From the NCBI GenBank assembly GCA_018817795.1, contig JAHITJ010000129.1:1-39957 (forward strand): a stretch of 39,957 nucleotides of DNA, written 5' to 3'. Below are positions 1-39,957 of this stretch, in pieces. Within the stretch, counting starts at the first letter, position 1; the number at the start of each line of letters is the position of its first letter. The translations under genes and the position numbers were made by a program. The notes below the pieces were generated by a model that saw nothing but the letters and a program-made list of their open reading frames with translations, was not told where the DNA came from and made no database searches. This stretch comes from Myxococcota bacterium. GTDB taxonomy: Bacteria; Myxococcota_A; Polyangia; HGW-17.

Positions 1-1621
1 ACTCCAGCGCATCGCCGTCGTTGTTCACCACCTGCCAGGCGATGGTCAGATCGCCCGAGCGCACCGGCACGGTCTCCGGGATGACCGGATCGGTGTAGGG
101 GCCGGGACCGCCGCGGGAGGCGCCGACGCGGATGGCGGCCAGCTTGGGAGCCAGGTTCAGCGGGGAGTAGAACACGCGGATCTTCTCCAATTTTGTGGCC
201 GATCCGTTGTTCCAGGTCACCCGGAACTGGAAGAACCGTGCGGGTTCGGAGCCGATCCGATAGCCGTAGCCGCCGTCCGGCGCGCGGGTGCCGCCGGTGA
301 TCGCCTTCCAGGGGCTCCAGAGCTTGTCGTCGGGCTCCTCGGTGGTGCCCGAGCGCGTCTCGACCTTCACGGCGGTGTCGGTGGCGTACAACTGGAACAT
401 GCCGAACGAGGACGGAACCCCGGCGTCCATGGCCACGCTGGTGTAGGTGACCTCTTTGCCGCGATCGCGGGAAAGTGCGTAGGCTGCGGCGCCGTCACCG
501 GCGACCACGAAGCCCTCCTTCTCGTTCTTAAGGAGGAAGCCCAGCACCTGGCGCTCCTCGACCTCGACGACGATGGCGGCCGAGAAGGTCTTCGTCTCAA
601 TGCTGTAGATCCGGCCGGAGTGGCCGTCGGAGCCGTACACGCGATCACCCTCCAACTGAAGCTGGGTGAAGTAACCACGGGCGATGTCCAGGACCTTCTC
701 CATCTCGCCGCGGGCACCGAGCATGTAGATCGAGCCGGTGCCCGAGACCACCTGATGCGCGGGCAGGTTCTTGCGCTCCATGGCGGTGATGGGCGCCTTG
801 GGAACCTTGGTCTCGTTCTCGGGCTTCAGTTCCGTGGTCGGAGAAGACGCGGTGCTGCGGTACTGCAGTTGGTTGACCGCCACGTACACGGTCTCGCCGT
901 GCACGACCAGGTCACGGATCTCGTTGCCGGAGAAGTCATAGAGCAACCTGGCGGCCGGAGCCCCGGTCGCTTCCGGCAGCAGGTACACGCGGGCCTCCGG
1001 GGAGGTTCCGACGATCAGGCCCTTTTTGGGCACGAACTGCATGGCCATGATGTGCTTTTCATCCACGCTCCACCAGGCCGTGGCCTTCTTCGTGGCCATG
1101 TCAACCTTGTAGACGGCTGCTTTCGGGCCGGTGCCAGCGTACACGGTGTTGCCCACCACGACCAGGTTCCACACGTGCTCGACGGGCAGCTTCACGAAGA
1201 GCTCGAACTTGCCGTCGGGCTTCACTCGGTAGATGTTGCCCTTGGGCAGCGTGGCAACCAGGGCGTCCCCCCCCGTCAGTTCGACGATCCGGGTGACCAT
1301 GATGTCGTCCGGGAACAGGCACAGCGGCTTGAGCTTCTCCTGCTCGACGGTCCACAGGCCGGCCGCGTCCGCGCCGCCGACGAGGATTTTACCGCTCTTG
1401 AACTGCGTGACCGTGGAAAACAGGCCCGGCAGCTTCTCCTTGGTCTCGATCTTGGTCGCGCGCAGGCCCGGCTGCAGACCGCCACCGGACAGGATCAGCG
1501 CGCCCTGGGACTTGCCGCTGGAGAAACTGTTGTGGTTCTCCAGTTCCCAGAACTTCGTGGGCGCGGCAGCGGCAGGAGCCGCCAACAGCGCGATCATGAC
1601 AAAAAGAAGGTATTTTTTCAT
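1..1621 (-). CDS. Secreted beta-propeller-like protein, C-terminus truncated by window edge
   Basis: Open frame on minus strand from ATG at 1621 (MKKYLLFVMIALLAAPAAAAPTKFWELENHNSFSSGKSQGALILSGGG...) to window edge (...VVNNDGDALE); signal peptide; repeated blade-like strings such as VGNTVYAGTGPKAAVYKVD. Absent from ORF track, probably because it has no stop inside the window. Confidence 0.8.
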   Translation of the reverse strand, partial: MKKYLLFVMIALLAAPAAAAPTKFWELENHNSFSSGKSQGALILSGGGLQPGLRATKIETKEKLPGLFSTVTQFKSGKILVGGADAAGLWTVEQEKLKPLCLFPDDIMVTRIVELTGGDALVATLPKGNIYRVKPDGKFELFVKLPVEHVWNLVVVGNTVYAGTGPKAAVYKVDMATKKATAWWSVDEKHIMAMQFVPKKGLIVGTSPEARVYLLPEATGAPAARLLYDFSGNEIRDLVVHGETVYVAVNQLQYRSTASSPTTELKPENETKVPKAPITAMERKNLPAHQVVSGTGSIYMLGARGEMEKVLDIARGYFTQLQLEGDRVYGSDGHSGRIYSIETKTFSAAIVVEVEERQVLGFLLKNEKEGFVVAGDGAAAYALSRDRGKEVTYTSVAMDAGVPSSFGMFQLYATDTAVKVETRSGTTEEPDDKLWSPWKAITGGTRAPDGGYGYRIGSEPARFFQFRVTWNNGSATKLEKIRVFYSPLNLAPKLAAIRVGASRGGPGPYTDPVIPETVPVRSGDLTIAWQVVNNDGDALE

Positions 1622-3393
1622 TATTCTGCCTCTTCTACCGTGGATTTCACGATCAGGTTGCATTTGGCTCCCCCGGACAGGAGCTCGGGGAATCGGATCA
1701 TGGTACGGAACAGGGTCTGATCAACCTTGGTGTACGAGCTGATGCCGCGGCGCACCAGGCTGTCCAGCACCGACAACGGCACGTCGGAGACAAGCACGCC
1801 CTCCATGTCCAGCTGCGGGGCGGGGGTGTGCACCGACAGCACCAGGGTGTGGGCGTCCATCGATTTCTGGATGTAGTCAAGCAGGCCGGGCAGATCCTTG
1901 GGCTCGGCGGCGTCGATGGGGGTGTCGCGACCGGCGGAGACCTCGAGGGTCACGCGGGTTCCGGCGAACTCCTTGGGGAGCTTCATGGTGACCTGCTTGC
2001 GGATCTCCGGCCCCATCTGCGGTTTGAGCGTCACCTGGACGGAGAACTCCCGGTCGGTCAGCACCAATGGGGAAGCGACGTCGACCTTCTTGATCTGATA
2101 CTGGTTGAGCCCGGTGGTCACATGCACCTTCACGTTGACCCGGGACAGGGCCAGGCGGGTGAACGGATTGTTGAGCAGCAACTGGAGCGCGATCTCGCCG
2201 CGGGAGGTGTTGCCCCAGTTGCCCCAGGCGCTCGGGAAGCTCAGGTTCAGGCCCTGCGTGGAGGAAAAACTGTCGGAGAACCGGATCGGGGCCATGCCCT
2301 CCATCTGGAACTCATGATCCACAGTGAAAGTCAGGTCCGTGGCGTTTTGCGCCAGGCGGTTCATGGCCACACGCACCAGGCTCGCGGAGAGGTTGGCCGA
2401 CAACAGGCGGTGGCGGGCGACCTTGAAGTTGTAGGTCTTGCTCTTCTCGCCGGGGGCGACCACGGAGACGGTCACGGGAAGGAAGCCCGGCTCGGCAGCC
2501 TGGTCGAGCACGACGGTGGCCTGCTCATCCTTGATCAGCGAGCCCTTCGGAGAGGTGAACGTGCCCAGTTTCATCGAGTTGGAGGCGCGCGCGATGACCG
2601 TGTGGATTGTCGCGTGGCCGGCCGGCAGGCGCATCTCGCCCATGCTCAGGAACGGGTGGGAGAAGACCGCCACGCGGTCACCCTCGACGTAGGTCACCGT
2701 GCCGATGGCCGCCACGTTGATGTCGCCGGAGACGAGCCAGATCGCGACCGGTCCGCCGGGCTGGTACTTGCGGGCGACGCCGTCGTCGGTGCCTGCGCCC
2801 GAGGGAGCGGCCGGGCCCAGGTGGGACAGCAGCGGGAACAACTCGGCGAACTGCGCCGAGGACACGCCCGACACCGCCAGGGAGACGCCCAGGGGCCGGA
2901 TCATGCTCTCGCCCTGGGACCGGATCAGTGGGTTGTTCGCCGCAACGATGGAGTTGCGCACGCGCTGGGTCCAGGCATCGGCCGACTGGGTGACCGGGCG
3001 TCCCCAGACATCGAGGTTCTGCACCGGACGCCTCGTGGTGTTCACGATGTCCTCGGCCGGAGTCAGCATCGCGATGGGGTCCTTGGCGAAGGCATAGCCG
3101 TAGCCCAGCCCGCCGGCGAACTTGCCGTTGATGTAGATCGGGCTGCCGCTCATGCCGGCGATGACCCCGGCGTGCTCCAGGATCGGATGGGAGCAGCGCA
3201 CCAGGATCAGATCCTGGTCCAGCATCGCGCGCTTCATCACGGAGATGACCTCGACGTCGAACTTCACCGGCGTCTCGCCGGAGAAGACGGTCAGCCCGTA
3301 GCCCTTCATGCCGGGTTTGAGTTCGGAGGTTTTCAATATGCCCGTAGGGGCGTTCTGCGAAAGCAGCAGGGACAGGATAAACCAGAAGGCCAT
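1621..3393 (-). CDS. SpoIVB/S55-family serine peptidase domain protein, secreted
   Basis: LKPGMKGYGLTVFSGETPVKFDVEVISV... and HAGVIAGMSGSPIYINGKFAGGLGYGYAFAKDPIAMLTP match the S55 (SpoIVB) peptidase pattern with GMSGSP nucleophile; N-terminal signal-like segment. Confidence 0.85.
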   Translation of the reverse strand: MAFWFILSLLLSQNAPTGILKTSELKPGMKGYGLTVFSGETPVKFDVEVISVMKRAMLDQDLILVRCSHPILEHAGVIAGMSGSPIYINGKFAGGLGYGYAFAKDPIAMLTPAEDIVNTTRRPVQNLDVWGRPVTQSADAWTQRVRNSIVAANNPLIRSQGESMIRPLGVSLAVSGVSSAQFAELFPLLSHLGPAAPSGAGTDDGVARKYQPGGPVAIWLVSGDINVAAIGTVTYVEGDRVAVFSHPFLSMGEMRLPAGHATIHTVIARASNSMKLGTFTSPKGSLIKDEQATVVLDQAAEPGFLPVTVSVVAPGEKSKTYNFKVARHRLLSANLSASLVRVAMNRLAQNATDLTFTVDHEFQMEGMAPIRFSDSFSSTQGLNLSFPSAWGNWGNTSRGEIALQLLLNNPFTRLALSRVNVKVHVTTGLNQYQIKKVDVASPLVLTDREFSVQVTLKPQMGPEIRKQVTMKLPKEFAGTRVTLEVSAGRDTPIDAAEPKDLPGLLDYIQKSMDAHTLVLSVHTPAPQLDMEGVLVSDVPLSVLDSLVRRGISSYTKVDQTLFRTMIRFPELLSGGAKCNLIVKSTVEEAE

Positions 3394-3411
3394 GGAAATC
3401 GCTCCTGTGAT

Positions 3412-4590
3412 TCAGTGCAGTTGGGACGGCGGGTAGATGAAGTAGACGCCGGCCTGGGAGACATAGGCAAGATTGCCGCCCGGCATGCGGATCAGCGTGT
3501 AGGGATTCTTGTAGTTGGCCGGATCGCGCACGTACGGCGAGATCGGCAGCCGAACGGACCAGATCACCCGGCCGTCGGCGTTGAAGGCCACCAGCCGGTT
3601 CTGCAACTGGAACGTCAGGTAGTCGTTGTACATGCGCCCCGGGGTCAGGGGCGCGCTGCCGAGCTCGGCGAGCCACTCCATGCGGCCGGTCTCGAGATTG
3701 AAGTACCCGAGGCGGTTGTTGTCCACAAAGCAGTACATGCCCATGCGGAACTGGTGCAGGTACAGCGTCTGCACCCGGTGGGCGAAACGGTGGACGGCCC
3801 GGATGCGGCCGTCGGGGGCGATCACGTGGGCCTCCTGATAGCCCTTGAGGATCAGGTAACTGGCGTCGGCCAGGAAGCCGTAGTAGCTCGTCTGGTTGCC
3901 CGGCGCGAACAGCCGGTGGGACCACACGCGCTTTCCGTCGCTCCAGCGGTGCGCCTCGATCAGGCCGTTTCCCAGCTCCAGGGTGAAGAACGGCGCGACC
4001 CCGTAGTACTGGGCGTTCTTGGCGTTGGAGTCGAGGACCTGGCGCCAGGCCAGTTTGGTGCCCTGCTTCAGGTAGAACATGGCGTTGCGTGACCAGACCA
4101 GCAGATCCCCGTTGCCCACCGAATGGATGCCTTCGATCGATCGCGTGAAGGGTAACGCCACCGTGCGGATCAATCGCCCCGTGGGCGCATACGTCACGAC
4201 CTTGTTACCGCGCAGCACGACCATGGTACCGTCGGGATTGAGCCCGATCTGGGATGCATCTGCTGGCAAGAAGAGATGGGTGTTATATAAATATTTACTA
4301 TCCAGCAGGGGCCGCACCCGCCAGCCGCTGCCGCGGGGCGTGTTCTTCCACTCGGAGAAGTAGATGTTTCCGTCGTCGGCGTTCCAGTGGTTGGACGAGT
4401 CCAGGAACGCCTGCACGTTGACGTGCCCCTCGGCGCGCACCAGTCTGGCCTGCGGGGCCATCGCCATGATCGCGGCCAACTCGGCGGCCGAGGTCGTCTG
4501 CGGCGGCTGCAGACGGAGCTGCAGACGATCCATCTGCGGATCGGCCGCGAAAATCCGAGTGGCTGCAAGAATGAAAAGTAATGATCCCAT
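3412..4590 (-). CDS. PQQ-like beta-propeller repeat protein, secreted
   Basis: Signal peptide MGSLLFILAATRIFAA; repeated blade motifs (GRVIWSVRLPI, GKRVWSHRLFA, TGRMEWLAELG). Confidence 0.7.
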   Translation of the reverse strand: MGSLLFILAATRIFAADPQMDRLQLRLQPPQTTSAAELAAIMAMAPQARLVRAEGHVNVQAFLDSSNHWNADDGNIYFSEWKNTPRGSGWRVRPLLDSKYLYNTHLFLPADASQIGLNPDGTMVVLRGNKVVTYAPTGRLIRTVALPFTRSIEGIHSVGNGDLLVWSRNAMFYLKQGTKLAWRQVLDSNAKNAQYYGVAPFFTLELGNGLIEAHRWSDGKRVWSHRLFAPGNQTSYYGFLADASYLILKGYQEAHVIAPDGRIRAVHRFAHRVQTLYLHQFRMGMYCFVDNNRLGYFNLETGRMEWLAELGSAPLTPGRMYNDYLTFQLQNRLVAFNADGRVIWSVRLPISPYVRDPANYKNPYTLIRMPGGNLAYVSQAGVYFIYPPSQLH

Positions 4591-4732
4591 GCGTCCCGTT
4601 GCTCTCCGAAAGGCGCCTCAATTTACACCAGTTCCGGGGCGCGATAAAGGGAAAACCTGGGATGGCACCGGTTCATTTCCCGAATGAAGTCGCACAGGCC
4701 GGAGCCCGGATATAAACCACTAAGCAAAAATA

Positions 4733-4750
4733 AACAGAAAATAATCTGTT
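4733..4750. promoter_or_regulatory. Inverted repeat AACAGA-N6-TCTGTT upstream of speA
   Basis: Perfect 6-bp arms in an AT-rich intergenic segment about 60 bp before the speA start; a TTGACA hexamer lies at 4761-4766. Confidence 0.35.
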
Positions 4751-4809
4751 GAAGAAAATATTGACAATAATTATCAGATTGTCCCGCGTGGGCGGATCCT
4801 CTTCAGACA

Positions 4810-6825
<2,016 letters not shown>

Positions 6826-7107
6826 CACCCACCCCGTTTGGCGCGCTGCGGACGTATGGTTCACGGAATCTCAATTTGGAAAAAAGTGGGACGGCAGGAG
6901 GAAAATCTTCTTGGCGCTCATCGACGGAATCGACAAAATCTTTACAGAAACGCAAAACACGGGCCTTTCGGCATCATGCAACACTGCGCCCACACAAAAA
7001 GCACCCTACTAAACCACTACAGTTTCTGCCGTCCCAGTTCTTGTTGTACCGCGGTCAAAGCCGGATGCAAGCGAGATTTTGGTTATTATCATCCTCCATC
7101 AAAACGC

Positions 7108-7623
7108 TCACCGCAGCAGAAACGACACCACCTGGCCGATGGCGGCCTCGACGGCTTCGTCATCGGTGCCCGCAAAACCGTGGGTGCCGGTACGACTCTT
7201 GATGCGGACCTCCCCCGAGGACTCCTCGCGATCCCGCTCGTAGACGAGCACGCGCACCGTGAGCTCGGCGCGGCCGGCGAAGGCGCCCTTCCACAGCCGG
7301 TCGCTCGGCTTCACGTGGCGGAAGTGTTCGATCTGCAGGATCACGACCACGTCCTGCGCGTAGGACGGCGGCAGCGCGCGAGCGGCCTGCACCTGCACTC
7401 CTGCCCGCATGAGCCGCCGGCCCACGCCCCAGATCAGGTCGTTGGCCGCCCGTCCGATGCCCGTCCGTGACGGAATCGGGTTATCCAGGACCAGCAGCAC
7501 CGACCGGCCCGACAGGATCGGCACAGACACCGGTCGAACCGTGCTCGCCTGCAACTGGGCGCACCCGGACAGGATGGACAACCCGACGAACAGACCCGCG
7601 AGAAGGACATTTTTCAGATGCAT
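7108..7623 (-). CDS. Lipoprotein of unknown function
   Basis: Lipobox LSILSGCAQLQ; good codon pattern; compact alpha/beta sequence ending in FLLR. Confidence 0.6.
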   Translation of the reverse strand: MHLKNVLLAGLFVGLSILSGCAQLQASTVRPVSVPILSGRSVLLVLDNPIPSRTGIGRAANDLIWGVGRRLMRAGVQVQAARALPPSYAQDVVVILQIEHFRHVKPSDRLWKGAFAGRAELTVRVLVYERDREESSGEVRIKSRTGTHGFAGTDDEAVEAAIGQVVSFLLR

Positions 7624-7817
7624 GGCATCCTCCAGTTACTGGAGTACCATGGCCCACGCGTCTTGACCAGTCCCCGTGGGAGCGCAAAGCGACCGCGGCG
7701 TGACCGGGATTACGTTCCGCGACCGGCAGCGGCCCTTCGCATTTCGGACCTTGCTTTTTGCCCCGAAGTCCGCTTCACTCTTTCCGGACCTGCCATCGTG
7801 CGGTCCGGAGCTCCGCA

Positions 7818-8963
7818 TTGCACTGGATCCTGCTGATTTCCCTGTGTCTGAATTCCGTCAACGTCCCGGTCGAGGAGAACGGATCGGCTGGAAACACCAC
7901 GCCACCGGCGAAGGTCGCCGCACCTTCGTCTCCCCGACGTGGGCCCGGGGAAGAAACCAAGGCCCGACCGACGCCTGCCCGAAGGACCGCGGCGGCTGCC
8001 CTGGCCCTCGTCCCTGGCGTGCTCGTCGCCGGAGGCGGGCACTGGATCCTCGGAGACACCCCCGGGGCGAAGAAGATCGCAGTCCTCAAGGGCGCCGGCC
8101 TGGCCACGTTCGTGGTCGGTTTTCTGCCGATCCTCTACTCCAATGCTTCGGACAAGGTCATGCACGCCTCCTACCCTGTGGTGATCGGCGGCTTCGGCCT
8201 GTTCGCCATCGCCACGCTGGCGGACCTGTACGGTGCGGTGTTCTCCGGCAGGCCGCCCGGGACCGCGCCGGCCTTCGTCCCCTCCCTCGAGCTCGAGCAG
8301 CACTGGATGCACGTCTCCGACGACCAGTTCGCCTACGACCAGTTCTGGCACGTCGGCCTGACCGGCCGCCTTGGGGGCGCACGCCTGCGCGGTGATTTTT
8401 TCCACAGCCCCACCGACGGCAACACGAGGATGTCCGTCGAGGCCGCCTGGCGCTTCCTGGGCCCCCGGACCCGGACCGCGGTGGATCCCGGCCCGGAGCC
8501 GAACCCGTCCCGGGACGGCTCGTTTCTGGAGCTCTCGGCGGGGCTGATCCGGCATGAATTCCTCCCGGAGCGCTTCCTGGTGACCACGCCCGAATGCTTC
8601 CTGCTCGGGCGGATGGACCTGCGACACATGCATCCCTCCCTTGGCGGGTCCTTCGCGGAGCTGGGCGCAGGCTGGGGCATGGAGTTCACCGACTTCCGGG
8701 ACGTCGACGGCCGGCTGGATCGCTCCCAACTGCTCCTGTTCCAGGTCGCGTACGGGATGTACCTGGGTTCAGGGGAGCGCACCGGCGAGGTCAAGCTCTT
8801 CTATGATCACCGGCACGACGACTGGGCCGGCGGCGCCCAGGGCGTGCTCGGCTTCTTCGGACTTCGCGGGCGTTTCTATTTTTCGCGCCACTGGGGAGTG
8901 GACTGGCTGGCCGAACACGGCACCGCCACCCGGGTGATGCTGGGGGTTGTCTTTCGGTACTGA
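7818..8963 (+). CDS. Exported hypothetical protein
   Basis: Open frame with hydrophobic N-terminus (LHWILLISLCLNSV, TTG start at 7818 assumed; track start 7758 is also TTG) and an internal membrane segment; C-terminal part (GLRGRFYFSRHWGVDWLAEHGTATRVMLGVVFRY) resembles an outer-membrane beta-strand tail. Confidence 0.6.
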   Translation: MHWILLISLCLNSVNVPVEENGSAGNTTPPAKVAAPSSPRRGPGEETKARPTPARRTAAAALALVPGVLVAGGGHWILGDTPGAKKIAVLKGAGLATFVVGFLPILYSNASDKVMHASYPVVIGGFGLFAIATLADLYGAVFSGRPPGTAPAFVPSLELEQHWMHVSDDQFAYDQFWHVGLTGRLGGARLRGDFFHSPTDGNTRMSVEAAWRFLGPRTRTAVDPGPEPNPSRDGSFLELSAGLIRHEFLPERFLVTTPECFLLGRMDLRHMHPSLGGSFAELGAGWGMEFTDFRDVDGRLDRSQLLLFQVAYGMYLGSGERTGEVKLFYDHRHDDWAGGAQGVLGFFGLRGRFYFSRHWGVDWLAEHGTATRVMLGVVFRY

Positions 8964-8964
8964 C

Positions 8965-10059
8965 ATGAAATTATTTCGTTTTTTATTATATATTTCTTTA
9001 TTGTCAATCATCGGCTGCGGCGACGGTCCCGGCCAGCGCGCCGACTTCGACGAGACCATCGGTTCGGCCGCCGCAGGTGACACCCAACTCTCCGTGCGCG
9101 ACGGCCTGGCGCTGGTCGAGGTCATGGAGGCAGGCCGCCTGGACCTGTGGCTCTCGGCACCCACCCAGGAGATCACCTTCACCACCGGTCCTTTTGCAGT
9201 GCCCGACTGGGATCTGACCCTCCGCAACGCGCCCGCCGACAGCGTGCTGTCGATCGTCACCGGTGACGCCACGGCGGTGGAGGTGACCACCGGGCTGCCC
9301 ACGGAGAAGCACTGGCGCCTGCGGCTGCCGCCCGATGCCGTGACGACAGTGCACATCGCGCCACCCGACGCCTGGCTGGCCGGTCCGGTCCGCATCGCGA
9401 TGCTCTCGGACATCCAGGAGGCCATGAGCCAGGTCCAGGACATGTTCGCCCGGATCAACGACGATCCGTCCATCCGCTTCGTGCTCTCTGCCGGGGACAT
9501 CACGGACAACGGCTCGACCGAGGAGTACGACCGCTTCCGCCGCGAGCTGCGCGGTCTGCACGTGCCGTTCTATGCCACCTGCGGAAACCACGACGTCTCC
9601 ATCGGCGACATGATCTGGCACCGCCAGCTCGGACGACACTCGTTCCACTTCAACTTCAAGGGGGCCGCCTTCACGTTGGCCGACTCCGCCGATGCCACCA
9701 TCGATCCCAAGGTATATCGATGGCTCGATGCGTGGCTCGACGACGCGCAGGATCGCTGGCACCTGTTCATCACCCACCTGCCCCCGGTGGATCCCAACGG
9801 CGTGCGCAACGGCTCTTTCTCCAGCCGCAGGGAGGCCGCCAAGCTCATCTCCGCACTCGCGCGCGGCGCCGTCGACCTCGCGGTCTTCGGCCATATCCAC
9901 ACGCACGTGGCCTACACCCTCGGGGGCATCGAGTGCCACATCTCCGGCGGCGGCGGCGGCTGGCCCATGCGCTGGGACGGACTCGCACGGCACTTCCTCA
10001 CGATGGACATCGACCCCGTTGCACAGGACCACGACGTGAAGGTCGTGGAAATTCCATAG
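8965..10059 (+). CDS. Calcineurin-like metallophosphoesterase lipoprotein
   Basis: Lipobox LSIIGCGDG; metallophosphoesterase motifs LSDIQ, SAGDITD, CGNHD, FITHLPP, FGHIHTH. ATG at 8965 follows the upstream TGA stop by 1 nt. Confidence 0.85.
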   Translation: MKLFRFLLYISLLSIIGCGDGPGQRADFDETIGSAAAGDTQLSVRDGLALVEVMEAGRLDLWLSAPTQEITFTTGPFAVPDWDLTLRNAPADSVLSIVTGDATAVEVTTGLPTEKHWRLRLPPDAVTTVHIAPPDAWLAGPVRIAMLSDIQEAMSQVQDMFARINDDPSIRFVLSAGDITDNGSTEEYDRFRRELRGLHVPFYATCGNHDVSIGDMIWHRQLGRHSFHFNFKGAAFTLADSADATIDPKVYRWLDAWLDDAQDRWHLFITHLPPVDPNGVRNGSFSSRREAAKLISALARGAVDLAVFGHIHTHVAYTLGGIECHISGGGGGWPMRWDGLARHFLTMDIDPVAQDHDVKVVEIP

Positions 10060-10139
10060 CAATAGTAATTTTTGTCTTTACTATCAATAATCCTGCGATA
10101 TGCTTCGAACCGCCCTCAGGGCATACCACAGGAGGTCAC

Positions 10140-11003
10140 ATGCAGGACAACACTTATCGTTCAACGGGAACCTTTTCACCCGCCGGTGTGGGCATCGGGC
10201 TGGCTCTGGCCGTCATTGCGATGTTCCCGATCGCGTTCCTCTATTCGTACGCGGTGCGCTACATTCCGTTCATCTACATCAATTTCCTGATCAGTTTCGG
10301 CGCCGTCTTCGCGGTGGCGTACATCTACACCTTCGGTGAGAGCCTGGGCCGCAACCGGTCCCGTGTGGCCTCGCTGGCGGCCATGCTGCTGGCGGGCGTC
10401 CTGACGCTTTTCGTGTTCTGGGTGACGTTCCTGTACGTGCTGTCCGAGCGCAGGCTCGAGTACGTGAAGATGCTCACGGATCCGGCCTATGTGATCGACC
10501 TGATCAAGGAACTGATCAACGTCGGCTGGTTCACCCTCAAGCGCAACCGTGTCAAGGGCACCTTCTACGGCATCATGCTCGCGGTCGAGGCCGTGGTGTA
10601 CATCGGCATCTTCGTGTTCGTATGGTGGACCGCCCTGAAGAGCCGCGTGTTCTGCGAGAAGTGCCAGAAGTGGGTCGTCCGCGAGAGCGTCGCGATGTTC
10701 TTCGACCTGGCCCCGCTGGAGGCCATCGCCACCTCCCTGGCCACCGGCACCGATGCCTGGGTCGACGCCTTGTTCCTCGCCCAGAGCACCCCCTCCCTGC
10801 GCGTCGAGCTCGCCTCCTGCGCCCACTGCAATGAGCTGCACGTGCTCACCCTGGTGCACTCGCAGGACGTGGTGGACAAGGACGGAAACCCCTCCACAGA
10901 GGAGAAGAACCTGCTGGAGAACGTGCTGATCTCCACCGCGACCGCGGCCCGTTTCCAGGCCCGCGTCGCGCAACTGCAGGCCGATTTCGCCGCGGGGAAC
11001 TGA
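10140..11003 (+). CDS. Multi-pass membrane protein with C-terminal CxxC pairs
   Basis: ATG at 10140 (MQDNTYRSTGTFSPAG) in the longer track frame; three to four TM helices then CEKCQKW...CAHCNEL. Track start (9720) is in antisense/overlapping noise. Confidence 0.7.
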   Translation: MQDNTYRSTGTFSPAGVGIGLALAVIAMFPIAFLYSYAVRYIPFIYINFLISFGAVFAVAYIYTFGESLGRNRSRVASLAAMLLAGVLTLFVFWVTFLYVLSERRLEYVKMLTDPAYVIDLIKELINVGWFTLKRNRVKGTFYGIMLAVEAVVYIGIFVFVWWTALKSRVFCEKCQKWVVRESVAMFFDLAPLEAIATSLATGTDAWVDALFLAQSTPSLRVELASCAHCNELHVLTLVHSQDVVDKDGNPSTEEKNLLENVLISTATAARFQARVAQLQADFAAGN

Positions 11004-11084
11004 GGCCGCCCCGGGTTCAGGCCCGGACGTTTGCCGATAACAGTTTAAATATTATGCAACTCATCATAGGATCGGAGCCGGGAA

Positions 11085-14000
11085 TTACTCGACCAGGTCC
11101 ATCGGACCGAACGGGGCGGGGACCAGGCGGGACTTCGAGGAGACGACCACGTCGGCCACGCGCAGCGGCGTGGAGCCCGCGGCAAAGGGCAGCAGGCGGG
11201 TGGTGCCGTAACTGACGATCTTCACGCTGCCCTTGACCGAACCCGACGGGGCCGAGCCTGTCCGGGGCACCACGAAGATCTGGTAGCGGCCGCGCTTCTC
11301 CATCGAGGTGGCCAACTGCTCGGTCACCTTCGACTGCACGCTCTGGGCCTGCAGGCGCCTCGAGCCGCCGGCGAAACTCACCACGCGACCCTCGGGCGTC
11401 AGGACGATCAGATCCAACTGTGCATCCCCTTCCCATGCGGCCTCCAGGTTCAGCGAATCGGGGCGAATTCTCGTCTTGGCTTCTTCGTTCATCTTTCGCT
11501 CGGCCGACGTGCGGGCCGACTTCGTCAGCAGCCCGAAGAACCGATCCGCATCCTGCGTGCACTGTACGGCGACGACCTGGTGCTCCCAGTTCTTGGGGGC
11601 CGCCAGCGCCCGCGGCACCGCATGGGCACACATCATCGAAAATTCACCCAGTGAGCGATAGGCGCCGAACATGCGGTCATGGGCTGCCTCCGAGCCCGGG
11701 TTCGCGTCGATGGCGCTCTCGAGCAGCTCGATGGCCTTGTCCGCCTGACCGCCCAGCAGCGCGAGCTCGGCGAGGACCACCAGCGCTTCGGCGTCCATGG
11801 CGTCCTTCTCCAGCCACTTCTGTGCCAGCTTGCGCGCCTCCTCCAGTTGGCCCGCCTGCATCAGGGTCCGCACCAGGGACTGCATCCGGTCCCGGCTCTC
11901 GGGCTTCTCGGCCAGCTCGGCGCGCTTCTTCTGCACCTCGGTCCAGTCCGCCACGGCGTTGTCCACGCTGGCGGTGATCGCGGCCACCCGGTACCACTCC
12001 TTCTTCATGCGGATCATGCGGCGGCCCCGGCGGCTGCGGGCCATATCGCGGGGCATCATCTCGTCGTCCATGGAACGCTCCATCTTCGCGGCCGGCGGTG
12101 CCGACATCGCAGACGCCGAAGGCATGAGCCCTCCCATTTCCATGCTCTCCTTTTCCCCGCTCTTGCCCGGCGCGGGCGCGGGTCCGGAGACCTCGGCCTC
12201 CTGGCTCTCCTCGGTGCCCGTCCAGTCCACGGCCGGACGCGTGTCGGCCACGCCGAACGCCTTGGCCATGGCAGGGCTCTCGAGCACCAGCAGGCTCGTG
12301 TGGCGGGACAGCACGTGATAATCCTTTGACAGTTGGACGATCTCCTTGACCATCTCCGCGCCACCACCGGCGGCCTGCAGGTCGTCGATGCGACCCTGGG
12401 CCCAGATGCGCGGCACGAAGGCGTTTCCGGCGGCCGTCACCGGATCGAGCTTGACCTGGTATTCGCGCTTGAACGGGACCCCCTCGAGCTCGCCCGTGAT
12501 CACCATCGCACCCTCCACCGGCGTGGTGGGGACGCGCATCGCCAGCAGCAGCTCCTCGCCGGGCCAGATCAGGTCGGTCTTCTCCGGGGCGAGCTGGGTC
12601 ACGCCATCCGGGAATTTGAACTGCGTCTTGGTCACCGGGATGCCCAGCTGGCGTTGCAGCACGCGCCAGGCCAGCGCGGCGACCCGCGTGCCCGGCGTCA
12701 GGCCCAGCATCGAACCGTTGCCGTTTCTGGCCAGGGAGCGCAGCACCACCTCGTCGGTCTCACCGCCGAGGCCGACGGTCGTCAGGCGGGCTCTACCCAC
12801 CAGTCCTGCGGTCTTCCGTCCGAGCCGCGCAGGGTCGGTCTCGCCCACGCTGGGGATGCCGTCGCCCAGCAGCACGAAGCGGGTGTGTACGGCCTTCTCG
12901 CCGTGCAGCGTCACGATCTTGCCGACCGCATCAAGGGTCGCGGCCAGCGAAGAGGACCCGGCGGCCTCCAGGGAGGCAATTTTACCGAAGATCTTCTCCG
13001 CGAGCACATCCGACGCCACCTGATCATCGATCAGCGTGGCACACTGATGATTGCAGGCGAGCAGGCTCACACGGTGCGAACCTCCAAGCTCTCCGACGAG
13101 CAGGCGGGCCACCTCGGCGGCGCGCTGCAGACGCGCCTTCTGCACGCTGTAGGAGCGGTCCACCACCAGCACCAGGTGCAACGGATCGGAGCCGTTGTAC
13201 GCCGGCAGGATGGGCTTCAGTGCCACCAGCGCATAGCCGTCGGCCTCGGGCTTTTCAGGCTGTTTGTAGGACCAGGCACGGATCTCGCGGCCGGGCTTCT
13301 CATCCGGGATGTCGATGACGAGATCTCCCTCCGGCCGGAAGTTTTCCCGGACCATCCTCAGGATGCCCGTGGAGCTCTCCTGCTTCCGCTCCGGGGCGAA
13401 CGGGGCGATCCGCAGGCGTCCAACGTCGCTGATGCCGCCGATGGTCGCCACGAGGCTGAACTTCTCCGTAGAGACCTTGTCCTGGGCGCCGGCGGCCAGC
13501 GGAAGCACATAGCGACTGCCGCCCGGGATCGGCTCAAGCACCTGGGTGTAGGCGATCCGCACGCGGCGGCTGCCCTTTTTGGGAATCGGGAAGATCTTCA
13601 ACTCGAACTGCGAGCCCTTCTTCCAGTTCAGCAGGGCCGGGTCATGCCACGGACCGGGCACCCAGACGTACTCCACGACTTCCTTCTTCTGCTGCTTGGG
13701 CGCCGCGTTGCGAAGCACGCCGGCCCAGATCTTGTCGCCCTGATCGCGGGCGACGATGGCGCCATGCTCCCACTTGCCCTCGACGACCAGGTCCAGCCCC
13801 GCGATCTGTGCGTCGGGGGGCATCGGAAATGTATATATCCCCTCGAGGGTGTCGTCGGAGTCGTTCATGAACTCCTCCTCCACCTCGGTGCGCACGATGC
13901 GACCCTGGATCTTCACATCCACGGCATGATCGATCAGGCGCAGTGCCAGCTCCGTGTCGGCCCCGGCGCCCGGACGGCGCGCCTTGAGGCGGCCGAAACC

Positions 14001-14909
14001 GCTGGTCTGGTCGGGGGTCTCGGGCTTGTCGGAGGCCCACTCGGCCGCGTAACCGAGGTTGGCTGCAACCTGGGTGATCGGGACCTCGTCCCCGCGCAGG
14101 ATGGCCTCGCCGCCGGCCCGCACGTCCACCGAACGATCGCCGGACTTCGCGATGACATGTCCACGCAGCACGTTGACCACGGCCATGCCGGCCAACTGGC
14201 TGACCAGCAGCCGGGTGCCGACCACGTCGACCTGCCCTGAGGACGTGCGCACCAGCAGCGGAGGCAGACCCTTCTGGCGTACCACGTCGAGCAGCACCTC
14301 GCCGGCTTCGAGCTTCATGGAACGGTCCGTCGCATCCGTGAACGCGACCTGCGTGTTCTCGTTGAGCCATACGCGGGTGCCCTCCGACAGCGTCAGCAGT
14401 GCGCGCTCGCCGGCAACCGTCTCCACCTTCGCGATCTTCTCCGGCAGCGCCGTGCGCGTCCCCGCACGGTCGAGCTTCTCGGCAGACACCACCTGCAGGC
14501 GTGCCCCGCCAGCGGCATCATTCTTTACTGGATATCCTGGGCCGCCGCCGCCACCTTCGTCGCCGCGCAACCACCAGATTCCGCCACCGACGACGACCAC
14601 CAACGCGATCACCGCCGCCAGACCAAGCGCAGGACGCAGGAGCCATCCGGAGCGGCGCTCAGGCTGTCGCAGTTTCCCGGCCGCGCGGGCTGTTTTTGCC
14701 AGTTGTTCCGGGGAGACCGACAGGGAGAACGCGGAGCCGGCACGATCCAGCAACCGCACCAGGCGCTCCGACGCACGTACCTCGACCTGGCAGGCCACGC
14801 ACTCGCGTACATGGCGCTCCAGCTCGGACGACAGTTCCTTGACGACCTCAGGATCGGACGACGCGAGGTCCCTGATTTCCTGACACAGATTCTGATTGTT
14901 CGTTTTCAT
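11085..14909 (-). CDS. Zinc-finger anti-sigma-like / FecR / VIT / VWA / TPR fusion protein
   Basis: N-terminal ELERHVRECVACQVEV (anti-sigma zinc finger), single TM (LGLAAVIALVVVVGGGIWWL), FecR-like segment (LSEGTRVWLNENTQVAFTD...VRTSSGQVDVVGTRLLV), VIT-like segment (RIVRTEVEEEFMNDSDDTLEGIYTFPMPPDAQIAGL), VWA MIDAS DRSYS, TPR-like C-terminus. ATG at 14909 preceded by GGAGGT. Confidence 0.85.
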   Translation of the reverse strand: MKTNNQNLCQEIRDLASSDPEVVKELSSELERHVRECVACQVEVRASERLVRLLDRAGSAFSLSVSPEQLAKTARAAGKLRQPERRSGWLLRPALGLAAVIALVVVVGGGIWWLRGDEGGGGGPGYPVKNDAAGGARLQVVSAEKLDRAGTRTALPEKIAKVETVAGERALLTLSEGTRVWLNENTQVAFTDATDRSMKLEAGEVLLDVVRQKGLPPLLVRTSSGQVDVVGTRLLVSQLAGMAVVNVLRGHVIAKSGDRSVDVRAGGEAILRGDEVPITQVAANLGYAAEWASDKPETPDQTSGFGRLKARRPGAGADTELALRLIDHAVDVKIQGRIVRTEVEEEFMNDSDDTLEGIYTFPMPPDAQIAGLDLVVEGKWEHGAIVARDQGDKIWAGVLRNAAPKQQKKEVVEYVWVPGPWHDPALLNWKKGSQFELKIFPIPKKGSRRVRIAYTQVLEPIPGGSRYVLPLAAGAQDKVSTEKFSLVATIGGISDVGRLRIAPFAPERKQESSTGILRMVRENFRPEGDLVIDIPDEKPGREIRAWSYKQPEKPEADGYALVALKPILPAYNGSDPLHLVLVVDRSYSVQKARLQRAAEVARLLVGELGGSHRVSLLACNHQCATLIDDQVASDVLAEKIFGKIASLEAAGSSSLAATLDAVGKIVTLHGEKAVHTRFVLLGDGIPSVGETDPARLGRKTAGLVGRARLTTVGLGGETDEVVLRSLARNGNGSMLGLTPGTRVAALAWRVLQRQLGIPVTKTQFKFPDGVTQLAPEKTDLIWPGEELLLAMRVPTTPVEGAMVITGELEGVPFKREYQVKLDPVTAAGNAFVPRIWAQGRIDDLQAAGGGAEMVKEIVQLSKDYHVLSRHTSLLVLESPAMAKAFGVADTRPAVDWTGTEESQEAEVSGPAPAPGKSGEKESMEMGGLMPSASAMSAPPAAKMERSMDDEMMPRDMARSRRGRRMIRMKKEWYRVAAITASVDNAVADWTEVQKKRAELAEKPESRDRMQSLVRTLMQAGQLEEARKLAQKWLEKDAMDAEALVVLAELALLGGQADKAIELLESAIDANPGSEAAHDRMFGAYRSLGEFSMMCAHAVPRALAAPKNWEHQVVAVQCTQDADRFFGLLTKSARTSAERKMNEEAKTRIRPDSLNLEAAWEGDAQLDLIVLTPEGRVVSFAGGSRRLQAQSVQSKVTEQLATSMEKRGRYQIFVVPRTGSAPSGSVKGSVKIVSYGTTRLLPFAAGSTPLRVADVVVSSKSRLVPAPFGPMDLVE

Positions 14910-15483
14910 CTTGACCTCCACGGGGGTTCTCAGGCTTCATCAACACGGGCCGCAACGCTTCCCGCAGCGCCCCGACCCCGAGACTGACCCGCTTGCGTGC
15001 GTTGGCCGGACTGATCTCCAGCATGTCCGCGATCTCCTGCATCGAAAAATGACCCTGGTAGTGCAGCAGCACCGCCTCGCGCAGGGCCGGCTTCAGGTCG
15101 GCCAGCGCCGCGTCGAGCAGCACCTGCTCCTCGCTGCGCACGGCGTTGTCCTCCGAGGACCGGCAGTGCGCGTTCTCCGCGCTGGAATCCGCGAAAAAGC
15201 GACCGAACAGGCTCCGGCGGCGGTCCCGGCGGCGCAGGTGCGAGGCGCACAGGTTGCGGGCGATGCCATAGAGCCACGCCCGCGGCGACGACTCGGCGCG
15301 GAAGGTCTCCATGGCGCGCCAGGCCTCGATGAACGTCTCCTGCAGCAGGTCCTCGCCCTCGGCCGCGGATCCGGCGAGCGCGCAGCAGAAGCGGCCGATG
15401 GGCTGCGCCCAGGCCCGGGCCATGAGCTCCAGCGCCCTCTCCCGGTGTCCTTCCCTCATCATCGACAAGATTTGCTGTTCCAT
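14848..15483 (-). CDS. ECF-type RNA polymerase sigma-70 factor
   Basis: Region 2 (AEGEDLLQETFIEAWRAMETFRAESSPRAWLYGIARNLCASHLRR) and region 4 (LKPALREAVLLHYQGHFSMQEIADMLEISPANARKRVSLGVGALREAL). Confidence 0.93.
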   Translation of the reverse strand: MEQQILSMMREGHRERALELMARAWAQPIGRFCCALAGSAAEGEDLLQETFIEAWRAMETFRAESSPRAWLYGIARNLCASHLRRRDRRRSLFGRFFADSSAENAHCRSSEDNAVRSEEQVLLDAALADLKPALREAVLLHYQGHFSMQEIADMLEISPANARKRVSLGVGALREALRPVLMKPENPRGGQDENEQSESVSGNQGPRVVRS

Positions 15484-15596
15484 GTGAATCCCATCCCGTC
15501 ACCTGTTGTGCGGTCGCGAACCTCGAAAACGTGAACGATCGGTGCGATCTTTTTCCCAAAGCCACTATTTTGCAAGAAAAATTTGAACTGTCTGGA

Positions 15597-18500
15597 TTAT
15601 TTCTGCATCCGGCGCGACACTTCCTCGCAGGCCGGCTTGTAGGACATCGAGCAGGCCTTGAGCAGGTACTGCATGCCGCTCTTCTCATCCTTGTCGAGGC
15701 CGGGGAAGCCCTGCATGAGCATGTGCCCGAAGGACATGCAGGCGGCGCCGGACAGGTACTTTGCACAGGCGTTCTTCAGGATTCCGGAGGCCTCGCTCAC
15801 CAGCGCCCGGTCCCCGTTCACGCTGAACTTCTCGAGGAGCACCGTGGCCAGGTTCGTGCAGGCCTTTCCGCTGGTGCGCCCACAGGCCCAGCGGTAGTGC
15901 TTTTCGGCGAGCTCTGCGGACTGGGGACCCGGCGTGCCCTCCCAGTAGTAGGTGCCCAGCTCGGCGCAACTGTCGATGTCCTCCAGCTCGCAGGCCTTCT
16001 TCATGTTGACGAAGGCCTCGGCCTTCTCCGGGTCGAGACCGTCGGACTTCTCCTGCCAGACCGCGAGGGTGTGACAGGCCCACGGCTGGTTCTCCGCGCA
16101 GCCCTCCTCGAACACCGGGCGGAAGGCCATGAAGGTTGCCTTCTCCTGCGCGGTCCCCTCCTCGGCGGCTATCAGCATCTTCACGGCCCCCACCATCATG
16201 CAGGCCCGCAGGTCCTGTGTCTTCAGGCAGGCCTTCTCGAGTTGTTCGTAGACAAACTTCTTTTCCTTGAAGAATTCCAGCGCCACCTGGCAGGACAGTT
16301 GCGTCCCAGACGAACATTCCCCCAGGTTCCACCACACGTAATCGCGCCCCGCTTCCTCCGTGATCACCTTGCGATCAAACCAGTCCGCCAACTGCCCGCA
16401 GCTCTCGATCCACTGGTGCTTCCAGCAGGCCGCGGCCGTCCCCAGCAGGGCCGTGCGCAGCGGCACCAACCGGCTGGAGGTCGCGTACATCCGTCCCAGG
16501 GCGAGGCAGCCCGCGAGGAGGCCCCCGCCGCAGGCCTTGTCGTACATGTTCACGATGCGCTCGGCCAGGGCAGCGTCGGGCGTGCCCTGACTCTCGAGCC
16601 GGCCGGCCAGGTCCAGGCAGGCATCTGCGTCGCCATCGGCGCATCCCTTCTCCATCAGGTCCGGCCAGGAATAGGTCGGCGGCGCCTTGAGGTGGCCGGA
16701 ATGCACCCCCTGGGCCAGGAGCCTGCACGCCATTCCGCTGCCATCCTTGCAAGCGACCTCGAGGCTACCCTGCTGCTGGACCACGACGTCCCAGCGCCCG
16801 GCCTCCATCAACTCCCGGACCCACCAGGTGCAGGAGACCTGACGCATCCCGGTCGTCAGCACCGCGTCCTCATTGCCGCCGCAGGCTTTCTTCAGCGCCG
16901 CCTCAGCCGTGACTTCCGGGTCCGGATGCACGCGCCTCTCCCGGATCAGCCGGCCGATCATGAAGCAGGACAGGGCATCGTTCTGCCCGCACCCGGCGGT
17001 GGCCATCGTGAGGGCGCTGGTCCAGCGTCCAAGGTTCAGCCCCATCAGCATCGATGCCATGCCGCAACTGACCGGACTCCCCTCGCGGCAGCCCGCCATG
17101 CCCCAGGCCATCTTGCGGAGGTTCCGAAACGGCGGGTTCTCCTCCCCGGCGTCCTCCTCGATCTCGGAGGCGAGCTGCATCACCTGGGAGCAGGTATCGG
17201 CGAAGCCCCACAGGCAGGCCCGCTCCACCTTGTCAAACAGGGAACGGCGGATCGCCGGACGGTCCTTCTCGGGCCGGCTCTCCAGCGGCGGCCAGGTCTG
17301 CAACACCAGGTAGCAGGCGAACGGGTTGCCGCGCCGGCACCACTGCTCCAACTTCTCACGGATCATGCCCAGGCGCGCGCCGTTGGCTCCGTCGAAACGG
17401 GTCATCTCCCCGGAGGACACGCTCGTCAGCAGCTGCTCGTCGATGATCAACTCCACGCAGGACAACGGATGTCCGGCCGCGCACGATCGCCTCACGGCCT
17501 CGAGCCACGGCGCGGAGTGTTTTTCGAGGTAGAGGTGCGAGTACAGGAAGCAGCCTTCGCCATCGCCGTGCGTGCAGGACCTCTCCAGGCTGAGCCGGGC
17601 CGAAGGACAGGCGGTGGCGCCGCACGCGCTGCGCTGCTTCATCCCCTCCACATGGCACGCCGCCGCGTGGTTCTTCTCGCAGGAGCTGGCCAGGATCGCG
17701 GCAGAACCTGCGGGGTCCGGCTCGTCGCCCAGGCCGTCCTCCACCATCAGGGCCCACAGCGCGCAGGCCTCCCCGAAGCCGGCTTCGCAGAGCTTCTGCA
17801 CGCGATCGCGGTCCGGGCGGAGCTCCTTGCCTTGCTTGCCCTGGATCTGGCTGCGGTCGAGCCAGTTCACCACCGTCAACAACCACAGCCTGGCCGGATC
17901 CGCCGCCACCGACGGGAGCAGGTCCTCAAAGCGCGACGCCGGCAGCATGATCGGCAGTCCGGGCGCCTTCGCCGGCGCGGCCTTCGGCTCGGCCGGCCAC
18001 TCCATGTGAACCGCAGCGGCCTTCATCGCCGCGTGCATCCGGATCAGGCTCACCGCGATGGTCAGGCGGAAGCGGCCTGCGTCGTTGCGGCCGGTCTGCA
18101 TCCGCACCAGCACGTCGGCCTTGCGGAAGCGGCGCAGTCGGTATCCTCCGCGCGCGAGGTCGGCGGCCAGCTCGGAAAGGTTCCGGTACCGCACGGACAG
18201 GAAGCGGCCAGAGGGATGGAAGGAGAGCTCGAAGCGCAGCCACTGGGCCAGGAACTCGTGGTAGGTCGTGGTGGCGCCCCGGGCGTCCACGGCGGGGAGG
18301 ACGGCCACGCGGTAGTGATCATCCAGGCTGGCCGGGAAGATCATCCCCCACAGTTGGTGGAACTTCCCGAGCCCTTCAGGCTCACCGCACACGACCTGGT
18401 AGGCGTTCTTCTCGCAGGTCGGGAACGTGCGCGCCGACAAGTCGCCCAGGAGCGGCCCGAACCACGCATCCTCGGCCTCGGTCTGCACCTCGTGGTCCCC

Positions 18501-18755
18501 GGCCCAGACCTGCTTCTCCCGGTCGACGAAGCGCCGGAACTCGGCCTTCCAGTGCATGCCGCAGGCGGCCTTCGCCTCGGACTCGAGGGCCTCGGGGGCC
18601 ACGTTGGTGAGGTTCACCACGGGCCCTTCGTCGGTGGGCACCTTCGGGACCTTGCACTGCGTGGCCTTCTCCGGTTTGGGCGGGACACAGGCTGAAGCTC
18701 CCCCCATCACCAGTACCGTGAGCGTGGCAACGGCGCGGATCCATCGGTTGATCAT
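15597..18755 (-). CDS. Giant Cys-rich Sel1-like repeat lipoprotein
   Basis: Start at MINRWIRAVATLTVLVMGGASACVPP (lipobox); many Sel1/SLR-like ~36-aa helices with paired Cys (ASSCEKNHAAACHVEG, LERSCTHGDGEGCFLYSHL, MKKACELEDIDSCAELGTYYWEG). Confidence 0.8.
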   Translation of the reverse strand: MINRWIRAVATLTVLVMGGASACVPPKPEKATQCKVPKVPTDEGPVVNLTNVAPEALESEAKAACGMHWKAEFRRFVDREKQVWAGDHEVQTEAEDAWFGPLLGDLSARTFPTCEKNAYQVVCGEPEGLGKFHQLWGMIFPASLDDHYRVAVLPAVDARGATTTYHEFLAQWLRFELSFHPSGRFLSVRYRNLSELAADLARGGYRLRRFRKADVLVRMQTGRNDAGRFRLTIAVSLIRMHAAMKAAAVHMEWPAEPKAAPAKAPGLPIMLPASRFEDLLPSVAADPARLWLLTVVNWLDRSQIQGKQGKELRPDRDRVQKLCEAGFGEACALWALMVEDGLGDEPDPAGSAAILASSCEKNHAAACHVEGMKQRSACGATACPSARLSLERSCTHGDGEGCFLYSHLYLEKHSAPWLEAVRRSCAAGHPLSCVELIIDEQLLTSVSSGEMTRFDGANGARLGMIREKLEQWCRRGNPFACYLVLQTWPPLESRPEKDRPAIRRSLFDKVERACLWGFADTCSQVMQLASEIEEDAGEENPPFRNLRKMAWGMAGCREGSPVSCGMASMLMGLNLGRWTSALTMATAGCGQNDALSCFMIGRLIRERRVHPDPEVTAEAALKKACGGNEDAVLTTGMRQVSCTWWVRELMEAGRWDVVVQQQGSLEVACKDGSGMACRLLAQGVHSGHLKAPPTYSWPDLMEKGCADGDADACLDLAGRLESQGTPDAALAERIVNMYDKACGGGLLAGCLALGRMYATSSRLVPLRTALLGTAAACWKHQWIESCGQLADWFDRKVITEEAGRDYVWWNLGECSSGTQLSCQVALEFFKEKKFVYEQLEKACLKTQDLRACMMVGAVKMLIAAEEGTAQEKATFMAFRPVFEEGCAENQPWACHTLAVWQEKSDGLDPEKAEAFVNMKKACELEDIDSCAELGTYYWEGTPGPQSAELAEKHYRWACGRTSGKACTNLATVLLEKFSVNGDRALVSEASGILKNACAKYLSGAACMSFGHMLMQGFPGLDKDEKSGMQYLLKACSMSYKPACEEVSRRMQK

Positions 18756-18892
18756 GGTTTCTCCTTGGCCCGGGAAGAGGATGTAATCATCCCGTATGAT
18801 CATGAAATAAAACAAGGTTTAATTGATGTCAATTTTTAATTTTAGACTGAAAAATGGACAAGTCCATCCGCTCATGTGGCGTCTTTGTTCAA

Positions 18893-19375
18893 CTACCGCT
18901 CGCGCTGGATCCAGTCCGGGAAGAAAAGTTCCAGTTCCATGTGCGTGGCGGCCGGATTGCATGGTGGGTGTACGATGATTCCACCGCAGGACACCGGCGA
19001 ATTTTTCTGCATGAACTGCTTGAACTCCTCTTCCCGGTCGGCCGGGATCATATACCCGCCCGACTCGAAGCCATGATCGGTGCCGTCGACCTGGACCAGA
19101 TGTCCGCTGCGGTAGCGCTTCTGGTTCGGGGCGCAGGACGGACAGTGCTGCAACCGCAGGCTGGACAATTTGCAGGTACTCTTGGGCGGCACGCCGACGT
19201 TGCGGCACGCGCCCGGCTGGTCCCTACCTCCGGGGGGTGGTCCGGGCTCCGCAGCCATGCCCATGTCCGCCGGACTTTTCATGTCCACCGTCGGCGCCGT
19301 CGCCGGCGTGTCCTTCTTTTCCCCGCCACAGGCGACGAGCACTCCCAGACAGCAGTAAAAGAACAAGTTTTTCAT
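18893..19375 (-). CDS. Small Cys-rich lipoprotein
   Basis: MKNLFFYCCLGVLVACGGEKK lipobox; AGAGG about 8 nt before ATG at 19375; several Cys in mature part. Confidence 0.65.
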   Translation of the reverse strand: MKNLFFYCCLGVLVACGGEKKDTPATAPTVDMKSPADMGMAAEPGPPPGGRDQPGACRNVGVPPKSTCKLSSLRLQHCPSCAPNQKRYRSGHLVQVDGTDHGFESGGYMIPADREEEFKQFMQKNSPVSCGGIIVHPPCNPAATHMELELFFPDWIQRER

Positions 19376-19499
19376 GGGCATCACCTCTTTGATCCCGGAA
19401 CAACCCGAAAAATCATGCGTGGGTTTCCCGGGGATGTCAATGCGGACGCGTGTGAATAAATACTTGAAAAAAATCCGCGAAAGGGATTGGATGGAGGAC

Positions 19500-19527
19500 T
19501 TGACACCGCCCGGGACGGTCTTACAGT
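19500..19527 (+). promoter_or_regulatory. Candidate sigma-70-type promoter for trxA
   Basis: TTGACA (19500-19505), 16-bp spacer, TACAGT (19522-19527), about 80 nt upstream of the trxA ATG. Confidence 0.45.
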
Positions 19528-19605
19528 GTCGTCGTCATTAGACGCGTCTGACAGATGATCCCATCCGGCGCGGCGAACCACACTTTTTGTAAGGAGAAAT
19601 GCATC

Positions 19606-19923
19606 ATGGCGATTCAAGTGACCGACAAGACGTTTGACGCGGAAGTGCTCCAGTCCCCTCTTCCGGTGCTCGTGGATTTCTGGGCCCCGTGGTGTGGACC
19701 CTGCCGCATGGTGGGTCCCGTGATGGAGGAGTTGAGCAAGGAGACCGAAGGCCGCGTGAAGGTGGTCAAGCTCGACGTGCAGGAAAATCCGGGCGTCGCC
19801 AACCGCTACGGCATCCGCTCGATCCCGACGGTCACGCTGTTTCACAAGGGCGCCCCAGCGGGGACGCTCGTGGGTGCGCGCTCCAAGGCCGACTACCTGA
19901 AGCTCGTCGAAAAGGCGTTCTGA
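19606..19923 (+). CDS. trxA: Thioredoxin
   Basis: FWAPWCGPCRMVGPVMEEL active site; GIRSIPTVTLFHKG; AAGGAG before ATG at 19606. Confidence 0.95.
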   Translation: MAIQVTDKTFDAEVLQSPLPVLVDFWAPWCGPCRMVGPVMEELSKETEGRVKVVKLDVQENPGVANRYGIRSIPTVTLFHKGAPAGTLVGARSKADYLKLVEKAF

Positions 19924-19930
19924 TCCGCGC

Positions 19931-20578
19931 ATGGAAAAAAATCCGAAAAGACGCATGACCCTGGTGCTGTCCAGGCTCGAGGAGCTTTATCCCGAGGTGG
20001 AGTCCGCCCTCGTCACGGGAAATCCGTACCAGAAACTGGTGGCCACCATCCTGTCGGCACAGTGTACCGACGCCCGCGTGAACCTGGTCACGCCCGCGCT
20101 CTTCGTGCGTTATCCCGACGCCCGCGCCCTGGCTCGGGCCGAGGTGGCCGAGCTCGAAGGCCTGATCCACTCGACGGGCTTCTACCACGCCAAGGCCAGG
20201 CACCTGCTCGGGGCCTCCCTCCAGCTCGTGGAGCGGCACGACGGCGAGGTCCCTGCCGACCTTGACGCCCTCCTGGCGCTGCCCGGTGTCGCGCGCAAGA
20301 CCGCCAACTGCGTGCTCAACGACTGCTTCGGTGTCGCCTCGGGCATCGTCGTGGACACGCACGTGGCCCGGCTCGCGCTGCGGCTGGGCTTCACCGTGGC
20401 CGACAAGGGCCGTGCCGAGATCATCGAGCGTGATCTGATGGCGCTGGTCCCCCGCGAGCACTGGATCGTCGTCTCTCACCGGCTGATCGCCCACGGCCGT
20501 GCCGTGTGCACCGCCCGGAAGCCCGCCTGCGACCGCTGCCCCCTGTCGGAGTTGTGCCCATCCGACGGCAGGGTCTGA
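19931..20578 (+). CDS. nth: Endonuclease III
   Basis: ATILSAQCTDARVN, LPGVARKTANCVLNDCFG (HhH), VDTHVARLALRLG, and C-terminal 4Fe-4S cysteines CTARKPACDRCPLSELC. Confidence 0.95.
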   Translation: MEKNPKRRMTLVLSRLEELYPEVESALVTGNPYQKLVATILSAQCTDARVNLVTPALFVRYPDARALARAEVAELEGLIHSTGFYHAKARHLLGASLQLVERHDGEVPADLDALLALPGVARKTANCVLNDCFGVASGIVVDTHVARLALRLGFTVADKGRAEIIERDLMALVPREHWIVVSHRLIAHGRAVCTARKPACDRCPLSELCPSDGRV

Positions 20579-20646
20579 ACCTGCATCTTTCACATGAGAA
20601 ACAACCGAAAGTATGATACAGTGACGGCCCGATCCGGGGTCGAGCC

Positions 20647-21603
20647 ATGGGACGAAAACTACTATTCTGCTGTACCACCCTCCTGCTGATGGCGTGCTCC
20701 TCGAAAGAGGCGCCCCAACCTGTTGTTCCTATCGAGGATTGGACCCTGCCGCCACCCTCCGTTGGTTCCGAAGTCGTCGCCACCGTCGACGGTGCACCGA
20801 TCACGGTGGCGGAGGTGACCTCCCGGGCCAGGGCCGGCAGCCTGACTCCCGAGCAGGCCCTGGAGCAGGCCATCACCGATCAACTGGTTCTGACCCACGC
20901 GCTGGCGAACCAGGATCCACAGGTCCTCTCCGACTCGTTCAAGGCCGCCGCCGTGCAGCACCTGATCTCGAAGCAATTCGAGCCGGCGAACACCCCCGAG
21001 AACATTCCCGACGACACGCTTCGATCCATCTACGACGAAATCCAGAGGCGCGATCACTCCCCTTCGCAGTTCGGCGACAAGAAGTTCTTCTTCTCACACG
21101 GCCAGTGGCGTTCAGTCGTACAGTTCGTCGTCCAGGCCAGCGACATGCCCGACGCCGAGGCGGTCTCCACGGTGGAAAGCATGCTGCGGCTCACCCGCGA
21201 CCACTTCCAGTTGCAGTCCCAGACCGGACAAGCCGAGTTCCGCGACAGCGCATGGAATCCCCACCATTCCTTCATCCCGGTGCGGTTCGAGCAACTGCCG
21301 CCGCTCTCGCTGGACTCCGATGAGAACCTGTACCGCCTGGGCGGCGAATTCGACGTGTCCTTCCTCGACAAGATCTTCGCCCTGGCGGGGGTCGGATCCT
21401 TCACCGAGGTGTTTTCGACTAGGTTCGGGCTGCACTGGGCCTACCTGACCAGCATCATTCCCGAACGGCACGAGTCCTTTGAAGAGGTCAGGGAGGAACT
21501 GCGCAACAGCATCGGCGACAGTCACCGGGCCCAGCGCTTCGAGGAATGGCTCTTCCGGCTCCGGCGGGAACACCACGTGACCGCCCCGGGAGGACGAAAA
21601 TAG
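20647..21603 (+). CDS. SurA/PpiC-like peptidyl-prolyl isomerase lipoprotein
   Basis: Lipobox LLLMACSS; VVATVDGAPITVAEV and EQAITDQLVLTHA are typical of parvulin-chaperone N-domains; rotamase-like C-terminal half. Confidence 0.7.
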   Translation: MGRKLLFCCTTLLLMACSSKEAPQPVVPIEDWTLPPPSVGSEVVATVDGAPITVAEVTSRARAGSLTPEQALEQAITDQLVLTHALANQDPQVLSDSFKAAAVQHLISKQFEPANTPENIPDDTLRSIYDEIQRRDHSPSQFGDKKFFFSHGQWRSVVQFVVQASDMPDAEAVSTVESMLRLTRDHFQLQSQTGQAEFRDSAWNPHHSFIPVRFEQLPPLSLDSDENLYRLGGEFDVSFLDKIFALAGVGSFTEVFSTRFGLHWAYLTSIIPERHESFEEVREELRNSIGDSHRAQRFEEWLFRLRREHHVTAPGGRK

Positions 21604-21605
21604 CC

Positions 21606-21974
21606 GTGCCCACCGCTTTTACGGAATTTCTCGCAGAGCTCGTCGGCACGGTACCGATGGCCATCGGCGCGGTCATCCAGGACTCCGACGGCGAGACCGT
21701 GGACTCCTTCGGACACATGTCGGCCTTCGACCTCATGGTGCAATCGGCCCAATGGGGACTGCTCTGGCGCGAGCTGCAGTTCCCTCCCGAGCCACGAAGG
21801 CTCACCGGCACCACCGAGATCCTCATCGAGACTGACCGCCAGAAGATCCTGCTGACCACGCTTTTCAAGGAATACTATCTGGTGTTCATCCTGAGCAAGG
21901 AAACCCAGTTGACCGAGGCACGGCGCATCCTGGACCAGTACCTGGCCGCGATTCGCGAGGAGATGGGACTATGA
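21606..21974 (+). CDS. Roadblock/LC7-like small protein
   Basis: GTG start at 21606, 2 nt after the upstream stop (VPTAFTEFLAELVGTVPMAIGAVIQDSDGETVDSFG...LFKEYYLVFILSK); size and strand/helix order fit roadblock/LC7. Confidence 0.55.
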   Translation: MPTAFTEFLAELVGTVPMAIGAVIQDSDGETVDSFGHMSAFDLMVQSAQWGLLWRELQFPPEPRRLTGTTEILIETDRQKILLTTLFKEYYLVFILSKETQLTEARRILDQYLAAIREEMGL

Positions 21975-22765
21975 CCGACACCCCCACCAAGACCTGTGTC
22001 ATCACCGGAGCCTCCAGCGGACTGGGCGTGGAGCTGGCCCTCGAGGTCGCCGGCACCCTGGACTTCACAGACCTGGTGCTGACGGCGCGCCGCCGCGAGC
22101 GCATGGAGGAGCTGGCCCTGAGGCTGCGCGAGCGCAAGCCCGGCCTCGGGATCCACATCGTGTGCGCGGATCTGTCGGCGGATGATGGCGTGTCCACCTT
22201 GTTCGAGGGCATCGGAGCCCTGCTGCCCACGGTCGGAATGTGGATCAACAACGCAGGCTTCGGCTTTCGTGGCCCGTTCATCGAGCAGGAGCCCGCCGAC
22301 CTCGACCGCATGATCGACGTGGACGTGCGCGCCCTGATGCAGTGCACCCGAAGGATCCTGCCCTCGATGATCGCCCGGCGCGACGGCCGGATCCTGAACA
22401 TCAGTTCCGTCGCCGCCTTCTCTCCGATTCCGTGGTTCGCCGTGTACGCGGCCTCCAAGGCCTTCGTGCTCTCGTTCTCCGAGGCGCTGGCCCACGAGCT
22501 CGCCGGAACCGGCGTCACCATCACGGCGTTCTGTCCGGGACCCATGCCCACGGAGTTCTTTGACATCGCCGGCAAGACCCGCTGGCATGGACCCTCGGTG
22601 CTGTGGATCTCCCCCGACCGGGCCGCCCGCGAAGCCATCTCCGCGACCCTGGCCGGACAGGCCGTGCACATCCCCCAGAAGCTCTTCGTGCTGGAGACCT
22701 TCCTGGCGCGGTTCTCGCCGCGTTCCCTTATTTCGGCCGTCTCGGGCCGCATTTTCAAGGATTGA
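21971..22765 (+). CDS. Short-chain dehydrogenase/reductase (SDR)
   Basis: TGASSGLGVELA, NNAGFGFRG, ISSVAAF, YAASKAF motifs; ATGA overlap with previous gene. Confidence 0.92.
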   Translation: MTDTPTKTCVITGASSGLGVELALEVAGTLDFTDLVLTARRRERMEELALRLRERKPGLGIHIVCADLSADDGVSTLFEGIGALLPTVGMWINNAGFGFRGPFIEQEPADLDRMIDVDVRALMQCTRRILPSMIARRDGRILNISSVAAFSPIPWFAVYAASKAFVLSFSEALAHELAGTGVTITAFCPGPMPTEFFDIAGKTRWHGPSVLWISPDRAAREAISATLAGQAVHIPQKLFVLETFLARFSPRSLISAVSGRIFKD

Positions 22766-22777
22766 TCACCGGGTTGT

Positions 22778-24442
22778 TCAGCGACGGCGGCGGATGAAGA
22801 GGAAGCCGGCCAGCGTGGCCAGGAACCAGAGGGCGGCGGTCCCGGGGGCGCTGCCAGAGGTGGTGCAGCCCAGGGGGGACATCACGACGTCATCTCCGTA
22901 GTAATAACACTCGCCGTTGCCGCAATAATCGTAGTAGCCATTGGCCTCGATGTTGACCAGGAGCGTCTCCATCAGTTGGATGTCGGCGGTCAGGTCGTCA
23001 TCGGCGAGCTCGGCGTTCACGGCATAGGCATAATCGATGGTGGAGATCAGCAGCTCGCGGGCCAGGGTGAAGTCGTAGTAGGACGAGCGCTGGCAGACTT
23101 CCTTGAGGCCCAGGAAGATGTTGAGCATCGCATAGCTCTTGCGCATCGAAGCCGCGGAGTAGAAATCTCCCTCGGGCATCATCCCTCCATCGGACAGGTC
23201 GGAGACCACCACGCGCTGGGGTCCCACGGTCTCGCCGGTCTGGGGATCGGTGTAGCTCATGGTCAAAAGGATCCCGGACAGCGACATGGTGTTGGCCTGC
23301 GGCACGATGCGCACGAACATCGCCGAGCCGCCGCCGCGCCGCGAGTTCGGATCCTCGATGTTCTCGGAGGTGCGCGAGGCCAGGTAGATCGCAGGGAAGG
23401 TCGCCTCGCCGCCGGCGGACGAGGACGTGAAGTTCTCGAAACCGACGGTGTCGCCGATGTAGAAATCAGGACCCGAGGACAGGGTGAAGTGCACGTTCTC
23501 GGCGATCGGGAAGGAGAAGAAGTCCACCTCCTCGACGAAGATGTCCGGAAGGGCCATGCTGTTCTCGATGAAGTAGAAGTTGCCGCCGGCCATGGCCAGC
23601 TCCTTCATCAGGTCGTAGTTGACGTCGGTGCCCACGCCGATGCTGGTCAACTGGGAGGTCTTCGTCGCCTTCTCACGGGCGAAGGCGATGATCGAGTTCG
23701 GGTCCGTGATGCCGGCGGTGGGCTGTCCGTCGGACAGGAAGACCACGCGGGCATAGCGTCCCTCGGCCGCTGACATCGCTGCGATGTCGAAGCCCAGCCA
23801 GAGGGCGTCATAGATGTTGGTGCTGCCGCCGGCCACGAGGCGGTTGACGTTGGCGTGCATGATCTGGCGGTTCTCGGCGGAGTCGACGTACATCAACTCC
23901 TGGGCCTCACGGGCCAGGTCGGAATAGGCCACCAGGGCCAGCCGGTCGGTCGCCTCGAGGGAGTCGATCATCATGTGCAGTCCCTGCCGGACATATTCCA
24001 ACTTGTTGTCCGAGTACATCGAGCCCGACACGTCGATTACGGCGATGAAATCGGTGGGGGGACGCTCGTAGTCCTGCGGGTTGACCTGCGACTTCATGCC
24101 GACCTGCAGCACGTTCATGTAGTCCGAACTGAGCACGGAAACACCACGGCCGAGCTGGCCGAACAGGCAGATGTCCTCACCGCAGTCTTCAGTCTGATAC
24201 TCGATGTAGTGCTCGGAAAAGAAACCGTTGGCGTCGAGGGTGTCTGGACCGGGGATGCCGCCGGCGTTCACGATGTCGCGGAACACGCCGATGTCCTGGA
24301 CGCCGCCGATGTTGACGTTCCCGTTGTTGGTGTTGTTGCCATTGTTCACGGAAGTGGATTTGGCCCCGTCGTCGGCGGCACAACCGTTGAAAATCGTCAC
24401 CGCCGAAAGAACCATAAGCAAAATAATAAGGTAGTTTTTCAT
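22778..24442 (-). CDS. vWA-domain lipoprotein with MYXO-CTERM-like C-terminal tail
   Basis: MKNYLIILLMVLSAVTIFNGCAADDG lipobox, Asn-rich linker, VWA MIDAS FIAVIDVSGSMYS, C-terminal GCTTSGSAPGTAALWFLATLAGFLFIRRRR. Confidence 0.85.
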   Translation of the reverse strand: MKNYLIILLMVLSAVTIFNGCAADDGAKSTSVNNGNNTNNGNVNIGGVQDIGVFRDIVNAGGIPGPDTLDANGFFSEHYIEYQTEDCGEDICLFGQLGRGVSVLSSDYMNVLQVGMKSQVNPQDYERPPTDFIAVIDVSGSMYSDNKLEYVRQGLHMMIDSLEATDRLALVAYSDLAREAQELMYVDSAENRQIMHANVNRLVAGGSTNIYDALWLGFDIAAMSAAEGRYARVVFLSDGQPTAGITDPNSIIAFAREKATKTSQLTSIGVGTDVNYDLMKELAMAGGNFYFIENSMALPDIFVEEVDFFSFPIAENVHFTLSSGPDFYIGDTVGFENFTSSSAGGEATFPAIYLASRTSENIEDPNSRRGGGSAMFVRIVPQANTMSLSGILLTMSYTDPQTGETVGPQRVVVSDLSDGGMMPEGDFYSAASMRKSYAMLNIFLGLKEVCQRSSYYDFTLARELLISTIDYAYAVNAELADDDLTADIQLMETLLVNIEANGYYDYCGNGECYYYGDDVVMSPLGCTTSGSAPGTAALWFLATLAGFLFIRRRR

Positions 24443-24633
24443 AACCACAACCTCCGATCCGATCCGGACCATGGCAGAATTCATGCCACTTTCTTGGCAC
24501 CAGATTGGAAAATCCAAGTATTTCATAGCATTTTCATCGGTTTTTTCCAGTCGCTTTTTCACTTATTTACAATAGAGGCGACGTGGGTCTGACATTTCTG
24601 TCAGGGGATGGGCGAAAAGTGACACGGACCGGG

Positions 24634-26109
24634 TCAGCCGGCAGCGGGAGGAGCGGGCAGCGTCTTGAGGTGGTTCATGGCCTGGCGCAGGCGGACGCGG
24701 GTCCGTTCGCGACCGACGATGAACATGCTCTCGAACAGCGGCGGGGTGGCCTTCCGGCCAGTCACGCCCACGCGCACGGGCATGAAGACGTCCTTGGTCT
24801 TCCAGCCGCGGCTCTCGGTGACCCGGCGCAGCAGCGCCTCGAGGTTCTCGACGGTGTAGTCCTCCATGCCGTCGATGGCCTCGACGAGCTCCTCGAACAA
24901 CGCGACCATCTCCGCGGGCGTGCGGCCCTTGGGAACCAACTGTTTTCCGTCCTCGGTGGCGTAGTCGAGCTGGCAGTTGAAGAAGAACGTCGACAGGTCC
25001 ACGAAGTCGGTGAGCGTGCGCATCCGCTCGTGGACCAGCGGCATGATCTTCTCGAAGTAGTCGCGGTTGAGCCACAGGCCCTGCACGGCGTCGAGCAGGC
25101 TCTGGGGCGTCATCTCCCGCAGGTACAGGCCGTTGAGCCACACCAGTTTCTCGAGGTCGAACACGGGGCCGCCGAGGCTGACCTTCTCGAACGAGAAAGC
25201 CTGGATCATCTCGGGCAGCGTGAACTTCTCCACGTCGTTTCCGAAGGAGAAGCCCATCAGCGCGAGGAAGTTGACCAGGGCCTCCGGAAGGACGCCGTAC
25301 TCCTTGTAGAACAGCAGGGACACGGGGTTCTTGCGCTTGGAGATCTTCGAGCGCGTCTTGTCGGGATTGCGCAGCAGCGGCATGTGGATCCACTGCGGTG
25401 CCTCCCAGCCGAAGGCCTCGTACAGACGGATATGCTTGGGCGTGGAAGGGATCCACTCCTCGGCCCGGATCACATGGGTGATGCCCATCAGATGATCGTC
25501 GACGACGTTGGCCAGGTGGTAGGTCGGAAAACTGTCGCTCTTGAGCAGCACCTGATCGTCGAGCTCGCGGTACGAGCGCACGATCTGGCCGCGCAGTTGG
25601 TCGACCATCACGGAGTCACCCTCCAGCGGCATCTTCAGGCGGATCACGAAGGGCTCTCCGGCGGCCGCCCTGCGGTCGCTCTCCTCACGATCGAGGTTGC
25701 GGCACAGGCGATCGTAGCCCGGCGGGGTGTTGGCGGCCTTCTGGTAGACGCGCAGCTGGTTGAGCCGCTCGTTGGTGCAGAAGCAGCGGTAGGCCTCGCC
25801 CTTCTCCAGCAGCTCCAATGCGTGCTTCTCGTAGATGTCCCGGCGCTCACTCTGGCGGTAGGGGCCGCAGGGACCTCCCACGTCGGGTCCCTCGTCCCAG
25901 GACAGGCCCAGCCAGTGAAGGCTGTCCATGATCGCCTTCTCGGAGTCCCGGCGGGCGCGGGCCTGGTCGGTGTCCTCGATGCGCAGGAGGAACTGGCCCC
26001 CATGCTGCTTGGCGAAGACGTAGTTGAACAGCGCGATGTACGCGGTGCCGACGTGCGGATCCCCGGTGGGGCTCGGGGCGATGCGGGTGCGGACGGGTCG
26101 GTTGGTCAT
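24634..26109 (-). CDS. gltX: Glutamyl-tRNA synthetase
   Basis: MTNRPVRTRIAPSPTGDPHVGTAYIALFNY (HIGH-like), KISKRKNPVSLL (KMSKS-like), RIEDTDQAR. Start reset from track 26409 to ATG at 26109. Confidence 0.95.
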   Translation of the reverse strand: MTNRPVRTRIAPSPTGDPHVGTAYIALFNYVFAKQHGGQFLLRIEDTDQARARRDSEKAIMDSLHWLGLSWDEGPDVGGPCGPYRQSERRDIYEKHALELLEKGEAYRCFCTNERLNQLRVYQKAANTPPGYDRLCRNLDREESDRRAAAGEPFVIRLKMPLEGDSVMVDQLRGQIVRSYRELDDQVLLKSDSFPTYHLANVVDDHLMGITHVIRAEEWIPSTPKHIRLYEAFGWEAPQWIHMPLLRNPDKTRSKISKRKNPVSLLFYKEYGVLPEALVNFLALMGFSFGNDVEKFTLPEMIQAFSFEKVSLGGPVFDLEKLVWLNGLYLREMTPQSLLDAVQGLWLNRDYFEKIMPLVHERMRTLTDFVDLSTFFFNCQLDYATEDGKQLVPKGRTPAEMVALFEELVEAIDGMEDYTVENLEALLRRVTESRGWKTKDVFMPVRVGVTGRKATPPLFESMFIVGRERTRVRLRQAMNHLKTLPAPPAAG

Positions 26110-26122
26110 GGGATTCTCCTGC

Positions 26123-27442
26123 TCATTCCGGGCGGATGACCGGACGGCCGATGCCTTCGTAGTAGAAGCCGTTGGCGCGGATTTCCTGCGTGTTCCACAC
26201 GTTGCGGCCATCGAACAGGCTGTTGCCGCGCATGGCCTTGCGGATGCGCGCGAAATCGGGACGCTGGAACTCGTGCCACTCGGTGACCAGGCACGTTGCG
26301 TCGGCGCCCTCCACGGTGTCATACAGGTTGTCGAAGTAGGTGCGGTTTGCGGAGGCGGGGAAACTTGCCTTGAAGTTGTCCATCGCGACCGGATCATAGG
26401 CGCGCACAATCGCGCCCTTCTGCTCGAGCAGCTCCACGATCACCTTCGCGGGGGCCTCGCGGATGTCATCAGTGTTGGGTTTGAACGCGAGTCCGAGCAC
26501 GGCCACGACCTTGCCCTTCAGATCGCCGAGGCGGCGCTCCATCTTTTCCACCAGGATGCGCTTCTGCCGCTCGTTGCTCGAGGAGGTGGCCTCGACGACG
26601 TCGAGGAACTGGTCCACCTGGTGCGACAGATACAGCAAAGCGCTGATATCCTTGGGAAAACACGAGCCGCCATAACCGGTGCCTGCATACAGGAACTTCG
26701 GTCCGATGCGTGAATCCGAGCCCATGCCCTTGCGCACCAGCTCCACGTCCGCGCCCACGATCTCGCAGAGGCGGGCGACGTTGTTCATGAACGAGATGCG
26801 CGTGGCCAGGAACGCGTTGGAGGCGTACTTGGTCAACTCCGCGCTGCGGGTGTCCATGTCGATGATGCGCTCGCGGGAGCGCACGAACGGCTGGTAGAGT
26901 TCGTGCATGACGCGGCGCGCCCTTTCGTCGTCGGTGCCGATGACCACGCGCTCGGGGCGCATGAAGTCGTTGATCGCGTCGCCTTCCTTCAGGAACTCGG
27001 GATTGGAGACGACCACAGCCTCATGCTGGGAGTTGCGGTTGAAGATGTCCTGGATGATATCGGCGGTGCCCACTGGAACGGTGCTTTTGTCCACGATCAC
27101 CGTAAAACCGTTGATGTTTTTCGCCACGACCTCGGCGGCCGCCTTCAGAGCGGAGAGGTCTGCGTTTCCGTCATCACCCTGGGGGGTACCGACGGCCAGG
27201 AAGACGACCTGGACGTTCTGGACCGCCTCGGACAGGTTCGTCGAGAAGATCAGGCGCTTCTTCTCCACGTTCCGCGCGACCATCACATCGAGACCTGGTT
27301 CATAAATAGGAATCTCACCCTTCCAGAGCATCTGGATTTTCTTCTCGTCGATGTCCACGCAATGCACTGTGTTCCCGAAATCCGCGAACGCCGCGCCCGC
27401 CACCAGACCGACATAGCCAGTACCAATTACACATACCTGCAT
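26123..27442 (-). CDS. ugd: UDP-glucose 6-dehydrogenase
   Basis: MQVCVIGTGYVGLVAGAAFADFGNTVHCVDID; VDKSTVPVGTAD; GGSCFPKDISALLY catalytic Cys motif. Confidence 0.93.
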   Translation of the reverse strand: MQVCVIGTGYVGLVAGAAFADFGNTVHCVDIDEKKIQMLWKGEIPIYEPGLDVMVARNVEKKRLIFSTNLSEAVQNVQVVFLAVGTPQGDDGNADLSALKAAAEVVAKNINGFTVIVDKSTVPVGTADIIQDIFNRNSQHEAVVVSNPEFLKEGDAINDFMRPERVVIGTDDERARRVMHELYQPFVRSRERIIDMDTRSAELTKYASNAFLATRISFMNNVARLCEIVGADVELVRKGMGSDSRIGPKFLYAGTGYGGSCFPKDISALLYLSHQVDQFLDVVEATSSSNERQKRILVEKMERRLGDLKGKVVAVLGLAFKPNTDDIREAPAKVIVELLEQKGAIVRAYDPVAMDNFKASFPASANRTYFDNLYDTVEGADATCLVTEWHEFQRPDFARIRKAMRGNSLFDGRNVWNTQEIRANGFYYEGIGRPVIRPE

Positions 27443-27812
27443 TGTTTTCTCTCCTTGTTAGGGAGACTCATTAACCGGGTTCAAACAGCCCGGTTTCTCC
27501 CTTCGGCACGTTCTGACAGGGAAACGATTCGATGTCAATGATTCTGCACATCCACAGGGGTGTCTCGAAAAGTGCACACAGGACCATGTTCTATCATTTT
27601 CGTGCGAGGTTTTTCCACGGCGTCCTCCGAAGGAAAAAAAGCCGAAAAAACCCGAATTCTCTTGACACACATGGAAAGTGAGAGAATATTCTACGCGCTT
27701 TTACGGGCCTGCCGGGCCTGATTGTCCCGCCGGCAGAACCGCCTGATGTTCCGTTTTTTTTAACCCTTTCATTGATCCCGTTCCCTTCGGCGATCAACTG
27801 AGGATATACAAC

Positions 27813-29210
27813 ATGCAATTCAACGTTGAAGGTTTCACCATAGAGAACATCAACCCGATCCAGATCCGCATCCAGGGTCTCGTGCCCTGGAAGGAAGTCG
27901 AAAAGAAGTTCGACGAAACCTACCGCGAAATCTCCAAGAACATGCGTTTCCGCGGCTTCCGCAAGGGGAAGGTGCCCCGTCAGATGCTCGAAAAAATGTT
28001 CTCCAAGCACGTCGAGACCGACCTGCTTCAGGAGCTCACCCGCGAGGCCCTCGTGGAGTTCCTGCGTCTGAAGGAGTCGATCCGTCCGGCCGACAATCCC
28101 CGTGAGTGGAAGGTCACCCCGGGCGAATTTGTGAAGGGACAGGACCTGCCGTTCTCCTCCGAGCTCGAGTTGATCCCTGAGGTCGAGCCCCAGGGCTACG
28201 AGGGCCTCAAGGCCACGCGCCTGACCGCGCCGGTGAAGGAACAGTCCATCGACGAGGAGCTTGAACGCCTCGTTCAGCGCAACACCCGCGTCAACTCCAT
28301 CGAGAACACGACCCTGGCAGCCGGCACGCACGTGCAGTTGAACGTCATGGGCAAGCTCGGCGACGAGCCCGTTTCCCTCGAGAACCAGAACGTGACCGTC
28401 CCTGCATCGGCCGTGCCCGCCGATGACAGCCACCTGGCGCGTGTGGCCGCCGTCCTCTTCGGCTTCCACCTGCCGGAAGTGCCCTACGAGAACGAGATCT
28501 CCATCCCCGCCTTCGAGGACCATCCGGAGGGCCGCGTGCTCGTCGAGATCACCAAGGCCTTCACCCACGAAAAGCCCGAGCTCGACGATGATTTCGCCAA
28601 GGAGACCGGTCGGGGTGACACCCTGGCCCAGCTGCGCGAGTCCGTCGGCAAGGACATCGCCGAGGAACTGAAGAACCGCTCCGAGACGCTGCTCGAGCGC
28701 GAGCTGCTCAAGCAGATCGTCGAGGCCAATCCGTTCGATCTGGGCCAGGGACTGATCCGGCGCCAGGCCGAGATGAAGGTCGACCAGATCCTCATGCAGT
28801 TGGGCGTGGATCCCGAGAATGAGGCGTTCCTCGAGACCAAGAAGACGCTGGCCAAGAACTACTTCGCCAAGGCCGAGAAGGAGATCCGCGAGAACCTGCT
28901 GCTCGAAGGCATCGCCAAGAGGGAAAACGTGGAGATCTCCGACGAAGCCCTCGAGAACAAGCTCAAGGAGCTGGCCGACCGGAGCAACAAGAGCGTGGAG
29001 CGCATCAAGGCCGACTACACCCGCGACGGCAAGCTCGAGGGAATCCGCTACATGCTTCGCATGGAAAAGACCATTGACCTGATCAAGGGCAAGGCCACCA
29101 TCACCGAAGAGAAGGTCGACGAACTGCCGGCCCTCCAGGAAGAGGAACCGCAACCCGAGGAGACGCATGATCACGAGTGCGGCCCCGACTGCGATCACGA
29201 CCATCACTAA
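27813..29210 (+). CDS. tig: Trigger factor
   Basis: [19 protein letters not shown] ribosome-binding signature; followed by clpP and clpX; C-terminal His/Asp-rich tail [14 protein letters not shown]. Confidence 0.93.
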
Positions 29211-29221
29211 AGGAATCCATC

Positions 29222-29830
29222 ATGATCATCCCAACCGTCATTGAACAGACCCATCGCGGCGAACGTGGATGGGATATTTATTCAAGGCTCCTGAAGGATC
29301 GCATCATCTTTCTGGGTACCAGTATCAATGATGATGTTGCAAATCTTATTATTGCCCAGCTCTTGTACCTGCTCTCCGAAGATCCGGAAAAAGATATCAT
29401 GATGTATATCAATTCCCCGGGTGGAGTGGTCACAGCCGGTCTGGCAATCTACGATACCATGCAGCATATTCCCTGTCAGGTGAATACCTTCTGCATTGGT
29501 CAGGCCGCCTCCATGGCCGCCATCCTGCTGGCCGCCGGAGCTCCTGGAAAGCGCTTTGCGCTCCCGAATTCACGGATTCTGATTCATCAGCCGATGGGTG
29601 GATTCTCTGGGCAAGCTACTGATATTGATATCCAAGCGCGGGAAATCCTCAAGCTGCGCGAGCGCCTCAACCAGATTCTTTCCCAGCACACCGGCCAGAC
29701 CGTCGAGAAGGTCCAGCACGACACCGAGCGCGACTATTACATGTCGTCCGAGGAAGCCGTCATCTATGGACTTGTCGACTCCCTGATGCTGCCATCGGGC
29801 TCCGCGCCGACCGCCGTCGAGGCAAAATAA
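29222..29830 (+). CDS. clpP: ATP-dependent Clp protease proteolytic subunit
   Basis: [67 protein letters not shown]. Confidence 0.96.
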
Positions 29831-29831
29831 A

Positions 29832-31112
29832 GTGGATCATTCCCTGCAACCGCCCGCGTCCAACGTGAGCTGCTCCTTCTGCGGCAAGACGCAGCGAGAG
29901 GTCAAGCGGATGGTGGCCGGACCCGACGTCTACATCTGCAACGACTGCGTGCGCCTGTGCCTGGACATCATCCACGACGACACGTCGATGGAGACCGAGA
30001 CGGCCACGCCCGAGAAGAAGAGCCTTCCCACCCCAAGGGATATCCGCAAACAACTCGATGAGTACGTCGTGGGTCAGGAGCGCGCCAAGAAGATCCTTTC
30101 TGTGGCCGTCTACAACCACTACAAGCGCATCGAGGTGCAGGAACAGCAGGCCGGGGAGGACAAGAAGGCCCAGGAGTTCGACGACGTGATCCTGCAGAAG
30201 TCGAACATCCTGCTGCTGGGCCCCACCGGCAGCGGCAAGACCCTCCTTGCCCAGACGCTCGCGAAGATCCTGGACGTGCCGTTCGCCATCGCCGATGCCA
30301 CCACCCTGACCGAGGCGGGCTACGTCGGCGACGACGTCGAGAACATCATTTTGAGCCTCCTGCAGAACGCCGACTACGACATCGAGCGCACCCAGAAGGG
30401 CATCGTCTACATCGACGAGATCGACAAACTCGCGCGCAAGAGCGAGAACCCGTCGATCACGCGGGATGTGGCCGGCGAGGGCGTGCAGCAGGGCCTGCTG
30501 AAGATCCTGGAGGGCACGGTGGCGCAGATCCCGCCCAAGGGAGGCCGCAAGCACCCTCAGCAGGACTTCATCCCCATCGACACCACCAATATCCTGTTCA
30601 TCTGCGGCGGCGCGTTCTCGGGCCTCGACGAGATCATCCTCAACCGGCTCGGCGACCACTCCATCGGTTTCGGCGCCAAGACCCGCAAGAAGAGCTCGAA
30701 GTTGAAGACCTGGGAGTACCTCAAGGAGGTCCAGGCCGAGGATCTGCACCGCTACGGCATGATTCCGGAGTTCGTCGGGCGCATCCCGGTGATGTCGCCG
30801 CTGCACGACCTCGACGAGGAAATCCTGGTGACCATCCTGACCCAGCCGCGCAACGCGCTGGTGCAGCAGTACCGTTGGCTCTTCGAGCTCGACGGTGTCC
30901 ACCTTGAGTTCACCTCCGACGCGCTGATCGCCATCGCCAAGCACGCGTTGTCGCTGGGCTCGGGCGCGCGCGGCCTGCGCTCGGTGACCGAACGGCTCAT
31001 GATGGACGTCATGTTCGAGATCCCTTCCCGCACGGACATCGAGAAGGTCGTCGTCACCGCCTCGGTCGTCGAAGACGGCGCCAAACCCGACATCATCCTT
31101 CGACAGGCGTGA
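29832..31112 (+). CDS. clpX: ATP-dependent Clp protease ATP-binding subunit ClpX
   Basis: [30 protein letters not shown] zinc finger; [18 protein letters not shown] start at 29832. Confidence 0.96.
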
Positions 31113-31230
31113 CCTTCCGGTTTATTTTTTGTGATCTCCCGCAACATCCTGTCTTGAAGAAGCAAAAAAAACCTGTACGTTAACGGGTGCCAACTTGTTA
31201 CACTCTTTCAAGAAAGAAAGAGATCGCACC

Positions 31231-33075
31231 ATGACCATCATCTCCTTCCGAAACATCCTCCTGCTCATGCTGGCCGCAAGCCTGTACGGCTGCGCCGACG
31301 GAAAATCCAAGAAAGTTCCGCCATGCGGCAACGGTGTCCTCGATCCGAACGAGGAGTGCGACGACTTCAACCGTTTTTCCGACGATGGATGCAGCCTCTC
31401 CTGCGTCTTCGAGGAGGGCTGGGACTGCAGCGACACCCTGCCGACGACCTGTACCCCGATCTGCGGCGACGGCCGCGTGGTGGGCCTGGAGCCCTGCGAT
31501 GACGGCGCTCTTGAAGCCGGTGACGGCTGTGACGCCACTTGTGTCGTGGAGACCGGATGGACCTGCGAGGCCATGCCCAGCGTGTGCATCACGACCTGCG
31601 GCGACGGCCTGCGCGCCGACGGCGTCGAGGCCTGTGATGATGGCAACACCTCGCCCGGTGACGGCTGCGGAACGGACTGCACCATGGAGACCGGATGGAC
31701 CTGCGAAGGCGACACCCCCTCGTCCTGCGGGGCCGCCGAGTGCGGCGACGGAATCGCCGCGGGCCTCGAGGCCTGCGACGGCTGGGACATGCCCGGTCAG
31801 GACTGCCAATCCCAGGGCTTCGACTCGGGCACGCTGCTGTGCGCCTCGGACTGCACCTTCGACACGTCGGACTGCCAGCTCTGCGGTGACGGCACCTGCG
31901 ACGAGGGCGAGATCTGTGCCCAGGACTGCGGCGCCACCTGGCTCAGCGTCGGCTTCGCGCACGCCTGCGTGCTGATGACCGGCGGCAAGGCCTGGTGCTG
32001 GGGCTACAACCACGCAGGCCAGCTCGGCAACGGGCGGGTGGGGGCCGAGGCCTGCTTCTTTGACATCCCGTGCGACTCTTCCCCGCAGGAGGTGCTGGGC
32101 GCCGAGGACCTGATGTTCATCCACGCCGGCCTGTCGACCACCTGCGCGATCAAGGAGACCGGCGGGCTGTCCTGCTGGGGCTCCAACCAGTATGGCCAGC
32201 TCGGCGACGGCGAGGCCGATCACGGGATCCTCTGCGGAACGTCCGACTGCAGCCTGGCCCCCACCTCCGTGGACCTGCCCTTGCCCATGATGGCCTCCAC
32301 CGTCGCATCGGGGCACTACCACTCCTGCGCCCTGGGCCTGCTCGGCGAGGTCGCCTGCTGGGGCTCAAACCAGTACGGCCAGCTCGGCGACGGCGTCGCC
32401 GCCCACGAGACCTGCGAGAGCATGGACTGCAGCCGCACGCCGGTGGCCGTCGCGATCCTGTCCAATGTGCAGCAGATCACCGCCTCGGGCCAGTTCACCT
32501 GCGCCCTGCGCGCCAACGGCACGGTGTGGTGCTGGGGCGCCAACGACAACGGCCAGCTCGGCAACGGCACCACCGTGGCCAGCAACGTGCCCGTGCAGGT
32601 CTCGGTCCTGACCGGCGTCTCGCAGATCTCCGCGGGCGGAAACAACTTTGTCTGCGCGGTGCGCGACGACTACTCGGTGTGGTGCTGGGGCGCCAACACC
32701 GACGGCCAGCTCGGCGACGGCTCCACCACCGATCGCCACACTCCGGTGCAGGTGGGAACGCTGTCGGCCACCTCCGTCTCCTGCGGCAGCAACCACGTCT
32801 GCGCCCGCAGGGCCGATCTGGCGACCTGGTGCTGGGGCGGCAACTCGGCGGGCCAGCTCGGCACCGGCAACACCGTCTCCTCGCCGGTTCCCGTGCAGAT
32901 CTCCCTGCCCCTCGAGGATGGTTCCGTCGGCGCCGGCGGCTGGTACTTCACCTGCGCGCACTCCTCCCTCTCGGGCGTGGTCGGCTGCTGGGGCAACAAC
33001 AGCCTGGGCCAGCTCGGTCAGGGGAACCTCACCGAAAGCCTCGTCCCTGTGATCGTCCCCGGGCTGACGCCTTAG
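31231..33075 (+). CDS. DUF4215 / RCC1-repeat lipoprotein
   Basis: Lipobox LYGCADG; Cys-rich CGDGxxxxxExCDDGNxxxGDGC repeats; seven CWGxNxxGQLGxG RCC1 signatures. Confidence 0.9.
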   Translation: MTIISFRNILLLMLAASLYGCADGKSKKVPPCGNGVLDPNEECDDFNRFSDDGCSLSCVFEEGWDCSDTLPTTCTPICGDGRVVGLEPCDDGALEAGDGCDATCVVETGWTCEAMPSVCITTCGDGLRADGVEACDDGNTSPGDGCGTDCTMETGWTCEGDTPSSCGAAECGDGIAAGLEACDGWDMPGQDCQSQGFDSGTLLCASDCTFDTSDCQLCGDGTCDEGEICAQDCGATWLSVGFAHACVLMTGGKAWCWGYNHAGQLGNGRVGAEACFFDIPCDSSPQEVLGAEDLMFIHAGLSTTCAIKETGGLSCWGSNQYGQLGDGEADHGILCGTSDCSLAPTSVDLPLPMMASTVASGHYHSCALGLLGEVACWGSNQYGQLGDGVAAHETCESMDCSRTPVAVAILSNVQQITASGQFTCALRANGTVWCWGANDNGQLGNGTTVASNVPVQVSVLTGVSQISAGGNNFVCAVRDDYSVWCWGANTDGQLGDGSTTDRHTPVQVGTLSATSVSCGSNHVCARRADLATWCWGGNSAGQLGTGNTVSSPVPVQISLPLEDGSVGAGGWYFTCAHSSLSGVVGCWGNNSLGQLGQGNLTESLVPVIVPGLTP

Positions 33076-33088
33076 GAGCCTGTCGCCA

Positions 33089-33122
33089 AGGAACCTCGAT
33101 CGGAGCTTCCCCAAAGGTTCCT
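33089..33122. terminator. Candidate hairpin between convergent genes
   Basis: Perfect 8-bp inverted repeat AGGAACCT (33089-33096) / AGGTTCCT (33115-33122), 14 nt after the RCC1 gene stop; no clear T tract. Confidence 0.4.
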
Positions 33123-33164
33123 ATGCAATTGGCTTCTTGATTATTTATTTCCGAAAAAAATCAA

Positions 33165-33362
33165 CTACTTGCGAACCCACTGATGGGGCAGATCCAGGTA
33201 GGACTTGCGGAAGATCGGATAGGTGTTGTTGTCCTTGGGGCAGATATAGACCATGCCGCCGGGGACCTTCTTGATCAGGTTCAGTTCGGTGCCGCACTCG
33301 GGGCAGGACACGGCCAGACGCTGATTGTCACGCGCATTCGGGTTGTTCTTGGAAACGCCCAT
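33165..33362 (-). CDS. Small protein with CPEC zinc-ribbon-like motif
   Basis: MGVSKNNPNARDNQRLAVSCPECGTELNLIKKVPGGMVYICPKDNNTYPIFRKSYLDLPHQWVRK; ATG at 33362 in the track frame. Confidence 0.6.
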   Translation of the reverse strand: MGVSKNNPNARDNQRLAVSCPECGTELNLIKKVPGGMVYICPKDNNTYPIFRKSYLDLPHQWVRK

Positions 33363-33452
33363 AACAGTACCTCCGTCGATAAGAGCTCCCCGGAAATCAT
33401 CCAATTACATGGACCGGGAACTGCGGGTTTATAGTGGACAGGTGGGTTCAAG

Positions 33453-34742
33453 TCAAGCGTTTTCTGGATCCCTGCCAACTGCAGGCGCGTCACCGCGGAG
33501 CCCGAACAGCGTTGCGACGATGGTAAGGCATAAAATAAATATTGTTGGCAATCCCCAGCGATCCACCATGGCCCCGCCCAGGGGCGCCAGGATCGCGGAG
33601 AACGCCGTGTTGGCCTGGCTCTCGATGGACAGGATCGTGGCCTGCCGGTCCGGCGGCGTGTCCACGTCGAAGCGGGTCAAAAACGCCGGGCGCCATGCGT
33701 TGAACAGAAACGCGAACCCCACGAACCCGATGGCCGCGGGCAGAAATGATTCCAGTCCCACGCCGACGACCTGCAGGGAGATCATCACGAACACGCCGAT
33801 CCACAGACGTCGCGGCACCCGTGCACCGGGGGCTTCCAGGGCGGCGATGCGGTGCGCCTGCCGCGACCCCAGCGCCGAGAACAGGTGCAGGCAGACCACC
33901 ACGACCGCGATCCACAACACGGACTGCACCGGCAGCCGGGAAGCCGCGTCGTGCAGTCCGCCGCCGGCCTGGGACAATTCCATGACCACGGGCAGCCCCG
34001 CCAGCGCCAGGAACACGGGGATGTACGGTTTGAGCAGCTTTTCGACGCCCTGCACGGCGCAGCTCTCGAGGACCAGCCGGCGCAGCCCGGGCCGCGAAAA
34101 CACCAGCCCCAGCGTGGCCAAGAAGCCCTCGTGACCGGCCGCATCGCCCGAAGGAACTGTGGCACGGTGCTCGACCTCGTCGGGATAGCTCCACAGGTTC
34201 AACAGCCCCAGCACGTACGGCACGCAGGCGATCAGGAACAGCCAACGCAGTTGGGTCAGGTTGAGGGCGAGCCCGGCCGAGATCACCACCGCCACGGCCG
34301 AGCCGATCTGCGACCAGGACCGCGTGAACCCGTACACGCGGGTCCGCTCCGCCAGGCGTCCGTTCTTGCGCAGCCACTCGAAGATCATCGACTTGTGCGT
34401 CCCCGACCGGAAGGCCTCGCCCACGCCAAAGCACACGGCCGCGGGCACGCACCACCACAGGCCGTCGGCGAAGGCGTAGCCCACGAAGCTGGCCAGATAG
34501 GCCGAAAAGCTCAGGATCATCGAGCGCCGCCGACCCCAGTGGTCGGCCACCCAGCCCGAGGGCACCTCGAGCACATTGGTCACCACGTCGGCCACGGCAA
34601 ACACCACCCCGATTTCAAAGAAATCCAGGCCACGCCCCAGCAGGATGATGGCAAAAAAAGGCTCGAAGTAGAGCTGGTTCTTCAGGAACCCGTACAGCGA
34701 GAAGCGGAACAGCATCGAGGGCCGCACGGCGTCGACGCTCAC
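33453..34742 (-). CDS. Major facilitator superfamily transporter
   Basis: About 12 hydrophobic segments; VADVVTNVLEVPSGWVADHWGRRRSMIL (MFS loop 2-3 signature). GTG start overlaps upstream stop (GTGA). Confidence 0.85.
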   Translation of the reverse strand: MSVDAVRPSMLFRFSLYGFLKNQLYFEPFFAIILLGRGLDFFEIGVVFAVADVVTNVLEVPSGWVADHWGRRRSMILSFSAYLASFVGYAFADGLWWCVPAAVCFGVGEAFRSGTHKSMIFEWLRKNGRLAERTRVYGFTRSWSQIGSAVAVVISAGLALNLTQLRWLFLIACVPYVLGLLNLWSYPDEVEHRATVPSGDAAGHEGFLATLGLVFSRPGLRRLVLESCAVQGVEKLLKPYIPVFLALAGLPVVMELSQAGGGLHDAASRLPVQSVLWIAVVVVCLHLFSALGSRQAHRIAALEAPGARVPRRLWIGVFVMISLQVVGVGLESFLPAAIGFVGFAFLFNAWRPAFLTRFDVDTPPDRQATILSIESQANTAFSAILAPLGGAMVDRWGLPTIFILCLTIVATLFGLRGDAPAVGRDPENA

Positions 34743-35077
34743 TCGTTCTGGCAGGCCACGGCCTCAAGTTGATCCTGGTCACGGCACGGATAGACCAGGT
34801 CCGTCTCGGGATCACTCTCGCTCCACAGCAGGTACTCGTCACAGTCGAGGTGCCCGAGGCAGTCCAGCAGCAGCTCGCGCGCGCCGCGGCACTGGTCGTA
34901 CAGGGTGGACTCCAGGTTCGCCGTCGCGGCGGCATAGCAGGTGTCGTAGTCGCCCTGCCCGCATTGTTCGAGCATGTAGCAATAGGCGTCGGCCTTCTCG
35001 CGCTCTTCCACCTTCTCTTCGATGCACGCCGGCAGCATCAGGGCGGCCAGCAACACGGGGACAAACAGTCTGCGCAT
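34739..35077 (-). CDS. Small Cys-rich lipoprotein
   Basis: MRRLFVPVLLAALMLPACIEEK lipobox; many Cys; coupled to MFS gene. Confidence 0.7.
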   Translation of the reverse strand: MRRLFVPVLLAALMLPACIEEKVEEREKADAYCYMLEQCGQGDYDTCYAAATANLESTLYDQCRGARELLLDCLGHLDCDEYLLWSESDPETDLVYPCRDQDQLEAVACQNE

Positions 35078-35285
35078 GGAAACCTCCGTCGCGTAGTCAT
35101 CCATTTAATAACCGAAAAACCCCCATCAATCCAGTTCAGTCCCATGAAAAAATGGAAAAACCTACCGAAATACTCTGAAAAAAGGTGGCGAAATCGCCTT
35201 TTCAGGATATAAAAACGGGGGGCGGTTGGCACTTCAGATCTCCGGCGGCTGCTCGTCCTTGAACCGGAGAGAAACAGGCACACTT

Positions 35286-36725
35286 ATGAAAAATCTTTGG
35301 CTTTTCTGCGGAATTTTCGCGCTGGCCCTCGTGGGCTGCAACGACCCCAAGAAGAAGGCCAGCAACAACGTCTTCAACAACCAGAACCCCGAGGTGTGCG
35401 ACAACCTCATCGACGACGACGGCGACGGCACCATCGACTGCGCCGATCTCGACTGTCTGGGCGTGGGCAACTGCGGCAGCCAGAACAACAACAACGTCAA
35501 CAACAACACCAACAACAACACGCAGCACATGTTCACCCTGCGCGGCAAGGTCTGGGGCCCCGGCGCGGACAACTCCGCGATGCTCGACGCCAACCGCATC
35601 CCCGTGCCCCAGGCGCTGGTCGCCGCGTACTCCTACGAGCCGCCCGATCCCACGCCCCTGCCCGGCGGCCTGTGCAACCAGTGCGTGGACGTGCCCAACG
35701 GCGTGACCCATGCCTTCTCCGACACCGACGGCTCCTTCGAGTTGTTCCTGTATCCCAACACCAACTACTGGCTGGTCGTCCAGAAGGGCGAGTTCCGCCG
35801 CGTCACCCAGTACACCGCCGGAGGCCTCGACGAGGTCGAGGACCTCGAGCCGGCCGTCGGCCAGCCGCGCAACCCCATCACCACCCTGCCCAACCGCTTC
35901 AACCCGAACCTGAAGCAGTGGATCCCCAAGATCCTCATCATCGAGGGTTTGTACGAGGACATGGAGGCCCTATTTACCGCAATGGGCTTCGACTACGGTG
36001 TTGAGGTGGTTATCGTGGAGGATACCGAGGCTGCCTCCATTTTCAACGACATGAACCAACTGCGCCAGTACAACCTGATCGTCACCACCTGCGGTGACGA
36101 CGCGGCGTTCCTCACCAGCGCCACAGCCCGCGCCAACCTGCGCCAGTACGTCTACGAGGGTGGCAAGCTCTACGTCGACGACTTCTCCTACGACTTCGCC
36201 GAGCAGCCCTTCCCCGAGTTCCTCAACTTCCAGGTCGACCAGAGCTCAAGTTTTCCCACTGGCACCTGTGGCCTCGGCGCGTCTTCGCCTTCTTCAGTCG
36301 GCCAGTGCAACAACTGGTCCTCCTACAGCCCCATGGGCACCCCCGGCGACCCGTACCTCGACGCCTGGCTGGGCATCGTCAACCCCGGTGGCACCATCGA
36401 GCTGCTGGGCGCCTGGGACATCATCCACAGCATGAACCCCGGCCTCCAGGGCGAGTGCGAGGACGACATGGATCCCAACTGCGTCGACGGCAACTACATC
36501 GGCCCGCCCAAGGTTTGGATGTACGGCGACTGGTCCGGCTACACCAATAACCCAGTCACCGTCTCCTGGAACTACTACTGCGGCAAGGTCCTCTACACCG
36601 TCTACCACACCCACTCGGGTGGTGGCACTCCTGGTTGGGACTACGCCCTGATCCTGCAGGAGAAGATCATGATGTACCTGATCATGGAGATCCAGACCTG
36701 CACCGACCCCGTCATCGTCGAGTAA
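35286..36725 (+). CDS. Lipoprotein with Asn-rich linker and MopE-like metal-binding-type motif
   Basis: MKNLWLFCGIFALALVGCNDPKK lipobox; EVCDNLIDDDGDGTIDCADLDC; NNNNVNNNTNNNT linker; distal alpha/beta domain (PKILIIEGLYEDM...NLIVTTCGDDAAFLTSATARANLRQYVYEGGKLYVDDF). Confidence 0.8.
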   Translation: MKNLWLFCGIFALALVGCNDPKKKASNNVFNNQNPEVCDNLIDDDGDGTIDCADLDCLGVGNCGSQNNNNVNNNTNNNTQHMFTLRGKVWGPGADNSAMLDANRIPVPQALVAAYSYEPPDPTPLPGGLCNQCVDVPNGVTHAFSDTDGSFELFLYPNTNYWLVVQKGEFRRVTQYTAGGLDEVEDLEPAVGQPRNPITTLPNRFNPNLKQWIPKILIIEGLYEDMEALFTAMGFDYGVEVVIVEDTEAASIFNDMNQLRQYNLIVTTCGDDAAFLTSATARANLRQYVYEGGKLYVDDFSYDFAEQPFPEFLNFQVDQSSSFPTGTCGLGASSPSSVGQCNNWSSYSPMGTPGDPYLDAWLGIVNPGGTIELLGAWDIIHSMNPGLQGECEDDMDPNCVDGNYIGPPKVWMYGDWSGYTNNPVTVSWNYYCGKVLYTVYHTHSGGGTPGWDYALILQEKIMMYLIMEIQTCTDPVIVE

Positions 36726-36754
36726 GCGTCCACGCCCCCCGCGCTTGAACTCCT

Positions 36755-36820
36755 GATTTACAGTTTATCCATGATGGATTGAAAGTTGACTTACAGTTTA
36801 TCCATGCTAGATTGCAAATC
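36755..36820. repeat. Two-copy 33-bp imperfect direct repeat immediately upstream of the ATPase ATG
   Basis: gatttacagtttatccatgatggattgaaagtt / gacttacagtttatccatgctagattgcaaatc, 27 of 33 identical by eye, shared core TTACAGTTTATCCATG. Confidence 0.85.
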
Positions 36821-38008
36821 ATGGAAGCGTCCACCCTTCTGTTCAACCGCTGGCTGTCCATCGACCCCGCCAAGAGCGCCCTCCTGATCGGCCCTCGGCG
36901 CTGCGGCAAGACCACCCTCCTGCGCCAGCGCTTCCCCGAACATCGCTACGCCACCCTCGACGACCTGGACTTCCTGGACTGGGCCGTCCGGGATCCCAAG
37001 GGGTTCGTCTCCCACCTGGGTCCGCGCTGCATCATCGACGAGATCCAGCGGTCCCCGAAACTGACCATCGCGGTCAAGTACGCCATCGACAACGAGGGGG
37101 CGCACGTGCTGATGACGGGCTCGAGCTCCCTGGGCCTGCTCGACGCGGCCGCCGACTCGCTGGCGGGCCGCGTGCGCCTGTACGAGATGACGCCCGCCTG
37201 CTGGGGCGAGGACCGCGGGGCCCCGACCCATGGGATCTTCGGCGCGCTTCCGGATCCGCCGGCGCTGAAGGCGGCCGCCCGCGAGCTCGACGAGGTCCTC
37301 GCCTGCGGCCTGTTCCCCGAGGTGCTCACCACCGAAGGCCGCGAGGCCCGCCTGGCCCTCCTCAACGACTACCGCAACACGTACTTCATGAAGGATCTCC
37401 TGCAGATGGCGAACCTGGACAACCTCGAGGGCCTGATGGCGATCTATGTGAACGCCTGCCGCTCCCTGGGCTCCCACATCGAGGTCAGTCACTTCGCGCG
37501 GGAGGCGGGGCTCTCCTTCCCCACCGCCAAGAAATACCTGAACATGCTGGTCCAGTCCCAGCTCGCCTTCCGGCTCACGGGCTACCACTTCGGCCCGGCC
37601 AAGCGGATCATCAAGGCCGCCAAGACCTATTTCGCCGACAACGGCATCCCCGCGTCCTTCCGCGTCCCCCTCTCCGAGGGCCAGATCCTGGAGAACTTCG
37701 TCATCTCCGAGCTCGAGAAGCGCCGCCGCATGGGCCGGATCCGCGCCGACCAACTTTTTTATTACAAGACCGCCGCCGGCCGCGAGATCGACGTGGTCTT
37801 CGAGGCCGACGGCGTGGTCCATGCCATCGAGATCAAGTGCACCCGCGCCCCCGGCCGCGCCGACTGCGCCGCCCTACGCGACTTCGCCGCCGCGTTGGAG
37901 CTCGCCGGCCGCCCCGTCCGCTGCGTCCTTTTTCACCGCGGAGAGGACACCTCCACCCTCGACGGCGTCCGCCTCCTGCCTGTGGCCTCGCTCATGGGCG
38001 CTGGGTAA
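36821..38008 (+). CDS. AAA_14/DUF4143-family ATPase with PD-(D/E)XK-like C-terminal domain
   Basis: Walker A LIGPRRCGKTTLL, Walker B RCIIDEIQ, LMTGSSSLGL sensor; C-terminal FYYKTAAGREIDVVFEADGVVHAIEIKC (D...ExK). ATG at 36821 used instead of track 36779. Confidence 0.9.
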   Translation: MEASTLLFNRWLSIDPAKSALLIGPRRCGKTTLLRQRFPEHRYATLDDLDFLDWAVRDPKGFVSHLGPRCIIDEIQRSPKLTIAVKYAIDNEGAHVLMTGSSSLGLLDAAADSLAGRVRLYEMTPACWGEDRGAPTHGIFGALPDPPALKAAARELDEVLACGLFPEVLTTEGREARLALLNDYRNTYFMKDLLQMANLDNLEGLMAIYVNACRSLGSHIEVSHFAREAGLSFPTAKKYLNMLVQSQLAFRLTGYHFGPAKRIIKAAKTYFADNGIPASFRVPLSEGQILENFVISELEKRRRMGRIRADQLFYYKTAAGREIDVVFEADGVVHAIEIKCTRAPGRADCAALRDFAAALELAGRPVRCVLFHRGEDTSTLDGVRLLPVASLMGAG

Positions 38009-38039
38009 GGACCGGAGGGACGGGAAACTTGGGTTTACT

Positions 38040-39431
38040 TCACGCCCCCGGAAGCACGTCATATTTCTGCTTCTCCGGAATCACCCCGCGCACGCCGCCC
38101 TTTGGATCCTGCATGTCGCCCTGGTATCGTGGGATCAGGTGAATGTGCATGTGACCCACCGACTGGCCGGCAGCAGTACCCACGTTCACGCCGATATTGA
38201 ATCCATTCGGGTGATATTCCCGCTCCAGAAGCAATTTTCCTTCAACAAGCAGGGCATCAAAGGACGCCCGTTCCTCAGGGTTCGCGTCGAACCACGAATC
38301 AAAATGCCGCTTCGGCACGATCAGCAGGTGCCCAGGTGAAACGGGGAACTGATCGAAGAACGCCTTCGCATGGGCGTTTTGAAAGACAATTTCCCGATGG
38401 CTGGTCTCGCAGAAGGGGCAATAGGAGACGGAGGGTTCCTGGGCGGAAACGATGATGGACGCTGTTTTCCCCGGAAGGGATTTCTCCGCTTCGCTGAATT
38501 TTCTTCGATGTTCCTCAAGGAAATTTTGATGAAAATCCAGACTGATCAGGGAATGCATCGGACGCAGAAACAACTGGTAATCCGCGTGTTGTTGGAAATT
38601 CCGGTTGACGAGACACTGACCTTTTTCGTCGAAGGTGATGGTCCAGGAATCAAATAGTTTATCGTGCAGGGGGCAAAGCAGCAGAGCGTTGTTGAGATCC
38701 ATTCGCTCATCATGGTTCGAGTCAGCCCAGCGCTTGATATGGGAAGCGACCAGCAACTTTTTGGAACTGATCCGGCACAAGACGCAGTGGTCATAATCTC
38801 GCAACAAATGTGTGCGAAACTTGCCCTGTCCAATTCGCCCCTTTACCAGCATTTCACGTTCGGTCGCTTTGACAGGAACCATGATTTCCTCGACCTTCGT
38901 GATTTCACGATCCAGGTTGAAATCATAGAAATCAACTGGCAAATCGAGAATGGGCATGGCTTCCTGAATGCGACGGATGGCTATCTCTTTGACTTTCTTG
39001 AAGACCTCCAACTGGAAGGCAGGGTCAATATCGATGCGGAAGAAAAACTGGTTTGATTCTCTGTCATAGTGGCCAAACTGATGATTCTTTCCCCAATGAC
39101 CCATAGGCATTTCAGCGATCAGTCGTTCGGTGTACCTGCGGGAAGGCTCGTCAAACTGAATTTTAAAATCTCTTTTGTCCTGATCCAAAAACTGGACCTC
39201 ACGGATTACATCCCAGTGGGTCAAAATGAAGTGAAAAAATGGCGCGGCTTCTTCTGGCTTGATTGGCTTCCACCAGTTGGAAGCATTTCGGCCCTTGCAT
39301 TCAAGCATCGCCAGCAGAAGGACCATTTTGTAAATTTTCTTGCATCCCGTATTGCGAATTGGACTGAATCGGGTCGTTTCAATCTCTTTCAACAAGTTAT
39401 TTACATCGTGAGGAAACTCATTCATACGCAT
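38040..39431 (-). CDS. HNH endonuclease (HNH_2-like) fused to C-terminal HIT-family domain
   Basis: HNH: HCVLCRISSKKLLVASHIKRWADSNHDERMDLNNALLLCPLHDKLFDSW; HIT: YCPFCETSHREIVFQNAHAKAFFDQFPVSPGHLLIVPKRHFDSW...FNIGVNVGTAAGQSVGHMHIHLIPRYQGD (HxHxHxx triad). ATG at 39431 (MRMNEFPHD) preferred over track 39542. Confidence 0.92.
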   Translation of the reverse strand: MRMNEFPHDVNNLLKEIETTRFSPIRNTGCKKIYKMVLLLAMLECKGRNASNWWKPIKPEEAAPFFHFILTHWDVIREVQFLDQDKRDFKIQFDEPSRRYTERLIAEMPMGHWGKNHQFGHYDRESNQFFFRIDIDPAFQLEVFKKVKEIAIRRIQEAMPILDLPVDFYDFNLDREITKVEEIMVPVKATEREMLVKGRIGQGKFRTHLLRDYDHCVLCRISSKKLLVASHIKRWADSNHDERMDLNNALLLCPLHDKLFDSWTITFDEKGQCLVNRNFQQHADYQLFLRPMHSLISLDFHQNFLEEHRRKFSEAEKSLPGKTASIIVSAQEPSVSYCPFCETSHREIVFQNAHAKAFFDQFPVSPGHLLIVPKRHFDSWFDANPEERASFDALLVEGKLLLEREYHPNGFNIGVNVGTAAGQSVGHMHIHLIPRYQGDMQDPKGGVRGVIPEKQKYDVLPGA

Positions 39432-39485
39432 GAAATTACTGCTGTATGAAGGAAATAAAAAGACAATAATTGAGAAGACGAAGCA

Positions 39486-39629
39486 ATGCCGGAGCCATCG
39501 CACGTTCTTACGGCCATGGGGTATTCGTCTGAAGATGCCCAAAGTTGCATTCGCTTCAGCATCGGGCGGTTCACGACCGAGGATGAAGTGGAGACGGCGT
39601 TGGCAACTTTGAGGACCGTACTTTTATAA
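39486..39629 (+). pseudogene. 3' remnant of a cysteine desulfurase (NifS/IscS family) gene
   Basis: Frame reads MPEPSHVLTAMGYSSEDAQSCIRFSIGRFTTEDEVETALATLRTVLL*, matching the conserved C-terminus (EPSHVL..MG......SIRFSLGRFTTEEE). No N-terminal part is found in the window. Upstream in-frame stop at 39471. Confidence 0.85.
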
Positions 39630-39687
39630 TAGCCAATCCAAGCAAATGGAAATTTCGATAATTGGTGGGGATTATTCTCCTCGTGGA

Positions 39688-39957
39688 GTTGATAGACTCT
39701 CTCCCGGAGTTTATGGGTTGATCCGTGGAGTTTATGAAACCACTTCGGTAGTTTATTTCTTAACCGTTGGAGTTAATGGGTTGGACTGCAAAGTTTATGA
39801 GCCGCTGAATCAGTTTATTTCTTAACCTTTGGGGTTTATAGGTTGGCCTGCGGAGTTTATAAACCGCTGAATCAGTTTATTTCTTAACCTTTGGGGTTTA
39901 TAGGTTGGCCTGCGGAGTTTATGAAACCGCTGTATCAGTTTATTTCTTAACCTTTGG
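39688..39957. repeat. Higher-order tandem repeat: ~21-bp GTTTAT subunits in 62-63-bp trimer units
   Basis: Units 39688-39750 (divergent), 39751-39812, 39813-39874, 39875-39937, partial 39938-39957; consensus GTTTATTTCTTAACCTTTGGG|GTTTATAGGTTGGCCTGCGGA|GTTTATAAACCGCTGAATCA; continues past window end. Confidence 0.95.

Follow-up and report, generated by a model that had tools for sequence, protein, structure and literature searches.

What a DNA nuclease gains from carrying a nucleotide hydrolase in the same chain is the question raised by an HNH-HIT fusion gene of a Myxococcota bacterium, found 0.5 kb from the end of contig JAHITJ010000129.1, which constitutes the whole window analysed here (39,957 nucleotides, ending at 39957). 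Nucleotide signals have a central place in several immune systems, and we know of no classical single-chain restriction enzyme with a nucleotide hydrolase. We lean, if slightly, towards a restriction-type nuclease that is equipped with a catalytic Fhit-like nucleotide-hydrolase module. This reading builds on what the computations find, namely the two domains, their intact active sites, the conservation of the histidine triad and the recurrent coupling of this type of HIT domain to nucleases; DNA cleavage, a role in defence, the target, the HIT substrate and the direction of control are what we infer from it.

Domain organization and active sites

A preliminary description of the locus, made from the sequence alone, had reported a single frame that joins an HNH_2-like nuclease core to a HIT domain with an intact triad and a CxxC pair, and each of these features is confirmed. 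The fusion is one open frame of 463 aa on the minus strand (39431 to 38040; Table 1), in which the HNH_2 (PF13391; residues 216-268, E 1e-10) and HIT (PF01230; residues 346-437, E 7e-20) families are matched at 41.7 and 71.9 bits, respectively, above the curated Pfam cut-offs used (21 and 21.5 bits). Since the closest copy of the gene (L003, described below) has AAG at the position of the first ATG, translation probably starts from the ATG at 39425.

Table 1. Features of the fusion gene and its surroundings, and loci compared with it. Positions without a locus name are those of the window.
Feature	Position	Strand	Remarks
HNH-HIT fusion gene	38040..39431	-	463 aa as annotated; likely start 39425, giving 461 aa
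N-terminal region, residues 3-180	38892..39425	-	Predicted helices then strands; relatives not detected; AF2 pLDDT mostly <60
HNH_2 nuclease domain, residues 187-318	38478..38873	-	Pfam; VcaM4I 6yex alignment; AF2; Foldseek 6yex E 5e-7
HIT domain, residues 335-463	38043..38429	-	Fhit-like, zinc site C338/C341/H376; Pfam; AF2; Foldseek; alignment
Histidine triad H427-x-H429-x-H431	38139..38153	-	40/40 relatives
AAA_14/DUF4143 ATPase	36779..38008	+	GC 67%; convergent with fusion gene; boundary of low-GC insert
47-aa remnant, C-terminus of IscS/NifS cysteine desulfurase	39486..39629	+	Divergent from, and upstream of, fusion gene
Tandem repeat array	39684..39957		62-bp unit with 21-bp substructure; contig ends inside array
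wHTH-HNH-HIT fusions	L121, L122, L123, L124, L126, L130, L131, L132, L318, L319
MutT-linked places	L033:5976-6362 and 6647-7591; L034; L267:539-2016; L111:6847-10134		Hymenobacter, two Priestia plasmids, L267

The HNH_2 domain aligns without gaps to the modification-dependent enzyme VcaM4I (PDB 6yex), such that its active-site residues H231, N248, D257 and D261 correspond to H224, N241, D250 and D254. In VcaM4I, the H224A, D250A and D254A variants are drastically impaired, and N241 is structural (PMC7897488). The same entry is the best PDB match of the HNH domain by sequence and the first PDB match of its AF2 model by Foldseek (E 5e-7), and PADLOC models of HNH restriction enzymes match residues 181-285 (E 1e-20 and 7e-14). 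Activity of the HNH domain as a DNase is very likely, cleavage of DNA being predicted from these likenesses. A further four residues (C216, C219, C253 and H256) form, judging from the sequence, a possible zinc site that is absent from VcaM4I.

The HIT domain carries the triad as H427-M-H429-I-H431-L-I and the CxxC pair as C338/C341. Its best Foldseek matches are a bacterial HIT protein (3imi), the Ap4A phosphorylase Rv2613c and Fhit, and the segment GQSVxHxHxHLIPRYxGD corresponds to that of Fhit and Rv2613c, not aprataxin. All three triad histidines are invariant in 40 of 40 aligned relatives. By contrast, the CxxC pair and H376 vary together, being both kept in 27 of these relatives, both lost in 11 and mixed in 2 (Fisher p 3e-8), a pattern which fits a zinc site that is real but dispensable beside an active site that is indispensable. 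The constancy of the triad amid variation at other sites makes catalysis by the HIT domain very likely.

AlphaFold models are reassuring for the two enzymatic domains and less so for the remainder of the chain. The HIT domain exceeds a pLDDT of 90 over most of its length; the HNH domain, poor in the full-length model where HIT is confident, is mostly at 80-90 when modelled in a separate run; and the N-terminal region stays mostly below 60. Degenerate active sites, which the preliminary description had named as evidence against its reading, are not seen: in alignments and models alike, the HNH and HIT sites look intact.

That description had also raised an aprataxin-like activity. In a reading of this kind, HNH would cut the DNA and HIT would take AMP off the 5'-adenylated ends, leaving the ligase unable to reseal them. 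The HIT fold, the intact triad and the zinc site are compatible with such end processing, fusion to a DNA nuclease would place HIT at DNA ends, and the recurrence of HIT with mechanistically different nucleases is what a generic end-processing role would produce. However, the post-triad segment and the structural matches are those of Fhit and Rv2613c, and deadenylation would merely reset the ligase, not block it, which makes end processing quite improbable. Aprataxin, moreover, depends on a C-terminal zinc finger to bind DNA; the fusion protein has none, its chain ending 32 residues past the triad and lacking any other cluster of Cys and His. Apart from the fold common to HIT proteins, nothing favours the aprataxin-like reading, and the protein is not considered an aprataxin.

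The N-terminal region is presumed, from its position, to be the domain that recognizes the DNA target. Residues 1-199 have no tblastn match among the plasmids searched, the region has no match among PDB sequences, and Foldseek with the AF2 model returns matches for the HNH part of the fusion protein and none for this region. Its identity with the winged-helix domain of the HNH_4 nucleases discussed below was considered and is unsupported, as profile comparison gives a probability of 1.4%, with only a YKxxLLL motif in common.

Composition, distribution and genomic setting

The gene is low in GC compared to its surroundings, as had been noted at the outset: 49.7% versus 67.1% for the adjoining ATPase gene and 62.9% for the window, with a GC3 of 60% versus 91%. 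Within the gene, the HNH half (46.8%) is lower than the HIT half (57.0%). The fusion is present in 2 of 8 genomes of the family, both of the same genus, and absent from the other 6; no full-length relative is detected outside the genus in 379 Myxococcota genomes, plasmids, phages or viral contigs. With a foreign composition and a restricted distribution, the gene was likely acquired horizontally, as first suggested.

The second copy resides in the metagenome-assembled genome (MAG) HGW-Deltaproteobacteria-22 (PHAZ01000016.1, L003) and encodes a protein with 99% identity to that of the window, followed downstream by the same ATPase and lipoprotein-like genes. The gene region is 97-100% identical between the two MAGs, and many flanking stretches are 83-96% identical. 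Nine codons differ between the two copies (4 synonymous, 5 non-synonymous), which is too few to show selection. A non-functional product of read-through between two adjacent genes would account for an exact architecture that is confined to one genus and for halves that differ in GC. Such an accident is highly improbable, as both active sites are intact, the frame is kept in two MAGs whose flanks share ~95% identity, and unrelated HNH-HIT fusions have the same domain order.

The visible neighbourhood of the fusion gene is not a defence island. Its neighbours encode the DUF4143 ATPase, an MFS transporter, an RCC1-repeat protein and a UDP-glucose dehydrogenase; no methylase, integrase or defence gene is present in the visible neighbourhood and no cognate methyltransferase is found among the downstream ORFs scanned, the upstream side being lost at the contig end in both cases. 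The 62-bp repeat in which the contig terminates is also seen at the end of another contig of the genome (C222:20676-20851), which carries the ATP synthase operon, and the sister MAG has a different 21-bp array at the matching position. The fusion gene may have inserted on its own amid housekeeping genes, the joining of contigs being a guess.

A HIT subfamily with recurrent nuclease partners

The HIT domain of the fusion protein belongs to a subfamily with a GGVR motif after the triad, which forms a clade apart from housekeeping HinT (SH-aLRT 96) and to most members of which it is 42-55% identical. In a whole-protein search of 379 Myxococcota genomes, relatives of 37-58% identity are found in 65 genomes, including that of the window. 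Forty of the Myxococcota loci were examined with flanks of up to 5 kb. These include (i) 19 loci in which the HIT domain lies within a protein that bears a PLD domain and an SF2 helicase, (ii) 13 loci in which HIT is a small gene that adjoins an HNH_4 nuclease of ~340-370 aa, HIT being upstream and on the same strand in 11 of the 13, and (iii) two further loci (L040 and L078) with a PLD protein or PLD-helicase nearby. For the gene pair at L004, PADLOC models identify an HNH nuclease (1e-84) and a type IV restriction enzyme (2e-71).

A restriction-type nuclease is encoded in frame or within 1.5 kb at 24 of 29 GGVR HIT loci and at none of 30 housekeeping HIT loci (best PF01230 hits of the same phylum, 1.5-kb flanks; p 5e-12), a comparison in which the Myxococcota loci are not fully independent but are spread over many genera. 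The remaining 5 of the 29 GGVR loci have no nuclease nearby. The alternative anticipated in the preliminary description, that homologs would prove to be housekeeping genes, is thus not borne out: the HIT relatives are tied to restriction-type nucleases and to mobile or defence loci. In the HIT tree, the domains of the PLD-helicases and of the HNH_4 pairs are interleaved inside clades, which indicates that partners have been exchanged.

Similar pairs occur on plasmids. The HIT gene precedes an adjacent HNH gene on a Polaromonas plasmid and overlaps it by 4 bp, in the same order, on an Aromatoleum plasmid. A Hymenobacter plasmid has the order HNH then HIT. Next to this pair are a gene for a restriction endonuclease and one for MutT, the latter succeeded by a protein of the PLD-helicase-DUF3427 type, which is how the type IV enzyme SauUSI is built (PMC3874153).

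Several side observations accompany these loci. A stand-alone HIT (L040:5681-9797) lies near PLD-helicase, DGQHR-like and DNA phosphorothioation-associated-methylase-like genes, as identified by eye. The HIT-PLD-helicase proteins of L069 (1458-5414, minus strand), L055, L059, L062, L067 and L074 carry at their C-terminus a Peptidase_S24 domain of the LexA type, in which a Ser/Lys dyad (GxSM...KR) is apparent, and are possibly coupled to self-cleavage or the DNA-damage response. Genes for MutT-like pyrophosphohydrolases are found next to restriction genes of the EVE-HNH or PLD-helicase type in just four places (Table 1), a possible parallel to the HIT partners. The 461-aa frame of L070 with a C-terminal HIT is not counted as another fusion, as the part upstream of HIT is a GC-rich frame of antisense-like character.

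Other fusions and the mobile-element alternative

The preliminary description had implied an isolated fusion, a view that does not hold, since unrelated HNH-HIT fusions exist and HIT/HNH gene pairs are common. Scans of viral contigs with the HIT alignment, in a collection biased towards mobile DNA, identify wHTH-HNH-HIT proteins of ~330 aa on ten prophage-type contigs (Table 1), with an HNH of the PF01844/HNH_5 kind and a HIT domain that has a GGVRGVIP..Y ending; their DNA has no match in E. coli genomes. On L131 (851-4006 and 4332-5387) the fusion adjoins a 1,051-aa Cas9-like gene with direct repeats, and on L130 it adjoins AIPR-like, two cytosine methylase and Vsr genes (names from sequence reading for both); the others are among recombinase and phage genes, that of L319 near a terminase gene. 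In the HIT tree, the window protein is placed apart from these fusions, with few columns and modest support. As the HIT domains group apart and the HNH domains are of different Pfam families, the order HNH-HIT is therefore concluded to have arisen at least twice.

These settings also bear on the alternative that the HNH domain is a homing-type or genome-packaging nuclease of a mobile element, with HIT as a passenger and no part in host defence. Consistent with this alternative, fusions are carried by prophages, one of them close to a terminase gene, and the window gene combines low GC with a repeat-flanked position and a broken-gene remnant nearby. A selfish or structural role is nevertheless rather unlikely, as the closest HNH structure is that of a modification-dependent restriction enzyme, the HNH_4 and PLD-helicase partners of HIT are widespread in Myxococcota genomes, and some fusions have a Cas9-like gene or methylase genes as neighbours.

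The GGVR subfamily also has stand-alone members in phages (viral contigs L113, L114, L117, L119 and L120), with neighbours, identified by eye, for ribonucleotide reductase, dCMP deaminase, nucleoside deoxyribosyltransferase and NAD synthesis, pointing to nucleotide chemistry. As phages carry members among nucleotide-metabolism genes, partnership with nucleases is not the sole association of the GGVR HIT subfamily; the phage proteins could be metabolic or counter-defence factors.

Proposed function

In the restriction-type reading favoured here, the N-terminal region, as the presumed target reader, would bring the HNH_2 domain to foreign or modified DNA, the VcaM4I-type HNH_2 domain would cut the DNA so reached, and the Fhit-like HIT domain would hydrolyse an NMP-X nucleotide (a dinucleoside polyphosphate, or a modified or adducted nucleotide). 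The GGVR HIT accompanies, either fused or within an operon, nucleases of at least four unrelated kinds (HNH_2, HNH_4, HNH and PLD-helicase), which makes a generic action probable, on a diffusible nucleotide that is produced or consumed in the course of infection. An allosteric switch specific to one nuclease is less likely, as the partner nucleases share no fold or energy source. HIT may instead eliminate a nucleotide by which the nuclease is held back, or dispose of nucleotides that would blunt the nuclease or endanger the host; within the restriction-type reading, gating and clean-up are about equally probable. The anti-phage or conflict role suggested in the preliminary description draws support from relatives at nuclease, mobile and defence loci and none from the gene's own visible neighbourhood at the contig end.

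A different use of the HIT domain would be as an off-switch, in which a nucleotide signal controls the nuclease or another partner and HIT destroys the signal, as proposed for ThsC of Thoeris II. A HIT gene is present in 2.4% of Thoeris systems, with an off-switch role suggested (PMC8565338), the HIT domain of the fusion protein matches the PADLOC ThsC model (E 4e-11), and TIR-HIT gene pairs occur on mycobacterial plasmids. We consider an off-switch unlikely, as no signal synthase (TIR or CD-NTase) is seen beside the window gene or the HNH and PLD partners examined, and the TIR-linked HIT falls outside the main clade of the tree.

To return to the restriction-type reading, a broader proposal, that the Fhit-like subfamily is a general accessory of prokaryotic restriction whose hydrolysed nucleotide controls or assists the cleavage of foreign DNA, is advanced tentatively, as possible more than probable. 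The main interest lies in the pattern itself, the repeated joining of a single HIT subfamily to restriction nucleases. If the proposal is true, this pattern would reveal an unrecognised nucleotide-dependent layer of restriction, and it poses the question of which nucleotide links infection or nucleotide pools to restriction. The fusion is compact, with both predicted activities in one chain of ~461 residues that is open to domain-by-domain expression and mutation.

Comparison with known systems

Of the characterized enzymes, VcaM4I (EVE-HNH, modification-dependent; PDB 6yex; PMC7897488) shares the HNH_2 domain and all four active-site positions with the window protein, but is without a HIT domain and without the additional CxxC...CxxH pattern of the window HNH. 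The window protein is not an EVE-HNH enzyme, as it lacks the EVE domain: no EVE/PUA modified-base reader is matched by Pfam, and the alignment to 6yex covers the HNH part only. Thoeris II ThsC (PMC8565338) is likewise a defence-associated HIT protein, matched through the same PADLOC model, but has TIR/ThsA rather than a nuclease as its partner. No TIR (ThsB) or ThsA gene is seen at the window locus, whose upstream side is lost where the contig stops; judged from the visible neighbours (DUF4143 ATPase, MFS and RCC1), the protein is not a Thoeris component. The Fhit and Rv2613c-type ApnA hydrolases and phosphorylases resemble the window HIT in fold and post-triad motif, but are stand-alone, housekeeping enzymes.

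Closer in kind are the nuclease-linked HIT proteins. The wHTH-HNH-HIT fusions share the HIT subfamily and the order of an N-terminal DNA-binding-like region, HNH and HIT with the window protein; they differ in a PF01844/HNH_5 rather than HNH_2 nuclease, in another, wHTH-like N-terminus and in HIT domains that group apart, and the window protein is thus not a member of this family. The HIT and HNH_4 pairs of Myxococcota, Polaromonas, Aromatoleum and Hymenobacter place the same HIT subfamily beside a nuclease with an HNH motif, but as two genes, with HNH_4 in place of HNH_2 and N-terminal domains that are not detectably related. The HIT-PLD-SF2 helicases (PADLOC mREase_IV models, SauUSI-like) likewise fuse this HIT subfamily to a nuclease of restriction type, but with HIT at the N-terminus and a PLD nuclease combined with an ATP-dependent helicase, several ending in Peptidase_S24 instead of DUF3427. 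Beyond ThsC, no paper on HNH-HIT or HIT-restriction coupling was found, in a literature coverage that is incomplete and gives no proof of novelty. The HNH_2-HIT architecture with the N-terminus of the window protein appears new, while HNH-HIT coupling, as a kind, is already present in many genomes.
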